This document shows positions 1-64,000 of a stretch of 64,000 nucleotides of DNA, piece by piece. A model generated the notes under the pieces. It ran no database searches and had not been told where the DNA came from. It was given only the letters and a program-made list of their open reading frames with translations. The stretch is taken from positions 84,760-148,759 of the forward strand of contig JAJYNJ010000027.1 of the NCBI GenBank assembly GCA_021786385.1, read 5' to 3'. Position 1 is the first letter of the stretch. Each line of letters begins with the position of its first letter. The stretch comes from Chloroflexota bacterium (GTDB lineage Bacteria > Chloroflexota > Limnocylindria > Limnocylindrales > CSP1-4). The position numbers and the translations under genes were made by a program.

Positions 1-1011
1 GACGCGGCCACGCGGGACGACATACGGTGGGCCGTATCGTTCGCGGATCACGTCCCGCGCCTCGCTCATCGCGACGCTGGCCATGGCGGTCGAGTCGGTT
101 CGCATGTACGTGATCAGCCCGACCTGACCGTCGCCGGTGTCGACGCCCTCGTAAAGCCGCTGGGCGGTCGACATCGTCCGCCTGGGCGAGAAACCGAGCT
201 TGCGGCTTGCCTCCTGCTGCAGGGTGCTGGTGGTGAACGGGGGCGCCGGGTTCATCCTCCGGGTCGCCACGGTCACCTTCGTGACGCGTGGCCGGAGCGC
301 CCGCAACGCATCCGCATGGGCCTGTGCAGTCGCGCCGTCCTCGATCTGCGGCTTCGCCCCGCCGATGCGGATCAGCTCGGCCGCAAAGCGTTCGCCCTCG
401 CCCGTCTCGAGCAGTGCCTCGAGGGTCCAGTACTCCCGTGGGGTGAACGCCCGGATCTCGCGTTCGCGTTCCACCACCAGCCGCACCGCGACCGACTGGA
501 CGCGGCCGGCGGACAGCCCGCCGCGGACCTTGCGGGAGAGGAGCGGGCTGAGCGTATAGCCGACCAGACGGTCCACGATGCGCCGGGTCTGCTGGGCGTC
601 GACCAGGTGTTCGTCGATGGCTCGCGGGTGGCGGAACGCCTCACGGATGGCGCCCTCCGTGATTTCGCTGAACGTCACCCGTCGCCTCTTCTCCGGCGGC
701 ACGTCAGCCGCCGCCGCCACGTGCCACGCGATCGCCTCGCCCTCCCGGTCGAGGTCGGTCGCCAGGTACACGTCGTCCGCGGCGCGCGCGGCCCGGCGGA
801 TCGCCTCGACCTGTTTGCGGCGATCGTCGGACACGACGTATTCCGGTGCGAAATCGTGGTCGACGTCCACGCCGAGCTTGCCCCGGCCGGGGTTCTCCGG
901 GAGGTCCCGGACGTGGCCATATGAGGCCAGAACGCGGTACTCGGGACCAAGGTACCGCTCGATCGTCTTCGCCTTGGCAGGCGACTCGACGACCACCAAG
1001 TGCTTCGTCAT
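1..1011 (-). CDS. topA: DNA topoisomerase I, N-terminal part (3' end lies outside the window)
   Basis: Reverse-strand translation from ATG at 1011: MTKHLVVVESPAKAKTIERYLGPEYRVLASYGHVRDLPEN...ATDLDREGEAIAWH...RKVRGGLSAGRVQSVAVRL...MRTDS; Toprim and type IA motifs. Absent from the ORF track because it runs off the window edge. Confidence 0.97.
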   Translation of the reverse strand, partial: MTKHLVVVESPAKAKTIERYLGPEYRVLASYGHVRDLPENPGRGKLGVDVDHDFAPEYVVSDDRRKQVEAIRRAARAADDVYLATDLDREGEAIAWHVAAAADVPPEKRRRVTFSEITEGAIREAFRHPRAIDEHLVDAQQTRRIVDRLVGYTLSPLLSRKVRGGLSAGRVQSVAVRLVVEREREIRAFTPREYWTLEALLETGEGERFAAELIRIGGAKPQIEDGATAQAHADALRALRPRVTKVTVATRRMNPAPPFTTSTLQQEASRKLGFSPRRTMSTAQRLYEGVDTGDGQVGLITYMRTDSTAMASVAMSEARDVIRERYGPPYVVPRGRV

Positions 1012-1186
1012 CGCGCGGGAGTGTAGCACCCGTCCCTTACGCGCCAGTCACCTGCGACTGGCCGCGAGACCTCCGGGGCGCCACGCACCGAGCAGCCCGA
1101 CGGCCGCCGCCGAGCGGACCCGGCCCCTGCGCAGCAGCTGCTCGACGCCGGCGCACCGGTCGCGCGTTTGCGGAGCGCCGCGGCGT

Positions 1187-1513
1187 TCAGGTTTCGCGGA
1201 TTCGGCGCAGCAGCTCTTCGTCGAACTCGAGCTCAGGCTCGGCCTCGGGCCCGGCTCCGGTCCGGCGGTCGGCAGCGGCCGTCGCGTCGGAGCGGTCCGC
1301 CTGCGCCATCTCTGCCGGCACCTCGACGAAGCGCACCTGGCCCAGCGGGAAGACGAACCAATGGTCCCCCTGGGCGACCCAGGCGGGGCGTTTACCGCTG
1401 GTCAGCCGCACGTTGGTGCAGACGACGCACGTGTCCCCCGCCTGCGGCAGCGCCATCAGATCGACGAGCAGCGGCTGTTCGTTGAGCAGATGTAGGACGG
1501 CACCGCGGATCAT
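1187..1513 (-). CDS. hypothetical protein (108 aa; GDTCVVCTNVRLTSGKRPAWVAQGDHWFVFPLGQVRFVEVP core)
   Basis: Internal ATG start just downstream of the CAP-gene stop; same strand and spacing as its neighbours. Confidence 0.65.
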   Translation of the reverse strand: MIRGAVLHLLNEQPLLVDLMALPQAGDTCVVCTNVRLTSGKRPAWVAQGDHWFVFPLGQVRFVEVPAEMAQADRSDATAAADRRTGAGPEAEPELEFDEELLRRIRET

Positions 1514-1518
1514 CGCCG

Positions 1519-3303
1519 TCAGGGATGGTAGAAGTCGAAGACGACCAGCACGTACCCGTTCGCATCCCAGACGCCGATCCCGACCATCGAATACGCGGGG
1601 TTCTTCAGGTTGACCCAGTGACCGCCGGCGTACGACTTTTCCGACTGGAAGAACGTGAGCGAGTTGATCGCGACCTGGCGCGGGCTGCCGCTCTGACAGC
1701 CGATGTTCTCCGCCCACCGGTAGCTCGTGTAGCCGGCGCGGGCCAGGCGATCTCCGGGTGTCCCGTCGAGGAAGTGACTGCAGGCGTCGCGCACCGCCTG
1801 GTACTTCGCGTAGGGGCGCGACACGTTGGCGGAGATCCCGGCGCTCAGCGTGAGCGGCGCCACATACGAGCTATACCGGCCAGACCCGTAGCCGTCGCAC
1901 GTGCCGTCGGAGCGGACCCAGCCGCCGGTCCGGGTGCAGTTCAGGAGCTGCAGGGCGTACTGCTCGACGCTCAGCCAGGGCGCGCTCGCGCTCGCGCTGG
2001 GCGCTGGTGCCGCGGGCGGTTTCGGCGTCGCGGCGGGGCTCCGGACGGGCGCGGGGCTCGCCCGAGTGACGGCGGTTGCTGGAGTGGCCGTGGAGATTGC
2101 GCGTGCGACGGCCGACGCGGCCACGCGGAAGGAGGCGCGCAGGCTCGTCGCGCCGCCGGGCAGCGCGATGGGGATGCCGTCCCGGTCCCTGGCCGTGGCG
2201 GCAATGCTGAGCGTGTAGGCGTGCCCGGCTGCCAGGGCCTGCGCGGGCACAAAGACGAGCACGGTGTCGTGCTCGGCCCAGCTGAACGTACCGGCCACGC
2301 GCGCCCCGTTGGGCAGCGCGACGAGCCGGAACGCCGCCTGCGTGGTCGAGCGGTCCATGGCACGGTCGAAGCGCACGCTCACCGACGCACCGGCAGCCAC
2401 GCCTTGCGCGTGGTCGGCCGGCCGCGTGCGAACCACCGCGGGCTGGTCGAGCGTCCGCACCACGTAGCGCGGGACCGGGCTGACGGCCATGCCGTCGGTG
2501 GCGAAGACCGGCGCACCGAACGTGACGCTGTAGGTCGTGTCGGGTGCCAACGGTTGCGACGGCACCCACGTCACGACCATCGGCGCACCGCGCTGCAGGT
2601 CGGCGCTGAGCTGGCCCGTGGCCGGCGGGGTGATCTGGAGCGCGGCCTGCAGGCTGTCGACGTCGATCTCGCGGCTGAACGTGAACCGGAAGCCCGCCGC
2701 GGGGCTGGCGCGACTGCCGACGAGCGCGACGGCCCGGATCGTGGCGGTCGGCGCGTCGGCCGTGAAGAAGAGGGCCCGCACCGGATCGCCAAGCGGGCCA
2801 CCCGCGGCAGAACGCGCACCCGAGCCCACGGAGATCGTGTAGAGCGTCCCGGGTGCCCAGGCGTGCAGCGGCGCGACCGAAAGCAGCGTGTCCGCGTTGG
2901 CCCACCGCAGCCGGATCTGAACGGGCGGCGTGATGGTCAGCGCTGCTCCGACGGACTCGCGGTCCATCGGCACGTTGAACGAGAGCCGGATCGGCTGGTT
3001 GCCGGCCACGTCGGCCACCAGGGGAGTCGCCAGCCGCGCGATCGCCCGAGTGTCGATCGGGGGCGGGTGACGCCCCTCCGCCTGCGGCGCCAGCGCGACG
3101 ACCGCCAGGGCGCCCGCCGCGAGCAGCACCATGCCCAGCACGACGATGCGCAGGGCATGGGCGCGGCTTCGCAGGGACAGCATGTAGACACCCGCCAGGA
3201 CTGGTACCGCGGCGATCACGACGAGGATCGCCCATCCGAGCCGCGGCCCGCGTGGGTCGTGCTCGGTGGCGCCGGACCCGGCAAGGCGTCCGACCCGCTT
3301 CAT
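1519..3303 (-). CDS. CAP (SCP/PR-1-like) domain protein with N-terminal TM segment and repeated SbsA/Big-type Ig-like domains
   Basis: N-terminal hydrophobic segment; three repeated 'P...G..A...V.F...MD/D..S...A..I.PP' Ig-like units; C-terminal 'RAGYTSYRWAENIGCQSG...GHWVNLKNPAYSMVGIGVW' typical of CAP domains. Confidence 0.8.
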   Translation of the reverse strand: MKRVGRLAGSGATEHDPRGPRLGWAILVVIAAVPVLAGVYMLSLRSRAHALRIVVLGMVLLAAGALAVVALAPQAEGRHPPPIDTRAIARLATPLVADVAGNQPIRLSFNVPMDRESVGAALTITPPVQIRLRWANADTLLSVAPLHAWAPGTLYTISVGSGARSAAGGPLGDPVRALFFTADAPTATIRAVALVGSRASPAAGFRFTFSREIDVDSLQAALQITPPATGQLSADLQRGAPMVVTWVPSQPLAPDTTYSVTFGAPVFATDGMAVSPVPRYVVRTLDQPAVVRTRPADHAQGVAAGASVSVRFDRAMDRSTTQAAFRLVALPNGARVAGTFSWAEHDTVLVFVPAQALAAGHAYTLSIAATARDRDGIPIALPGGATSLRASFRVAASAVARAISTATPATAVTRASPAPVRSPAATPKPPAAPAPSASASAPWLSVEQYALQLLNCTRTGGWVRSDGTCDGYGSGRYSSYVAPLTLSAGISANVSRPYAKYQAVRDACSHFLDGTPGDRLARAGYTSYRWAENIGCQSGSPRQVAINSLTFFQSEKSYAGGHWVNLKNPAYSMVGIGVWDANGYVLVVFDFYHP

Positions 3304-3390
3304 CCGCGCTGCAGCGTACCAGACGGACGCAACGTCGACGGCGCGCGGCACCGGCCGAGGAGCGAGCTCCGCCGTGGCACGGGCATCGAC

Positions 3391-4812
3391 TCAGGGCGCT
3401 GTCAGGAGCAGCCGGCCGGCCGGGAGATAGAGCGGCCCCATCGACCGCACGAGCCCGCGCAGCTGCAGCAGCGTCAAGGTCGCCGCCAGCTCGCCGGGGG
3501 AGGCGCGCGTGGCGTCGAGCAGTTGGTCCATGGTGATCGGTCCACGCGCCACGATGCGCGCCACCTCGCGCTCCGGCATGCTGAGCGCCGGCAGCACCGC
3601 GGCGTCGTGGCGGGGACCCCCGGCTGCCACGCGGCACGCGGCACCCGGCCCGGTGCCGGTCAGCCCTGCGAACCCGTCCCGCGCCGCGTCGGACGAGAAA
3701 ACCGCCGCGGCCGGGTCGCACGTGAGGCACCCGGCGGGATCCACCACGGCGCCCCCGCCAGATTGGCCCACGTCGACGCTTGTGTCCTCCCAGCCCAGCT
3801 CCCGGCAGAGCTCCCGCGCGCCGCCAAAGGCGTGGCCCGAGCCCTCGTCGAGCAACGCGCGGCACCCGGCGGAGAGCTCGGACGTCGCGCGACCGGGCAC
3901 TACGTAGAGCGGCACGCCCTGCTCCATGGCGAGGTGCGCCGTGATCAACGCCCCGCTCCGCGCTGGCGCCTCCACGACCAGCACCGCATCGGCGAGGGCC
4001 ACGATCAGCCGGTTCCGCCGTGGATACGTGCCGCGCGACGCCCGGGCCGCCGGCGGCAGCTCACCGATGACTGCGCCACGCTCCAGGATCCTGCGCACCA
4101 GCGCGCGATGGGCGGCCGGTCCCGGTCGCGCATGGCCCGCGCCGATCGCCGCGAGCGTCGTGCCGCCGGCCTCGAGCGCCGCCGCATGCGCCGCGCCGTC
4201 GATGCCGATCGCCAGTCCAGAGACCACGGTGACGCCACGGGCGGCGAGACCAGCGGCGGCCCGCGACGCCTCGAAGCGGCCCGCCGGCGACGCGCGACGG
4301 GTTCCAACGATCGCCACCGCACGCGGCGCGTCGAGCGCGCGGGGATCGCCCTGCCCGAAGAGGACCGGTGGCGGGACCAGCAGTGTCTGGAGCCGGGCCG
4401 GATAGTCGGCGTCGAGGAGCGTGACCGTCCAGACAGCCGCAGCCGCCAGTGCCGCCAGCCGCGCGCCGGGGTCCTGCGCCGCCGCCTCGATACCGGCGAG
4501 CGTCGCGGCGGCGAGCACACCGCGCCGCCGCTCCGGCTCCGACGCGAGGCCGCGCCCGAGCCGACCGCGGGCCGCCAACCAGAGGACGCGGCGGGCGGTG
4601 CCGTGCGTGGCCACCAGGTGGGCCAGCGTCCGCTCCCCGACCCCGTCGACGGTTGCGAGCACCACCCACGCCTGGCGCTCCTCGGCCAGCGTTTCCACCT
4701 CCGAGGAACGGAATGGCGCGCCCGGCCTCGTCCTGAGCGAATGCGCGTCCCGCCCTCCCCCGACCGGCTGCGCTTCCGGGCCGCGCGGCCCGAACGGCCC
4801 AACGCCCAGCAT
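3391..4812 (-). CDS. dprA: DNA-processing protein DprA
   Basis: AIVGTRRASPAGRFEASRAAAGLAARGVTVVSGLAIGIDGAAHAAALEAGG...RNRLIVALADAVLVVEAPARSGALITA Rossmann-like DprA core. Confidence 0.95.
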   Translation of the reverse strand: MLGVGPFGPRGPEAQPVGGGRDAHSLRTRPGAPFRSSEVETLAEERQAWVVLATVDGVGERTLAHLVATHGTARRVLWLAARGRLGRGLASEPERRRGVLAAATLAGIEAAAQDPGARLAALAAAAVWTVTLLDADYPARLQTLLVPPPVLFGQGDPRALDAPRAVAIVGTRRASPAGRFEASRAAAGLAARGVTVVSGLAIGIDGAAHAAALEAGGTTLAAIGAGHARPGPAAHRALVRRILERGAVIGELPPAARASRGTYPRRNRLIVALADAVLVVEAPARSGALITAHLAMEQGVPLYVVPGRATSELSAGCRALLDEGSGHAFGGARELCRELGWEDTSVDVGQSGGGAVVDPAGCLTCDPAAAVFSSDAARDGFAGLTGTGPGAACRVAAGGPRHDAAVLPALSMPEREVARIVARGPITMDQLLDATRASPGELAATLTLLQLRGLVRSMGPLYLPAGRLLLTAP

Positions 4813-4815
4813 CCG

Positions 4816-6390
4816 TCAGGCGGCCAGTTCCGGCCGCAGTGCGGCGGCCGGGTCGCGCAGGTCGGCAGCCGCCAAGAGGTCGGCCTCGAGCACGGCCTCC
4901 CGGTCGGCCAGGTCGGCGATCGTGCGTGCCACCCGCAGGATCCGGTGCACACCGCGGGCCGACAGGCTCCGACGCGCGGCCACCACCGCAAGCAGCTCCC
5001 GAGCCGACGGGGCGAGCCGGCAGAGCTCGACGGCCTCGCGGCCCGCCAGCCGCGCGTTGAGACGCCCACCGTTGCGCGATTGGGCACGCTCACGGGCGCT
5101 GGCGATGCGGACGGCCGCGGCGGCGCTCGGCTCGGGATCTGGACCGAGCAGCAGGTCGGCCGGGCGTACGCGGGGCATTTCGACGCGCAGGTCGAGCCGG
5201 TCGAGCAGCGGGCCGCTGATCCGCCGTACATAGCGCTCCGGCTCGCCCGGAGGGCAGGTACAGGCACGCTCCGGGTCGCCGTGGTACCCGCACCGGCACG
5301 GGTTCATGGCCGCCACCAGCTGGACCTGGGCCGGGAACCGCAGCGACCCCTGAGCCCGCGCGATCACCACACTCCCCTCCTCGAGCGGTTGTCGAAGCGC
5401 CTCGAGGACGTCCCGATCGAACTCCGCGAGCTCGTCGAGGAAGAGCACACCGGTATGCGCCAGGCTCACCTCGCCCGGCGCCAGACGGGGACCGCCCCCC
5501 ACCAGTGCGGGGTACGAAGCGGTGTGGTGGGGTGCGCGGAACGGACGCGCGCGACGCAGCCCGTCGCCCGGGCCGAGCAGGCCGGCCACACTGGCGATCA
5601 CCGTCACCTCGAGCGCCTCGCGCTCGTCGAGCGGCGGCAGTAACCCCGGGATCGTCCGTGCCAGGAGGGTCTTGCCGGCACCGGGCGGACCTACCAACAG
5701 CAGGCTGTGCCCGCCGGCAAGCGCCACCTCCAGCCCCCAGCGCGCGGCGGCCTGCCCGCGGACATCGGCGAGGTCGACCGGCGGGTCACTGCCGACCAGC
5801 GCGGCGCCAGCCGCGCGCTCGTCGAACGTTCCCGAGACGGCCACGAACGCCGCCCGGGTCGCCTTCGCCGCACGCCGACCGCGCGGACCGGCAACCAGCC
5901 GCGCGGCATCGTCGAGGCCGAGCAGCGGTTCGATCTCGAGTCCGTCGACGAGCGCCGCCTCGGCTGCGTTCGCCGCCGGCACCCCCACGCGGCGCGCGCC
6001 CGCGCGGGCGAGCGTGTGCACCATGGGCAACACGCCCGCCACCGGATGCACGGCGCCCGAGAGTGAGAGTTCCCCCAGGAGGGCCCAGTCCCCTCCGGAG
6101 GCCGCCACCTGGCCCGATGCGACGAGGATGCCCACGGCGATCGCGACGTCATAGGCGGCGCCGTGCTTGCGCCGACCCGCGGGTGCGAGGTTGACCGTGA
6201 TGCGCTGCTGTGGATAGAGGAAACCACTGTTGCGGATCGCCCCGCGCACGCGCTCCCGAGCCTCGGAGAGCGCCGCGTCGGGCAGGCCGACGATCTGGCA
6301 GACCGGCAAGCCAGGCGCCACGTCGACCTCGACCCGCACCAGGGCGCCTTCGAGCCCGTCCACCACCGCAGTGATCAGCGTCGCGAGCAT
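4816..6390 (-). CDS. comM: YifB/ComM-type Mg-chelatase-like AAA+ ATPase
   Basis: MLATLITAVVDGLEGALVRVEVDVAPGLPVCQIVGLPDAALSEARERVRGAIRNSG...GPPGAGKTLLART...; the N-terminal extension in the ORF track is out-of-gene sequence. Confidence 0.95.
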   Translation of the reverse strand: MLATLITAVVDGLEGALVRVEVDVAPGLPVCQIVGLPDAALSEARERVRGAIRNSGFLYPQQRITVNLAPAGRRKHGAAYDVAIAVGILVASGQVAASGGDWALLGELSLSGAVHPVAGVLPMVHTLARAGARRVGVPAANAAEAALVDGLEIEPLLGLDDAARLVAGPRGRRAAKATRAAFVAVSGTFDERAAGAALVGSDPPVDLADVRGQAAARWGLEVALAGGHSLLLVGPPGAGKTLLARTIPGLLPPLDEREALEVTVIASVAGLLGPGDGLRRARPFRAPHHTASYPALVGGGPRLAPGEVSLAHTGVLFLDELAEFDRDVLEALRQPLEEGSVVIARAQGSLRFPAQVQLVAAMNPCRCGYHGDPERACTCPPGEPERYVRRISGPLLDRLDLRVEMPRVRPADLLLGPDPEPSAAAAVRIASARERAQSRNGGRLNARLAGREAVELCRLAPSARELLAVVAARRSLSARGVHRILRVARTIADLADREAVLEADLLAAADLRDPAAALRPELAA

Positions 6391-6455
6391 GGCGCCGAGC
6401 GTACGGCGGGCGGCTCGACGGGCGCTTCGTGGCCGCTCACCGCGCCCTTCACGGC

Positions 6456-6541
6456 GGATGCACCGCCGGTTATCGCCCGCTCTACGCGCGGTCAGGTGGT
6501 CGGGGGATCTACCGCCGGTGTCGGGCGCGGTCAGGTGGTCG
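6456..6541 (-). repeat. diverged tandem duplication (about 39 and 47 bp units) spanning the stop codon of the adjacent receiver-CpaE gene
   Basis: CGACCACCTGACCGCGC is repeated exactly (plus-strand 6525-6541 and 6486-6502); the unit ends are also similar (ACCGGCGGTAGATCC / ACCGGCGGTGCATCC). Confidence 0.7.
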
Positions 6542-7724
6542 CGGGAGCCAGATCGGCCGCGTCTGCGCGCGCCACGTCGAGACGCGCCACCTGCCGCACG
6601 AAGTCGACCACCGACTTGCCAAGCGCGCTGTCGCTGCGGGCGACGACGAACGGAGCGCCCGTGTTGAGTGCCGTGATCGCCACCCGGTAGTCGTTCACGA
6701 CCTGGTAGGCGATCTTGCGGCGCAGCGCGCTCTCCGCGTTCTTGATGGTGATCCCGGTGTACGCCGTCGACCGGTTCAGCACCAGCTGCACGCGTCCCGA
6801 GCCCATCCCGAGCTGCGACATCGTCTCGAGCACCAGCCGCACGTTCTTGAGGCAGGAGAGGTCGGCCGTCATCACCACGAAGACCACGTCCGACGCAGCG
6901 ATCACGTCGAGGTTGGCCTCGTCGAGCCGCTTGTCGATGTCGATGATCACGTAGTCGTAACGCTGGCGCAGCAGATCGATGATGGCGGCCATGTGGTGCT
7001 GCTCGGCGCTGACGAGCTCCGCGGTCTCCGGCGATGGGGGCGCCAGCAGCAGGTCGATGCCACTGTCGTGGTGGATCAGGACCGACTTCAGGAGGTCCTG
7101 ATCGATCGTCGGTGCGACGACGACGTCGACGATCGACTTGCGATCCAACCCCAGATCGAGGAAGACGCGGTGGTCGCCGAACTGTAGGTTGCCGTCGACC
7201 AGCACCACGCGGCGGCCCTGGTCGCGCTGCAGCGCGACCGCGGCGTTGATCGCCAGCGTCGTGGTGCCCACCCCGCCCTTCGCACCGTAGAAGGCGAAGA
7301 CCCGGCCGGACGCCGACGGCTGCCCCACGGTCTCCGCGTAGCGCGGCGCGAAGCGGGCGAGCAGGCTCCGGATGCGCGCGAGCAGCTCGGCGGGGTGAAA
7401 TGGCTTGACGAGGTAGTCGTCGGCCCCGGCGCGCAGGCCGCGCACCTTCTGCTCGATGTCGGTCTCGGCCGTCACCATGATGATCGGCACGTGCGAGGTG
7501 CTCCCCTCGTCGGCGCGGATCCGCTCGGCGACCTGGTACCCGTCGAGCTTGGGGAGCATGACGTCGAGCAGGATCAGGTCCGGCCGCTCGCGTTCCCGGA
7601 CGCGCAGGGCCTCGGAGCCGTCGACGGCAACCAGGACCTGGAAGCCCTCCTGTGTGAGCGTGTACCCCAGGACTCGCTGGGTGTCGGGATCGTCGTCGAC
7701 GATGAGGATCCTGGCGACGGCCAT
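6531..7724 (-). CDS. response-regulator receiver domain fused to CpaE/MinD-like ATPase (canonical receiver)
   Basis: MAVARILIVDDDPDTQRVL...DLILLDVMLPKLDGYQ...LVKPFHPAEL followed by FAFYGAKGGVGTTTLAINAAVALQ...VVLVDGNLQFGD. Confidence 0.9.
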   Translation of the reverse strand: MAVARILIVDDDPDTQRVLGYTLTQEGFQVLVAVDGSEALRVRERERPDLILLDVMLPKLDGYQVAERIRADEGSTSHVPIIMVTAETDIEQKVRGLRAGADDYLVKPFHPAELLARIRSLLARFAPRYAETVGQPSASGRVFAFYGAKGGVGTTTLAINAAVALQRDQGRRVVLVDGNLQFGDHRVFLDLGLDRKSIVDVVVAPTIDQDLLKSVLIHHDSGIDLLLAPPSPETAELVSAEQHHMAAIIDLLRQRYDYVIIDIDKRLDEANLDVIAASDVVFVVMTADLSCLKNVRLVLETMSQLGMGSGRVQLVLNRSTAYTGITIKNAESALRRKIAYQVVNDYRVAITALNTGAPFVVARSDSALGKSVVDFVRQVARLDVARADAADLAPATT

Positions 7725-7817
7725 CTGACCTCTCTGGCACGGCAAAGCACGGATCGGGCGGATGATACCTGTCCCGTGACGCCCTGTAACCTGCGCGATC
7801 CGCCGGCACCGGCTTGA

Positions 7818-8810
7818 TCAGCCGGCGCCGTGCTGCGTGCGCTCGGCCACGCCTGTCCCGCCCGCCGGCGGGGCGTCTCCCGGCGACTGCCCCGGCGTCC
7901 CCGAAGCTGACGGGCCACCCCGCGGCCCGACGCCGGCCATGCCGCGTTCGACGTAGCCGGTGATCGGACGCAGCAGCTCGGTGAACTCCAGGGGGATCAC
8001 GAACTTCGTGGCCGGCCCGCTGCCCAGCGTCTTGAGCGCGTCCAGATACTGCAGCGCCATGGTCTTTTCGTCAACGCCCTTCGCGGCGCTAAAGATCCGT
8101 TCGAGCGCCTGGCTGAACCCCTCGGCGCGCAGGATGGCGGCCTGCCGGTCGCCTTCCGCGCGCAGGATCGCCGACTGCTTGTCGCCCTCGGCGACGTTGA
8201 TCGTCGACTGGCGCGTGCCCTCCGACTCGGTGATGACGGCCCGTCGCGTCCGCTCGGCGGAGAGCTGACGATTCATCGCTTCTTGCACGTCGCGCGGCGG
8301 GGTGATCTCGCGGATCTCCACCGTGGTGACCTTGCCGCCCCAGCGCTCGGTGACCTCGTCGAGTTTCGCCCGCAGGATCTCGTTGATCTGTTCGCGCTTG
8401 CTGAGCACCTCGTCGAGCAGGATGTCGCCGATGACCGCGCGCAAGGTGGTGGTGGCCACGCCCTGCAGGGCGCCCGCGAAGAACGCGACCTGCACCACGC
8501 TCTTGAGCGGATCGACGATGCGCCAGTAGATCAGGAAGTCGACATTGATCGGCGCGTTGTCCTTCGTGATCGTGGTCTGACTGGGGACCTCGATGAACTG
8601 CTCGCGGAGGTCCACCGTCACTGGTCGGTCGACGATCGGGATCAGAAAGACGAGCCCGGGCCCCTTGACGAGGTCCGGCCCGGTGCGGCCGAAGCGGAAG
8701 ACGACGAGTCGGGCGTACTCGTTGACGATGCGCACCGACAGGTACAGCAGGACGAGCACGATGACGACGGCGAGCACGAGCGCGGCGAGCGCGACCGGAT
8801 CCAGGTTCAT
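7818..8810 (-). CDS. SPFH/band 7 (slipin-like) membrane protein
   Basis: N-terminal TM; IVNEYARLVVFRFGRTGPDLVKGPGLVFLIPIVDRPVTVDLREQFIEVPSQTTITKDNAPINVDFLIYWRI... Confidence 0.93.
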   Translation of the reverse strand: MNLDPVALAALVLAVVIVLVLLYLSVRIVNEYARLVVFRFGRTGPDLVKGPGLVFLIPIVDRPVTVDLREQFIEVPSQTTITKDNAPINVDFLIYWRIVDPLKSVVQVAFFAGALQGVATTTLRAVIGDILLDEVLSKREQINEILRAKLDEVTERWGGKVTTVEIREITPPRDVQEAMNRQLSAERTRRAVITESEGTRQSTINVAEGDKQSAILRAEGDRQAAILRAEGFSQALERIFSAAKGVDEKTMALQYLDALKTLGSGPATKFVIPLEFTELLRPITGYVERGMAGVGPRGGPSASGTPGQSPGDAPPAGGTGVAERTQHGAG

Positions 8811-10183
8811 CGACCAGCTACCTCCACCTCAGCCGATCCGCCGGGACCGGCACGTTCCACGATGAGCAGCAGGCCCTCCTGCCCGACCACCCGCACCGGC
8901 GCCCCACGCTCCATCGCGCCACCGTCCACGCTTCGGGCGCTCCATTCCTCGCCGCCAGCGTACACCGTGCCGATCGGCGTCAACGGACGTCGAACGCTGC
9001 CCGGCATGCCCACCGGCACCGCCACGGTCCCGTCCGCCACGCTGCCGCCCAGCCCAATCGGCAGCCGCGGGCGGTGTCGCACGCGCCAGGCCGCCGCCAC
9101 GACCAGCAACATGAACGCCGCGCTGAAGCCCGCCATCGTCGCGATCACGGGCCACGCCACCCCGGCGCTCGGCTCGAAGGGACCCGGTTGCGTGTAGAGG
9201 GCACCAGCGCCAAGCACGAAACAGACGAGCCCCACGAGCGTGATCACGCCGTGGCTCGTCACCGTCACGTCCACGGCGAAGAGAACGAGCGCGATCACGA
9301 GCAGCAGCAGCCCACCGAGGTTCACCGGCAGGCTGCCGAACCCGATGAAGGCAAGGACCAGCGCGACCCCGCCGAGTGCACCGGTCACCAGGTTCGGATG
9401 GGCGAATTCGAGGATCAGCCCGTACGCCCCCAGCACGAAGAGGATGAACGCGAGGTTCGGATCCGCGAGCAGGTGCAGCAGCTGCTGCACCGGGTTCATG
9501 CCGAGCTCCTCGATCTGCGCGCCTTCGAGCGAGAGGGTGACGGTATGGGTGCCGGCCAGGAGCGGTCGGCCCGAGGCAAACGCCAGGACGTCGGGGAGTG
9601 TGGCCGCGATCCCGTCCACGGCGCCAGCACTCACCGCCTCGTTCGCCGATGACGACGTCGCGTTGCGCACGGCCGACACGGCCCATGCCACGTTGCGATG
9701 GCGGGCCTCCGCGATCGCCGTGATGTTGGCGATCGTGTCGTTCATGACCTTCTGGCCTTCGGTCCCCGTCAGATCTTGACCTCCGGCCCCCACCGGCGAG
9801 GCCGCCCCGATGTTGGTGCCGGGCGCCATCAACGCCAGCGCCCCGGCGAGCGTGATGAAGGTGCCCGCGCTGGCGGCCCTCGCGCCCTGCGGGGCGACCC
9901 ACGTGATCACTGGCACCGGCGATCCAAGGATCTCCTGGGTGATCGAGCGCATGGCGTCGAGCAAACCGCCGGGCGTATCGATCTGCAGGACGACGGCTGC
10001 CGCGCCCTCACGTTCGGCGTGCGCCAGCCCGTCGTGCACGTACCCGGCCATCACCTGGTCGACGACGCCGGTCAGCGGCATCACCACGACCAGCGGCGTC
10101 GCGGCGCGTGCCGGCCCCGCAGGGAGCAGCACCAGGCCCAGCGCCACGACCAAGAGCGCGATCGGTCGAACCACCACGCGCAT
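8807..10183 (-). CDS. long-form NfeD protein with ClpP-class serine protease domain
   Basis: VVMPLTGVVDQVMAGYVHDGLAHAEREGAAAVVLQIDTPGGLLDAM...ARAASAGTFITLAG...EGQKVMND, then multi-TM and C-terminal NfeD OB fold; 4-bp overlap with the slipin gene. An upstream ATG at 10204 is also possible. Confidence 0.92.
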   Translation of the reverse strand: MRVVVRPIALLVVALGLVLLPAGPARAATPLVVVMPLTGVVDQVMAGYVHDGLAHAEREGAAAVVLQIDTPGGLLDAMRSITQEILGSPVPVITWVAPQGARAASAGTFITLAGALALMAPGTNIGAASPVGAGGQDLTGTEGQKVMNDTIANITAIAEARHRNVAWAVSAVRNATSSSANEAVSAGAVDGIAATLPDVLAFASGRPLLAGTHTVTLSLEGAQIEELGMNPVQQLLHLLADPNLAFILFVLGAYGLILEFAHPNLVTGALGGVALVLAFIGFGSLPVNLGGLLLLVIALVLFAVDVTVTSHGVITLVGLVCFVLGAGALYTQPGPFEPSAGVAWPVIATMAGFSAAFMLLVVAAAWRVRHRPRLPIGLGGSVADGTVAVPVGMPGSVRRPLTPIGTVYAGGEEWSARSVDGGAMERGAPVRVVGQEGLLLIVERAGPGGSAEVEVAGR

Positions 10184-10254
10184 CACGCGTGCCTCCCGGT
10201 CCATCCTACGGCGCGGCCCAAGGGCCGGACGGACCGTCGGCCCCGATCCCATGC

Positions 10255-10869
10255 TCAGCGCGGCGACGCCAGCAGATGGTCCAGGAGCAGCGCGCTCCAG
10301 GTCTCCATCTGGTTGCGCACCGCCTGCGCGTCCTCCAGTGAGACAAACGCTCCGCTCAGCTTTTCGGTTTCGCGGATCGCCACCCGGCGCCCGCCGGCTT
10401 CGGCCTCGTAGACGATCCCGAGGTGCACGGCGCCGACCGGGTCGGCGTCGTCGTTGAGGAGCCCGAGGAGCCGCCATTCCGGATCGAACGAGGCGTCGAT
10501 CTCCTCGTGCCATTCGCGCCGCAGCCCTCCCTCGATCCCGTCGTCGCCGGGGTTGATGTGGCCGCCCACGCCGATCGTGTAGCGGTCGTGCAGACGCGGG
10601 TCCCCGCCCGCGCGTGTGCGGCGCATGAGGAAGATCCGGGGACCGTCACGCAGCACGAGGTACGGGATCAGCTGTTTCCAGGTCGGATCGCGTTCGGCCT
10701 CGGCCCGGGGGCGGAACGTCGCCGCTGCCAGCGCGGCCGTGAGGATCGGCGCCACACCGACAGCCAGGACCCCCCGCCACCCATCGTCGGCCCACAGGCG
10801 TGAGCGGGGCGCTCCGAGGACCTGCTCGCCGCCACGCACCGCCAGCGCCCCGACCGAGGGTCGCTTCAT
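10255..10869 (-). CDS. NUDIX-like predicted phosphoesterase (COG4112-like)
   Basis: RDGPRIFLMRRTRAGGDPRLHDRYTIGVGGHINPGDDG-IEGGLRREWHEEIDA; the longer ORF-track start lies inside tyrA. Confidence 0.8.
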   Translation of the reverse strand: MKRPSVGALAVRGGEQVLGAPRSRLWADDGWRGVLAVGVAPILTAALAAATFRPRAEAERDPTWKQLIPYLVLRDGPRIFLMRRTRAGGDPRLHDRYTIGVGGHINPGDDGIEGGLRREWHEEIDASFDPEWRLLGLLNDDADPVGAVHLGIVYEAEAGGRRVAIRETEKLSGAFVSLEDAQAVRNQMETWSALLLDHLLASPR

Positions 10870-11744
10870 CACGCGTCGCCCCGTCGCTCGAGCAGCGCGG
10901 CGCGGACTCGCTCGAACCTGGCCCGCAGCCCCTCGACCGCCGGGAGATCGGGCGACTCGGGGAGGCTGCCAAGCTCGTCGCGCCACTCGGCCAGGATCGC
11001 GGCGAAGCGTTCCAGCCACGCGAGCAACTCGTCCCGGTTGAGCGCGGCAATCCCCGCCCCCAGATCCGGATCGCCGCGTGCCACCCGCGTCGCGTCGCGC
11101 CAGCCGCCGGCGGCCAGCTCGGCCGCTGGTGCCCACACCTCGCTCGAGGTCACGGTCTCCGCGAGGGCGGCGGCCACCACCAATGGCAGGTGGCTGATCG
11201 CCGCCACGAGCCGATCGTGCTGGGCCGCGTCGAGCACGATCGGACGGGCACCACACGCCAGCGCCAGCGTGCGCACGCGCTCGACATCGTCTGGTCCTGA
11301 CCCCGCCGACGGGACCACGATCCACGGGCGCCCGGCGAACAGGTCCGCCCGCGCCGCCTCGTACCCACGCGCCTCGAGCCCGGCCATCGGATGGCCGCCC
11401 ACGTGCCGCAGGCCCGGCACGGCCTCGGCGACCCGGCCGATCCGGACCTGCGCGGAGGTGACGTCGGTGAGCGTGTGGCGGCCCGCCGCCACCAGCGGGC
11501 CGAGCCGCGCCACCAGTTCGAGGTTCGCCAGCGGGCTTGCGGCGAGCAGCACCAACTCCGCGTCGGCGACCGCCTCCTCGGCCGTCGCGGCCACCGCGTC
11601 GATGACGCCGTCGGCGAGGGCAGCGCGCGGCGCGTCCACAGAGCGGCTCCAACTGGTCACACGCCAGGTGCCCGCATCGCGGGCCGCGAGGGCGCGGGCC
11701 ACCGAGCCGCCGATCAGTCCAACGCCGATGATCGCGAGTCGCAC
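10869..11744 (-). CDS. tyrA: prephenate dehydrogenase
   Basis: MRLAIIGVGLIGGSVARAL...TDVTSAQVRI...VGGHPMAGLEARGYEAARADLFAGRPWIVVP. Confidence 0.93.
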   Translation of the reverse strand: MRLAIIGVGLIGGSVARALAARDAGTWRVTSWSRSVDAPRAALADGVIDAVAATAEEAVADAELVLLAASPLANLELVARLGPLVAAGRHTLTDVTSAQVRIGRVAEAVPGLRHVGGHPMAGLEARGYEAARADLFAGRPWIVVPSAGSGPDDVERVRTLALACGARPIVLDAAQHDRLVAAISHLPLVVAAALAETVTSSEVWAPAAELAAGGWRDATRVARGDPDLGAGIAALNRDELLAWLERFAAILAEWRDELGSLPESPDLPAVEGLRARFERVRAALLERRGDA

Positions 11745-11847
11745 GGCGGCAGTCTACCGGGCGCGCCCCTCCGCGATGGGCGGACCGAGCCGGCCCCACC
11801 CGGCAGGACGGCCGACCGCTGGCTCGCGTCGGCCGTCGGCGCGCCCC

Positions 11848-12099
11848 CTACCCCCGCCTGCGGCGGTCAGTGCCGGAGCGTCGATCTCCCTGCCGCCGCT
11901 CCAGGCCGCCCGGCGGACCCGGGTTCCACGACGGGTTTTCGCGGCGCAGCCCCTGACGTCGGTCGTGGTGGCGACGCTCATCGTGCATAAGCGCCCCGCA
12001 GCGCGGGCAGCGCCGCTCGTTGGGGAGCAGCAGCTCGCGCGGTTCCGTCGTGTAGATGCGCCGGCCACACGTCCAGCAGGCGAGGGTTGGCATGCGCAC
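11848..12099 (-). CDS. small zinc-ribbon protein with Arg-rich tail
   Basis: CWTCGR...RRCPRCGALM followed by Arg/Asp-rich ERRQGDRRSGTDRRRRG. Confidence 0.7.
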   Translation of the reverse strand: MRMPTLACWTCGRRIYTTEPRELLLPNERRCPRCGALMHDERRHHDRRQGLRRENPSWNPGPPGGLERRQGDRRSGTDRRRRG

Positions 12100-12150
12100 A
12101 CTCTCTCACAAGCGGGAATCCCACGCGACGCAGCCGCCACCGCGCCTGGT

Positions 12151-13509
12151 TCAGACCCGCGGCACCGCCGCCAGCGCCTCGCGGACGCGTTCGACCGGAT
12201 ATTCGTAGTCCTCGAGCTGGCCGGCCAGATAGCGTTCGTACGCCGACAAGTCGAAGTGCCCGTGCCCGGAAAGCCCGAACAGAATCACACGCGACTGCCC
12301 GAGCTCGCGTGCCTCGAGCGCCTCGTCGATCGCCGCACGGATCGCATGCGCCGACTCGGGCGCCGGAGCGATCCCCTCGGTGCGCGCGAACTGGACGCCG
12401 GCCTCGAACGTCGGCCGCTGGTGGACGGCACGTGCCTCGATGATCCCCTGCTCCTTCAGCAGGCTGACCAGCGGGGACATGCCGTGGTAGCGGAGGCCGC
12501 CGGCGTGGATCGGCTCGGGTACGAAGTCGTGCCCCAGCGTGTACATCTTCACCAGCGGCGTGAGCCGCGCGGTGTCGCCAAAGTCGTATTCGTAGACGCC
12601 GCGCGTGAGGCTCGGCGCCGCTTCGGGTTCCACGGCGACCACGCGGTACGACGCCTCGCCGCGCAACTTCTGCCCCACGAACGGGAAGGTCAGGCCGGCG
12701 AAGTTCGAGCCGCCGCCGGCGCATGCGATGATCACGTCCGGCCGTTCGCCCGCCATCTCCATCTGCTCGATCGCCTCGAGCCCGATGACGGTCTGGTGGA
12801 GCAGGACATGGTTCAGCACCGAGCCCAAGGAGTACTTCGTGTCGTCGCGGCCGGCGGCATCCTCGACCGCCTCGCTGATCGCGATCCCGAGGGACCCAGG
12901 GCTGTCGGGATGCTCCGCGAGCACCTGCCGACCGTAGCCCGTCGTGGGGCTCGGGCTGGGCACCACCTGGGCGCCGTACAGCTCCATCAGGTTGCGCCGG
13001 TACGGCTTCTGGTCGTAGCTGGCGCGCACCATGTAGACCTTGACCTCGAGTCCGAAGAGCGCCCCGGCGAACGCGAGCGCGCTTCCCCACTGGCCGGCGC
13101 CGGTCTCCGTCGCCAGGCGCCGCACGCCCTCCTCGCGGTTGTAGAAGGCCTGCGCGATCGCTGTGTTCGGCTTGTGGCTGCCAGCGGGGCTGGTCCCTTC
13201 GTACTTGTAGTAGATGTGTGCCGGCGTACCGAGGGCACGCTCGAGGCGGTGGGCACGGTAGAGCGGCGCGGGGCGGTAGAGCCGGTACGCGTCGCGCACC
13301 GGCTCCGGGATCTCGATCTCGCGCTCGGCGCTCACCTCTTGGCCGATCAACGCCATCGGGAAGAGCGGCGCGAGATCAGCCGGGCCGATCGGCTGGCGGG
13401 TCCCCGGGTGGAGCACCGGGGCTGGCGGGACCGGGAGGTCGGGGACGATGTTGTACCAGGCGCGCGGAATGCGCGATTCGTCGAGCAGGAACTTGGTCTG
13501 GGCGCTCAT
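12151..13509 (-). CDS. trpB2: tryptophan synthase beta-like (TrpB2 type)
   Basis: [94 protein letters not shown]: long TrpB2-type with the Lys-PLP motif SHKxN. Confidence 0.95.
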
Positions 13510-13556
13510 CGCGGGTGCACCTCTCGCTGTGGGCCGTGTGGCCTCGAAGATGGAAC

Positions 13557-13582
13557 GACCCCGTCCCGCGAGGGACGAGGTC
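13557..13582 (-). terminator. 11-bp hairpin downstream of the T-box motif (candidate terminator; weak U-tract)
   Basis: Minus strand GACCTCGTCCC-TCGC-GGGACGGGGTC followed by GTTCCATCTT. Confidence 0.5.
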
Positions 13583-13831
13583 GAGACCTCGTGGTGCCAC
13601 CCTGCATTCCGGCCGTATGAGGGCCGCTCATTCCGCGGTCCGGGTACCCTGGGCTCCGAACCTGCCCTGCGCTAACGGGGGGCCTCCGGCCCGGGCTACT
13701 GCGCAACCATGGCTGCGCTTCACGCGGGCGTCTCGCGGGTCCATTCCCCGTCCCGCTGCCGGCACCGGCTCCCACCCTCCCGGCTCGCTGCTGCCCGCGG
13801 TTGACGAGTACTCTTCCCGGTCAACGACTGG
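13557..13831 (-). promoter_or_regulatory. T-box riboswitch, predicted tRNA-Trp specific, upstream of trpB2
   Basis: Minus strand: AAGAGTA (AGTA box) and GAA-TGG-A flanked by CGGG/CCCG (specifier loop; TGG at 13741-13743); Stem I distal-loop-like GGGAGGGTGGGAGCCGGTGC; T-box AGGGTGGCACC at 13593-13603; downstream hairpin. Confidence 0.88.
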
Positions 13832-13838
13832 TCGGCCG

Positions 13839-13867
13839 AATCTACCGGCGCGCGGCGCGGATCGCAA
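13839..13867 (-). promoter_or_regulatory. predicted sigma70-type promoter of the T-box leader
   Basis: Minus strand TTGCGA (13867-13862), 17-nt spacer, TAGATT (13844-13839); TSS expected near 13831. Confidence 0.55.
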
Positions 13868-13956
13868 GTCCGTGTCCGCGTCCGGTCCTGGTCTTCCGGC
13901 CATCCGCGGCCCGAGTCCGCACCGAAGCCTGGGTGGCGTGGCGGCGCCGCTCCCCT

Positions 13957-14586
13957 TCAGCCCGTCAACGGCACATCGAGCAGCGGCGTGTGGGTCGCAC
14001 CCGCGCTCCCGAGCACGCTGCGGTAGAGCACCAGCCGATCGGCGGTCCAGGCGAGCACGCCCCCCGCCGGCGGCACCGGACGGGCGCCCAGCCCGACCGA
14101 GACGTGCGCTCCCGACCGATCGCGTTGCCGCGCCGCCGCGATCGCCGCGGCCACGGCGGCCACCAGCTCGTCCGGGGCCTCGCGCGCGATCGTGAGGTGC
14201 ACGCGGAACGGCTCCTGCGCGGCCTGCCCGGGGGCCAGCAGCGCGGCCAACCCGGCGGCCAGCGCCGCGAGCTCAGCCTCGCCGCGCGCCAGACTCACCC
14301 AGGCCACGCGCCCGCCGCGCCGCCGCTCGAACGCCCCGGCCTCACCCAGCTCGACCGGAAACGGGCCCCGAGACGCCGCCGTTCTCCGCACCGCCGTCTC
14401 GATCGCCGGCAGCGCCGCGAGTGGCGTGTCGCCCAGGAAGCGGACCGTCAGGTGCCACGTCTCCGGGGCCTGCCACCGCCCGCCGCGCACGCGACGCCGC
14501 ACGGGCTCGAGGATATCGGCGAGCGTTGCGCGCACCCCGTCCGGGACAGGGACCGCGACGAAGAGCCGCCACGCCGCGCCGCCCAT
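13957..14586 (-). CDS. thpR: RNA 2',3'-cyclic phosphodiesterase (2H / LigT family)
   Basis: WRLFVAVPVPDGVR...TWHLTVRFLGDTP...FRVHLTIARE: two HxTx motifs. Confidence 0.93.
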   Translation of the reverse strand: MGGAAWRLFVAVPVPDGVRATLADILEPVRRRVRGGRWQAPETWHLTVRFLGDTPLAALPAIETAVRRTAASRGPFPVELGEAGAFERRRGGRVAWVSLARGEAELAALAAGLAALLAPGQAAQEPFRVHLTIAREAPDELVAAVAAAIAAARQRDRSGAHVSVGLGARPVPPAGGVLAWTADRLVLYRSVLGSAGATHTPLLDVPLTG

Positions 14587-14592
14587 CAGTGC

Positions 14593-15399
14593 TCAGCCGG
14601 CCACCGACGTGCGGGCCAGTCGCGCGTCGACGCCCACCAGGGTCAGGAGCCCATACAGGTCGGGCACCACAGGTACATCGGGCCGACCGGGCAGACCGCC
14701 CGCGTGGCGGCCTGTCCGGTCGAGCAGCACCGGCCGGATGCCGACCGTGGTCGCACCGGCCACATCGGCATCGGGGCTGTCCCCGACGTGCACGGCCTCT
14801 TCCGGCCGCACCCCCGTCAGCTCGAGGGCGTGGGCGAAGATCTGCCGCTGCGGCTTCACGTAGCCGACGCGCGCCGAGGCGATGACGGCCTCGAAGTGCT
14901 GGGCCAAGTCGAGGTCGTGCAGCAGCTCGGGCAGCGCCCAGACCCAGTTGCTGATCACCGCGCGTCGGATCCCCGCCGCGGCCAGCGTCTCGAGCGCCGG
15001 ATGCACGTCCGGGAACACGTGCCACGCCGCGCGCCGTTCGAAGAAGCGGGCCAGGTGGCGATAGAAGTCGTCCGGGAGGTCGTGGTACCCGAGGAGCGCC
15101 ATCGCCCGCACGTCGAAGCGCTTGATGCGCTGGTACGAGCCTTCGGGCGTCGCCTCGAACGGGCCGGGCGCGTCCCACAGCCCTTCGCCCAGCGCCTGGG
15201 CGAAGGCAGTGGCGAGGGCTTGCGGATCGACGTCCAGGCCCCACGACCGTGCCGCAGCGAGGTAGGCGCCGGTCCACGACGGGTCGACGCGCACGAGGGT
15301 GTCGCCGATATCGAAAAAGACCAGCCTCGGAGGGGGTTGGATCCGCGGCCAGGGCACGGGTCTCCGGCCTTCGCTCGAGCGGGAATCGCGGTCGGTCAT
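14593..15399 (-). CDS. HAD-superfamily hydrolase
   Basis: PRLVFFDIGDTLVRVD...RRAVISNWVW...YVKPQRQIFAHAL...AVHVGDSPDADVAGA. Confidence 0.9.
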   Translation of the reverse strand: MTDRDSRSSEGRRPVPWPRIQPPPRLVFFDIGDTLVRVDPSWTGAYLAAARSWGLDVDPQALATAFAQALGEGLWDAPGPFEATPEGSYQRIKRFDVRAMALLGYHDLPDDFYRHLARFFERRAAWHVFPDVHPALETLAAAGIRRAVISNWVWALPELLHDLDLAQHFEAVIASARVGYVKPQRQIFAHALELTGVRPEEAVHVGDSPDADVAGATTVGIRPVLLDRTGRHAGGLPGRPDVPVVPDLYGLLTLVGVDARLARTSVAG

Positions 15400-15938
15400 G
15401 CCCCCGCGAGCGGCGATCGGCCAGCCTGCGCCGCCTGCTCGCGCTCCCAGCGAGCCCGGTCGGCCCGCAGCGTCTCCAGCGCCTCGTCTCGGCTGCGCCA
15501 GCCCAGCACCTCGACCGCCTTGTCTTCCAGCAGCTTGTAGGTCTCGAAGAAGTGTTCGATCTCCACCAGACGATGCGGCGAAACGTCGTCGAGCGACTGG
15601 ACGTGGGCGTAGAGCGGATCGCCCAGCGCCACGCTCAACACCTTGAAGTCGTCGCCGTGCTCGTCGCGCATCGCCAGACCGCCCACCGGCCGTGTCCAGA
15701 CCCGGCAGCCGGTGAAGGTGGGTTGCGCGATCAGCAACATCACATCGGTGTGGTCGCCGTCGTCGGCCCGCGTCCCTTCGATGAAGCCGTAGTCGAAGTT
15801 GTAGTAGACGGCCGAGCTCAGCACCCGGTCGAGCCGGAACACCCCGCGGTCTTCATCGAACTCGTACTTGTTGCGGCTCCCGGCCGGGATCTCGACCACG
15901 GCCTCGAGCACGTCCGGGAAGCGTTCCTGCAGGTCCAT
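15396..15938 (-). CDS. ppa: inorganic pyrophosphatase (family I)
   Basis: VVEIPAGSRNKYEFDED...YNFDYGFIEGTRADDGDHTDVMLLIAQPTFTGCRVWTRPVGGLAMRDEHGDDFKVLSV. Confidence 0.95.
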   Translation of the reverse strand: MDLQERFPDVLEAVVEIPAGSRNKYEFDEDRGVFRLDRVLSSAVYYNFDYGFIEGTRADDGDHTDVMLLIAQPTFTGCRVWTRPVGGLAMRDEHGDDFKVLSVALGDPLYAHVQSLDDVSPHRLVEIEHFFETYKLLEDKAVEVLGWRSRDEALETLRADRARWEREQAAQAGRSPLAGA

Positions 15939-15942
15939 CGTG

Positions 15943-17091
15943 TCAGTCGTTGTAGAGGCGCTCTTCGATCAGCTTCTCCTGCACCGCGCGCCCGTCGGGA
16001 TCGAAACAGGAGTACTCGAAGTGCTTCTCGAACTCGAGGTCCACGTTGTCCTTGCCGCCGCGGTTCTTCTCGACCGACGCCACGATCCAGTCGCGGAAGC
16101 GTTGAGCCTGATACGGGTTGAACTCGATGTTGACCTTGGCCACGATGTGGTACTTCTCGTTCAGGATCAGGATGATGTCGGCCTCATAGTTGATGGCCGA
16201 CGATCCGCGCAGATGGTGGTTGCGCAGGCGGGACGCTTTCAGCCCCTCCTTGTCGGCGGCCACGATCGCGACCAGCGGGACCTCCTCGGTCAACGCCACG
16301 TCCTTGAGCCCGTTGACCACGTACGTGACCTTCTCGGTCTCGGTGGGCGGCTCGGGGATCACGGGGACCTTCTGCAGGTAGTCGACGAAGACGACGAGCG
16401 GCCGGTCGCCGGAGAGCGCGCGGTGCCGCTGCACGAGCCGTCGGATGTTGTCCACCGTCGATGCGGTCTGCGACCCGCGCAGCAGGTACAGCCCATCGCC
16501 GTAGCGGGCGATGCGGTCGAGCGCCGGGCGCAGCCGGGGGTTCGAGACGAGCTGCTGGCCGGCCTCGCCCTCGGCCATCCAGCTACCGAGGATCTCGCGG
16601 CGGACATCCTGGATCCTGATGGCGCCCGTCGTCTGCGGCAGGTGCACGAGCGCCGACTCCAGGGCGATGAGGCGGTTCAGCAGGTACTCTTCGTCGTGCT
16701 CGAAACAGAGGTAGAGCACGTTGGCCAGCCCGCCCGAGGCGATGTTGCGGGCCATCTGGAGCGCCATCGTGGTCTTGCCGGTGCCCTGCGCGCCACCGAG
16801 CAGCAGCATCTCGCCGGGGCGGATCCCTCCGCCGATCGTCTTGTCGAGCGGGGTGAACCCGAGCGGGACGGGCTGGTACCGCGCGACGTCCCCGCTGGCG
16901 ATCCGCTCGTTGAGCCTCCCGAGAATGTCCAAGGCCGACCGGGGACGCATCGACCCGCCGTCGGCCTCGAGGCCCCAGGGTTCTGGCGTCGCGCCGCCGT
17001 CGTCGGAAGGTTCCGGCGCGCCGGACGCGCCCGTCGGCTCTGCAGTCGTCTCCACCAGGTCCTCACCTCTGGGCGAACTTGGCCGGATCAT
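15943..17091 (-). CDS. stand-alone DnaB-helicase C-terminal (RecA-like) domain ATPase
   Basis: PLGFTPLDKTIGGGIRPGEMLLLGGAQGTGKTTMALQMARNIA...PLVVFVDYLQKV...LRGSSAINYEADIILILNEK; lacks a DnaB N-terminal domain. Confidence 0.88.
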   Translation of the reverse strand: MIRPSSPRGEDLVETTAEPTGASGAPEPSDDGGATPEPWGLEADGGSMRPRSALDILGRLNERIASGDVARYQPVPLGFTPLDKTIGGGIRPGEMLLLGGAQGTGKTTMALQMARNIASGGLANVLYLCFEHDEEYLLNRLIALESALVHLPQTTGAIRIQDVRREILGSWMAEGEAGQQLVSNPRLRPALDRIARYGDGLYLLRGSQTASTVDNIRRLVQRHRALSGDRPLVVFVDYLQKVPVIPEPPTETEKVTYVVNGLKDVALTEEVPLVAIVAADKEGLKASRLRNHHLRGSSAINYEADIILILNEKYHIVAKVNIEFNPYQAQRFRDWIVASVEKNRGGKDNVDLEFEKHFEYSCFDPDGRAVQEKLIEERLYND

Positions 17092-17124
17092 AGCATCGGG
17101 CCGGGAGCCCCCCGTCGCCAGCCT

Positions 17125-18513
17125 TCAGCGCAGCGGCGTCGACGCGAGCGCGGCCCAGTAGCGGACGATCGTGCGGATGCCGCCCTCGTAGTTGTCGAGC
17201 CGCATCGACTCGTTCGGCGCGTGGGCCTGATCGTCAGGGGGCGTGAAGCCCAGCAGCACGACCGGCAACCCCAGGATCGACTCGAACGACGCGGCCACCG
17301 GCACCGACCCACCCTCCCGGACATAGACGGGATCGCGGCCGAACACCTCGCGGAGCGCAGCGGCGGCGGCGCGGGTCGCCGGATGGTCGATCGGCGTCAG
17401 CGACGGGCGCCCCGTGTTGATGAGCTGCAGATCGACTCGCACGCCCCTGGGTGCCAGCGCAAGCACCCGCTCGCGCACCAGGTGGAAGACACGGTCCGGG
17501 TCCTGGTCCGGCACGAGCCGGCAGCTGATCTTGGCGTGGGCGTGCGCGGGGATGATCGTCTTTGCCCCCTCCCCCTGGAACCCGCCCCAAAGCCCGTTCA
17601 CATCGAGGGTGGGGCGCGCGCCGCGCCGTTCGAGCGTCGTGTAGCCCGCCTCGCCCCACAGCGCCGTGACGCCGATCGACGCCATGTACGCCGCTTCATC
17701 GAACGGCAGCCGCGCCAGCTCCTCACGGTCCCCCTGGCTGAGGGGACGCACGTCGTCGTAGAAGCCGGGCACGTTGACGTGGCCCTCGGCGTCGTGCAGC
17801 GCGGCGATGATCTCGGCCAGCACGGTCGCCGGGTTGCGGACGGTGCCGCCGTAGCCGCCCGAGTGCAGATCGAGGCGCGGCCCCAGGACGTCGAGTTGAG
17901 CGTACATCATGCCGCGCAACCCGACCGTGATGGCCGGCACGTTGCCGTCGAAGAACCCCGTGTCGCTGATCACCGCGAGGTCGGCGCTCAGCCGCCCCCG
18001 GTTCTCCGCCAGCCAGCGATCGAGGTGCTCCGAGCCGGATTCCTCCTCGCCCTCGAACACGTAGCGCAGATTGATCGGCAACCGACCGCGCACGCCCAGC
18101 CACGCCGCAGCCGCCTGCACGTGCAGGTGGACCTGGCCCTTGTCGTCGGAGGCTCCGCGCGCGTAGATGCGCCCGTCCTCGACCCGCGGATCGAAGGGCG
18201 GCTTCACCCAGAGCTCCAGCGGATCGACCGGCTGCACGTCGTAGTGGCCGTAGACGAGGACCGTCGGCGCCCCCGGCGCGTGCAGCCAGTCGGCGTACAC
18301 GACCGGGTGACCCTCGGTCGCGGCGACCTCCACGTGCTCCAGCCCGGCGCCCCGCAGGCGATCGGCCAAGAACTCCGCGGCGCGTTGGCAATCGGCCGCG
18401 TGCTCCGGGAGCGTCGAGATGCTCGGGATCCGCAGGAACTCGATGTACTCCGCGAGACGCGCGTCGCGGGTCTCGTCCAGACGCGCCTCGAGGTCGGCGA
18501 ACTGCTCTGTCAT
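17125..18513 (-). CDS. M20 family dipeptidase
   Basis: APTVLVYGHYDVQPVDPLELWVKPPFDPRVEDGRIYARGASDDKGQ...FEGEEESGSEHL: M20 metal-binding motifs; internal ATG chosen. Confidence 0.93.
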   Translation of the reverse strand: MTEQFADLEARLDETRDARLAEYIEFLRIPSISTLPEHAADCQRAAEFLADRLRGAGLEHVEVAATEGHPVVYADWLHAPGAPTVLVYGHYDVQPVDPLELWVKPPFDPRVEDGRIYARGASDDKGQVHLHVQAAAAWLGVRGRLPINLRYVFEGEEESGSEHLDRWLAENRGRLSADLAVISDTGFFDGNVPAITVGLRGMMYAQLDVLGPRLDLHSGGYGGTVRNPATVLAEIIAALHDAEGHVNVPGFYDDVRPLSQGDREELARLPFDEAAYMASIGVTALWGEAGYTTLERRGARPTLDVNGLWGGFQGEGAKTIIPAHAHAKISCRLVPDQDPDRVFHLVRERVLALAPRGVRVDLQLINTGRPSLTPIDHPATRAAAAALREVFGRDPVYVREGGSVPVAASFESILGLPVVLLGFTPPDDQAHAPNESMRLDNYEGGIRTIVRYWAALASTPLR

Positions 18514-18538
18514 GCCGCGCGCTCCCTCCCGTACGTGC

Positions 18539-18563
18539 CGAGGCGGGCCCTCGGCCCGCCTCG
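18539..18563. terminator. strong intergenic hairpin (11-bp stem, 3-nt loop) between ftsH and the M20 dipeptidase gene
   Basis: cgaggcgggcc-ctc-ggcccgcctcg, then gtttctcg on the + strand. Confidence 0.5.
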
Positions 18564-18670
18564 TTTCTCGACCCTCTTGCCTCGGCGTCCCCCGACCGGC
18601 GTCCGACCGAAGGCTCATCTTGCGTGGCCCGCGCGCACCGGCGACACCGGCACGCTGGGTGCCTGCCGCG

Positions 18671-20653
18671 CTACGCCGGCGTGGGCGACGGGGCAGGCGC
18701 CGGACCCGACGGCACCGGGCCGTCGACCGGCAGCTGCCGCGGGCCGGGCTGCGGCGCCGCGATCGGCCGTGGCGTGGGGCCGCCCTGCTCGCGCCGCGGG
18801 TCCGGGATATCGGCGAAGATCTTCTCGAACTCCGCGTGATCCAGCGTCTCTTCGGCGACCAGGCGCTGCGCCAGCATGTCGAGCCGGTCGCGGTGGCGCG
18901 ACAGGACCTCCATCGCCCGCGCGTACGCGCGGTCGATGATGGTACGCACCTCGTCGTCGATCAGCTTCGCCACCTCGTCGGAGTAGTTGCGCTGCTCCCC
19001 GATTTCACGGCCCAGGAAGACCATCTCCTCACGCTTGCCGAGAGCGAGCGGGCCGAGCTTCTCGCTCATACCGTACTCGGTGACCATGCGGCGCGCCAGG
19101 TTGGTGGCCTTCTCGATGTCGTTCGAGGCACCGGTCGTCGTGTCGCCGAAGACGAGTTTCTCGGCGGCGTTGCCGCCGAGCAGCCCGGCGATCTTGTCCT
19201 CGAACTCCGACTTCGACTGGAGATAGCGGTCTTCTTCGGGAAGCGCCATCGTGTAGCCGAGCGCCATGCCTCGGCTGATGATGGTCACCTTGGTGACGGG
19301 ATCGCACTTGGGCAGGATGCGCTGCACGAGGGCATGACCGCCCTCGTGGTAGGCGATGATCGCCTTTTCGGCGTCGCTGATGATGCGGCTCTTGCGCTCG
19401 GGGCCGGCCATCACACGGTCGAGCGCCTCGGCGAACTCGGAGGCGCCGATCACCTTCTTGTTGCGCCGGGCCGCCAGGATCGCCGCCTCGTTCACGATGT
19501 TGGCAAGATCCGCTCCTGAAAAGCCAGGCGACTGGCGCGCGATCTGCTCCAGGTCGAGCGCCTTGTCGAGCGGCTTGCCCCGCACGTGGACCCGCAGGAT
19601 CTCCAGGCGACCCCTCATGTCGGGTCGATCGAGGATCACCTGGCGGTCGAAGCGACCGGGGCGTAGCAGCGCCGGGTCGAGCACATCGGGCCGGTTGGTG
19701 GCCGCGATCACGATCACGTTGGTGTTCGTGTCGAAGCCGTCCATCTCGACCAGGATCTGATTCAAGGTCTGTTCGCGCTCGTCGTGCGAGCCGCCGAGGC
19801 CTGCGCCGCGCTGGCGGCCGACCGCGTCGATCTCATCGACGAAGACGATACAGGGGCTATTGCGCTTGGCCTGGTCGAAGAGGTCGCGCACGCGGGATGC
19901 GCCGACGCCGACGAACATTTCGACGAACTCGGAGCCCGAGATCGAGAAGAAGGGCACGCCGGCTTCGCCGGCAACGGCGCGCGCGAGCAGCGTCTTGCCG
20001 GTCCCCGGCGAACCGATCAGCAGGACTCCGCGGGGGATCCGCGCGCCGAGCGAGTTGAACTTCTCCGGGTACTTGAGGAACTCCACGACCTCCTGGAGCT
20101 CGGCCTTGGCTTCGTCGACGCCCGCCACGTCAGCAAACGTGACGACCGTCTTGTTGCCCAGGAACATGCGAGCGCGACTCTTGCCGAAGCTCATCGCCTG
20201 GTTGTTGGTGCCTTGCGCCTGCCGCATCATGATGAAGATGAACCCGCCGATCAGCAGCACGGGCAGCAGCGCGCTGATCAGGAGCCCTAGCCACTGCCCG
20301 GTCTGTGAGGCGGGCTGCGGGACCACCGGGACGTCGAGGCAGGTGGCAGCCGCGCCGGGCTCCGCGCAGGTGGCCCGGATGTCCGCCATCAAGCTGTCGC
20401 CGAGCGTGCCCGGCACCTGGCTCGTCTTCGTTTGACCGGGAGGGTCTTTCAAGGTGATCGTGAGCTGGGTGCCCTGCTCGACGACCGACGCGACTTGACC
20501 GGCCTTGACGAGTCCGAGGAACGAGTTGGTACCCCCGCTGTAGGGGATATCCGTGCTGTTAGGGGGAGGCATGAAAACGGTGTACAGCAACGCCGCCGTC
20601 CCCACGACGAGGATCAGCATGACGATGCCGTTTCTGAGGAAGCGCGTGTTCAA
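18671..20653 (-). CDS. ftsH: ATP-dependent zinc metalloprotease FtsH (predicted TTG start)
   Basis: [46 protein letters not shown]...HEGGH; TTG at 20653 gives (M)[22 protein letters not shown] and is preceded by GGAGGG. Confidence 0.95.
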
Positions 20654-20928
20654 GAAGGGAGACCCTCCGGGTCGTTGCGAGGCGCCCCGCGGAAGCCGCG
20701 GCAGCGTATCCGGATTATAGGCCCGCCCCGCGCGAATGAGCCCGCCCCGCGCGCCACGACGATCAGGCCGTTGCCGGGCGGTCGCTCGCCTGTCGGGGCG
20801 GACGATGCGGGCGGATCGCACGGGCGTGCCCGCCACTCGCATGGCGCCATCGGGCCGCCGCCGCTCGTGGAGTTCGTCGCGTGGCCAGGGCCATGAGCCA
20901 CGGGGCGCTGCTTCTGCCGGCGAAGCGC

Positions 20929-20958
20929 TGGACAAGTCGGGATCGGATCGCGTAGAGT
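20929..20958 (+). promoter_or_regulatory. predicted promoter of the sulfur-assimilation operon leader
   Basis: TGGACA (20929-20934), 18-nt spacer, TAGAGT (20953-20958); TSS expected at about 20965-20969. Confidence 0.55.
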
Positions 20959-20968
20959 CAGAGCCCTC

Positions 20969-21052
20969 ATGAGCGAGCTCCGTCATCTGATGCGTTGCGC
21001 GTGTACCTGTCGCCGGCGAGTGTCGGCCGGGTGCGAGCGCGCCACCATCTAG
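20969..21052 (+). CDS. Cys-rich leader peptide (27 aa, [27 protein letters not shown]); candidate cysteine attenuator uORF
   Basis: ATG AGC GAG CTC CGT CAT CTG ATG CGT TGC GCG TGT ACC TGT ... TGC ... TAG; 4 Cys in 27 codons with a CACTC cluster; begins about 10 nt after a predicted -10 box; about 140 nt upstream of tauE-cysHDN. Confidence 0.6.
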
Positions 21053-21194
21053 CCGGGACGCTCGCCGCTCCCCGCCGATCCGGCCGACCTCGCAGGCCCA
21101 GCGCCCAACGCGTCTGGTCCGCCCCCGATCCTCGGGGTAGCTGCTCCCCTGCAATCGCGGACCAGCGCGTGCCCTGTTACGCGTCGAGGTCCCC

Positions 21195-22256
21195 GTGTCC
21201 GCAATACTCGAGTCACCCCGCCCATCCGGCTTCCGAGCGTCAGGCTCGCCTGCCCTCCCGACCGCCCGCGTCGACCCGCCAACCGAGCTCGTGTCGGAGT
21301 CGCCGAGCTTGGCTGCTCGGGGACTCGGCACGACCGGGCCAACCGTCGCGGCTCCCCTGGTCGCCGCCAGTGACACCGTCCCGCGGCCGCGCAGCGCGGC
21401 CGCCAAGGCTCTCCGCGCGCTCGTCGTGGCGCCCAGCATCGGGCTCTCGATCGCCTTCGGATCGATCGCTGCCGCGCCGTCCGACGACCGCCTCATCCTC
21501 GTGGCCGCCGCCGTCGTCGCCGCGGCAGCGGGTCTCTCGGCCACGACGATCGGTGTCTTCGGCGGCGTCCTCGTGCCGGGACTCCTGCTCCTGGGCATCG
21601 AGCCGCGCGTGGCGGCTCCGATCTCGCTCGTCCTCCAGGTGCTCGTCATGCCGCTCGGCGCGGCCAGCCATGCTGTGGTTGGGCACGTCGAGCGGGCGAT
21701 CACCGTCCCACTGATCGTGGGCGCCATCATCGGGGGCACGGGCGGCGCGCTCGTCTCGTCGACCGTCCCGGCCGAGATCGGAGCGCGGGCGGTGGCCTTC
21801 GTGATCATCGTCGTCGGCGTGATCGTCCTGGCCAGACTGCGAGCCGGGTACGCGGCGGGATGCGTCGGCCACGCGGAGGTCCACGCCGTCCGGATCGGGG
21901 GGATCGGGACGGTCGCCGGCTTCGCGTCGGGGATCTCGGGCGCCGGGTGGGGGCCGATCGCGGTGACGCTCCTGACCCGCTCGGGCGTCGATCCCCGCCA
22001 TGCGGTCGGCAGCTCCCTGGTCGGACGGATCGCCATGGCGGTCGCCGCGCTCGCGATCTACGGCGTCTCGACGGCGGCCACAGGCGGCAGCCGGCTGGAC
22101 CTGCGCCTCCTCGCCGTGCTCCTCGCCGCCTCGGCGGCCGCGATGGTCCCGGGTACGCTGCTCATGGCACGCCTCGGCCGGGGACCGGCAGCGGGGGCAG
22201 TGGCCGTCCTCTCGATCGGTCTCGCGCTCCCGACGCTGCTCACCGGCGGGAGATAG
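21195..22256 (+). CDS. TauE/SafE family sulfite/sulfonate-type membrane transporter
   Basis: Multi-[23 protein letters not shown]...[40 protein letters not shown] start at 21195 preceded by CGAGGTCCCC. Confidence 0.9.
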
Positions 22257-22260
22257 GCCG

Positions 22261-23010
22261 ATGGAACGGCAGCCCAGCAAGCTTCCCCCGATCCCGGTCG
22301 ATGCCGAGGCCCTCGGCGCTCGCGATCTTCTCCGAGTCGCGCTCGAGGCGCTCGGCCGCGACCGGCTCGCCCTGGCGGCCTCCTTCGGCCCTGAAGACAC
22401 GGTGATTCTCGACCTGCTCGTCGGGCTCGAGCCGCGCCCGCGCGTCTTCACGCTCGACACGGGCCGGCTGCCGGACGAGACGTACGAGCTGATCGAGCGC
22501 ATCCGTCGCCGCTACGGGATCGAGATCGAGTTCTATTTCCCGGACGCCGCGGCAGTCGAGGCGATGGTCCGCGCCAACGGCCCGAATCTCTTCTACGAGT
22601 CGCTCGACCACCGCCTCCTCTGCTGCGACGTCCGCAAGGTTCTGCCTCTCCGCCGGGCGCTCGCCACCGTGGACGGCTGGATCACCGGACTGCGCCGTGA
22701 TCAGATCGCGACCCGCGCCCGAACCCCGAAGATCGGCCTCGACCTCGAGCACGGCCTGATCTGGAAGGTCGCCCCGCTCGCCGACTGGACGTCCGCCGAC
22801 GTTTGGGCCTACATCCGCGAGCGCGAGCTCCCCTACAACGCGCTTCACGATCGAGGGTACGCCTCGATCGGCTGCGCGCCGTGCACGCGCGCCGTAGCAC
22901 CTGGCGAGGACCCGCGTGCCGGGCGCTGGTGGTGGGAGCGCCCGGAGAGCCGGGAGTGCGGCCTGCACGTCCCCCACGCCGCGCTCACCGACGGACCGCG
23001 ATCCCGATGA
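22261..23010 (+). CDS. cysH: phosphoadenylyl/adenylyl-sulfate reductase, APS-reductase type
   Basis: LAASFGPEDTVILDLL...TLDTGRLPDETY...LLCCDVRKVLPL...GWITGLRRDQ...IGCAPCTRAV...ECGLH: CC...CxxC cluster-type motif. Confidence 0.94.
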   Translation: MERQPSKLPPIPVDAEALGARDLLRVALEALGRDRLALAASFGPEDTVILDLLVGLEPRPRVFTLDTGRLPDETYELIERIRRRYGIEIEFYFPDAAAVEAMVRANGPNLFYESLDHRLLCCDVRKVLPLRRALATVDGWITGLRRDQIATRARTPKIGLDLEHGLIWKVAPLADWTSADVWAYIRERELPYNALHDRGYASIGCAPCTRAVAPGEDPRAGRWWWERPESRECGLHVPHAALTDGPRSR

Positions 23011-24026
23011 GCAGACGGCGAGGGGACGGGATCCTGCCTGCGACCGCTCTCTTCCGGGCAGAGCTCGGCGGTCCTGCGGCGGGGTCGCCTGACGGTCGCG
23101 ATGGTCCCGGGCGTCGGGCTGGCCGCCATCTCCTCAGCCACCTCGCCGTGCTCGAGGCGGAGGCGATCCACATCTTCCGAGAGGCCGCCGCCGTCTTCGA
23201 CCGTCCCGCGCTCCTCTTCTCGGGCGGAAAGGATTCGCTCCTCCTCTTGCGTCTGGCCGAGAAGGCGTTCCGACCCGGCCGCTTCCCGTTCCCAGTCCTC
23301 CACGTCGACACGGGCCACAACTTCCCCGAGGTCCTCGACTTCCGGGACCGCCGCGTCGCTGAGCTGGGCGAGGAGCTGATCGTCGCCTCCGTCCAGGCGT
23401 CGATCGACCGCGGACGGGTCTGCGAGGAGCCCGGCCCCGATCCCTCGCGGAACCGGCTCCAGACGGTCACCCTCCTCGATGCGATCGCCGAACATGGCTT
23501 CGACGCGCTGTTCGGCGGCGGCCGACGGGACGAGGAGAAAGCCCGGGCGAAGGAGCGGATCTTCAGCCACCGTGACGCGTTCGGGCAGTGGGACCCGCGC
23601 AACCAACGGCCCGAGCTCTGGAGCCTGTACAACGGTCGACTCCGGAAGGGCGAGCACATGCGCGTCTTCCCGATCAGCAACTGGACCGAGCTCGACGTCT
23701 GGCAGTACATCGCCGTCGAGCGGCTGGAGGTGCCGTCGATCTACTTCGCCCATCGGCGGACGGTCGTGCGCCGCGGCGGTCTCTGGCTCGCCGTCTCGGA
23801 CTTCATCCACCCCCGCGACGGCGAGGAGGTGGCGACCCGTACCGTGCGCTACCGGACGGTGGGCGACATGAGCTGCACCGGCGCGGTCTTCTCCTCCGCT
23901 CGGACCGTCGACGAGGTGATCGCCGAGGTCGCCGCGGCGCGGGTTACCGAACGCGGCGCAACCCGCGCCGACGACGCGTTCAGCGAGGCGGCGATGGAAG
24001 ACCGCAAGCGCGAGGGGTACTTCTGA
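23007..24026 (+). CDS. cysD: sulfate adenylyltransferase subunit 2
   Basis: LLFSGGKDSLLLLRLAEKAFRPGRFPFPVLHVDTGHNFPEVLDFRD...GGGRRDEEKARAKERIFS...FPISNWTELDVWQYI; ATGA overlap with cysH. Confidence 0.96.
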   Translation: MSRRRGDGILPATALFRAELGGPAAGSPDGRDGPGRRAGRHLLSHLAVLEAEAIHIFREAAAVFDRPALLFSGGKDSLLLLRLAEKAFRPGRFPFPVLHVDTGHNFPEVLDFRDRRVAELGEELIVASVQASIDRGRVCEEPGPDPSRNRLQTVTLLDAIAEHGFDALFGGGRRDEEKARAKERIFSHRDAFGQWDPRNQRPELWSLYNGRLRKGEHMRVFPISNWTELDVWQYIAVERLEVPSIYFAHRRTVVRRGGLWLAVSDFIHPRDGEEVATRTVRYRTVGDMSCTGAVFSSARTVDEVIAEVAAARVTERGATRADDAFSEAAMEDRKREGYF

Positions 24027-24030
24027 TCCG

Positions 24031-25353
24031 ATGGCGATACTGGGCCTGGCGGGGGCGAGCCCGCCGTCGCATCCGCCGCACTCCGTGTCGGAGCTGCTCC
24101 GTTTCTCGACGGCCGGCTCGGTCGACGACGGCAAGAGCACCCTGATCGGGCGTCTGCTCCACGATTCACGGGCGATTCCCGAGGACCAGCTGGCTGCGCT
24201 GGAGCGAGCCAGTCGACGGCGAGGTTGCGATCGGATCGACCTGGCGCTCCTGACCGACGGCCTCCGAGCAGAGCGCGAGCAGGGGATCACGATCGACGTG
24301 GCCTACCGCTACTTCGCGACGCCCCGGCGCAGGTTCATCATTGCAGACGTGCCGGGCCATCTCCAGTACACCCGGAACATGGTGACCGGCTGTTCGACGG
24401 CCGACCTCACCGTCGTCCTCATCGACGCCCGCCAAGGCGTCGCCGAACAGACCCGGCGCCACGCGATCATCGCCGCGCTCCTCGGGGTTCCTCACCTCGT
24501 CGGCTGTGTGAACAAGATGGACCTCGTCGACTACGACGAGGACGTCTTCACCGCGATCCGAGACGAGTTCGGGGACTTCGCTGGCCGCCTAGGCGTCGCG
24601 GATGTGGCCTGCATCCCGGTTTCGGCTCTCCACGGCGACAACGTCGTCCACCGCTCCGTGGCAACGCCGTGGTACGAGGGCCCGGCGCTCCTCGAGCACC
24701 TCGAGGCGGTCGAGCTCGAGTCGACCCGCGATCTGGTCCGACGACGATTCCCTGTCCAGTGGATCATCCGGGGCTCCCCCGCCCTCGACCCGCGCTACCG
24801 CGCGTACGCCGGCCGGGTCGAGGGCGGAATCTTCCGGCCGGGCGACGAGGTCGTCGCGCTTCCCTGCGGGATCCGCACGCGGATCCGCTCGATCGACACG
24901 TACGACGGGGCGCTGGGCGAAGCCTTCCCGCCGCTCTCGGTCGCGATCCGCCTCGACGACGAGCTAGATCTGGGCCGCGGCGGGATGCTCGTTGGCCCAG
25001 ACGACGTCCCCGAACCGCGCCACGAGCTCGACGCCCTCGTCTGCTGGCTCGGGCAGGCTCCGATCGCCTCGGGCGCTCGGTACCTGCTCCAGCACACGAC
25101 TCGAACCGTCCGGGCGGTCGTCACCGAGATCGTGCAGCGACTCGACATCAATACCCTCGTGCTCGACCCGTCGGCCAGCGCCCTCGGGTTGAACGAGGTT
25201 GGCCGGGTGCGCCTCCGGCTGGCCGAGCCGATCTTCCCGGACGCGTATCGGATCAACCGGGCGACGGGCGCGGCGATCCTCATCGACGAGACGACGAACG
25301 CCACCGTGGGAGCCGTCCTCGTGACGGCCGAGGGCGACGGCTGGCCGCGATGA
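24031..25353 (+). CDS. cysN: sulfate adenylyltransferase subunit 1 (GTPase)
   Basis: LLRFSTAGSVDDGKSTLIGRLLHDS...EREQGITIDVAYRYFATPRRRFIIADVPGHLQYTRNMVTG...VNKMDLVDYDE. Confidence 0.96.
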   Translation: MAILGLAGASPPSHPPHSVSELLRFSTAGSVDDGKSTLIGRLLHDSRAIPEDQLAALERASRRRGCDRIDLALLTDGLRAEREQGITIDVAYRYFATPRRRFIIADVPGHLQYTRNMVTGCSTADLTVVLIDARQGVAEQTRRHAIIAALLGVPHLVGCVNKMDLVDYDEDVFTAIRDEFGDFAGRLGVADVACIPVSALHGDNVVHRSVATPWYEGPALLEHLEAVELESTRDLVRRRFPVQWIIRGSPALDPRYRAYAGRVEGGIFRPGDEVVALPCGIRTRIRSIDTYDGALGEAFPPLSVAIRLDDELDLGRGGMLVGPDDVPEPRHELDALVCWLGQAPIASGARYLLQHTTRTVRAVVTEIVQRLDINTLVLDPSASALGLNEVGRVRLRLAEPIFPDAYRINRATGAAILIDETTNATVGAVLVTAEGDGWPR

Positions 25354-25499
25354 GCTACGGGCGGCCGCCTGCGGGCCCCACCAGAACCGGGACGGGTCCC
25401 GACGCGCTGCGGATCCTCGTCGGCGAGCTCCGCGTGGTCTCGCGCCGGACCAGCGGCCCGCCTCCCGGGTGCCCACGGAGCTTCGCAAACTGGACGGGG

Positions 25500-25574
25500 T
25501 GGTAGCGGAGGGCGGATTCGAACCACCGACCAAGGGCTTATGAGTCCCCTGCTCTACCACTGAGCTACTCCGCC
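25500..25574 (-). tRNA. tRNA-Met (CAT anticodon)
   Basis: Minus strand GGCGGAGTAGCTCAGTGGTAGAGCAGGGGACTCATAAGCCCTTGGTCGGTGGTTCGAATCCGCCCTCCGCTACCA: cloverleaf, GTTCGAATC T-loop, encoded CCA; anticodon at 25540-25542. Confidence 0.96.
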
Positions 25575-25710
25575 ACGGAGACGCCATGGCCGGGCACAGA
25601 CGGCGCCCGGCGGCGCACATGAGTCTAGCGCAAGCTCCGATCGAGCCGCCAGCACCGCGCGTGTGCACCGCAGGACACGCTTGGGAGCCGCACCAGGCGA
25701 CGCCTGACAG

Positions 25711-26805
25711 TCACGCCGGCAGCGCCTCGCGCAGCAGCCGCAGCGCGTTCCCGCCCAGGACGGCCACGACATCGTCCTCGGGGACACCGGCCGCGAGCAA
25801 TCCGTCCGTGATCAACGGGACGCCGGCCGCGTCGATCACGGTGCGCAGTGCGCCGTCCATATCCGACCCGAGCGCAACGTGCGCCGGCCCTAACTGGTCG
25901 AGCGCGAAGCGGATCGTGTCGACCACGTCGCGCACGGTGTCGCCGCCCAGCAATTGCACCGCGTACGTGATCCCGACGACGCCACCCGCCTCGGCCACGA
26001 GGCGCGCGTCGGCCAAACGCACGTTCCGCGTCGCAGCCGCGTAGCGGCGCCAGCGGCTGGCACGCCCGGCCCGTTCCACGAACCCGGTGTGGCTCAGGGC
26101 CGGCGGGCGGCGCAGCCGCGGGACGGTGTCCCGGATCGTCGCCGAAGAGGCGTGCGCGAGATCGACGAGGATCCCGACCCGTTCCATCTCTGCGACAACG
26201 CGGGCCCCCAGCGGGGTCAGCCCGCCGCCTCGCGCACCGCTGCCCGATCCCGCGAGCGGATTGTCCATCACGTGCGCCAGGGCGAGCATGCGCACGCCGA
26301 ACTGATGCAGCCATTCGACGTTCGCCGGGTCGTCCTCCAGTGCTTGGCCGCCCTGCACGCCGATGAACGCCCCGAGCGGCCCGTCGACCGTCAGCACCGC
26401 GTCCAGGTCGCGCCGTGTGCGTACGACGAGGAACCGGCCGGCCGACGCGCCAGCCCAAGCGTCGATGCGCTGCACGAAGTGCGCCACGAGGGCGCGGTCC
26501 GAACCGAGAAGCGACAGGGGCACGCCGAGGGTGGCGAAGTGCAGCGTCGAGAGCGTGCCCCGGAGATCGGGGAAACGGGTGGCGATCGACATGCCGACCA
26601 GCCGTACGCCGCCGGCGCGCAGGCGAGGCAGATCGACGTGTCCGCGCCCTGCAGCCTCCAGGAACGTGCGACGAAACAGGACGGTGCCGACCAGCAGGTC
26701 GACCACGGGCACGCGCCGCTGCAGGTCGAGCGCCGTACGCGAAGGGCGGTAGGGGCGTGGCACGCTCACGGTGTGGAGCGCCCGATCGACAAGCTGTTCG
26801 ATCAA
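25711..26805 (-). CDS. membrane dipeptidase (peptidase family M19)
   Basis: GPLGAFIGVQGGQALEDDPANVEWLHQFGVRMLALAH...GILVDLAHASSATIRDTV...LSHTGF...HVALGSDMDGA. Confidence 0.9.
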   Translation of the reverse strand: MIEQLVDRALHTVSVPRPYRPSRTALDLQRRVPVVDLLVGTVLFRRTFLEAAGRGHVDLPRLRAGGVRLVGMSIATRFPDLRGTLSTLHFATLGVPLSLLGSDRALVAHFVQRIDAWAGASAGRFLVVRTRRDLDAVLTVDGPLGAFIGVQGGQALEDDPANVEWLHQFGVRMLALAHVMDNPLAGSGSGARGGGLTPLGARVVAEMERVGILVDLAHASSATIRDTVPRLRRPPALSHTGFVERAGRASRWRRYAAATRNVRLADARLVAEAGGVVGITYAVQLLGGDTVRDVVDTIRFALDQLGPAHVALGSDMDGALRTVIDAAGVPLITDGLLAAGVPEDDVVAVLGGNALRLLREALPA

Positions 26806-26859
26806 CTGCCGGATCCTACGACACCCGGTTCCGCGCGGGTGCTACGATCGCGGCCCGCG

Positions 26860-27912
26860 ATGCGAACGCCCGCCCGTTCCGAGCCCCGTGCCCACCGTCG
26901 GCGACGCCTTGCCGCGGCGACAGCGTCCGTGGCGGCGATCGGATCGTTGGCGGCCGGCGCCTGGCTGGCCTTGCCAGCGCGGGCGTTCGCCGACGAAGTG
27001 CCCACGGCGGCACCGACACCGGTCGACTCGCTCGTGCACTGGTCGTTCGATCCCTCCCTGCAGGTCCCAGCCGTCCTCGCCGCGCTCGCCTACCTCTGGG
27101 CGACACGTCGCGTGGCACTCGGTCACCCGGCCAACCCGGTCCCACGCTCCCGGGTCGTGTCGTTCTTGGGTGGTTTGGCCGTCATCGAGTACGCCCTGCA
27201 GGGCCCCGTCGACTACTACGAGGCGACGCTCTTCGCGGACCACATGCTCCAGCACCTCCTGCTGATGATGGTCGCCGCACCGCTGCTGGTGATGGGCGCG
27301 CCGATCACGCTGGCCCTGCGAGCCGCCTCCCCGGGTTTCCGCGCGCGCTGGCTCCTGCCGCTCTTGCGCAGCCGGCCGATCCGCTTGGCTAGCCATCCGG
27401 TCGTGACCTCGAGTCTGTTCGCGGGCGTGCTCTGGGTGGCCCACTTCTCGTCCATCTACGAACTGACCCTCGAGAACGACACACTGCACAACCTCGAGCA
27501 CTTGGCCTTTCTCACGGCCGCGCTGCTCTTCTGGTGGCCGATGGTCGGCCGAGACCCGAGCCCTTGGCGGCTCTCACACCCCGTGCGCCTCCTCCTGGTC
27601 CTCCTCCAGATGGCCCAGGGCGCGTTCCTGGGCGTCGCCGTGATGAACGCCCCGGCGCCGCTCTACGCGCACTACGCGGCGCTGCACCTGGCCTGGATCA
27701 CAGCGCTGGGCGATCAGCAGCTGGCCGGTGCGATCATGTGGGGCGCCGGCGGGCTGGGGTTCCTCGCCGTGGGGCTCGTCATCTTCTACGACTGGATGCG
27801 CGTCGAAGAGGAAGCCGCCGTCCGCATCGACGCCCGGCTCGACCGAGAGGAGCGCGCACGCACGCCGGCCGCACTGGACGGCGCGGAGACACGGCCGGGG
27901 CCGGAGGGATAG
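26860..27912 (+). CDS. ctaG: cytochrome c oxidase assembly protein, caa3-type CtaG family
   Basis: Multi-TM with signal segment; FADHMLQHLLLMMVAAPLLVMGAPITLALRAA...LEHLAFLTAALLFWWPMVG. Confidence 0.88.
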   Translation: MRTPARSEPRAHRRRRLAAATASVAAIGSLAAGAWLALPARAFADEVPTAAPTPVDSLVHWSFDPSLQVPAVLAALAYLWATRRVALGHPANPVPRSRVVSFLGGLAVIEYALQGPVDYYEATLFADHMLQHLLLMMVAAPLLVMGAPITLALRAASPGFRARWLLPLLRSRPIRLASHPVVTSSLFAGVLWVAHFSSIYELTLENDTLHNLEHLAFLTAALLFWWPMVGRDPSPWRLSHPVRLLLVLLQMAQGAFLGVAVMNAPAPLYAHYAALHLAWITALGDQQLAGAIMWGAGGLGFLAVGLVIFYDWMRVEEEAAVRIDARLDREERARTPAALDGAETRPGPEG

Positions 27913-28018
27913 GCGGCAAGGGATCGGAGCGGCAGGCGGCGCGGGGGGCGAGCCACTCTCCCCACAGCCGACGGCCCCTCATGGTGCGTGCCCCCGGGAA
28001 CGGGCCTTCGGCGGCTCG

Positions 28019-28684
28019 TCATCCGCTCAGCTCGCCGGCCGCGCCGCGCTCGAGTAGCGCCCGCAGGTACGCCGGCAGCGCCGCACCGCCACCGGCGGCA
28101 TCGGCCAGCGGCGCACCGAACGCGGTGCGCACCGGGATCACGCCCGCCCAGACCGGGAGCCCGAGATCCGCGTCGTCGTCCTTCGGCGGACCGACGCGCA
28201 CCTTCCCAGAGGCCTCGTCGATCGGGATCGCCACGACGTGGGTCTGCCGCAGCTCCGGGCCGCTCGGCCGCCGCGCATCATCCCAGCGGCCGGGCGCCAC
28301 GTGCTCGACGATGGCACGCAGGCCCGCGACCTTCTCCGTATGGTCGCGCACGAGCCGCGCGCGGCCGAACACGACGGCCGAGCGGTAGTTGAGCGAATGG
28401 TGGAATGAGGACCGCGCCATCACGAGACCGTCGACCAGGGTCGCCTCCACGCACACCTCGGCGCCACCGCGCAGGTGGCGCAGGAGCCGCGCCGCCGGTA
28501 GCCCGTGCAGATAGAGCGTCTCCGCGATCCGTCCGTGCAGCATCGGCACCACACTGGGGGCCCCGTCGATCACGAACGCCACGTGGCAGACCAGGGCCTC
28601 GTCGAAGACAGCGTGCACCAGCGCTCGGTCGTACGAGGCACGGTCCTCTCGGCGCACCCGGTTGCGGGCTGTGACGGGGAACAC
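28019..28684 (-). CDS. pyridoxamine 5'-phosphate oxidase family / FMN-binding split-barrel protein
   Basis: VCHVAFVIDGAPSVVPMLHGRIAETLYLHGLPAARLLRHL...CVEATLVDGLVMARSSFHHSLNYRSAVVFGRARLV. Confidence 0.88.
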   Translation of the reverse strand: MFPVTARNRVRREDRASYDRALVHAVFDEALVCHVAFVIDGAPSVVPMLHGRIAETLYLHGLPAARLLRHLRGGAEVCVEATLVDGLVMARSSFHHSLNYRSAVVFGRARLVRDHTEKVAGLRAIVEHVAPGRWDDARRPSGPELRQTHVVAIPIDEASGKVRVGPPKDDDADLGLPVWAGVIPVRTAFGAPLADAAGGGAALPAYLRALLERGAAGELSG

Positions 28685-28691
28685 GGCGGGC

Positions 28692-29177
28692 TCAGTGCCC
28701 CAGCAGCAGTCGCAGCCAGGCGTCTAGCGGACTCGGCGGGGGCGGCGGAGAGGGCGCGTCGCCGAGCGGCGTGATCGATGGCGGGGGCGGCGCACCGGGC
28801 TGCAAGGCAAAGACCTGTTCCCGCGGCCCGCCATAGCCGTACGCGCGCGCCTCGAGCGCCAGGAAGGCCGGCGACTGGATGACCGCCAGCTCCGACTCCC
28901 GGTCCGCCACCTGCTGCGCCAGCGCGGCGTCCTGCGCCCGCAGCGTCGCCGCTTCCGCGCCCACGGCGTTCGACTGCGAGATGGCCCGGCCGAAGACGAG
29001 GACGAGCCAGGCCGTCACCAGGGCTGCGGCCACGAGCGCGACGCTGCGCCGATCGAGCCCCGCGACGCCGAGCGGGGGCTGTCCGGGTGCCGCCGGCCCT
29101 GCAGCTGGCGCACCCGCGGGCGACCCTGGCCGATCCTGCGCTCCCGGTGCGGTGGAGGTGCTGAACGCGTCGGGCAT
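28692..29177 (-). CDS. septum formation initiator (FtsB/DivIC)-like protein with Pro-rich tail
   Basis: Single TM followed by coiled coil (AEAATLRAQDAALAQQVADRESELAVIQSPAFLALEARAYGYGGPREQVFAL). Confidence 0.75.
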   Translation of the reverse strand: MPDAFSTSTAPGAQDRPGSPAGAPAAGPAAPGQPPLGVAGLDRRSVALVAAALVTAWLVLVFGRAISQSNAVGAEAATLRAQDAALAQQVADRESELAVIQSPAFLALEARAYGYGGPREQVFALQPGAPPPPSITPLGDAPSPPPPPSPLDAWLRLLLGH

Positions 29178-29302
29178 CTTGGCGTGCACCGTAGCTGCGC
29201 AACGGGCTGGTGTCAAGCCGCGCCCGCCAGCGTGTGGGGCTTGCGGAGCCTGCTACACTGGCGCCGACCAAAGAGAACAGGCGTGCGCATTCGGGAGACA
29301 AC

Positions 29303-31597
29303 ATGCGGTTGTACGCGCCCTCGCCCGTCGCCGGCGTCCTCGAGCGCCTGCTCGCGGATCCGGCCATCGCCCGCGCCCTCGTGGCGCGCCGCGTCGTGCC
29401 GGCGACGGAGCCGCGCACGGCACCCGTGCCGCCATGGCTCGACCCGCGGATCACAGCAGGCCTGGCCGACCGTGGCATCGAGTACCTGTGGAGCCACCAG
29501 GCGGCGGCATCCGAGGCGCTCCACCGCGGGCGGGACGTCGTGGTCGCCACCCCCACGGCCTCCGGCAAGACGCTCTGCTACAACCTACCAGTACTGCAGG
29601 CCGTCGCCGAGGATCCTGCCGCGCGGGCCCTGTATCTCTTCCCCACCAAGGCCCTCGGCCAGGACCAGGTGGCCGCGTTCCGCGAGCTCGCCGCCGCAGC
29701 GACGCTCGACGTCGCCTGCGCCACGTACGACGGGGACACGCCCGCGCCGATCCGCGCGAGCGTCCGCTCTGCCGGTCAGATCGTGGTCACGAACCCTGAC
29801 ATGCTCCACGCGGCGATCTTGCCCCATCACACCAAGTGGTTCCAGCTGTTCGAGCAACTGCGATACATCGTGATCGACGAGTTGCACGTGTACCGCGGCG
29901 TCTTCGGCAGCCATGTCGCGAACGTGCTGCGCCGGCTCCTCCGTGTGTGCGAGCACTACGGCAGCCACCCGACCATCGCGTGTGCCTCCGCCACGATCGG
30001 CAACCCGGTCGAACTGGCGCGGCTCCTGACCGGCCGCGATCCCGTCTGCGTCGACGAGAGCGGGGCGCCGTCGGGCGAACGCCACGTGCTGATCCTGGAC
30101 CCGCCCCTCCTCGATCCCGCGCTCGGGGTGCGCGGCAGCGCGTTCGCGCTCGCCGAGCGTGTGGCGCTCGCCTTTCTCCGCGCTGGGCACCAGACGATCG
30201 TCTTCGGCCGCTCGCGGGTGAGCGTCGAGCTCCTGCTCACGGCGCTGCGCGAGGCGCTGCGCGAGGGGCGCGGTCCGGAGGCGCGTGTGCGCGGGTACCG
30301 CGGTGGCTACCTGCCATCCGAACGTCGTGCCATCGAGCGCGGCCTGCGCTCGGGCGACCTCCTCGGCGTCGTCAGCACCAACGCGCTCGAACTCGGCGTC
30401 GACATCGGCGGGCTTGCGGCGGCGATCCTGGTCGGCTATGCGGGTTCGATCGCCGCGACCCGCCAGCAGATGGGTCGTGCCGGCCGACGTCAGGAGACCA
30501 GCGTGGCGGTGCTGGTGGCCACGCCGGGCGCGGTCGACCAGTACGTCGCCAACCACCCGGAATACGTGCTCGATCGGACCCCCGAGGAAGCGCGCCTCGA
30601 TCCCGACAACCTGCACGTGCTGCTGGCGCACCTGCGCGCGGCGACCTTCGAGTTGCCGTTCCGGCCAGGCGAGCGGTTCGGTCCGGCCCCGGCGGATGAC
30701 CTGCTCGCGTTCCTCGCCGAGGAGGGCCACGTCCGGCAGGCGGGCGACGAGCGCTGGTACTGGGCGAGTGAGAATTTCCCGGCGAGCGAGATCTCGCTGC
30801 GGCGTGCCGCCGACGAGAACGTGGTGATCATCGATGTCACCGGCGACCGCCCGCGCGTGATCGGGGAAGTCGACTTGTTCGCGGCCCCCACCCTCGTGCA
30901 CGACGACGCGATCTACCTGCATGAGGCGGCCCAGTACCACGTGGAGCGGCTCGACTGGGGTGAGCGCAAGGCGTACGTGCGGCGCGTCGACGTCGACCAC
31001 TACACCCAGGCGGACCTGGCCGTGACGCTGAAGCCACTCGAGACCTTCGCCGCCGCGCTCGCCGAGGGCTCCGTGCGGGCCCACGGCGAGGTGATGGTCA
31101 GCTCGCTCGCCACCATCTACAAGAAGCTCCGCCTCGAGACCAACGAGAACCTTGGCTGGGGGCGGATCCACCTGCCCGAGATCGAGCTGCACACGACGGC
31201 GTACTGGATCGCCCTCGACGGGACCCGCTTCGCCGCGTGGCGCCGTGACGATCTCGACGTCGCCCTGGTGGGCGCCGGACGCGCGCTCCAGGCGGTGGCC
31301 AGCGTCCTCCTCATGAGCGACCCGCACGACCTGGGTATGGTCGCCCAGGCCCGCTCGCCGCATCTTGGCCAGCCGGTCATCTACCTCTACGAAGGGGTGC
31401 CGGGCGGCGTGGGACTGGCAGCGCGGCTCTTCGAACGCCACGTCGAGCTCGTCGGCGGCGCCCTCGATCTGGTCCGGCACTGTCCGTGCGAGGCGGGCTG
31501 CCCGGCGTGCACGGGTCCTCGACTCGAAACCGGCGGCAACGGCAAGCAGCTGGCGGACCGGCTGTTGACGGTCCTGGCCGGCGCCCGGGCCGCATGA
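29303..31597 (+). CDS. mrfA: DEAD/DEAH helicase with C-terminal Cys cluster (YprA/MrfA family)
   Basis: YLWSHQAAASEALHRGRDVVVATPTASGKTLCYNLPVL...VIDELHVYRGVFGSH...ELGVDIGGLAAAILVGYAGSIAATRQQMGRAGR...CPCEAGCPACTGP. Confidence 0.9.
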   Translation: MRLYAPSPVAGVLERLLADPAIARALVARRVVPATEPRTAPVPPWLDPRITAGLADRGIEYLWSHQAAASEALHRGRDVVVATPTASGKTLCYNLPVLQAVAEDPAARALYLFPTKALGQDQVAAFRELAAAATLDVACATYDGDTPAPIRASVRSAGQIVVTNPDMLHAAILPHHTKWFQLFEQLRYIVIDELHVYRGVFGSHVANVLRRLLRVCEHYGSHPTIACASATIGNPVELARLLTGRDPVCVDESGAPSGERHVLILDPPLLDPALGVRGSAFALAERVALAFLRAGHQTIVFGRSRVSVELLLTALREALREGRGPEARVRGYRGGYLPSERRAIERGLRSGDLLGVVSTNALELGVDIGGLAAAILVGYAGSIAATRQQMGRAGRRQETSVAVLVATPGAVDQYVANHPEYVLDRTPEEARLDPDNLHVLLAHLRAATFELPFRPGERFGPAPADDLLAFLAEEGHVRQAGDERWYWASENFPASEISLRRAADENVVIIDVTGDRPRVIGEVDLFAAPTLVHDDAIYLHEAAQYHVERLDWGERKAYVRRVDVDHYTQADLAVTLKPLETFAAALAEGSVRAHGEVMVSSLATIYKKLRLETNENLGWGRIHLPEIELHTTAYWIALDGTRFAAWRRDDLDVALVGAGRALQAVASVLLMSDPHDLGMVAQARSPHLGQPVIYLYEGVPGGVGLAARLFERHVELVGGALDLVRHCPCEAGCPACTGPRLETGGNGKQLADRLLTVLAGARAA

Positions 31598-31631
31598 CCC
31601 GGCCCGCGGCGACCTGCGCCGACCCGCCCGC

Positions 31632-33884
31632 ATGAGACAGGAGCTGACGCAGGGCAAGCCGATGCTGGTCGCCATGCAACCCGACCAGGTGCCCAGCACC
31701 CAACCCGCGGTGCCACCGGAGCGCCCGAGACCCGGAGCCCCGGCCGGCGTCACCACGCCGGTTGGGCGCAGCGGGACCGCCCTGGCCGCGCGACTGGCGC
31801 GCTTCCGGGCACTCGACCACAGACCACCGCCGCCTTCCGAGCGACCCACCCGTGACGGCGGCGCCGCCCACGCGGAGCGGGCGGCCCGCCTCGCCGAGGC
31901 CCTCGACGGCAGCGTGGAGGGCGGCCCCCTGGGCCTGGTCGTGCGTGTCCGTGCGTCGTATCCGCTGGCGGCACCGCTCGCGCAGCTCGCAACACTCCCC
32001 TACCCCGTCGAGCCCGGACACCCGCTGATCTGCCTCGACACCGAGACCACGGGGCTCGGCACCGCCGCGGGGACGCTCGCGTTCCTGGTCGGTATGGGGC
32101 GTTGGGACGGTGCGCGGTTCGATGTCGAGCAGCTCCTCCTGCCCGACCATCCTGACGAACCTGCCCTGCTGGCCGCCGTCCGCGCCGCCATCCCGCAGGA
32201 CGCCTGGCTCGTCACATACAACGGACGCGGCTTCGACTGGCCACTGCTCGTGACCCGCTTCCGGCTGCAGGGATCGCCCGCGCCCCTGCATGCGGGCCAC
32301 CTCGACCTGCTCCCGCTCGCGCGCCAGCTCTGGCGCCACCGCCTCCCGGACGCGCGTCTGGCCACCGTCGAGCACGGGGTCGTCGGCGTGCGACGCCGCG
32401 ATGACCTACCGGGCGCCCTCATCCCGGGCCGCTACCTCGAGTTCCTGCGCACCGGCGTGCCCGAGCTGCTGCGCGCGGTCGTCGACCACAATCGGCAGGA
32501 TCTACTCTCCCTGGGGTTGCTCCTCGCGCACCTCGCGCAGTCGCTTGCCGATCCCCGCGCCCGGGCCGCGGACCACCCGGGCGACGTGGCGGCGCTCGCC
32601 CGCGCGTACGCGCGCCGGCGTCGTTTCCCCGAGGCGCTGGCCTGTTGCGAGGCCGCGATCGCCGCCGCCGATTCGCGCCAGCGGGAGCACCTCGCGGCGG
32701 AGCGCGCCCGACTCTTACGGCTCGCCGGCAGACAGACCGAGTCGGTGACCGCCTGGCGCGAGATCGCGGCCGCCCAGGGGCCCCTCGCCGCCGTCGCTTG
32801 GGTACAACTCGCGAAGCACCTAGAGCACGTACAGCGCGATCCGGCGGCGGCGCTCGAGGCCGCCGAGCGCGCGACGGCGCTCGTCGAACGGCGCCGCCTG
32901 CTGGGCGGCGAACTGCCGCGGTTCGAGCGGGATCTGGCACGGCGGCGCGCGCGGCTGCGGCGGCGGCTTGCCCGCCTCACACGGCCCGCGTCCCCGCCCG
33001 GCACGGCGGCAGGCCTGCCCCCACAGGGCCCTCCGCCGGCCGGCACGGTGGTTCAGACGGCCGTGCGCGGACCGCCCCCGCGGGCGGTCGCGGCTCCCTT
33101 CTCCTCAGCCGGCGGCGAGCTCGCGCAGCCGGCGGCGGACCCCCGCGAGGTCGGGCACCGCGGTCAGCCCCACCCCCTCGACGGAGAGCGACGCGGCCGT
33201 CGCCGCGAAGAGCAGTGCCGCCGGCCCGTCGTCGCAGGCCGGGTCCGCGCCGAGCCTGGCCGCGAACAGCGCGGCCAGAAACACGTCCCCGGCGCCGGTC
33301 GGGTCCACGTCGCGCCGTGCCGGCACGGCGAACCAGCGGCGGACCCCGATGCCACCGTCCGGCCTGCGCCGCAGCTGGACGCCGCCCGCGCGCCCGGCCG
33401 TCACCGCGAGCGTCCCACCGGACCGCGCCAGCAACCGCTCCATCGGGTCGCCCGCCTGGTCCACCGGCACGTCTTCCCGACTCAGCACGGTGACGTCGGC
33501 ACGAGCCTGGAGCGGCCCCACGCGCGGCGGGAGCCGCCCCGGCGGCCGGCCCGCGACGAGGGCGCGCAAGAGGCCCTGCCACCCCAGCCCCACGATCGCG
33601 CCCGCGCCGGGCACCGTGCTCCACTCCGGCCCCAGTTCGCCCGCGACCGGCGCGAAGAGGAACGCTGCAGTGGCCCGCCAGGTCGCCGGCAGCGCCGCGG
33701 GGGGCAGCGGGTCGGCGGTCGCGTGGCAGAGTTGCCAGCGGCCCTGCGGCGTCTCGCGGTTCTCGAAGACCGGCCCGCGCGCCAGCGGGACTGGCACTAC
33801 CTCGACACCCGCTGCTCGGAGCGCCGCCGGCTCACCCGCCGCCAGCGCGACCGCGTCGAGTCCGACCAAGGCCCCCACGCGTAG
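31632..33884 (+). CDS. mrfB: RNase H-like 3'-5' exonuclease with TPR-like C-terminus (YprB/MrfB family); the ORF continues antisense to the next gene
   Basis: LICLDTETTGLGTAAGTLAFLVGMG...DAWLVTYNGRGFDWPLLVTRFRL...LDLLPLARQLW...VVDHNRQDLLSL; the conserved part ends near 33000 and the in-frame extension to 33884 overlaps the PfkB gene. Confidence 0.8.
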   Translation: MRQELTQGKPMLVAMQPDQVPSTQPAVPPERPRPGAPAGVTTPVGRSGTALAARLARFRALDHRPPPPSERPTRDGGAAHAERAARLAEALDGSVEGGPLGLVVRVRASYPLAAPLAQLATLPYPVEPGHPLICLDTETTGLGTAAGTLAFLVGMGRWDGARFDVEQLLLPDHPDEPALLAAVRAAIPQDAWLVTYNGRGFDWPLLVTRFRLQGSPAPLHAGHLDLLPLARQLWRHRLPDARLATVEHGVVGVRRRDDLPGALIPGRYLEFLRTGVPELLRAVVDHNRQDLLSLGLLLAHLAQSLADPRARAADHPGDVAALARAYARRRRFPEALACCEAAIAAADSRQREHLAAERARLLRLAGRQTESVTAWREIAAAQGPLAAVAWVQLAKHLEHVQRDPAAALEAAERATALVERRRLLGGELPRFERDLARRRARLRRRLARLTRPASPPGTAAGLPPQGPPPAGTVVQTAVRGPPPRAVAAPFSSAGGELAQPAADPREVGHRGQPHPLDGERRGRRREEQCRRPVVAGRVRAEPGREQRGQKHVPGAGRVHVAPCRHGEPAADPDATVRPAPQLDAARAPGRHRERPTGPRQQPLHRVARLVHRHVFPTQHGDVGTSLERPHARREPPRRPARDEGAQEALPPQPHDRARAGHRAPLRPQFARDRREEERCSGPPGRRQRRGGQRVGGRVAELPAALRRLAVLEDRPARQRDWHYLDTRCSERRRLTRRQRDRVESDQGPHA

Positions 33885-34001
33885 CCCCAGCCGGGCCAGC
33901 TGGAGGGCCCCGTACGAGACGCCGCCGCCCGTGCGCCAGCCGCGCTCCTCGCCAGGGTCCACGTCACGCGCAGCGGCGCCCACCACGACGACGTCGAGCA
34001 T
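33105..34001 (-). CDS. PfkB-family carbohydrate kinase
   Basis: MLDVVVVGAAARDVDPGEERGWRTGGGVSYGALQLARLGLRVGALVGLD...DPTGAGDVFLAALFAA. Confidence 0.9.
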   Translation of the reverse strand: MLDVVVVGAAARDVDPGEERGWRTGGGVSYGALQLARLGLRVGALVGLDAVALAAGEPAALRAAGVEVVPVPLARGPVFENRETPQGRWQLCHATADPLPPAALPATWRATAAFLFAPVAGELGPEWSTVPGAGAIVGLGWQGLLRALVAGRPPGRLPPRVGPLQARADVTVLSREDVPVDQAGDPMERLLARSGGTLAVTAGRAGGVQLRRRPDGGIGVRRWFAVPARRDVDPTGAGDVFLAALFAARLGADPACDDGPAALLFAATAASLSVEGVGLTAVPDLAGVRRRLRELAAG

Positions 34002-34075
34002 CAGGCGGCCGGCCCCGACGCCACGAAGTGCCCCTGCGGGAGCGTCCGCGGAGGCGTGTCTATACTCGCCGGGCT

Positions 34076-34489
34076 ATGCAGACGGGAGAGCACGTGTATT
34101 TCTACGAACTCCACGAGGGCGACGGCGACTTGTACTCCGACGCGCTCCTCACCCACGAACGCGAGTTCACCGCGGACGAGTTCTTCGAGCTGGTGCAGGA
34201 GACGCGCCGCCGGGTCCAGGACACGTTCGAGGAGGATACGCTGGTCGAGGCGATCGCCCACGAGCTCGAGCGCAGCCACGGCTTCACCTACGTCAGCGAT
34301 GCACTCCTCGTGGCCGCGGTCAATGTGTCGCGCATCGAAGAAGAGAACTACCTCGCCGCCGTCGACGGTGGCGACGGCGCGTGGTCGGAGGACGAGGAGG
34401 ACGAGGGCGCCGAGGACGGAGACGACGACCTCCAGACCGGTCCCTGGCGCACCGCGATCCTCGACCTCGACCGCGAGCGACCCAACTGA
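34076..34489 (+). CDS. hypothetical acidic protein
   Basis: MQTGEHVYFYELHEGDGDLYSDALLTHEREFTADEFFELVQETRRRVQ...; intergenic on both sides, start-proximal TATACT-like box. Confidence 0.7.
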   Translation: MQTGEHVYFYELHEGDGDLYSDALLTHEREFTADEFFELVQETRRRVQDTFEEDTLVEAIAHELERSHGFTYVSDALLVAAVNVSRIEEENYLAAVDGGDGAWSEDEEDEGAEDGDDDLQTGPWRTAILDLDRERPN

Positions 34490-34558
34490 CCGTCGCGGGC
34501 GGGGCTCCGTCGCCCAGCGCGGACGCCTGCGGCGTGCAGGCGCGTGGCCCGCGCCGGT

Positions 34559-35659
34559 TCAGACGTTGAAGAGGATCTCGATCACGTCGCCGTCGCGGAC
34601 CCGGTAGGTCCGGCCCTCCGAGCGGAGCCGGCCCGCCTTGCGTGCCTCGGCCATCGAGCCGAGCCGCACGAGGTCCTCGAACGTCACCACCTCCGCGCGA
34701 ATGAACCCGCGCGCCAGGTCGGAGTGGATCGCGGCCGCCGCGTCGACCGCGGTCGCGCCGTCGCGGATCGTCCACGCGCGCGTCTCGTCGGGGCCTGCGG
34801 TGAAGAAGCTGATGAGCCCGAGCAGCCGGTACGAGAGCCGGATGACGCGATCCAGGCTCGACTCTCGCAGGCCGAGCTCCCGCATGAAGATCGCCGCGTC
34901 GTCCGGCTCGAGCTCGCCGATCTCCATCTCCACCTTCGCGGAGAGCGCGTCCACGAGCGTGTCGCGGTGGCGGTACCGCTCGGCGATCGCCCCTACGATC
35001 TCGCGCTCGCGCGGCAGGTCCGCCTCCCCGATGTTGAGCAGCACCAGCACGGGCTTCTCGGTCAGGAAACGGAACCCCCGCAGTAGCCTCGCCTCGTCCT
35101 CGGCAAGTCCAACGTCGCGCACCGGTGCGCCGGCCTGCAACGCGGGCAGGAGCCGCTCGAGGATCGCCAGCTCCCGATCGTTGGCCTCGCGTTCCGCCGC
35201 CGTACCGTGGTGCCCCTGCAGACGGAGACGCTCGACGCGCCGCTCGACCACCGCCAGATCGGCCAGGAGCAGCTCCAGGTCGAGCCGCTCGAGGTCGCGC
35301 CACGCGTCGACCGAGCCGTCCGGATGCGGGACGGCGGGATCGTCGAACGCCCGGACCACGTGCAGCAGCGCGTCGGCTGTGCGGAGGCGCGCAAGCTGGT
35401 CGGCCGGCATGTCGTTGGCACTGCCGCCGGCCTCCGCGTGGGGCGGCGCCGGCAGGTCGACGTAGGTGACGTCGGCTGGCACCTCGCGCTTGGGGTGGAA
35501 GAGCTCGGTCAGACGCGTGAGTCGCTCATCGGGGACCTTGACGACCCCGACGTTGACGACGGCGCCGCCGTACCCGCCGGTCTGCGCGTGGCCCCGCGTC
35601 AGCGTGTTGAAGACGGTCGACTTGCCGGAGCCCGCGAGCCCTACGATCGCGATCTGCAC
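34559..35659 (-). CDS. ychF: YchF/OLA1-type ribosome-binding ATPase
   Basis: MQIAIVGLAGSGKSTVFNTLTRGHAQTGGYGGAVVNVGVVKVPDERLTRLTELFHPK...TYVDLPAPP...; C-terminal TGS domain. Confidence 0.92.
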   Translation of the reverse strand: MQIAIVGLAGSGKSTVFNTLTRGHAQTGGYGGAVVNVGVVKVPDERLTRLTELFHPKREVPADVTYVDLPAPPHAEAGGSANDMPADQLARLRTADALLHVVRAFDDPAVPHPDGSVDAWRDLERLDLELLLADLAVVERRVERLRLQGHHGTAAEREANDRELAILERLLPALQAGAPVRDVGLAEDEARLLRGFRFLTEKPVLVLLNIGEADLPREREIVGAIAERYRHRDTLVDALSAKVEMEIGELEPDDAAIFMRELGLRESSLDRVIRLSYRLLGLISFFTAGPDETRAWTIRDGATAVDAAAAIHSDLARGFIRAEVVTFEDLVRLGSMAEARKAGRLRSEGRTYRVRDGDVIEILFNV

Positions 35660-35792
35660 GCATCAAGGGTACCTGGTCCGGCGTTCCCGGGAAGGGCCGC
35701 GTCGTTCCCTCGAAGGGCCGCGGCCAAGGCGCGGTGGCCGGGCCGCGGTGGCCGGCACCCGGGCGCCATACCTCGCCTCCGTCGCGCGGCGA

Positions 35793-36815
35793 TCAGTACC
35801 CGGCGCGCAGGTCGACCACGTTGTGCAGCGGCTCACCGCGCACGTAGCGCTCGAGGTTGGCGGCGAAGACCTCGATGCTGCGTTCGCGCACCCGCGTCGT
35901 GGACCAGCTCGTGTGGGGCGTCACGATCACGTTCGGCAGCCCATAGAAGGGCGAACTGGCGGGGAGCGGCTCCTCTCGGAACGCATCCAGCACGGCGCCA
36001 CCCAACGGGCCCTCCCGCAGCGCGCGCACCAGCGCGGCGTCGTCGATCAGCCGGCCGCGGGCCACGTTGATGAGCCAGGCCCCGGGCTTCACCGCCGCGA
36101 GCGCTCGCTCGTCGATCAGGGCCTCGGTACGGGCCGTGAGCGGCACCGAGAGCACGCTGAAGTCGCTGCGGCCGAGCAGCTCGTGCAGGCGCTCGGGCGG
36201 CAGCACGAGGTCGGCCCGCGGCGCAACCGGCAGGGGCTCCTCGTCGATCCCCGGCTGCGCCGCCACGCCCAGCTCCGGGTGCCGCCGCAGCGCGACGACG
36301 TGCATGCCGAGTGCCGCACCACAGGAGGCGACGGCGCGGCCGATCGAGCCGAAGCCGACGATCCCCAGGGTCAGGTCGCGCAGCTCCTCGCCCTGCAGCG
36401 GCTGCCAGGTACGCTCGCGCTGCAAGTCGAGCAGTGCGGGCAGGTGCCGCGCGATCGCCAACACCATCATCAGCACGTACTCGGCGATCGGCCGGCTGAA
36501 GACCCCGCGCCCGTTCGTCACGGTGATGCCGCGTTCGAGGATCGCGGCGGAGCGCAGGTGCTCGACCCCGACGGATGCCGAGTGGATCCAGGCGAGCCGC
36601 GGCGCGCGGGCGAGGAGACGCTCGAGTCCTTCGCCGCCGAGGCTGTTGCCTCGCAGCAGCACTGCGACGTCGTCCAGCGGCCCGTCGGCCGAACCGTCGG
36701 GGGCGACGAAGACGAGGCGCGAACCCGGCGACGCCGCGGCGATCCGCTCGAGGTCCGCGGGGCCATAGCGCGCCCATAGGATGGGACTCAGCGCGATCGC
36801 CGGCGGCATCCTCAT
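35793..36815 (-). CDS. D-2-hydroxyacid dehydrogenase (NAD-binding)
   Basis: LTLGIVGFGSIGRAVASCGAALGMHVVALRRHPE...AWLINVARGRLIDDAALVRALREGPLGGAVLDAFREEPLPASSPFYGLPNVIVTPHTS. Confidence 0.92.
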   Translation of the reverse strand: MRMPPAIALSPILWARYGPADLERIAAASPGSRLVFVAPDGSADGPLDDVAVLLRGNSLGGEGLERLLARAPRLAWIHSASVGVEHLRSAAILERGITVTNGRGVFSRPIAEYVLMMVLAIARHLPALLDLQRERTWQPLQGEELRDLTLGIVGFGSIGRAVASCGAALGMHVVALRRHPELGVAAQPGIDEEPLPVAPRADLVLPPERLHELLGRSDFSVLSVPLTARTEALIDERALAAVKPGAWLINVARGRLIDDAALVRALREGPLGGAVLDAFREEPLPASSPFYGLPNVIVTPHTSWSTTRVRERSIEVFAANLERYVRGEPLHNVVDLRAGY

Positions 36816-38092
36816 GCGCGGCCCCCCTCTGTGGGGCCCAGCACGCGTCGTACCCACGCCCGCGGGTCCGCCAGCTCGACCTCCGACGGCAGCGACGCGG
36901 GCCCCTCCCAGAGCCGCGCCACGGCGGCGGGGCCGCCGGCTGCCGCGACACCCGCCACGAAGCGCTCGCCGCGCCGGTACTGGGCGAGTTTCAGGTCCAT
37001 CCCCATCAAGCGCGCCACGAGCCCGTCGAGGCCGTGCCGCGGTTGGCTGCGGCGCTCTTCGAAGCGTTCCCGCAGCTGCCGCACGTCGGGGAGGAAAGAC
37101 GCCCCCACACGGTCCATCACCCAGTCGCTGAAACCTTCTAGCAGGCTCATCACCGTTTGCGTCTCACGGAAGAGCCGCCGCTGTTCGGGCTCGAGAAATC
37201 CTTCGAGGAGACCCGCGCCGCCTCGCGCCCGCCAGCGCCGCAGGAGCTGGCCCAGCCCGCCGACGCTCAGCAGCCGTGCGTCGTCGACGAAGCCCGCGAG
37301 CTGCCGTTCCAGGCGCTCCGCGAGGTAGGGACGCAGCCACGGATGGGCCTCGAACTCGAACGCGTGGGTCGTTTCGTGCAGAGCGACCCAGATGCGGAAG
37401 TCGTGCACGGGAACCCGCAGCGACCCCGCCGTGGTTCGGATGTTCTCCTCCACGAAGAGCAGCTGCCCGGGCCGCGCCTCGGCAGAGAGCAGCGCGATGT
37501 CGTACTGCCCGAGCACACGCGCCCCGAGATACGCGAGCACCAACGCGACCTGCTGCGTCGCGATGGCCCGGTTCGCGAGCGCGGCCAGCCCTTCCGCCAG
37601 GTTGTCCTCATGTGGCCGCAGGCGCTCCCCAAGCGCGCCCTCCAGGTGCCCGTACAACTGGCGGAACACGACGAGGTTCGCGTTCGCCCATTCGGCGCGG
37701 CTGACGGCCGCATGGCGCTCGACCACCCCCGGCAACGCCGTCCCGAGCTCCGCCTCGAGCACCGGCACGATCCGCCGCATCGCCGCGTCGTAATCGGCGC
37801 CCGCACGCCTGATCTCGTCGGGAGCGAGCGTACCCGGCGCCCGCGCCAACCGGGCGGCCGCCAGGCGCTCGGCGCGCGGCCAGTCCACGAGGCCGCTGCG
37901 CGCTGCACGCTGGACCTGCCGGTTCAGGTAAACGGCACCGATCCCCGCAAGGGCCCCGAGCAGCACGCCAGCCTGCCAGCTGCGGTCGTGCCGCGCCCCC
38001 CGCCGGTGACCGGCGCGCCGTCCGTGGCCCGTACCGACCATGTCACCGGGCCCGATGACGGCCCCCGCGCGACTCCGCCCCGAGGCGGCCAT
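36812..38092 (-). CDS. zinc-dependent metalloprotease, DUF2342 (F420 biosynthesis-associated) family
   Basis: QYDIALLSAEARPGQLLFVEENIRTTAGSLRVPVHDFRIWVALHETTHAFEFEAHPWLRPYL; HExxH motif. Confidence 0.85.
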   Translation of the reverse strand: MAASGRSRAGAVIGPGDMVGTGHGRRAGHRRGARHDRSWQAGVLLGALAGIGAVYLNRQVQRAARSGLVDWPRAERLAAARLARAPGTLAPDEIRRAGADYDAAMRRIVPVLEAELGTALPGVVERHAAVSRAEWANANLVVFRQLYGHLEGALGERLRPHEDNLAEGLAALANRAIATQQVALVLAYLGARVLGQYDIALLSAEARPGQLLFVEENIRTTAGSLRVPVHDFRIWVALHETTHAFEFEAHPWLRPYLAERLERQLAGFVDDARLLSVGGLGQLLRRWRARGGAGLLEGFLEPEQRRLFRETQTVMSLLEGFSDWVMDRVGASFLPDVRQLRERFEERRSQPRHGLDGLVARLMGMDLKLAQYRRGERFVAGVAAAGGPAAVARLWEGPASLPSEVELADPRAWVRRVLGPTEGGRA

Positions 38093-38949
38093 CACGCCGC
38101 CTCCGGGATCACCACGGGTTCCACGGCCGTGAACTCCGCGCCGAAAAGCAGCTCGGCGGTGGCCCGGAACCGCGCCACGTCGCCGGTCGTCAGCTGCACG
38201 TGGACGGCGGACCCGTCGGTCGGCGCGAGCAGCTCGTTGACGGCGAGCAGCTCGGCCAAGACGCTGGCGGTGGCGGAGGCCGAGTCGATGACCGCCACAT
38301 CCTCGCCGATCGCCGCGCGGATCGGCTCGGCGAGGAGCGGGTAGTGGGTGCAGGCCAGGAGGAGCGTGTCGACCCGCGCGCCGAACGGGAGGGGAAAGAT
38401 CCACTCGCCGTCCGCCGTGCGGTTGCCCAGGAATGGGGCCAGCGCGCGCCGCACCGCCGCGTCGACCTCGCTCCCGCGCAGCTTGCCGGCTTCGACGAGC
38501 GGGACGAGCTCGGGGGTGGCGTGTTCGTACACCTCGACGAACGGGTTCTCGTCCTTGATCGCCTGAAAGTACGCGTGCGACCGGATCGTCGCGGGCGTGG
38601 CGATCACGCCGACGCGGCGCGTGCGCGTCGCCAGGGCAGCGGCGGTCGCCCCCGGTCGCACCACCCCGATGATCGGGACGTCGTAGCGACGGCGCAGCTC
38701 GGGCAACGCGACCGACGTGGAGGTGTTGCAGGCGACCACGATCGCCTTGACGTCGCGCCGTGCCAACTCGTCCAGACACTCGGCGCTGAACTGGCGCACC
38801 TCGGCATCGCTGCGCGTGCCGTATGGCGCCCGGCCGTTGTCGCCCAGGTAGACCGTCGACTCGTGCGGCAGGCGCCGCACGACTTCGCGCAGCACGGTGA
38901 GACCGCCGACGCCGGAGTCGAAGAGCCCGATCGGGCGCGGGTCGGTCAT
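38092..38949 (-). CDS. murI: glutamate racemase
   Basis: PIGLFDSGVGGLTVLREVVRRLPHESTVYLGDNGRAPYGTRS...AIVVACNTSTSVAL...LLACTHYPLL. Confidence 0.96.
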   Translation of the reverse strand: MTDPRPIGLFDSGVGGLTVLREVVRRLPHESTVYLGDNGRAPYGTRSDAEVRQFSAECLDELARRDVKAIVVACNTSTSVALPELRRRYDVPIIGVVRPGATAAALATRTRRVGVIATPATIRSHAYFQAIKDENPFVEVYEHATPELVPLVEAGKLRGSEVDAAVRRALAPFLGNRTADGEWIFPLPFGARVDTLLLACTHYPLLAEPIRAAIGEDVAVIDSASATASVLAELLAVNELLAPTDGSAVHVQLTTGDVARFRATAELLFGAEFTAVEPVVIPEAA

Positions 38950-38982
38950 CGCTCGCCGGTCATCGCTCGCCGGTCATCGCTG
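38946..38982 (-). repeat. 14-bp tandem repeat at the CpaE2/murI junction
   Basis: Minus strand ATGACCGGCGAGCG ATGACCGGCGAGCG ATGACCGACCC; the last ATG is the murI start. Confidence 0.85.
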
Positions 38983-40126
38983 AGGTGCCCGCTCCGATGG
39001 GCCGACGCAACGGCAGGATCGCCTCGGCCATCCGCCGCACATCGCCGCTGATCCGGGCGTCGGGCGCGGCGAGGACGAACGGCACGCCCTGGTTGTTGGC
39101 CTCGACTACGAGGCGGCCATCGCTGACGATCGCGTGCTCCGGGGCATGGCCGATCGTCGCCGCCACGAGGCTCGGATCCAGGCCACCTGGGGAATCCGCG
39201 CGGTTCAGCACGTACTGTACCTTCGTCGCGGGATAGCCGATGGCCCGGAACGTCTCCGCCACGGATGCGGTATTGCGGATCGTCGTGGAGTCGTAGGTCA
39301 CGACCTGCAGGATGACGTCGGTCGCGTCGAGGAACGCGAGCGTCAGGTCGCTCAGGTTGGTCGGCAGGTCGACGACCGTGGCGCGGTAGACCCGCCGCAG
39401 CAGCGAGAGGATCTTCTCGACATCGCGGGGCGTCACCATGTCGGCCATCTCGATGCGCGGCGGCGCGAGGAGGATGTCGATCCCCGACGGGTCGCGCCAC
39501 AGGACGTCGGCCAGGTCGGCCTCCTGGATCCGATCGGTCGGCAGATCCAGGATCGACGGCGCATCGGCGGGCACCTTGAGCAGGGCGCGCAGGTCGCCGA
39601 ACTGGAGGCTGCCGTCGACCAGGACCGTCCGTGCCCCGACGTGCTGCTGGAGCGCAACGGCCAGGTTGAAGGCGATGGTCGTCTTGCCCACGCCACCCTT
39701 GGGCGCGAAGACGCCGAGCAGCAGCGACCCGGCCGACGCGTCGCGCGATTGCTGCGCCTGGAAGGTGGTCTGCAGCAGGTTGATCAGCTCGTAACCGGTG
39801 AACGGCATCGAGAGCACCGCATCGATGCCCCGCTCCGGGGCCACCGCGAGCGGCCGCTGTGGCACCGTGATCAGCACGATCGCCGGAGGCAGGCCCGCCT
39901 GGCGGAGCTGCCCGGCGAGCTCGGGGCCCCCCACTCTGCCCTGCAGCAGCGCGTCGATCAGCACGACATCGGGACGCTGCTGGACGACCTGATCGGGCAC
40001 CGTGCGCCCATCCCGCAGGACCTCGAGCAGCTTGACGCGCGGGCTCGCGCTCACGAGCTCCCGGATGTACTGCGCGACCTGCGGGACGTCCTCGACGACG
40101 AGCAGCCGGATCTGGTCGGTGGGCAC
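38960..40126 (-). CDS. receiver-like domain fused to CpaE/MinD-like ATPase (second copy, degenerate receiver)
   Basis: IRLLVVEDVPQVAQYIREL...DVVLIDALLQG...LITVPQ...VLSMPFTGYEL then LGVFAPKGGVGKTTIAFNLAVALQ...TVLVDGSLQFGDLRALL. Confidence 0.9.
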   Translation of the reverse strand: MPTDQIRLLVVEDVPQVAQYIRELVSASPRVKLLEVLRDGRTVPDQVVQQRPDVVLIDALLQGRVGGPELAGQLRQAGLPPAIVLITVPQRPLAVAPERGIDAVLSMPFTGYELINLLQTTFQAQQSRDASAGSLLLGVFAPKGGVGKTTIAFNLAVALQQHVGARTVLVDGSLQFGDLRALLKVPADAPSILDLPTDRIQEADLADVLWRDPSGIDILLAPPRIEMADMVTPRDVEKILSLLRRVYRATVVDLPTNLSDLTLAFLDATDVILQVVTYDSTTIRNTASVAETFRAIGYPATKVQYVLNRADSPGGLDPSLVAATIGHAPEHAIVSDGRLVVEANNQGVPFVLAAPDARISGDVRRMAEAILPLRRPIGAGTSAMTGER

Positions 40127-40134
40127 GGAGGCGA

Positions 40135-40917
40135 CTATACCAAGCTGGCCACGAGCACCACACGCGACGCGCCCGCACCGAACGGCGTCAGCTCGTGATC
40201 ACTACCCAGTTCGTCGACGCGCAGCCCAGCATCGGAGGCCGCCCGCACCAGCTCCGCCGCGCTCGTGAGGTGCAGGACGTCGCGCCGGACGTGACGCACG
40301 ACAGGGCCGCCATCGGGCGCGCACGCCTCGAAGATCGCGGTCAGGTCCAGCCGCCTCGTGGCGGCGTCATACAGCGCGCTCGCGAGCTTCACCACCCGCA
40401 ACCCAGACTCCGGGTCGTCGCGTACCCACTCGAGCATGAGGCGTCCGTCGTAGAGGGCCAGGTCGTCGACGGACGGCAGCCACGCGTCGACCACGGCGAG
40501 CCCGCCCCGTCGCAGGTGACGCGCCATCACCGCCAGCGCGGCCCCCTGGCGCGGGGCGTCGCCGAGGAGGAAGAGGGTATTGAGGGCCAGGATCGCGAGG
40601 CCGAAGCGGGGCTCGGGCACCAGCTCGAACAGGTCCGCCTCCACGAGCTCCAGGCGACCGCCGCGTCGAACTCGATGGGCGCGGCGCTCGATCGTCCAGC
40701 GACCGCGGGCGCGGGCCAGCATGGCGGAGTCGTTGTCGACCGCCACGACCTCCAGTCCGTCGGCGGCCAACGGCACCGCGAGCCGTCCGGTGCCCGCCCC
40801 CAACTCGAGCACCGGGCCGCCCGTCCGCGCGGCGAGGGCACGGTACAGGTCGAGATCGCCCGGGTCGTCGGCCAGGTCGAGATCGTAGTAGCGGGCGAGC
40901 TCGTCGCCGATCGTCAC
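40135..40917 (-). CDS. class I SAM-dependent methyltransferase (GTG start)
   Basis: GGPVLELGAGTGRLAVPLAADGLEVVAVDNDSAMLARARGR...FGLAILALNTLFLL; GTGTGA overlap with the upstream M20 gene. Confidence 0.88.
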   Translation of the reverse strand: MTIGDELARYYDLDLADDPGDLDLYRALAARTGGPVLELGAGTGRLAVPLAADGLEVVAVDNDSAMLARARGRWTIERRAHRVRRGGRLELVEADLFELVPEPRFGLAILALNTLFLLGDAPRQGAALAVMARHLRRGGLAVVDAWLPSVDDLALYDGRLMLEWVRDDPESGLRVVKLASALYDAATRRLDLTAIFEACAPDGGPVVRHVRRDVLHLTSAAELVRAASDAGLRVDELGSDHELTPFGAGASRVVLVASLV

Positions 40918-42116
40918 ACCGTCGTCCCGCGGAAGTCGCGCCAGGCGGCCTCCACCAACGCCGGATCCGCGAGCAACTCGCAGGCCACCTGAGCGGCGAC
41001 GGTCGCCGCGATCAGCGTCACCTCGTCGGCGCGCTCGCTGCGTGCCGCCTCGCGGAACTCGATCGAGTGGCCGGGCACGCCGCGCTCGCAGATCGCGAGC
41101 GACGGGTGGATCGTGGGCAGCACCTGGCTGACATTCCCCATGTCCGAGCTGCCGAGGTTCTCGCTCGGTGGGTCCTCGTGGAGACCGTACGCCTCTAGGT
41201 TCGCCAGGTACCGTGCGCCGAGGACGCGGTTGTGGCGCATCGTGTCCGAGCGCCCCGAGAAGGCGACCTCGACGGTGCAGCCCGTGGCAAGCGCGGCCGC
41301 GTCGCACAGCTCGCGAAAGTGCCGGCGCATTCCCTCGAAATACGTCTGGTCGGGAGAGCGCACCATGAACCGCGCCACCCCGCGGTCCGGGATGATGTTC
41401 GCGGCGGTGCCGCCCTCCAGGATGATCCCGTGCACGCGCGACTCCGGCCGCAGCTGTTGGCGCCACAACCCGACCGAGTTGAAGAGCAGGATCAGCGCGT
41501 CGAGCGCGTTGCGCCCCTCCCATGGCTCGGCAGCGGCATGGGACGCGCGGCCCAGGAACGTCACGTCGACGTCCTCGCTCGCCAGCAAGCGAGCCTCGAT
41601 CCGCGTGCTGTCGCCGGGATGGAAGAGAAGCGCAGCATCGATCCCCTTGAACAGCCCGTCGTCGAGCATGAACTGTTTGCCGGAGCCGCGCTCCTCGGCG
41701 GGGGTGCCCAGGAAGACGATCTCGCCGCGTAACTCCGATGCGACCGCGGCCAGGCCGATCGCCGCTCCGACCCCGCTCGCCGCCATCGTGTTGTGACCGC
41801 AGGCGTGGCCGATGCCGGGCAGCGCGTCGTACTCCGCCAGGATCGCCACGCGGCTGCCGGGTCCCCGCCCGCAACGCAGCGTCCCGCGCACGGCGGTCTC
41901 GAGCCGGCCGGCCGGACGCTCGACCGTGTAGCCGTGCCGCGCGACAGACTCGGCCACCCACGCGGACGCCAGGCGTTCCTCGAACGCCGGCTCCGGGTTA
42001 GCATGGATACGGTGCGAGAGATCCAGGATCTCCTCGCGCGCCGCTGCGATCGTCGCGGCGATGCGGGCTTTCATCTCCGACTGCGGCCCCGCAGGGCGGA
42101 CGGCAGTGATCTCCAC
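40914..42116 (-). CDS. M20 family amidohydrolase (M20D-like; predicted GTG start)
   Basis: VAILAEYDALPGIGHACGHNTMAASGVGAAIGLAAV...GEIVFLGTPAEERGSGKQFMLDDGLF...FLGRASHAAAEPWEGRNALDA; GGAGG upstream of GTG at 42116. Confidence 0.9.
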   Translation of the reverse strand: MEITAVRPAGPQSEMKARIAATIAAAREEILDLSHRIHANPEPAFEERLASAWVAESVARHGYTVERPAGRLETAVRGTLRCGRGPGSRVAILAEYDALPGIGHACGHNTMAASGVGAAIGLAAVASELRGEIVFLGTPAEERGSGKQFMLDDGLFKGIDAALLFHPGDSTRIEARLLASEDVDVTFLGRASHAAAEPWEGRNALDALILLFNSVGLWRQQLRPESRVHGIILEGGTAANIIPDRGVARFMVRSPDQTYFEGMRRHFRELCDAAALATGCTVEVAFSGRSDTMRHNRVLGARYLANLEAYGLHEDPPSENLGSSDMGNVSQVLPTIHPSLAICERGVPGHSIEFREAARSERADEVTLIAATVAAQVACELLADPALVEAAWRDFRGTTV

Positions 42117-42270
42117 GTGCTTGCCTCCATCTTCCGGTCGCGACCCATCGTAGCCCGCCGGAGCGGGGCTCGATGGCGTGCCCGGCACCGGTCGGCGCCG
42201 GAAGCGCGCACGTCGGCGCCGGAACGGCGCGCGTCGGGGCCGCCGGGAGGCGGGCGCCGCGCCGGCGCGG

Positions 42271-43389
42271 TCAGGCGCTTTGCGCTTCGCTCGAGCCCAC
42301 AGGCTCGAAACGGATCGTCTCGCCGGCCAGGCGTCGCACCGCCAGCGCGCTGATCGCCTCGAGGACGCAGCGGTGGGCGGCCATCGCGGTCACCTCGGCA
42401 TGGTCGTAGGGCGGGGAGACCTCGACGACGTCCATCGCCGCCAGCCGGACGCTCCCGACGATGCGCCGGATCGCCCGCAGCAGCTCGCGCGTCAGGAGTC
42501 CGCCCGGCTCGGGCGTGCCGGTCCCGGGCGCCATGCCCGGATCGAGCACATCGATGTCGACCGACAGGTAGATCGCAGCGGAGCCGTCGAGCGCCTCCGC
42601 GATCGCATCATCGACCACCGCATCCGCGCCGCGCTCCTCGATCTCGCGCATGCGGTGCCAGCGCATCCCCTGCTCCCGCATCCACGCGAACACCTCGGGG
42701 CCGGGCCAGTAGCCGCGCAGGCCGACCTGCACGAAGTTGCGGCCCCGGACCGCCCCAGACTCGATCAGCCGGCGCATGGGCGTGCCGTGCCCCGCCAGCA
42801 CACCCCAATCCTCGGCGGCGGTGTCGGCGTGCGCGTCGAAATGGACGATGCCGATCGAGCCGGGGGCCCGCAGGTCCGCGATCGCGGTGGCGGACGGCCA
42901 CGTGATCGAGTGGTCGCCACCGAGCACGATCGGGATCGCGCCGCTGGCCGCCACCTCGCGGATCTTGCGGTAGATCATCGCGTGGCCCCGCTCCAGCCAG
43001 GCCGGCACGATATTCGCGTCGCCCGCGTCGACCACGTCGAGCACCTCGAACGGCTGTACGTCGAGCTGGAGCGAGTAGAGCGATCCCGTGGTGTAGGTGG
43101 CCTCGCGGATCGCGCGTGGCCCGAAGCGGGCTCCCGGGCGATGGCTCACGGCGTCGTCCAACGGCGCGCCGACGATCGCGACATCGGGCCGGCGCCGGGC
43201 GAGCGCACCCGCGTCCGAAACCTGGGGCAGCCGGGCATAGGTGGGCATCCCGACGTACATGGGGAGCTCGAACTCGGCGAACGCGTCGTAGTCGCGTCCC
43301 CACCCGTTACTTCGCCCGATCGATTCGCTCGGCAGCTGCGCCATCTCGCGGCCCTCGCGCGCTATGGACGCCGCCAGTTCCCGCGCCAC
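42271..43389 (-). CDS. agmatinase/arginase-family ureohydrolase
   Basis: PIVLGGDHSITWPSATAIADLRAPGSIGIVHFDAHADTA...IYLSVDIDVLDPGMAPGTGTPEPGGLLTRELL. Confidence 0.93.
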   Translation of the reverse strand: MARELAASIAREGREMAQLPSESIGRSNGWGRDYDAFAEFELPMYVGMPTYARLPQVSDAGALARRRPDVAIVGAPLDDAVSHRPGARFGPRAIREATYTTGSLYSLQLDVQPFEVLDVVDAGDANIVPAWLERGHAMIYRKIREVAASGAIPIVLGGDHSITWPSATAIADLRAPGSIGIVHFDAHADTAAEDWGVLAGHGTPMRRLIESGAVRGRNFVQVGLRGYWPGPEVFAWMREQGMRWHRMREIEERGADAVVDDAIAEALDGSAAIYLSVDIDVLDPGMAPGTGTPEPGGLLTRELLRAIRRIVGSVRLAAMDVVEVSPPYDHAEVTAMAAHRCVLEAISALAVRRLAGETIRFEPVGSSEAQSA

Positions 43390-43450
43390 GGTCCGGCAGG
43401 GCGCCTGCAGATTCTAGCGAGGCTCTGCCGCGGCCGTCGGGAGGCGCCCC

Positions 43451-43825
43451 TCAACGCCCGACGCTCAGACTCACCTCGACGAAGACGACCATCACGACCA
43501 CGAAGAGCGCGATCGGCATGCTGAAGGCTTGTTGCGTGCGCAGCGCGACGAGCAGCGCGACCACCAGCGCCACCCAGAGGCCGCGGCGGGCCGCGCGCGT
43601 CCAGTCGCCGCGGTAGGCGACGCGGCGATGCCGTCCGAATGCGGCCAGCCACGCCAGCGGCACCGCGGTCACGCCGCAGGCGAGCCCGATCAACGCGGCA
43701 CCCGTCAGCTGGACCTCCACCTGCCCCACCGGGGAAACGCGGGTGACGAGTACGCCGACACCCGCCCAGCAACCGACCGCGAGCACGATCAGGGCGATGG
43801 CGACGGTCCGATCGCGGTCTTCCAC
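43451..43825 (-). CDS. small multi-TM hypothetical protein
   Basis: DRTVAIALIVLAVGCWAGVGVLVTRVSPVGQVEVQLTGAALIGLACGVTAVPLAWLAAF...VVALLVALRTQQAFSMPIALFVVVMVVFVEV; GTG at 43825 preceded by AGGAG. Confidence 0.65.
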   Translation of the reverse strand: MEDRDRTVAIALIVLAVGCWAGVGVLVTRVSPVGQVEVQLTGAALIGLACGVTAVPLAWLAAFGRHRRVAYRGDWTRAARRGLWVALVVALLVALRTQQAFSMPIALFVVVMVVFVEVSLSVGR

Positions 43826-43880
43826 GCAAGGCTCCTGTCCATGGGGCCGGGCCCAGCCGAGATGCCCGATCCGGACGCCC

Positions 43881-44104
43881 CGCGGAGGCCCCACGCGGCG
43901 AGTCTACCCAGCCACCGGGCCCCCGGTGCGCACCGACCCGCGCGCGGGTTCACGCCATGCTCGACGGGCAGATCTCGCGGAACGCGCAGTAGCGCGGAGG
44001 CCCCACGCGGCGAGTCTACCCAGCCACCGGGCCCCCAGTGCGCACCGACCCGCGCGCGGGTTCACGCCATGCTCGACGGGCAGATCTCGCGGAACGCGCA
44101 GTAG
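43881..44104. repeat. 112-bp direct tandem duplication (one mismatch) including the 3' end of the UvrD/nuclease gene
   Basis: Units 43881-43992 and 43993-44104: cgcggaggccccacgcggcgagtctacccagccaccgggccccc[g/a]gtgcgcaccgacccgcgcgcgggttcacgccatgctcgacgggcagatctcgcggaacgcgcagtag. Confidence 0.95.
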
Positions 44105-47070
44105 CGACACGCGATCGGATCGGGACGCGCGTCGAAGTCGCCGGCGCGGATGCCGTCCGCAGCCGCATGCGCCCGGGCGGCCGCGCGCGCCAGGCGTCCC
44201 GCTTCCGGCACGATACGCCCGCTGATCCCGGAGTCGAGGAAGACCAGCTGTGTGGCGGCCGGCAGGCTCCCCTCACGGGCCTGCCAGGCCAGCGCATAGA
44301 GCGCGAGCTGGAGCGACTCGCGCGCCCGCTCGCGCGCCCGACCGGCGTCGCGCACATCGCTCGACTTGAAGTCGGTGATCACGATCCCTTCCGAACCTTC
44401 GTCGATCCGGTCGAAGCGACCCTGCAGGCGCAGCCCGTCGAGTGCGACGGTGAATGGCTCCTCGACCGCGAGCGGCTGGAGGCGCGACGCGAGCGCCGCT
44501 TCCCGAAACCGCACGAGCGCCGCCCGCCCGGCGTTGAGGCGCGCCTCCTCGTGCTCTCGCGAGAGGAACCCGAGCCCCGTCCAGGCGCGCCCGAACACGT
44601 CGAGGAGTCCCGCTTCGGAGAGCGGCCGCCCCTGCAGCTGACTCCGCCCGAACGCGGCAACCGCCTCGTGCAGGGCGATGCCATAGGTGATCGCGTGGTG
44701 CGGCGGCGTCGGTAGGCGCAGCAGGTGGCGATAACGGTAGCGTGCTGGGCACGCCAGATAATCGTCGAGCTGGGTGAAGCTCAGGGTGCCCCCGGGCGAC
44801 CCAGGCCGCGAGGACTGCGCGGAGGCCGGCTCGGCGGTGCGGTAGCGCTCCAGGTCCCGGGTCTCGCCCAGCGACGCACCGGCACCGCTCGGCCGGTCGA
44901 GCGCCTCGGCCACGAAGGGCGACACGTGCCGTAGACGCCGCCCGCCCGTATCCGCCGCGCTCGTCAGGATCAGCTCGTCACGCGCCCGGGTCATCGCCAC
45001 GTAGCAGAGGCGACGCTCCTCTGCCAGGCCGTCGCCCGCCTCGGGGCCCGTCGATGCCGCGAGCGCCTCGGGCAGTGCCAGCGCTTCGCGACGGTTCCGC
45101 ATCGGGAAGCGGCCGTCCGCCAGACCCGCGACGAAGACGACCCGAAACTCGAGGCCTTTGGCTTTGTGGACCGTCAGTACGGCGACCGCGTCCGCGTCCG
45201 TGTCGGCCGGCTCGGCGGCCGGATCGTCGCCCGCCTCGATCAGGGTACGCAGGTGACGGGCTACGAACGGGATCCGCGGATCCGGCAGCAGATCCGCCTG
45301 GCGCCGCACGATCTCGAAGAAGCGCGCGACGTCGAGCAGCGCTTCCTCGCTGGCGGCCCCGTCAGCCACCAGCGAGGCCAACGTGCCGCTCCGCCGCAGG
45401 AACTCGTACAGCACCTCGCCGGCGGGCCGCTCATGCGAGAGCACCGTCGCCGCGCGCAGGTCCGCCACCAGTCGTTCGACGGCGATGCGCGTCTCCGCCG
45501 CGATGGCGGGGCCATGTCCAGCGACCGCCTCCTCGAGCACCGCCCAAAGCGAGCGATTGGTCCGTCGCGCGGCCTCGACGAGCCGTGTCAGGTCGACGCC
45601 TCCCAAGCGGTACGGATCGGTGGTGGCGAGCGCGTAGAGGTCGACTGTCGAGTCGAGGTCCGCCACGGCGCGCAGGAACGCAAGCAGTCGACGCACCGGC
45701 GGCCGCGAGTACAACCCCGAGGCGCCGCTGAAACGCCACGGGATCCCCTGCAGGTTGAGCGCACGGAGGATCGGGTCGGCGTCGCCGTTCGTCCGCACCA
45801 GAACGGCGATCTCGCGCGGACGCGTCCCGTGCGCCACGCGCTGCGCGATCTCCGCTGCCACGAAGTCCGCCTCGTCGCTTGATGTGGCGAAGGCGTGATG
45901 CCGCACCGGCAGCGGATGCCGGGCTCGGCGTACGGCCACGAGCCGCTTGTCGATTCCCTCGCGGACCTCCAGGCGCGCCGGATCGTTGTGGCGGATCAGA
46001 CGTCGCGCGGCCTCCAGGATCGGCGCTCGGGACCGATGGTTTCGCCGCAACACGACCACCCGTGCGGCAAACCGTTCGCGGAATTCCAGGATGTTGCGCA
46101 CGGCGGCCCCGCGGAACGCATAGATGGCCTGATCGTCATCGCCCACCACGGTCAGGTTGCCGTGTGGCCCGGCCAGCAGGGCCAGCAGCTCGAGCTGGGC
46201 GCGGTTCGTGTCCTGGAATTCGTCGACCAGGATGTAGCGGAAGCGACGGCGGAGCCGCTCGCAGGCGGCGGGGTGCTCGCGCAGGAGTCGCAAGGCCAGG
46301 TGGACCTGGTCGCCGAAGTCCAGGCAGCCCGCGCCGGTGAGTAGCTCCTGATAGCGTGCGTAGGCCTGCGCGAGCTCGAGCTGCGCCGCGGCCTCCTCGA
46401 GCGCCGCCCGGGCGGCCACGTCGCCCCTCGTGTCCCCAGCCGCTGCCGCCGCCGCGGCATCGGCCACCAGCGTGCGAGCATGGGCGAGATATGCGGCCGG
46501 ACCCACGTCCTCGTCCTTGGCACGGCTGAAGAGGCCCACCAGCGCGTCGAGGAAACGGGTCGGGTCGCCGAGCGGTCGATAGCGCTCGAGCCCAAGCTCG
46601 AAGAGCCGTTCGCGGAGGAAGATCACGGCCTCCGCGCGCGTCAAGACCCGCGGATCCGAGGGCAGCCCGAGCTCGAAGGCGAACTCGCGGATCAGCCGGT
46701 CACCGAAGGCGTGGAACGTGTGGATGGCCGTATCCACGTACCCATATGGCACCAGCTCGTCGACCCGCGCCTGCATCTCGTCCGCGGCGCGATCGGTGAA
46801 GGTGAGCGCCAGGATCTCCGCGGGCCGCGCCCGGCGCGTGGCGATGAGCCAGGCGATGCGACGCGTGATCACGCGCGTCTTTCCGGTGCCGGCCCCGGCG
46901 ACGACCAGCAACGGCCCATCGCCATGCGTGACAGCCCGCTGCTGCGCGCCGTCGAGGTCGCGCAGCAGCGCTGTCGCGCTCGCGGGGGTTGGGCTGGCCG
47001 CAGCCCCGGGAACACTCGATTCGGTTTGCTGGGAACCCGGCGCGGCGGGCCGCACGTCGATCACATGCAC
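44062..47070 (-). CDS. UvrD-family SF1 helicase fused to PD-(D/E)XK nuclease with C-terminal Cys cluster
   Basis: VVAGAGTGKTRVITRRIAWLIATRRARPAEILALTFTDRAADEM...VDEFQDTNRAQLELL...VVGDDDQAIYAFRGA...LTVHKAKGLEFRVVFVAGL; C-terminus GRFDRIDEGSEGIVITDFKSS...CRYCAFREIC. Confidence 0.93.
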   Translation of the reverse strand: MHVIDVRPAAPGSQQTESSVPGAAASPTPASATALLRDLDGAQQRAVTHGDGPLLVVAGAGTGKTRVITRRIAWLIATRRARPAEILALTFTDRAADEMQARVDELVPYGYVDTAIHTFHAFGDRLIREFAFELGLPSDPRVLTRAEAVIFLRERLFELGLERYRPLGDPTRFLDALVGLFSRAKDEDVGPAAYLAHARTLVADAAAAAAAGDTRGDVAARAALEEAAAQLELAQAYARYQELLTGAGCLDFGDQVHLALRLLREHPAACERLRRRFRYILVDEFQDTNRAQLELLALLAGPHGNLTVVGDDDQAIYAFRGAAVRNILEFRERFAARVVVLRRNHRSRAPILEAARRLIRHNDPARLEVREGIDKRLVAVRRARHPLPVRHHAFATSSDEADFVAAEIAQRVAHGTRPREIAVLVRTNGDADPILRALNLQGIPWRFSGASGLYSRPPVRRLLAFLRAVADLDSTVDLYALATTDPYRLGGVDLTRLVEAARRTNRSLWAVLEEAVAGHGPAIAAETRIAVERLVADLRAATVLSHERPAGEVLYEFLRRSGTLASLVADGAASEEALLDVARFFEIVRRQADLLPDPRIPFVARHLRTLIEAGDDPAAEPADTDADAVAVLTVHKAKGLEFRVVFVAGLADGRFPMRNRREALALPEALAASTGPEAGDGLAEERRLCYVAMTRARDELILTSAADTGGRRLRHVSPFVAEALDRPSGAGASLGETRDLERYRTAEPASAQSSRPGSPGGTLSFTQLDDYLACPARYRYRHLLRLPTPPHHAITYGIALHEAVAAFGRSQLQGRPLSEAGLLDVFGRAWTGLGFLSREHEEARLNAGRAALVRFREAALASRLQPLAVEEPFTVALDGLRLQGRFDRIDEGSEGIVITDFKSSDVRDAGRARERARESLQLALYALAWQAREGSLPAATQLVFLDSGISGRIVPEAGRLARAAARAHAAADGIRAGDFDARPDPIACRYCAFREICPSSMA

Positions 47071-47184
47071 AGCCTCACTTCCGTCCGTGCCAGCTAGTGC
47101 GTCACGACGTCTGTCACGACGTCCCGGACCGGGATGCTATCCTAGCGTTCCGACCGGTGGCCCACGCTCCGCCGATCCGCACGC

Positions 47185-47562
47185 ATGAGGTCCCTCCGCC
47201 AGATGAGCAAGCGTCCGCGCGCCGCGCGGTCCTCGAAGCGCCAGCGGCCCCAACCTGCGGCTGCGAGCCCGCGCCGGGCCGCCCCCGCAGCTCCCGCCGC
47301 GGCTCCCGCTGCAGCCCCCGCAGCCGTCGCGACCACGCCGGTCGTCCCGGCCACGTCCGATCCTGAGCCGCGGTCGGCGCCGACGCGTCCTCAGGCCCGC
47401 CCGAGCGGGAAACCGAGCGGGCTCCTCGCCCAGAAGGCCGCCAACGAATACGTGTACGTCGCCCAGGACCTGCGGCGCATCGGGACCTTCGCGGCCGCGG
47501 TGACGGTCCTGATGCTCCTCGTCTGGGTGCTCGTCGACCTGGTCCACGTCGTCGCGATCTGA
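47185..47562 (+). CDS. Ala/Pro-rich single-TM hypothetical protein
   Basis: Low-complexity N-terminus, C-terminal IGTFAAAVTVLMLLVWVLVDLVHVVAI TM helix. Confidence 0.6.
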   Translation: MRSLRQMSKRPRAARSSKRQRPQPAAASPRRAAPAAPAAAPAAAPAAVATTPVVPATSDPEPRSAPTRPQARPSGKPSGLLAQKAANEYVYVAQDLRRIGTFAAAVTVLMLLVWVLVDLVHVVAI

Positions 47563-47600
47563 GGTCCGGGCTCGGCGCCTGCGGATCGGCCCCCGTCCCG

Positions 47601-49211
47601 ATGCGTACGTCGCCTCTGCCCTCCTATCGGCGGGCGACGCTCGTTGTGCTCGCCGTAGCTGGGATCGCCGCCGCCTGTGGAGATGCGATCCCCGTCTCCC
47701 CCGCCCTTTCCCTCGCTCCGGGCAGTCCCCGCCTGGCGGCGCCGACCAGCGCGAACGGAACGAGCGCCGGTGGCAGCGCAGTGCCCGCGGCGTCCGGGCA
47801 GGGCACCGGCCTCGGCCCCGAACTGACGCCCGCCCTCGAGGCACAGCTCAACGCGACGCTGCTGCGGCTCCGGGCGGCCGATCACCTGCCCGGGGTGCAG
47901 GCCGTCGTCCGCACGGCCGGCGGCGCAGCATGGAGCGGCCATGCAGGGTTCGCCGACCTGGCGACCCGCGAACGGGTCACCGCGACCACGCTCTTCGACG
48001 CCGGAAGCATCACCAAGACCTTCGTGGCCGCGCTCACCCTGCAGCTCGCCGCCGGAGGCGTCCTCGGCCTCGACGACCCCCTGAGCCGGTGGCTCCCGGG
48101 CTTCACCCGCGGCCCCGGCGTCACCCTCCGGGAACTGCTCGACCAGACCAGCGGCATCGACGATCCGTTTCTCCACGCCACCCTCCTCAACGCCCTCGGC
48201 GCGCACCCGCGCAGGCCTTGGACGCCGGATCAGGTGCTGCGCTACACGGGCCGGCCACACTTCGCTCCCGGCCGCGGCTGGTTCTACTCGAACGCCAACT
48301 ACATCCTGCTCGGCCAGGTCATCCAACGCGCGACGGGCGAGAGCGTCGCCGCACTGGTGCGCCGCCGCTTTCTCGACCCCCTGGGGCTCGGCCACACGTT
48401 CCTGCAGGGCCAGGAGCCCGTCACCGGGGTGGCCGCCCACGGGTACGCCGCAGCGAGCCCCGCGTCCGGGGTGCCCACCGACCTCTCCGACGGGACCTCC
48501 TACCTGCCCTTCACGTCCCTGGCGACGGCGCTCGGCACGGCCGGCGCGCTGGTCACGACGGCTGACGATCTGTCGCGCTGGGCCGAGGCGCTCTATGGGG
48601 GCCGCGTCCTCGAACCGACCGCGCTGGGTCAGATGCTCGATTTCGGCCTCACCCGGGGCCTGAAGCCACGCTGGCCCTACGGACTCGGTGCCCAGCAGAT
48701 CGCCTTCTCCGGGCGCCTGTCATGGGGGCACTCTGGGCTGCTCTCGGGCTACCACGCGGCCATGCGCTACTTTCCGGGCAGCGGTCTCACGATCGCGGTG
48801 CTGATGAACACCGACGCGACGAACCCGGACGCGACCGTGGCGGCGCTGCTCGGCGTTCTCTACCCGCCAACGGCGACCCTGGCCCCGTCGGTCACCCCGG
48901 TCCCGCCGTCAACGGCGTCGCCCCCCCGCGCCCTCCGCGCCAGCTCGATGAACGGACGCAGCCGGTTGGTGATCTCCAGCCGAGTGCGCCGAAAGGCGGC
49001 CAACTTCTCGGCGTCAGTGCCCTCGACCTCGGCCGGGTCCTCGAGGCCCCAGTTGGTGATCTCCAGCCGAGTGCGCCGAAAGGCGGCCAACTTCTCGGCG
49101 TCAGTGCCCTCGACCTCGGCCGGGTCCTCGAGGCCCCAGTGGAGCGCGTTGTGCTCACCCGGGAAGACCGGGCAGACCTGGCGCGCCCGGTCGCAGACCG
49201 TGATGACGTAG
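47601..49211 (+). CDS. serine hydrolase (class C beta-lactamase-related); the ORF continues antisense to arsC
   Basis: TTLFDAGSITKTFVAALTLQLAAGGVLGLDDPLSRWLPGF...FYSNANYILLGQVIQ...GHSGLLSGY; the catalytic domain ends near 48870. Confidence 0.85.
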   Translation: MRTSPLPSYRRATLVVLAVAGIAAACGDAIPVSPALSLAPGSPRLAAPTSANGTSAGGSAVPAASGQGTGLGPELTPALEAQLNATLLRLRAADHLPGVQAVVRTAGGAAWSGHAGFADLATRERVTATTLFDAGSITKTFVAALTLQLAAGGVLGLDDPLSRWLPGFTRGPGVTLRELLDQTSGIDDPFLHATLLNALGAHPRRPWTPDQVLRYTGRPHFAPGRGWFYSNANYILLGQVIQRATGESVAALVRRRFLDPLGLGHTFLQGQEPVTGVAAHGYAAASPASGVPTDLSDGTSYLPFTSLATALGTAGALVTTADDLSRWAEALYGGRVLEPTALGQMLDFGLTRGLKPRWPYGLGAQQIAFSGRLSWGHSGLLSGYHAAMRYFPGSGLTIAVLMNTDATNPDATVAALLGVLYPPTATLAPSVTPVPPSTASPPRALRASSMNGRSRLVISSRVRRKAANFSASVPSTSAGSSRPQLVISSRVRRKAANFSASVPSTSAGSSRPQWSALCSPGKTGQTWRARSQTVMT

Positions 49212-49528
49212 TCGAAGGGCCGATCGAGGAACTCCGTTACCGACTTGGACCGCGCCCCCGACCAGTCGATGCCGACCTCACCGAGCACGCGGACGGTGTA
49301 CGGGTTGACACCCCGCGGCTCGGTCCCAGCGGAGCAGACCTCGAAGTCCGGGCCTCCATGGTGCTGCAGCAGCGCCTCGGCGATCTGGCTGCGCGCGGAG
49401 TTGCCGGTGCAGACGAAGAGGACGCGGATCGGACGGTCGGGCATGCTGATCTCCATGGGGTCGCGGCCCGCTGCCGCGATGGTGTTGGCAAGGTCGCTGA
49501 GCTCGGCGTCGAGGCGCTCGAAGGTCAA
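48860..49528 (-). CDS. arsC: arsenate reductase, LMW-PTP (thioredoxin-type) family, with a duplicated C-terminal segment
   Basis: IRVLFVCTGNSARSQIAEALLQHHGGPDFEVCSAGTEP...DYVITVCDRARQVCPVFPGEHNALHWGLEDPAEVEGTDAEKLAAFRRTRLEITN(repeat); TTG start with GGAGGTGG SD overlapping the rarA stop. Confidence 0.88.
   Translation of the reverse strand: MTFERLDAELSDLANTIAAAGRDPMEISMPDRPIRVLFVCTGNSARSQIAEALLQHHGGPDFEVCSAGTEPRGVNPYTVRVLGEVGIDWSGARSKSVTEFLDRPFDYVITVCDRARQVCPVFPGEHNALHWGLEDPAEVEGTDAEKLAAFRRTRLEITNWGLEDPAEVEGTDAEKLAAFRRTRLEITNRLRPFIELARRARGGDAVDGGTGVTDGARVAVGG
48965..49138. repeat. perfect 87-bp tandem duplication inside arsC (29 aa)
   Basis: Units 48965-49051 and 49052-49138 are identical; encode WGLEDPAEVEGTDAEKLAAFRRTRLEITN twice. 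Confidence 0.96.
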
Positions 49529-50865
49529 CCACCTCCGGCGTCCGGTGGGGTCCGCCGCCGTTCGCGGCGCCGCTCCATCAGCTCCCCGAGTTGCCGTTCC
49601 AGGCCCTGGTCCGAGGGTTCGTAGTAGCGCTTCCCGACGAGCCTATCCGGAAGGTACTGCTGCTCGACGTCGGCCCCGGGGTAGTCGTGCGGATAGCGAT
49701 AGCCGACCCCGATCCCGTGGCGCTTCATGGCGGGCACGGGCGCGTTCCGCAGGTGGAGCGGCACGGGCAGCGGCGCGAGCGCCTCGGCGTCCGCTCTGGC
49801 AGCGAAGTACGCCCGACCCGCGCGGTTCGATTTCGGCACGGCGGCCAGGAAGGCCGTCGCCTGGGCGAGCGCGTACTGCGCCTCGGGCAGCCCGACATAC
49901 TCCAGCGCCTGCGCTGCCGCCACCGCCAGCTGGAGCCCCCGCGGGTCGGCGTTCCCCACGTCCTCGCTGGCCAGGATGATCAGGCGGCGCGCGATGAAGC
50001 GCGGATCCTCGCCGGCCACGATCAGCTCCGCGAGCCAGTAGAGCGCGGCGTCGGGATCGTTCCCGCGCACGCTCTTGATGAACGCGCTGATCGTGTCGTA
50101 GTGGCGGTCTCCAACCAGGTCATACGCCGCGGCGCGCTGCTGGGCCGCGGCCTCCAGGTCCTCGCGGCGGGGCGCCACGCGGCCCCCCGCGTCCAGAAGC
50201 CCGCCCGCTTCGGCCAGCGCGGCGGTCGCCTCGAGAAGGTTGAGTGCCTGGCGCGCATCGCCTCCGGCCATCTGGACGAGCAAGGCCAGCACGTCGCCCG
50301 CCAACACGACGCGGCCCGCCAAACCGCGTTCGTCCAGGACCGCCGCCTCGACGACGCGGCGGATCTCGTCCTCGCCGAGCGGCTCCAGTCGAAAGACGCG
50401 CATACGGCTGAGCAGCGGCGGGTTCACCGAGAGATAGGCGTTCTCGGTGGTCGCGCCGATCAGCGTCACGGTGCCGTCCTCGACGTGCGGCAACAGCGCG
50501 TCCTGTTGCGCGCGGTTGAAGCGGTGGATCTCGTCGATGAAGAGGACCGTCGGCGTCGCCGGTGCGTCGGTCTCCGGTCGCGCACGGGCTGCCGCAATCA
50601 CTGCCCGCACCTCCGCCACGCCACTCATCACGGCCGACAGGGTGCGGAACTCGGCGCCGGCCGCCGCCGCCAGGAGACGGGCCAGGGTCGTCTTGCCGCT
50701 CCCCGGCGGGCCCCACAGGATCATGCTGGGTAGCGCGCCACGTGCGGCAAAGCGCCGGAAGGGACCCGTTGGGCCGACGAGGTGCGTCTGTCCCACGAAC
50801 TCGTCGAGCGTGCGCGGCCGCATCCGCGCGGCGAGGGGCTGGCGCGCGGTGGAGGGTTCGGCCAT
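49525..50865 (-). CDS. rarA: replication-associated recombination protein RarA (MgsA) AAA+ ATPase
   Basis: RPRTLDEFVGQTHLVGPTGPFRRFAARGALPSMILWGPPGSGKTTLARLLAAAAGAEFRTLSAVMSGVAEVRAVI...VLFIDEIHRFNRAQQDALLPHVE. Confidence 0.95.
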   Translation of the reverse strand: MAEPSTARQPLAARMRPRTLDEFVGQTHLVGPTGPFRRFAARGALPSMILWGPPGSGKTTLARLLAAAAGAEFRTLSAVMSGVAEVRAVIAAARARPETDAPATPTVLFIDEIHRFNRAQQDALLPHVEDGTVTLIGATTENAYLSVNPPLLSRMRVFRLEPLGEDEIRRVVEAAVLDERGLAGRVVLAGDVLALLVQMAGGDARQALNLLEATAALAEAGGLLDAGGRVAPRREDLEAAAQQRAAAYDLVGDRHYDTISAFIKSVRGNDPDAALYWLAELIVAGEDPRFIARRLIILASEDVGNADPRGLQLAVAAAQALEYVGLPEAQYALAQATAFLAAVPKSNRAGRAYFAARADAEALAPLPVPLHLRNAPVPAMKRHGIGVGYRYPHDYPGADVEQQYLPDRLVGKRYYEPSDQGLERQLGELMERRRERRRTPPDAGGG

Positions 50866-50951
50866 GAGGAGTGGGGAGGACGCCTCGGGGGCGGGGGCCT
50901 CGGGGGCGGGGCGACGGCGCGGCACCATGGCAGTCTAGTGCTTCGGGTACC

Positions 50952-51365
50952 TCAGGGGACGAGCTCGAACGACCGACCGGCCACCGCACGCAGCACCGAG
51001 TACGGGCGCCGGTCGAACGTGGCGATGCGGACGGCCCCCAGCCGCTCCGCGAGCGCCACGGTCAGCGCGTCGGCCAACGAACAGCGCGGCTCGGCGGCCA
51101 GCCTGCGCAGTTCGCTCGCCCGCGCGACGTCGGCGCGCGTGGGCCCGACCAGGTCGATGGCGCCGTCCGTGATCGCCGCGAGGAACGCCTCCGCGGCGCT
51201 CGGGCCGAGCGCACGCTGGAGCACGTGTTCGCACTCGGCCAGCGTGACCGCACCGATGGCGAGCGGCTCGCTCGTAGCCTCGAACCAGGCCGCGGCGGTC
51301 GCATGGTTGTGGTCGGCGCGGTCGGCGGCCGCGACCACGATGCTGGCGTCCAGCAGCGCGGTCAC
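50952..51365 (-). CDS. PIN-domain (VapC-like) toxin
   Basis: TALLDASIVVAAADRADHNHATAAAWFEA...LAECEHVLQRAL...CSLADALTVALAERLGAVRIATFDRR: PIN acidic residues; GTG start overlaps the antitoxin stop. Confidence 0.85.
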   Translation of the reverse strand: MTALLDASIVVAAADRADHNHATAAAWFEATSEPLAIGAVTLAECEHVLQRALGPSAAEAFLAAITDGAIDLVGPTRADVARASELRRLAAEPRCSLADALTVALAERLGAVRIATFDRRPYSVLRAVAGRSFELVP

Positions 51366-51643
51366 CGTCGCGTCTCCCCCATCTCGCGCGCCGCGATGCG
51401 GCCCGCGTCCAGCGAGAGCCGGCCGTGACCGCTCCGCCCGATCCCCACGAACGGCAACGGCCGGCGGGGCGCTTCCGACGCGTCCACGTAGGCCGCGATG
51501 GCCTCGCCGATCAGGGCCGTCTTCGTCCGCCCGGTCGTCCGTGCGAGGCGATCCAGGCGCAGGAGCAGGTCGGTCGGCAACAGAATGGTCGTCCGCCTCG
51601 TGCTCGTCGGCCGTCCGCCGCCTGCCAGCGCCGTGGTCGCCAT
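51362..51643 (-). CDS. ribbon-helix-helix (VapB/CopG-like) antitoxin
   Basis: RRTTILLPTDLLLRLDRLARTTGRTKTALIGEAIAAYVD; preceded by GGGAGGAGG SD. Confidence 0.83.
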   Translation of the reverse strand: MATTALAGGGRPTSTRRTTILLPTDLLLRLDRLARTTGRTKTALIGEAIAAYVDASEAPRRPLPFVGIGRSGHGRLSLDAGRIAAREMGETRR

Positions 51644-51685
51644 GAAGGCCTCCTCCCGTCTCTTCGGGCTTGTTGTATGTACTCA

Positions 51686-51714
51686 TATATGCCTCACTGG
51701 ACGTCCAACGTCAA
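51686..51714 (-). promoter_or_regulatory. predicted promoter/operator of the toxin-antitoxin pair
   Basis: Minus strand TTGACG (51714-51709), 17-nt spacer containing the palindrome TGGACGTCCA (51698-51707), CATATA (51691-51686). Confidence 0.5.
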
Positions 51715-51792
51715 CCGGACCTACGATCGCCTGGCGCGTTCCCGCCGGCGAGGGACCGCGCCGCATCGAACACGCCGCACTGGGAGCAGACC

Positions 51793-53007
51793 GTGGCCAA
51801 CCTCGAAGCGCACCTGCGCGTGCCGGGACCCACCCCGTTACCCGACGCCGTTCGGGAAGCCGGTGCTCGGCAGATGGTCAACCACCGTGGGCCGGAATTC
51901 GCGGCGCTGATGGGCCGCGTGGTCCCGGCCCTCCAACGCGGGTTCCGCACCAAGAACGAGATCCTGCTGGTGGGGGCCTCGGGCACGGGCGGGCTCGAGG
52001 CGGCGGTGGTGAACCACCTTTCGCCGGGCGATCCGGTCCTCGCGGTCAGCATCGGCGCCTTCGGCGACCGCTTCGCCAAGATCGCGACGCGCTACGGCGC
52101 CGACGTCACGGTGCTGCCCGTCGAATGGGGGCGCGCGGCAGAGCCCGACGCCGTGCGGGAGGCGATCGCCGGGATGCGCCGCGAGGGACGCGCCCCGGTT
52201 GCCGTCCTGCTCACGCACAACGAGACGTCGACGGGCGTCACCAATCCGGTCGAGGCGCTCGCTGCCGCCGTCCGCGAAGCCGCCCCCGAGGCGCTCTTGG
52301 TGGTCGACGCGATCAGCGGTCTAGGAGCGGTGCCGTTCGACACAGACGGCTGGGGGCTGGACGTCGTCGTGACCGGTTCGCAGAAGAGCTGGATGGTTCC
52401 GCCGGGCCTCTCGATGATCGCCGTTTCGCCACGTGCTTGGGCGGCCGCCGAGCGTGCCACGATGCCCCGCTTCTACCTCGACCTGAAGGCGCACCGCGAC
52501 GCGGCCGAGAAGGGTTCGACGCCCTGGACGCCACCCGTCAGCGTCTGCTTCCAGCTCGACGTGGCGCTGGCACTGATCGAGGCCGAGGGGTACCCGGCGA
52601 TCTTCGCCCGACATGCGGCGTGCGGGGCCGCGACACGCGCGGGGCTCGCCGCGCTCGGGTTCCGGCTCTTCGCCGACCCCGCCCACGCCTCGAACACGGT
52701 GACCGCGGCGCTGGTCCCGGGTGAGATGGACTGGAAGAGCTTCAACGCCGATCTGCGCCGCCGGGGGCTGGTCCTGGCAGGTGGGCAGGGCAAGCTGACC
52801 GGCCTGGTCTTCCGCGTCGGCCATCTGGGAGACGTCACCGTCAACCAGATCCTGGCCGCCCTCGAGATCCTCGAAGAAGCGCTCATCGCCGGGGGAAGGC
52901 CGGTGGATCGGGGGGCCGCCCTGGCGGCAGCCGTCCGCGCCGCCGATGCCGCGCTTGCCGCCGGCGCGACTGCCACCGCCCCGGCCGGGAAGGGGGCCGC
53001 GGCATGA
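51793..53007 (+). CDS. class V aminotransferase (alanine/serine-glyoxylate-type)
   Basis: LRVPGPTPLPDAVREAGARQMVNHRGPEFAALM...TGGLEAAVVNHLSPGDPVL...LLTHNETSTGVTNPV...DAISGLGAVPFDTDGWGLDVVVTGSQKSWMVPPGLS (Lys-PLP). Confidence 0.92.
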   Translation: MANLEAHLRVPGPTPLPDAVREAGARQMVNHRGPEFAALMGRVVPALQRGFRTKNEILLVGASGTGGLEAAVVNHLSPGDPVLAVSIGAFGDRFAKIATRYGADVTVLPVEWGRAAEPDAVREAIAGMRREGRAPVAVLLTHNETSTGVTNPVEALAAAVREAAPEALLVVDAISGLGAVPFDTDGWGLDVVVTGSQKSWMVPPGLSMIAVSPRAWAAAERATMPRFYLDLKAHRDAAEKGSTPWTPPVSVCFQLDVALALIEAEGYPAIFARHAACGAATRAGLAALGFRLFADPAHASNTVTAALVPGEMDWKSFNADLRRRGLVLAGGQGKLTGLVFRVGHLGDVTVNQILAALEILEEALIAGGRPVDRGAALAAAVRAADAALAAGATATAPAGKGAAA

Positions 53008-54572
53008 AGATCCTGGTCGCCGAACCACTTGCCGAGGAGGGCGTCGCGCTGCTGCGGGCCCACCATCAGGTCGACGTCCGCACCGGGCTCTCGCGCGAGG
53101 AGCTCCTCGCCGCGCTGCCCGAGTACGACGCCTTGATGGTGCGCAGCCAGGTGAAGGTCGATGCGGACGCGATCGCCGCCGGGTCGCGCCTGGCGGTCAT
53201 CGGCCGTGCCGGGGTGGGAGTCGACAACGTCGACCTCGACGCCGCCACGCGCGCCGGGATCGTGGTGGTCAACGCGCCGACGGGCAACACGGTGGCCGCC
53301 GCGGAGCACACCATCGCGTTGATCTTCGCGCTCGCCCGCCGCATCGCCGCCGCCGACGCGTCGGTCCGCCGGGGCGAGTGGAAGCGCAGCGCCTTCACTG
53401 GCGTCGAGCTGCGCGGCAAGACGCTGGGGATCGTCGGGCTGGGCAAGATCGGCATGGCCGTCGCGGACCGCGCTCGGGGCCTGCAGATGGAAGTGATCGG
53501 CCACGACCCGTTCGTCTCGCCGGAAGCGGCGGCACATCACGGCGTCGCGCTGCGCACGTTCGACGAAGTGCTCACTGGCGCCGACGTGCTGACCCTCCAC
53601 GTGCCCGTGACGCGCACCACCAAAGGCCTCATCGGCGGACCGCAGCTCGCGCGCATGAAGCCGACCGCGTTCCTGCTCAACGTCTCGCGCGGGTCGGTGG
53701 TGGACGAGGCGGCGCTTGCCGTCGCGTTGCGCGAGGGGCGCCTGGCGGGCGCCGGCCTCGACGTCTACGCCGTCGAACCGCCCACCGGCTCGCCGATCCT
53801 GGACGCCCCGAACACCGTCCTGACGCCGCACCTCGGGGCCTCGACGGCGGAGGCCCAGGTCCGCGTCGCCGTCGAGGCGGCCGAGCAGGTGCTCGATGTC
53901 CTCGACGGCCGACCGGCGGTCTATGCGGTGAACGCGCCGCTCGTCACGCCCGAGACCGCGCAAGCGCTGGCCCCGTTCCTGCCGCTCGCGGAGACCCTCG
54001 GCCAGCTCTACGCGCAGCTCGCGCCCGGCCCCGCTGGCGAGCTGACCTTGGAGATCGCCGGGGAACTGGCCGGCCACGAGACCGGGCCGCTCGCCGCGGC
54101 GGTCCTGCGCGGCCTCCTCGAGGTGAGCACCACCGAGCGGGTCAACCAGATCAACGCGCCGACGATCGCCCGCGCCCGCGGCATCACGCTCATCGAGCGC
54201 AAGTTGCCCGACGGCGGACCGTTTGCCTCGCTGGTGACGCTCTCGGGCGCGACGACCGTCGGGGGCACCGTGGCCGGCGGCGAGCAGCGCATCGTCCGCC
54301 TCGGCGACGATTGGGTCGACATGGCGCCGGCGCAGCACATGCTGGTGACCAGACACCGCGATCGCCCTGGCACGATGGGGCGTGTCGGGCTCATCCTGGG
54401 CAAGCACGACGTCAACATCAGCGCCATGCACCTCGCCCGCCGCGCGCCGCGCGAAGAGGCCAAGATGATCCTGGCCCTCGACGATCCGGTGCCGGACGAG
54501 GCCGCGGCCGAGATTCGCGCGGACCCCGAGGTGCTCGACCTCTGGCTGATCCGATTGTCGCCCGGTGAGTGA
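53004..54572 (+). CDS. serA: D-3-phosphoglycerate dehydrogenase (long form with ACT domain)
   Basis: KTLGIVGLGKIGMAVADRARGLQMEVIGHDPFVSPE...LLNVSRGSVVDEAALAVALREGRLAGAGLDVYAVEPP...C-terminal ACT HDVNISAMHLAR. Confidence 0.95.
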   Translation: MKILVAEPLAEEGVALLRAHHQVDVRTGLSREELLAALPEYDALMVRSQVKVDADAIAAGSRLAVIGRAGVGVDNVDLDAATRAGIVVVNAPTGNTVAAAEHTIALIFALARRIAAADASVRRGEWKRSAFTGVELRGKTLGIVGLGKIGMAVADRARGLQMEVIGHDPFVSPEAAAHHGVALRTFDEVLTGADVLTLHVPVTRTTKGLIGGPQLARMKPTAFLLNVSRGSVVDEAALAVALREGRLAGAGLDVYAVEPPTGSPILDAPNTVLTPHLGASTAEAQVRVAVEAAEQVLDVLDGRPAVYAVNAPLVTPETAQALAPFLPLAETLGQLYAQLAPGPAGELTLEIAGELAGHETGPLAAAVLRGLLEVSTTERVNQINAPTIARARGITLIERKLPDGGPFASLVTLSGATTVGGTVAGGEQRIVRLGDDWVDMAPAQHMLVTRHRDRPGTMGRVGLILGKHDVNISAMHLARRAPREEAKMILALDDPVPDEAAAEIRADPEVLDLWLIRLSPGE

Positions 54573-55398
54573 CGACGCCCCGGCCGGCTCGGGACGCGGG
54601 CCGGCGCCCGATGCGACGATCGTGCTCGTCCGCCACGGCGAGTCAACATGGATCGCCGAGGGGCGGTTCCAGGGAGCTGCCGATCCGCCCCTCTCCACGC
54701 TCGGTCGGCGCCAGGCCGCGCTGGTCGCGGCTCGGCTCGCCGACTCGTCCACGGTGTTCGTATCGCCGTTCCCTGCGGGACCCCCGCTCGGCTGCTGGCA
54801 CTCACCGCTCCAGCGGGCCGCGGCGACGGCCGCCGCGATCGCCGAGCGGTGGGACCCGCCGCTCGCGCTGCGCCCCGACGGTCGACTGCGCGAGATCGGC
54901 CAAGGCGCGTGGGAGGGCCGCACGGCGGCCGATATCGCACGCAACGACGGCGCGGCGCTGGCCGGCTGGCGACGCGATCCGGTCCACGTCCACGCCCCCG
55001 GCGGCGAGTCGCTGAGCGAAGTCCAGGGACGCGCGACCGGCTTCCTCGACGATCTGTGGGGGGCGCTCGCCGTGCGAGCGGCCGCCGGGCCGCCCGGTAC
55101 GGGTACGATGCCCGGTGGGGGTGCGATGCCCGGCGGGGCGGCCGCGGTTCCGTTCTCCACTGGCGAGCGTCCACCCTGGGCCATCATCGTGGCGCACGAG
55201 GGGCTGCTGCGCGTCCTGCTGCTGGCGCTGCTCGACCTGCCGCTCGAGGCGTTCTGGCGGTTTCCGTTCGGGCTCTGCGGCGTCTCGGTGGTCGAGCTCC
55301 GCGGCGGTCGCGCGGCGTTGCGCGCCCACAACCTGGTCGACCACCTGGCGCCGCTTGCCGCACGGGGCGAGATGCCGGCGACGACACCCGGGCTCTAG
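54565..55398 (+). CDS. histidine phosphatase (phosphoglycerate mutase-like) family; candidate phosphoserine phosphatase
   Basis: TIVLVRHGESTWIAEGRFQGAADPPLSTLGRRQAALVAARL...GCWHSPLQRAAATAAAIAERW...REIGQGAWEGRTAADI...IVAHEGLLRVLL; 8-bp overlap with serA. Confidence 0.92.
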   Translation: MSDDAPAGSGRGPAPDATIVLVRHGESTWIAEGRFQGAADPPLSTLGRRQAALVAARLADSSTVFVSPFPAGPPLGCWHSPLQRAAATAAAIAERWDPPLALRPDGRLREIGQGAWEGRTAADIARNDGAALAGWRRDPVHVHAPGGESLSEVQGRATGFLDDLWGALAVRAAAGPPGTGTMPGGGAMPGGAAAVPFSTGERPPWAIIVAHEGLLRVLLLALLDLPLEAFWRFPFGLCGVSVVELRGGRAALRAHNLVDHLAPLAARGEMPATTPGL

Positions 55399-57746
55399 CG
55401 CCGCCGGCCCCAGCGCAAGGCGAGCGCCAGCAAGCGCACGCGCAGCCGGCCATACGCGCGGCGGACCGCAGCCGCCCGCGCGGTCCCCAGGGTGCGGCGG
55501 CCGTACGTTGCCTCCACGCGGGCATGTGCCACCACCTCCAGGTCCGGCCTGGCCGACGGCAACACATCCCCGAGCATCGCCGCGTACTCGTAGACCGTCT
55601 GACCGGGGCGCGGCGCGTACCCGAAGCGCGAGGCCAGGCGGGCGATTCCGCTGTACGCCCGGGTCGGGTTCGCCGTCGCGCCCCACCCCAGCTTCGTCCA
55701 CAGCACGAGCAGCATCGCCAGTCCGAGCAGCCCGCTCGCCAGCGGCCCCACGAGCCCAGCGCCACCCGCACCCCCCGCACCCCCGCTCCCGGCCTGACCC
55801 TCGTTCGGCAGCCTGCGGCGCGGGTTCCCACCATTGGCGCCGGCGTCCGGCACGAATGTCGGACCGAGGTGTGGCGTGGCACCCGCGCCCGGCTTGACGC
55901 TCGAAGTCGGGACGGGCGGGCCCGCCGGGAGGTCGGTCGGCCGCTGTCCGTTGGTCGCGTTGCCGGGCGTCGGATCGAAGCGCACCCAGCCATAGTGCGG
56001 GAAGTAGACCTCGACCCAGGCGTGGGCGGCGGCCAGATCGACCTGGAAGAGGCCCTGTCCGACCGGCCGCCCGGGCAGGTACCCGAGCACGTAGCGCGCC
56101 GGGATCTGCTGCGTGCGCAGCATCATCACGAGCGTGGTCGCGAAGTATTCGCAGTAGCCGCGCCGGCTGATCAGCAGGCAGTCGGGCACCGGCGTCCCGG
56201 GCGCGCAGGCCCCCTGCACGTCGGTGTCGTAGATGAAGTTGCCGCCGCGGTAGAGCCAGTCCTGCAGCGCCTGTGCGACGTGGTAGGGGTCGCGCGCAGC
56301 GGCGGGCAGCGAGGCCACGATGCGCTCCGCCTGCTGCCGCACGAGCGGGCCGATGCTCCCCGGCTCGATCGAGATGTAGCGCCTGGCCCATGCGGGGTAG
56401 ACGGTCCCCGCGGCGGCTAGCTCGTTCGCCGTCACCTGGCCGCGGTCGGTGCGCACGAGCGCGGTGACCTGGTACGAACCGCCCTCGCCGAGCGGTGTCG
56501 TGAGACGGATGGCGTCGAGCGGGCCGCCCGGAGCGGCGGTGTCCACCTGCACTGGCAGCGAGACCGTATACGGCGTCTCGGGCGCGAGGATCGTGGGCTC
56601 ACCGGTGTTGACAGGGGCGACCGTGACCGTCACACGCCGGTACCCACGGCCGGGCGTCACCTGGTCGCTGCTGCCGGCGAGGACCGGTTGCCCGGCCGCC
56701 ACCGGGGCGCTCGTCGTGCGATCGCTCTGCTTCCAGGTGTGCCCGTCGAACTCGTCGTACGTGGCGCCCTGCCAGTAGTACCCCTGGCCGTCGCTGGTCC
56801 GAATCTCGTAGGCTAGGGCCGGCGATCCCTGCCAGAACCCCTGGATCGTTTCCGACGCCCCGAAGAGCCCCGATGGGCCACGGATCGGCGCCACCACGCC
56901 GCTCGCCAGCCGATCGAACTGCGTCGCCCAGGCCGCGAACTGATCGGCGCTGTTCGTCCAGAGCGGCCGCAGCGGCGCCGAGCTCGCCGTCGCGGTGAGC
57001 AGCACGGCACCGCCCAGCGCGACCGTGATGAAGGTGATTCCGTTGCGCAGGTAGAGCGAGAAGGCGGCCGCGGCATCGCTTACCCGCGCGTGCGACCAGA
57101 GGACGCCCTGTTCGGCCAGGCTCACCCGCACCAGCAGGAAGAGCGCGGCGGCGGCGTACAGGATCAGGTACGGGTACTGGTGCCGCAGCGTCAGCGACAT
57201 GCTGGCAAGGAGCAGCAGGCCGAGGAAGAGCACAGCACTCATCGGACGGTGGTGCCGGTACACCGCGAAGGCCGCAAACTGGCCGCTCGCCCAGCCCACC
57301 GTGGCGACCACCAGCAGAAACGCGGAGGTCTGGTCCGAACGGACCTGTCGCGCGACCACGTCGCGCAGGAACAGCTGGACGGACGCGACGAGGTTGGCCA
57401 ATCGGAAGGGATCCGGCGACGGCACCGTCACGCCGTGCACCGCGGGGATCGTGCCCGCCACCACGAGGATGGCGCAGGCGGCCCCGAGGAGCGCGCCCGT
57501 CGCGTGCACCAGCAGCCCGTGCCAGCGCAACTTGGCGCCGCTGAAGCCCCACGCCGCACCCAGGACGAGGCAGAGTGGCAGGAACGCGGTCTGGCTCACC
57601 AGGGTGCCCGGGACCCAACCTGCCCAGTGGGCATCGTCGACCGCCGATCCCAGGATCAGCAGCATGGCCAGCAGGGCGAAGACACTCAGCCAGCCCTCCA
57701 CCGGTCGGGTCGGCAAGGTGCGCCGCACGTCGCGCTCTTCGAGCAT
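55395..57746 (-). CDS. TgpA-like multi-TM transglutaminase-domain protein
   Basis: N-terminal TM bundle; YPAWARRYISIEPGS...QALQDWLYRGGNFIYDTDVQGACAPGTPVPDCLLISRRGYCEYFATTLVMMLRTQQIPARYVLGYLPG...HAWVEVYFPHYGWVRFDPTPG (Cys-His-Asp). Confidence 0.92.
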   Translation of the reverse strand: MLEERDVRRTLPTRPVEGWLSVFALLAMLLILGSAVDDAHWAGWVPGTLVSQTAFLPLCLVLGAAWGFSGAKLRWHGLLVHATGALLGAACAILVVAGTIPAVHGVTVPSPDPFRLANLVASVQLFLRDVVARQVRSDQTSAFLLVVATVGWASGQFAAFAVYRHHRPMSAVLFLGLLLLASMSLTLRHQYPYLILYAAAALFLLVRVSLAEQGVLWSHARVSDAAAAFSLYLRNGITFITVALGGAVLLTATASSAPLRPLWTNSADQFAAWATQFDRLASGVVAPIRGPSGLFGASETIQGFWQGSPALAYEIRTSDGQGYYWQGATYDEFDGHTWKQSDRTTSAPVAAGQPVLAGSSDQVTPGRGYRRVTVTVAPVNTGEPTILAPETPYTVSLPVQVDTAAPGGPLDAIRLTTPLGEGGSYQVTALVRTDRGQVTANELAAAGTVYPAWARRYISIEPGSIGPLVRQQAERIVASLPAAARDPYHVAQALQDWLYRGGNFIYDTDVQGACAPGTPVPDCLLISRRGYCEYFATTLVMMLRTQQIPARYVLGYLPGRPVGQGLFQVDLAAAHAWVEVYFPHYGWVRFDPTPGNATNGQRPTDLPAGPPVPTSSVKPGAGATPHLGPTFVPDAGANGGNPRRRLPNEGQAGSGGAGGAGGAGLVGPLASGLLGLAMLLVLWTKLGWGATANPTRAYSGIARLASRFGYAPRPGQTVYEYAAMLGDVLPSARPDLEVVAHARVEATYGRRTLGTARAAAVRRAYGRLRVRLLALALRWGRRR

Positions 57747-57750
57747 CGGA

Positions 57751-59019
57751 TCAGACGACCTTCCGCAGCGGCGCCCCACCGGGCGCCACGAGCAGCTCGC
57801 CCAGCTGCACACGGGGCACGATCTCGTACACCTGCAGGTCGTACTCGGCCAGGGCGTGACGCACCGCCCGCAGCGCCCGGGTGGCCTCCTCCTGCGCCGT
57901 CGAGCGTGCCACCCGGCCGCCGCTGGGCGCGGCGAGCGTCGCGTACGCGACCGCGTCGAGATGGCAGACCGCGACGCCGACGCCCCGAGCCCGCAGCGCG
58001 GCGAGCGGGCGAACCCATGCCGTCTCGAGCGAGGGCGTGACCACCACCGCCGTCATCCCGCGGCGCAGCCGACCAAGCCCCTGGACCAGCAACTCAACCA
58101 GCGGGACCGCGCCGTTCGCCTGCGCGGCGGCCAGGAGCTGCATCAGCTTCTGGTGCTGCCGCGGGCCGCGATCAGCGGGCAGGACCGGCAGTTGTCGCCC
58201 GGCCGAGGTCAGCCCGACTGCGCGGTTCTCGGCGAGCGCCCGGGCTCCCACCGCGGCGGCGACGCGGACCGCGGCCTCGAGGGTCGATTCGTCGCCCCGT
58301 CCAGTCTGGACCGCCGGGTCGAGGTCGAGGAAGATCCAGACGTCGGCCGCCTGCTCCAGATCGAACTCCCGGACGTAGAGTTCCTGCTGACGCACCGTGG
58401 TCGGCCAGTGAATGCGGTGGTAGGCATCGCCTGGCAGATAGGGGCGCACCGACGTCACGAGCGGCGTGGTCTGGAACGTGCGCTCCCGGCTCGCATGGGT
58501 CCCGTCCAGAGAGGTGGCCGGCACGCGCCAGAACGGCAGCGGCTCGACCCGCGGGTAGACCACCAGCGTCGCGCCCCGCCCGACGCCCGCCGACGCCTCG
58601 AAGAGCCCGAACGGGTCGCTCGTGCGGATCTGGAGCGGATCGATGTGAAAGTGACCGCGCCGCGTGAGGGGGACCCGCGCGATCCACGTGCGTTCGCCGC
58701 GTGGCGGCAGCGCGAGCGCCCGACCCGGAAGTGGCGCCGGCAGCGTCGAGGCGTGCTCGACCTCCAGCCACGGCTTGGGCAGCCAGCTGGTGTTGCGCAG
58801 CGTATAGGTGACGCGCAGCTGCTCGCCCACCGAGCCGTGCAATTGACTGAGCGCGTACCCGGCCTCGAGATCGGCCAGGCCGAGCCGCGTCACGACATAC
58901 GCGCCCCCGCCGACCAGCAGCACCAGATAGACGAGGAAGAAGAGGAAGTCGGCGCCCGTCGAGAAGGCGCCCACCACCAGGGCGGAGACGAGGACCAGCA
59001 GTTGCAGCCGGCCGATCAT
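57751..59019 (-). CDS. DUF58 domain protein
   Basis: VSALVVGAFSTGADFLFFLVYLVLLVGGGAYVV...RVEPLPFWRVPATSLDG...SVRPYLPGDAYHRIHWPTTVRQQELYVREFD. Confidence 0.9.
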   Translation of the reverse strand: MIGRLQLLVLVSALVVGAFSTGADFLFFLVYLVLLVGGGAYVVTRLGLADLEAGYALSQLHGSVGEQLRVTYTLRNTSWLPKPWLEVEHASTLPAPLPGRALALPPRGERTWIARVPLTRRGHFHIDPLQIRTSDPFGLFEASAGVGRGATLVVYPRVEPLPFWRVPATSLDGTHASRERTFQTTPLVTSVRPYLPGDAYHRIHWPTTVRQQELYVREFDLEQAADVWIFLDLDPAVQTGRGDESTLEAAVRVAAAVGARALAENRAVGLTSAGRQLPVLPADRGPRQHQKLMQLLAAAQANGAVPLVELLVQGLGRLRRGMTAVVVTPSLETAWVRPLAALRARGVGVAVCHLDAVAYATLAAPSGGRVARSTAQEEATRALRAVRHALAEYDLQVYEIVPRVQLGELLVAPGGAPLRKVV

Positions 59020-59040
59020 GGCACGCCGCTCCGCGGTGCG

Positions 59041-60009
<969 letters not shown>

Positions 60010-60156
60010 TCGATCCTCCCCTGCTGCACGACACCGCTCCTGACCGCTCACCGCCGGGCCGGATCGCCCCGTCATGGTACGTCACGTACCTTCCCGCGGT
60101 TCCCGAGCCGCTGGCGGAGCGCGCGGGCCGGGTGGCGACCCGCGAGGGCCGCGGCG

Positions 60157-60351
60157 TCAGTCGCCACGCAGCGTCAGCGCACCCGCCCAGAGCGTCATCA
60201 GGCCACCGAGACAGCCGAAGACCGCCAGCGGCAGCTCACCAGCCAGCCACGCGGCCGCGCCCATAGCGAAGAAGGCCGCCGCCATGGCCAGCGCGACGAG
60301 CAGCAGCAAGACCCGTTCGACGAGCGGTCGGCTGCGGCGCGCTCGGCTCAC
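60157..60351 (-). CDS. small two-TM membrane protein
   Basis: LVERVLLLLVALAMAAAFFAMGAAAWLAGELPLAVFGCLGGLMTLWAGALTL; sits between the moxR and pbp genes. Confidence 0.6.
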   Translation of the reverse strand: MSRARRSRPLVERVLLLLVALAMAAAFFAMGAAAWLAGELPLAVFGCLGGLMTLWAGALTLRGD

Positions 60352-60397
60352 CGCACGCAGTGCTTGGCCGACGCGGGACCGGCGACTCGGGCCTCGT

Positions 60398-61948
60398 TCA
60401 CGGCGTGCCGCCGGCCTGCAGCGCGAGGTAGTCCGCCATCAGCCGGCCGGCCAGCGGGGCCGCCTCGGTGGCGCCGGATCCCGCACGTTCCAAGAGCACC
60501 GCGACGGCGATCTTCGCCCCCTGGACGGGTGCGAACCCGACGAACCACGAATGGGGCTCCCCCGAGCCGCCGAGCTGGGCGGTGCCGGTCTTGCCGGCGG
60601 TCGGGACACCTGGCACCTTCGCCAGCCCCGCGAACGGGATCCCCCAGGCGCCCTCGACCGCCTGCTCCATCGCCGCCGCGATGGTCGCGGCCGTGCCCGG
60701 GTCGGTCACCGTCCGCCAGCGCACCGGGGCGCGCGGCTGGAACGTCCCGTCGGCGGCACGGGTCCCGATCACGAGGTGGGGCTCCATCAGCACCCCGCCG
60801 TTCGCGATCGTGGCGGCGACCAGCGCCATCTGGAGCGGCGTGACCAGCACCTCGGCCTGGCCATACGCGGCGTTCGCCAGCTCGACGCGGTCCTTGAAGC
60901 CGCCGAGCGGTCCGCCACCGCTGGTGACCTGGCTGGCCGCCGTGGGCAGGTCGAACGGGAGCGGGCTGCCGAAGCCAAGCCGCGCCGCCCACTGCACGAG
61001 GGCCGGGCCCCCCACCGCCAGGCCGACATGCGCGAAGTAGATGTTGCAGGAGACTTCGAGCGCCTGCGTGTAGTCGAGCGCGATGCCGTCTGTGAACGGG
61101 TGATGGCCATCGATCACGCGGTAGCCATCGACGAGGAAACCCGTCTTCTCCTCCGCCGGCTGGTCGGGGTACGTGGTCTGCGGCGTGATCGCGCCCGACC
61201 CAAGCCCGGCGATCGACGTCACGAGCTTGAAGACCGAGCCCGGCACGAAGCGCCCCTGCGTGGCGCGATCGAGCAGCGGGGACGCAGGGTCCTGGGTGAG
61301 CCGTGTGAATGCCGCCGCGCCGCTGGTCGGGTTGACCACCGCGTTCGGATCGAACCCGGGCGTGCTCACCAGTGCCAGGATCTGCCCGTTGGCCGGGTCG
61401 ATCGCCACCACCGCGCCGCGCCGGTCGCCCATCAGCCGCTCGGCGTCCCGCTGCAGGCGCATGTCGATTCCCAGCACGACGTCTTGCGGCTGGTACAGGT
61501 GGAAGCGCAGCTTGCGGAGCAGCAGGTCGGTCTCCGACTGGCCAGTCAGGCCCACGAGCACGCCGTCCTCCGCGGCCTCCAGTCCGGCCGTCCCGAACCG
61601 CGGGCTGCGATAGCCCAGCAACGGCCCGAGGGACGCGTCGGGCAGGTACTCTCGCAGCACGCTCCCGTCGGCGAGCCGCACCGACTTCGCCAGCACCGTC
61701 CCGCGCGCGTCCAGGATGCGGCCGGGCAACACGGCCTGCTGCGCGGCCTGGAGCAGCGGGTTGCCGGGATCCAGCGTGAGGGCATCGGCACGGACCACCT
61801 GCCAGTACGTGAGCATCCCGGCGATCAGCGCATAGGCAAGGCCGAGCGCCAACGCCACGCGCAGTACCGAAGGACCGATGCGTGGCGCGACCAACTCCTC
61901 GGGTGCGCGCTGCGGCGCGCCACCCCGGGTGCGGCGGTGCAGCTTCAC
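60398..61948 (-). CDS. penicillin-binding protein (class B transpeptidase; GTG start)
   Basis: VVAIDPANGQILALVSTPGFDPN...GRFVPGSVFKLVTSIAGL...LEVSCNIYFAHVG...AGKTGTAQLGGSGEPHSWFVGFAP: SxxK, SxN, KTGT. Confidence 0.95.
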   Translation of the reverse strand: MKLHRRTRGGAPQRAPEELVAPRIGPSVLRVALALGLAYALIAGMLTYWQVVRADALTLDPGNPLLQAAQQAVLPGRILDARGTVLAKSVRLADGSVLREYLPDASLGPLLGYRSPRFGTAGLEAAEDGVLVGLTGQSETDLLLRKLRFHLYQPQDVVLGIDMRLQRDAERLMGDRRGAVVAIDPANGQILALVSTPGFDPNAVVNPTSGAAAFTRLTQDPASPLLDRATQGRFVPGSVFKLVTSIAGLGSGAITPQTTYPDQPAEEKTGFLVDGYRVIDGHHPFTDGIALDYTQALEVSCNIYFAHVGLAVGGPALVQWAARLGFGSPLPFDLPTAASQVTSGGGPLGGFKDRVELANAAYGQAEVLVTPLQMALVAATIANGGVLMEPHLVIGTRAADGTFQPRAPVRWRTVTDPGTAATIAAAMEQAVEGAWGIPFAGLAKVPGVPTAGKTGTAQLGGSGEPHSWFVGFAPVQGAKIAVAVLLERAGSGATEAAPLAGRLMADYLALQAGGTP

Positions 61949-63357
61949 GACGACCCTCCGACCGGCCGAGCGAACCGTCGCGGCGGCCTGGGCGGCGGCG
62001 GCTCGACGCCCCGGTCGCTCAGCGCCAGCAGCAGCCCGACCACCAGCGCGTTGGCGGCGAGCGAGCTGCCCCCGTAACTCACGAATGGCAGCGTGATCCC
62101 GGTGAGCGGCACGAGCTTGATGTTGCCACCCACGATGATCGCCGCCTGGACCACGACCACGAGCGTCAGGCCCGCGGCCAACAACGCGCGGAAGTCGTCC
62201 TGCGCGGTGGCGGCGATGCGCAATCCGCGCTCCGCGATCACGAGGTAGCAGCCGAGGATCGCGAGGGCACCCAGCAGCCCCAGCTCCTCCGCGAGCGCCG
62301 CAAAGACGAAGTCGCTCTCGATCACGGGGATCGCGGGCGTGGCGCCCACCGAGGGGAGCCCAGCGCCGAGCCCGGTCCCGAGGATCCCGCCGCTCCCCAG
62401 CGCGTAGAGGGCCCGCAGCGTCTGGTAGCCCGCACCCTGCGGGTCCGCCCACGGGTTGAGCCAGATGTCGATGCGCAACCGGACCACCGGGTAGAGCTCG
62501 TAGAGCACCGCGCTCCCCGCGAGGAAGAGGAGGAGCCCCAGCGCGACGTAGCTCGCCCGCGCCGTGGCGATATAGAGCAGCACCAGGAAGACCAGGAAGT
62601 ACAGGAGAGCGGATCCCAGGTCATGCTGGAAGGTGACCACGGCCAGGGTGAGCCCGAGCATGCCGAGCATCGGCACCAGATACGGGACGGGCGGCAAGCG
62701 GAACGGGCCGATCCGTGTGCTGGAGCGGGCAAGCAGCTCGCGGTTGTCTGTCAGATACCCGGCGAGGAAGATCACCAAGATCACCTTGACCAGCTCGGAT
62801 GGCTGGCCGCAGAGCGGGCCGACGCACAGGTCGAGCAGAGCTCCGTTGACGTCCCGTCCGAACACGAAGACGGCCGCCAGCAGTGCGATGCCGGCGGCGG
62901 CCCACGTGTACTTGTACAGGCGCAGCCAGTTGTCGCTCCGCACGATGATCGCCAGCACGCCGAGGAGCAGCAGCGACAAGAGCAGCCAGCCGAGCTGTAG
63001 CTGCGCGAGGCCGAGTTCGCGCCCGAAGAACCGCTGCACGACCAGGTCCTGCGGCAGCCGCTCCATCACCAGCAGCGAGAGCCCGCCGAGCAGCGCCACT
63101 GTCGGAAGCAGCACCTGGTCCATGCGCCGGCCCGCCAGCACGAAAGCGACGTGGACCACGAAGACGACCGCCAGGTAGAGGCCCAGCAGGCGCAGCTCGC
63201 CGACCGTCAGGCGCCCCGCCAGCGTCGACGCCAACGACGCCCGACCCAGGAGCAGCGCCAACGCGACGATGGCCAGCAGGCCGAGCTCCCGGCGACGCAG
63301 TCGCGGCCGCACGCCGAGGCCGATCCGACGTGTGGTGGCCGGCGCGGTCGCGCTCAT
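61945..63357 (-). CDS. FtsW/RodA/SpoVE-family glycosyltransferase
   Basis: Multi-TM; PSELVKVILVIFLAGYLTDNRELL...FQHDLGSALLYFLVFLVLLYIAT...IIVGGNIKLVPLTGITLPFVSYGGSS. Confidence 0.95.
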   Translation of the reverse strand: MSATAPATTRRIGLGVRPRLRRRELGLLAIVALALLLGRASLASTLAGRLTVGELRLLGLYLAVVFVVHVAFVLAGRRMDQVLLPTVALLGGLSLLVMERLPQDLVVQRFFGRELGLAQLQLGWLLLSLLLLGVLAIIVRSDNWLRLYKYTWAAAGIALLAAVFVFGRDVNGALLDLCVGPLCGQPSELVKVILVIFLAGYLTDNRELLARSSTRIGPFRLPPVPYLVPMLGMLGLTLAVVTFQHDLGSALLYFLVFLVLLYIATARASYVALGLLLFLAGSAVLYELYPVVRLRIDIWLNPWADPQGAGYQTLRALYALGSGGILGTGLGAGLPSVGATPAIPVIESDFVFAALAEELGLLGALAILGCYLVIAERGLRIAATAQDDFRALLAAGLTLVVVVQAAIIVGGNIKLVPLTGITLPFVSYGGSSLAANALVVGLLLALSDRGVEPPPPRPPRRFARPVGGSS

Positions 63358-63821
63358 GGCGCGCGGGCCGGTCGGGGGCGGTCCAGTCGCACGCGCAGTC
63401 GACCCACCTGCACCTCATCGCCGAAGCCGAGCGGCGCGACGCCGGCGACTGGCGCCCCGTTGAGATACGTCCCGTTGGTGCTGTGGCGGTCCTCCAGGTA
63501 CCATGTTCGGCCGCGAAACGTCAGCACGGCATGCTCGGCGGAGACGAACGGGTCGTCGACCGCGATCGTGTTGTTGACATCGCGGCCGATCGTGGTGACC
63601 GCATCGAGCGCATAGGACGCCCCCACGGGCGGACCCCCTTCGAACGACGCGACGACTACCAGCCGCCCGAGTTCTGGGGGTGCGGTCTCCGAGATGCTGC
63701 GGAGGTCGCGCAGCAGCAGCCGCGCCACGGCGAAGAGGAACAGGTAGAGCGCCCCGAGAAACGCCACGCGCAGCAGCCAGAGGCTGAGGGCGAACGCGTC
63801 GATGCCGCCGACGCTGTTCAT
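63354..63821 (-). CDS. FHA domain protein with N-terminal TM (FhaB-like)
   Basis: ALDAVTTIGRDVNNTIAVDDPFVSAEHAVLTFRGRTWYLEDRHSTNGTYLNGAPV. Confidence 0.93.
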   Translation of the reverse strand: MNSVGGIDAFALSLWLLRVAFLGALYLFLFAVARLLLRDLRSISETAPPELGRLVVVASFEGGPPVGASYALDAVTTIGRDVNNTIAVDDPFVSAEHAVLTFRGRTWYLEDRHSTNGTYLNGAPVAGVAPLGFGDEVQVGRLRVRLDRPRPARAP

Positions 63822-64000
63822 CCGGCGGTCGCGACCGTCACCGTCGAGTCGCCCAGCTGCAGCACGTCACCGGGTCCGAGGGCCACTTCGCGCACGCGGC
63901 TGCCGTTGACGAAGGAACCGTTCGTGCTCCCCAGGTCCGTGTAGACGAGACCGCCCTGGCGCGCCGCGAGGAGACCGTGCCACCGTGAGACCCGCGCGTC
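63818..64000 (-). CDS. FHA domain protein, C-terminal part (5' end outside the window)
   Basis: Reverse translation ...DARVSRWHGLLAARQGGLVYTDLGSTNGSFVNGSRVREVALGPGDVLQLGDSTVTVATAG*; ATGA overlap with the next FHA gene. Confidence 0.9.
   Translation of the reverse strand, partial: DARVSRWHGLLAARQGGLVYTDLGSTNGSFVNGSRVREVALGPGDVLQLGDSTVTVATAG

Follow-up and report, generated by a model that had tools for sequence, protein, structure and literature searches.

A probable cysteine-responsive translational attenuator, combining a near-leaderless uORF with a three-segment RNA switch, in Chloroflexota

The leader of a tauE-cysH-cysD-cysN operon from a Chloroflexota bacterium probably acts as a ribosome-mediated, cysteine-responsive translational attenuator, in which a short upstream reading frame (uORF) gates a three-segment RNA switch. 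Its most probable role, judged by its sequence, is to switch on genes for making cysteine when ribosomes are short of that amino acid. The uORF, its conserved Cys codons, the promoter spacing, two mutually exclusive pairings and the gene context are the sequence-based parts of this reading; the cysteine response, its polarity and an action on translation initiation rather than through Rho are what we infer.

Results

The window, that is, the whole stretch of 64,000 nucleotides that was analysed, contains the following elements, numbered from its first letter.

20929-20958, plus strand: sigma-70-like promoter TGGACA-N18-TAGAGT, the sole such site within 20900-21250 (shuffle mean 0.0)
20969-21052, plus strand: near-leaderless uORF of 27 codons, member of a conserved family of 43 copies
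20996-21010, plus strand: putative regulatory Cys codons at 20996, 21002 and 21008 (C-x-C-x-C), the invariant pair being 21002 and 21008
21013-21026, plus strand: local hairpin CCGGC-GAGU-GUCGG overlapping segment A (RNAalifold consensus of 27 copies)
21016-21030, plus strand: segment A, the putative anti-sequestor, inside the uORF, GCGAGUGUCGGCCGG (partner specificity of A:B, z -6.3)
21080-21093, plus strand: segment B, CCGGCCGACCUCGC, able to pair with A or, via GACCUCG, with the Shine-Dalgarno sequence
21108-21170, plus strand: intervening hairpin between B and C, arms 21108-21122 and 21157-21170 (z -3.4 in the window)
21185-21191, plus strand: segment C, the tauE Shine-Dalgarno CGAGGUC, complementary to GACCUCG of B (z -5.6)
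21195-22256, plus strand: tauE/safE, sulfite exporter family, first gene of the operon, GTG start (Pfam PF01925, E 1.2e-21)
22261-23010, plus strand: cysH, (phospho)adenylylsulfate reductase, start codon by eye (NF002537, E 1.2e-77; TIGR02055 above cut-off)
23007-24026, plus strand: cysD, sulfate adenylyltransferase small subunit, start codon by eye (NF003587/TIGR02039 above cut-off)
24031-25353, plus strand: cysN, sulfate adenylyltransferase large subunit (TIGR02034, E 1.1e-159, above cut-off)

The promoter lies where the original prediction placed it, with the -35 hexamer TGGACA at 20929-20934 and the -10 hexamer TAGAGT at 20953-20958 by direct reading of the sequence. Reading likewise bore out the 27-codon uORF and its Cys codons at 20996, 21002, 21008 and 21032, the last of which is not conserved across copies, and Pfam and NCBIfam assigned to the four downstream genes the identities proposed for them. 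The cysD start overlaps the cysH stop, and segment C ends 3 nt ahead of the tauE GTG at 21195. The transcript had been described as leaderless or nearly so; because 10 nt separate the -10 hexamer from the uORF ATG (6-7 nt in most relatives), it can be refined to nearly leaderless, with a 5' UTR of about 0-5 nt. The source genome carries a single leader copy; no Cys uORF was found near its own cysK loci, and a search for DUF4395 in this genome found none. A tRNA gene lies shortly 3' of cysN (25503-25574, minus strand; Rfam RF00005, 65.6 bits).

Searches by pattern and covariance model through 177 genomes from the class and 400 from the phylum gave 43 accepted leader copies from about 12 genera, all within one Chloroflexota family, probably CSP1-4 of the class Limnocylindria (PMC13212565 being among the grounds for this assignment). 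Other families of the same class and phylum returned weak matches only (E 0.03-0.1). The 235-nt window leader has a fold z of -3.3 against dinucleotide shuffles and its whole arrangement recurs in 42 further copies in other genomes, which together argue that the arrangement is more than chance. When the leader was used for DNA-similarity searches, most matches were short, GC-rich and fortuitous, true homologues coming from the core 20993-21042 only; in 100 relatives the matches were 30-43 nt long, 85-91% identical, and all fell inside a part of the uORF coding for 10 residues. Six pattern matches that appear to be one repeated coding gene (L118, L136, L139, L144, L148 and L154) were dropped, and weak model matches without an intact Cys uORF (L220, L223 and L225-L229) were excluded.

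An A...B pattern blind to Cys was also scanned against one genome per species, covering 84,980 species, and found 51 stretches, 14 in Chloroflexi and 37 elsewhere. Every one of the 14 Chloroflexi loci has Cys at codon 0, and 13 have it at both conserved codons; among the 37 other loci, none has Cys at either. That the family is undescribed in this lineage, as had been suspected, holds as far as was searched. Rfam gave nothing for the window leader at E<=1, nothing at the gathering score for the leaders of six relatives and, over the whole window, a tRNA elsewhere only; no NCBIfam family matches the leader, and no paper describing this Chloroflexota leader family was found. Viral contigs scanned with TauE contained no match.

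With the T of the Cys codon at window 21008 taken as 0, Cys is found at codon -6 in 42/43 copies and at codon 0 in 43/43, the latter position being biased by the TGY that the discovery pattern contained. Codon 0 is always TGT (43/43), a codon that accounts for one of 47 Cys codons (about 2%) in the downstream genes, and the second Arg codon is CGA at +9 (window 21017) in 40/43 copies, as against 61 of 959 Arg codons (6%) downstream. These codon preferences indicate selection on the nucleotides and not on the peptide alone; the constant TGT may be caused by either slower decoding or RNA pairing. CGG occupies +6 in 39 copies of the 43, and the conserved part of the peptide consists of C-x-C, R-R (CGG-CGA) and usually P or S. 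The residue after R-R is variable (V, A, G, E or D) and its codon co-varies with segment B; the N- and C-terminal parts of the uORF are not conserved in sequence.

The uORF starts between -45 and -33 in 41/43 copies and usually stops at +45, so placed that C-x-C lies 27-57 nt, usually 45 nt, before the stop. In 39/43 copies a TANNNT box precedes the uORF start by 5-11 nt, some of these starts having been picked by their -10 box; the same box occurs in 0-1/43 at five shifted positions and in 0/43 before the downstream gene. A Shine-Dalgarno sequence ahead of the uORF start was found in 0/43 copies. Some of the gene starts were picked by their Shine-Dalgarno motif; the partner test, the -6 codon and the Cys-blind scan are largely free of such selection biases.

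Across the family, A directly follows the Cys codons within the uORF, B lies past the stop codon, and the downstream Shine-Dalgarno sequence serves as C. The complementarities claimed for the window, A with B and GACCTCG with the tauE Shine-Dalgarno, are present, and both show partner-specific co-variation. In 37 non-redundant copies, B having been chosen by likeness to its consensus, the duplex energy of each segment with its own partner was set against 50,000 re-pairings, and own partners were favoured in both A:B (z -6.3) and B:C (z -5.6). The relatedness of the copies makes the permutation p-values optimistic; five matched controls, equally exposed to kinship, gave no comparable signal. 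Their z values were -0.7 for A with the stretch downstream of B, +2.3 for A with the stretch upstream of B, +0.3 for the stretch downstream of B with C, -2.0 for the stretch upstream of B with C, and -1.2 for A:C, so that a direct A:C pairing was discarded for want of an own-partner signal. Matched changes can be seen by eye in L216 (CUGG:CCAG), in L117 and L135 (GAGCG:CGCUC) and in L219 (GCGGGG:CCCCGC), and in L211 segment A (GAGA), segment B (UCUC) and the Shine-Dalgarno (GAGA) have changed jointly. By these complementarities, A:B and B:C are mutually exclusive, and the latter would sequester the Shine-Dalgarno.

The small hairpin overlapping A (CCGGC-GAGU-GYCGG across copies) has 5 bp, with wobble-conserving changes only. 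The long hairpin previously noted between B and the Shine-Dalgarno is present and its position recurs in relatives, with a mean z of -1.64 across 37 copies (below -1 in 25/37) and stem sequences that differ. No intrinsic terminator was detected in the window leader, and T-rich runs occur in 2/43 leaders only. In the window RNA, the predicted minimum-free-energy structure contains A:B, and the predicted centroid combines the A hairpin with B pairing around the Shine-Dalgarno; both states would thus be present in the ensemble.

The effect of a ribosome was modelled by partition-function folding with its footprint blocked. A ribosome stalled on the -6 Cys codon is predicted to leave the Shine-Dalgarno more accessible than one sitting on A in 12 copies and less accessible in 3 (p 0.0023), a modest effect across copies (mean unpaired 0.27 vs 0.23). 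For the window, the model gives 0.0 B:Shine-Dalgarno pairs in the stalled state vs 5.1 in the free RNA and 6.0 with the ribosome on A, and 14.9 A:B pairs vs 2.2 and 0.0, respectively. A stall at codon 0 of the window copy is predicted to change little (0.08 vs 0.05 free). With the ribosome at the stop codon, A:B still forms in the model and the OFF state is not clear; OFF must therefore depend on continuous ribosome traffic, kinetics or steric hindrance.

Genes of sulfur or cysteine metabolism follow nearly all the leaders, 41/43 copies preceding DUF4395, cysE-cysK, rhodanese or tauE-cysHDN. DUF4395 comes first after the leader in 25 copies, with cysE and/or cysK behind it in 7 of them and rhodanese in 2; cysE-cysK comes first in 13 copies, rhodanese in 2 and tauE-cysHDN in 1, that of the window. 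Among the related leaders, the Cys codons, the near-leaderless start, the competing stems and a sulfur or cysteine gene downstream are all kept, as the conservation check set out in the original prediction looked for. The orthologous tauE loci of relatives have neither leader nor Cys uORF upstream; in L163-L169 the region ahead of tauE holds what reads as cysD on the other strand, and the two genes appear divergent. The usual home of the leader is DUF4395/cysE/cysK, i.e. cysteine synthesis, and its placement before a sulfate-assimilation operon is exceptional.

Several loci show further peculiarities. Most of L163-L169 have a TAGTATA-type -10 box close upstream of tauE, which may itself be leaderless there. 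In L128 (142-250 relative to Cys codon 0) and in the same stretch of L130, DUF4395 has decayed to a short remnant, and leader, Shine-Dalgarno and start are retained before cysE-cysK as if acting via the remnant ORF. A short ORF (e.g. MHSLTRLVHQ*) lies between leader and cysE in L116, L119 and L120, at about +164 to +195; its stop overlaps the cysE start (GTGA), and translational coupling of the two is likely. The remaining first genes are SCO4226-like, assigned by Pfam in L147 and by eye in L224. In L147 an uncharacterised protein and an NMT1-like ABC transporter substrate-binding protein come after this gene, perhaps as a sulfur-uptake operon.

Discussion

The original prediction held that the polarity of the switch could not be foretold. 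A polarity can now be proposed, in which cysteine starvation would favour A:B, free the Shine-Dalgarno and turn the operon on. The uORF would be transcribed nearly leaderless and translated at once. With ample Cys-tRNA, ribosomes would pass the Cys codons and run over A; A being covered, or refolded into its own small hairpin, B would pair with the downstream Shine-Dalgarno (C) and translation of tauE-cysHDN would be off. B would likewise stay on the Shine-Dalgarno if no ribosome were present. When Cys-tRNA is short, the ribosome would halt at the C-x-C codons. Its front would then stop immediately before A, or reach into the 5' arm of the A hairpin, and A would stay free, capture B and release the Shine-Dalgarno, switching the operon on. 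The fold model with blocked footprints agrees in direction with this mechanism, since a stall at -6 is predicted to raise Shine-Dalgarno accessibility.

The same uORF and the same sensing of cysteine might instead act through Rho-dependent transcription termination in the leader, where efficient completion of the uORF would bare a C-rich untranslated stretch to Rho and stalling would protect it. The stretch from stop codon to Shine-Dalgarno is indeed C-rich, no intrinsic terminator is present, and Rho has been proposed for the mycobacterial cys leaders (PMC1262725). However, the partner-specific pairing of B on the Shine-Dalgarno (z -5.6) would be superfluous for Rho control, and a hairpin conserved in position fills the very stretch in question; we consider termination by Rho unlikely. 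The signal, rather than the output, is what differs if the peptide C-x-C-x-R-R-(V/A)-(P/S) itself causes the arrest, prompted by a sulfur compound or the redox state and not by a lack of Cys-tRNA. The strong conservation of C-x-C, R-R (CGG-CGA) and usually P or S would suit an arrest peptide, but the position after R-R is variable, with a codon that co-varies with B, and the Arg codons are fixed at the nucleotide level, which indicates that RNA pairing accounts for the conservation after C-x-C and makes such arrest very unlikely. That the C-x-C-x-R-R nascent chain is a direct sensor of sulfur or redox signals, acting through the A/B/C RNA, appears quite unlikely too; if it were, the leader would stand for a new class of sulfur sensor built on the ribosome, and not for a Cys-tRNA attenuator. 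Much more probable than this arrest-peptide reading is that the leader serves as the general cysteine-regulon switch throughout this uncultured Chloroflexota family, and is the first cysteine attenuator whose translational switch has the support of co-variation.

CxC peptides can bind metals, and the uORF might on that account encode a small Cys-rich protein that binds metal or thiols and acts in trans, co-transcribed with the operon. Its N- and C-terminal parts are unconserved, though, the Arg codons are fixed as nucleotides and A and B co-vary, so that a role in trans is highly improbable. Hairpins and complementarities are common at high GC, and the tauE relatives have no leader, as would be expected of a chance ORF with chance complementarity in GC-rich DNA; against this stand 43 copies with fixed spacing, sulfur genes downstream and the negative controls, and we count coincidence as refuted.

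A ribosome-mediated cysteine attenuator would, by analogy, work like known cysteine and amino-acid attenuators, a likeness of mechanism rather than shown descent. Leaderless short polycysteine ORFs are found upstream of cysteine and sulfur genes in mycobacteria (PMC4633059, Shell et al. 2015; PMC1262725, Seliverstov et al. 2005), and cysteine-responsive attenuation in mycobacteria is credited to Canestrari et al. 2020 (doi 10.1111/mmi.14498) in PMC9031893 and PMC13236596; reviews present the mechanism as (translation) attenuation that depends on cysteine. Both groups, likened here by description and not by sequence, have a leaderless Cys-rich uORF before cysteine or sulfur genes and no intrinsic terminator; the leaderless hallmark is predicted here from a -10 box that precedes the start by 5-11 nt in 39/43 copies. 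In the mycobacterial ORFs, Cys codons form runs close to the stop, and a conserved hairpin was not found there (PMC1262725), whereas in this other phylum C-x-C stands some 14 codons ahead of the stop and is succeeded by a conserved A/B/C switch. The uORFC-8-2 motif upstream of cysS in Rhodobacterales (PMC8632094) resembles the Chloroflexota leader in having conserved uORF Cys codons that overlap a stem, and alternative structures. It differs in its intrinsic terminator, tandem Cys codons and single target cysS, while the Chloroflexota leader would act on the Shine-Dalgarno of cysE, cysK, DUF4395 or cysHDN.

The trp/his attenuators and the erm/cat translational attenuators share with the proposed switch the use of regulatory codons and the selection, by ribosome position, between exclusive stems. 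Here the codons are for the end product of the pathway (Cys at -6 in 42/43 and at 0 in 43/43, with 41/43 sulfur or cysteine contexts), and one of the two exclusive pairings (A:B z -6.3, B:C z -5.6) sequesters the Shine-Dalgarno. As in the trp type, a stall would free the segment just ahead of the ribosome; unlike in the trp/his type, the output would be Shine-Dalgarno sequestration, with three segments instead of four and no stem and U-run before the gene.

Cysteine-responsive leader ORFs have so far been known mainly from Actinobacteria, without conserved structure in comparative analysis. The Chloroflexota family brings a defined three-segment switch backed by matched changes across about 12 genera, and a few point mutations would therefore be enough to test the mechanism. 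The family also places DUF4395, a domain of unknown function, in the cysteine regulon of these Chloroflexota. As the commonest first gene, DUF4395 (PF14340) is thereby tied to cysteine or sulfur metabolism.

A further resemblance, and no more than that, concerns the leaderless Streptomyces lividans 'metL' leader MSTTSDRTPATEATTTPGARCMCRRMCAF upstream of metNIQ, annotated as a methionine attenuator (PMC8079986). It shares C-M-C-R-R with some Chloroflexota copies (PCMCRRRVPAG in L124), but is actinobacterial and annotated for methionine. The peptide contains CMCRRMC (PMC8079986, Table 4), and 'metL' may sense cysteine rather than methionine.
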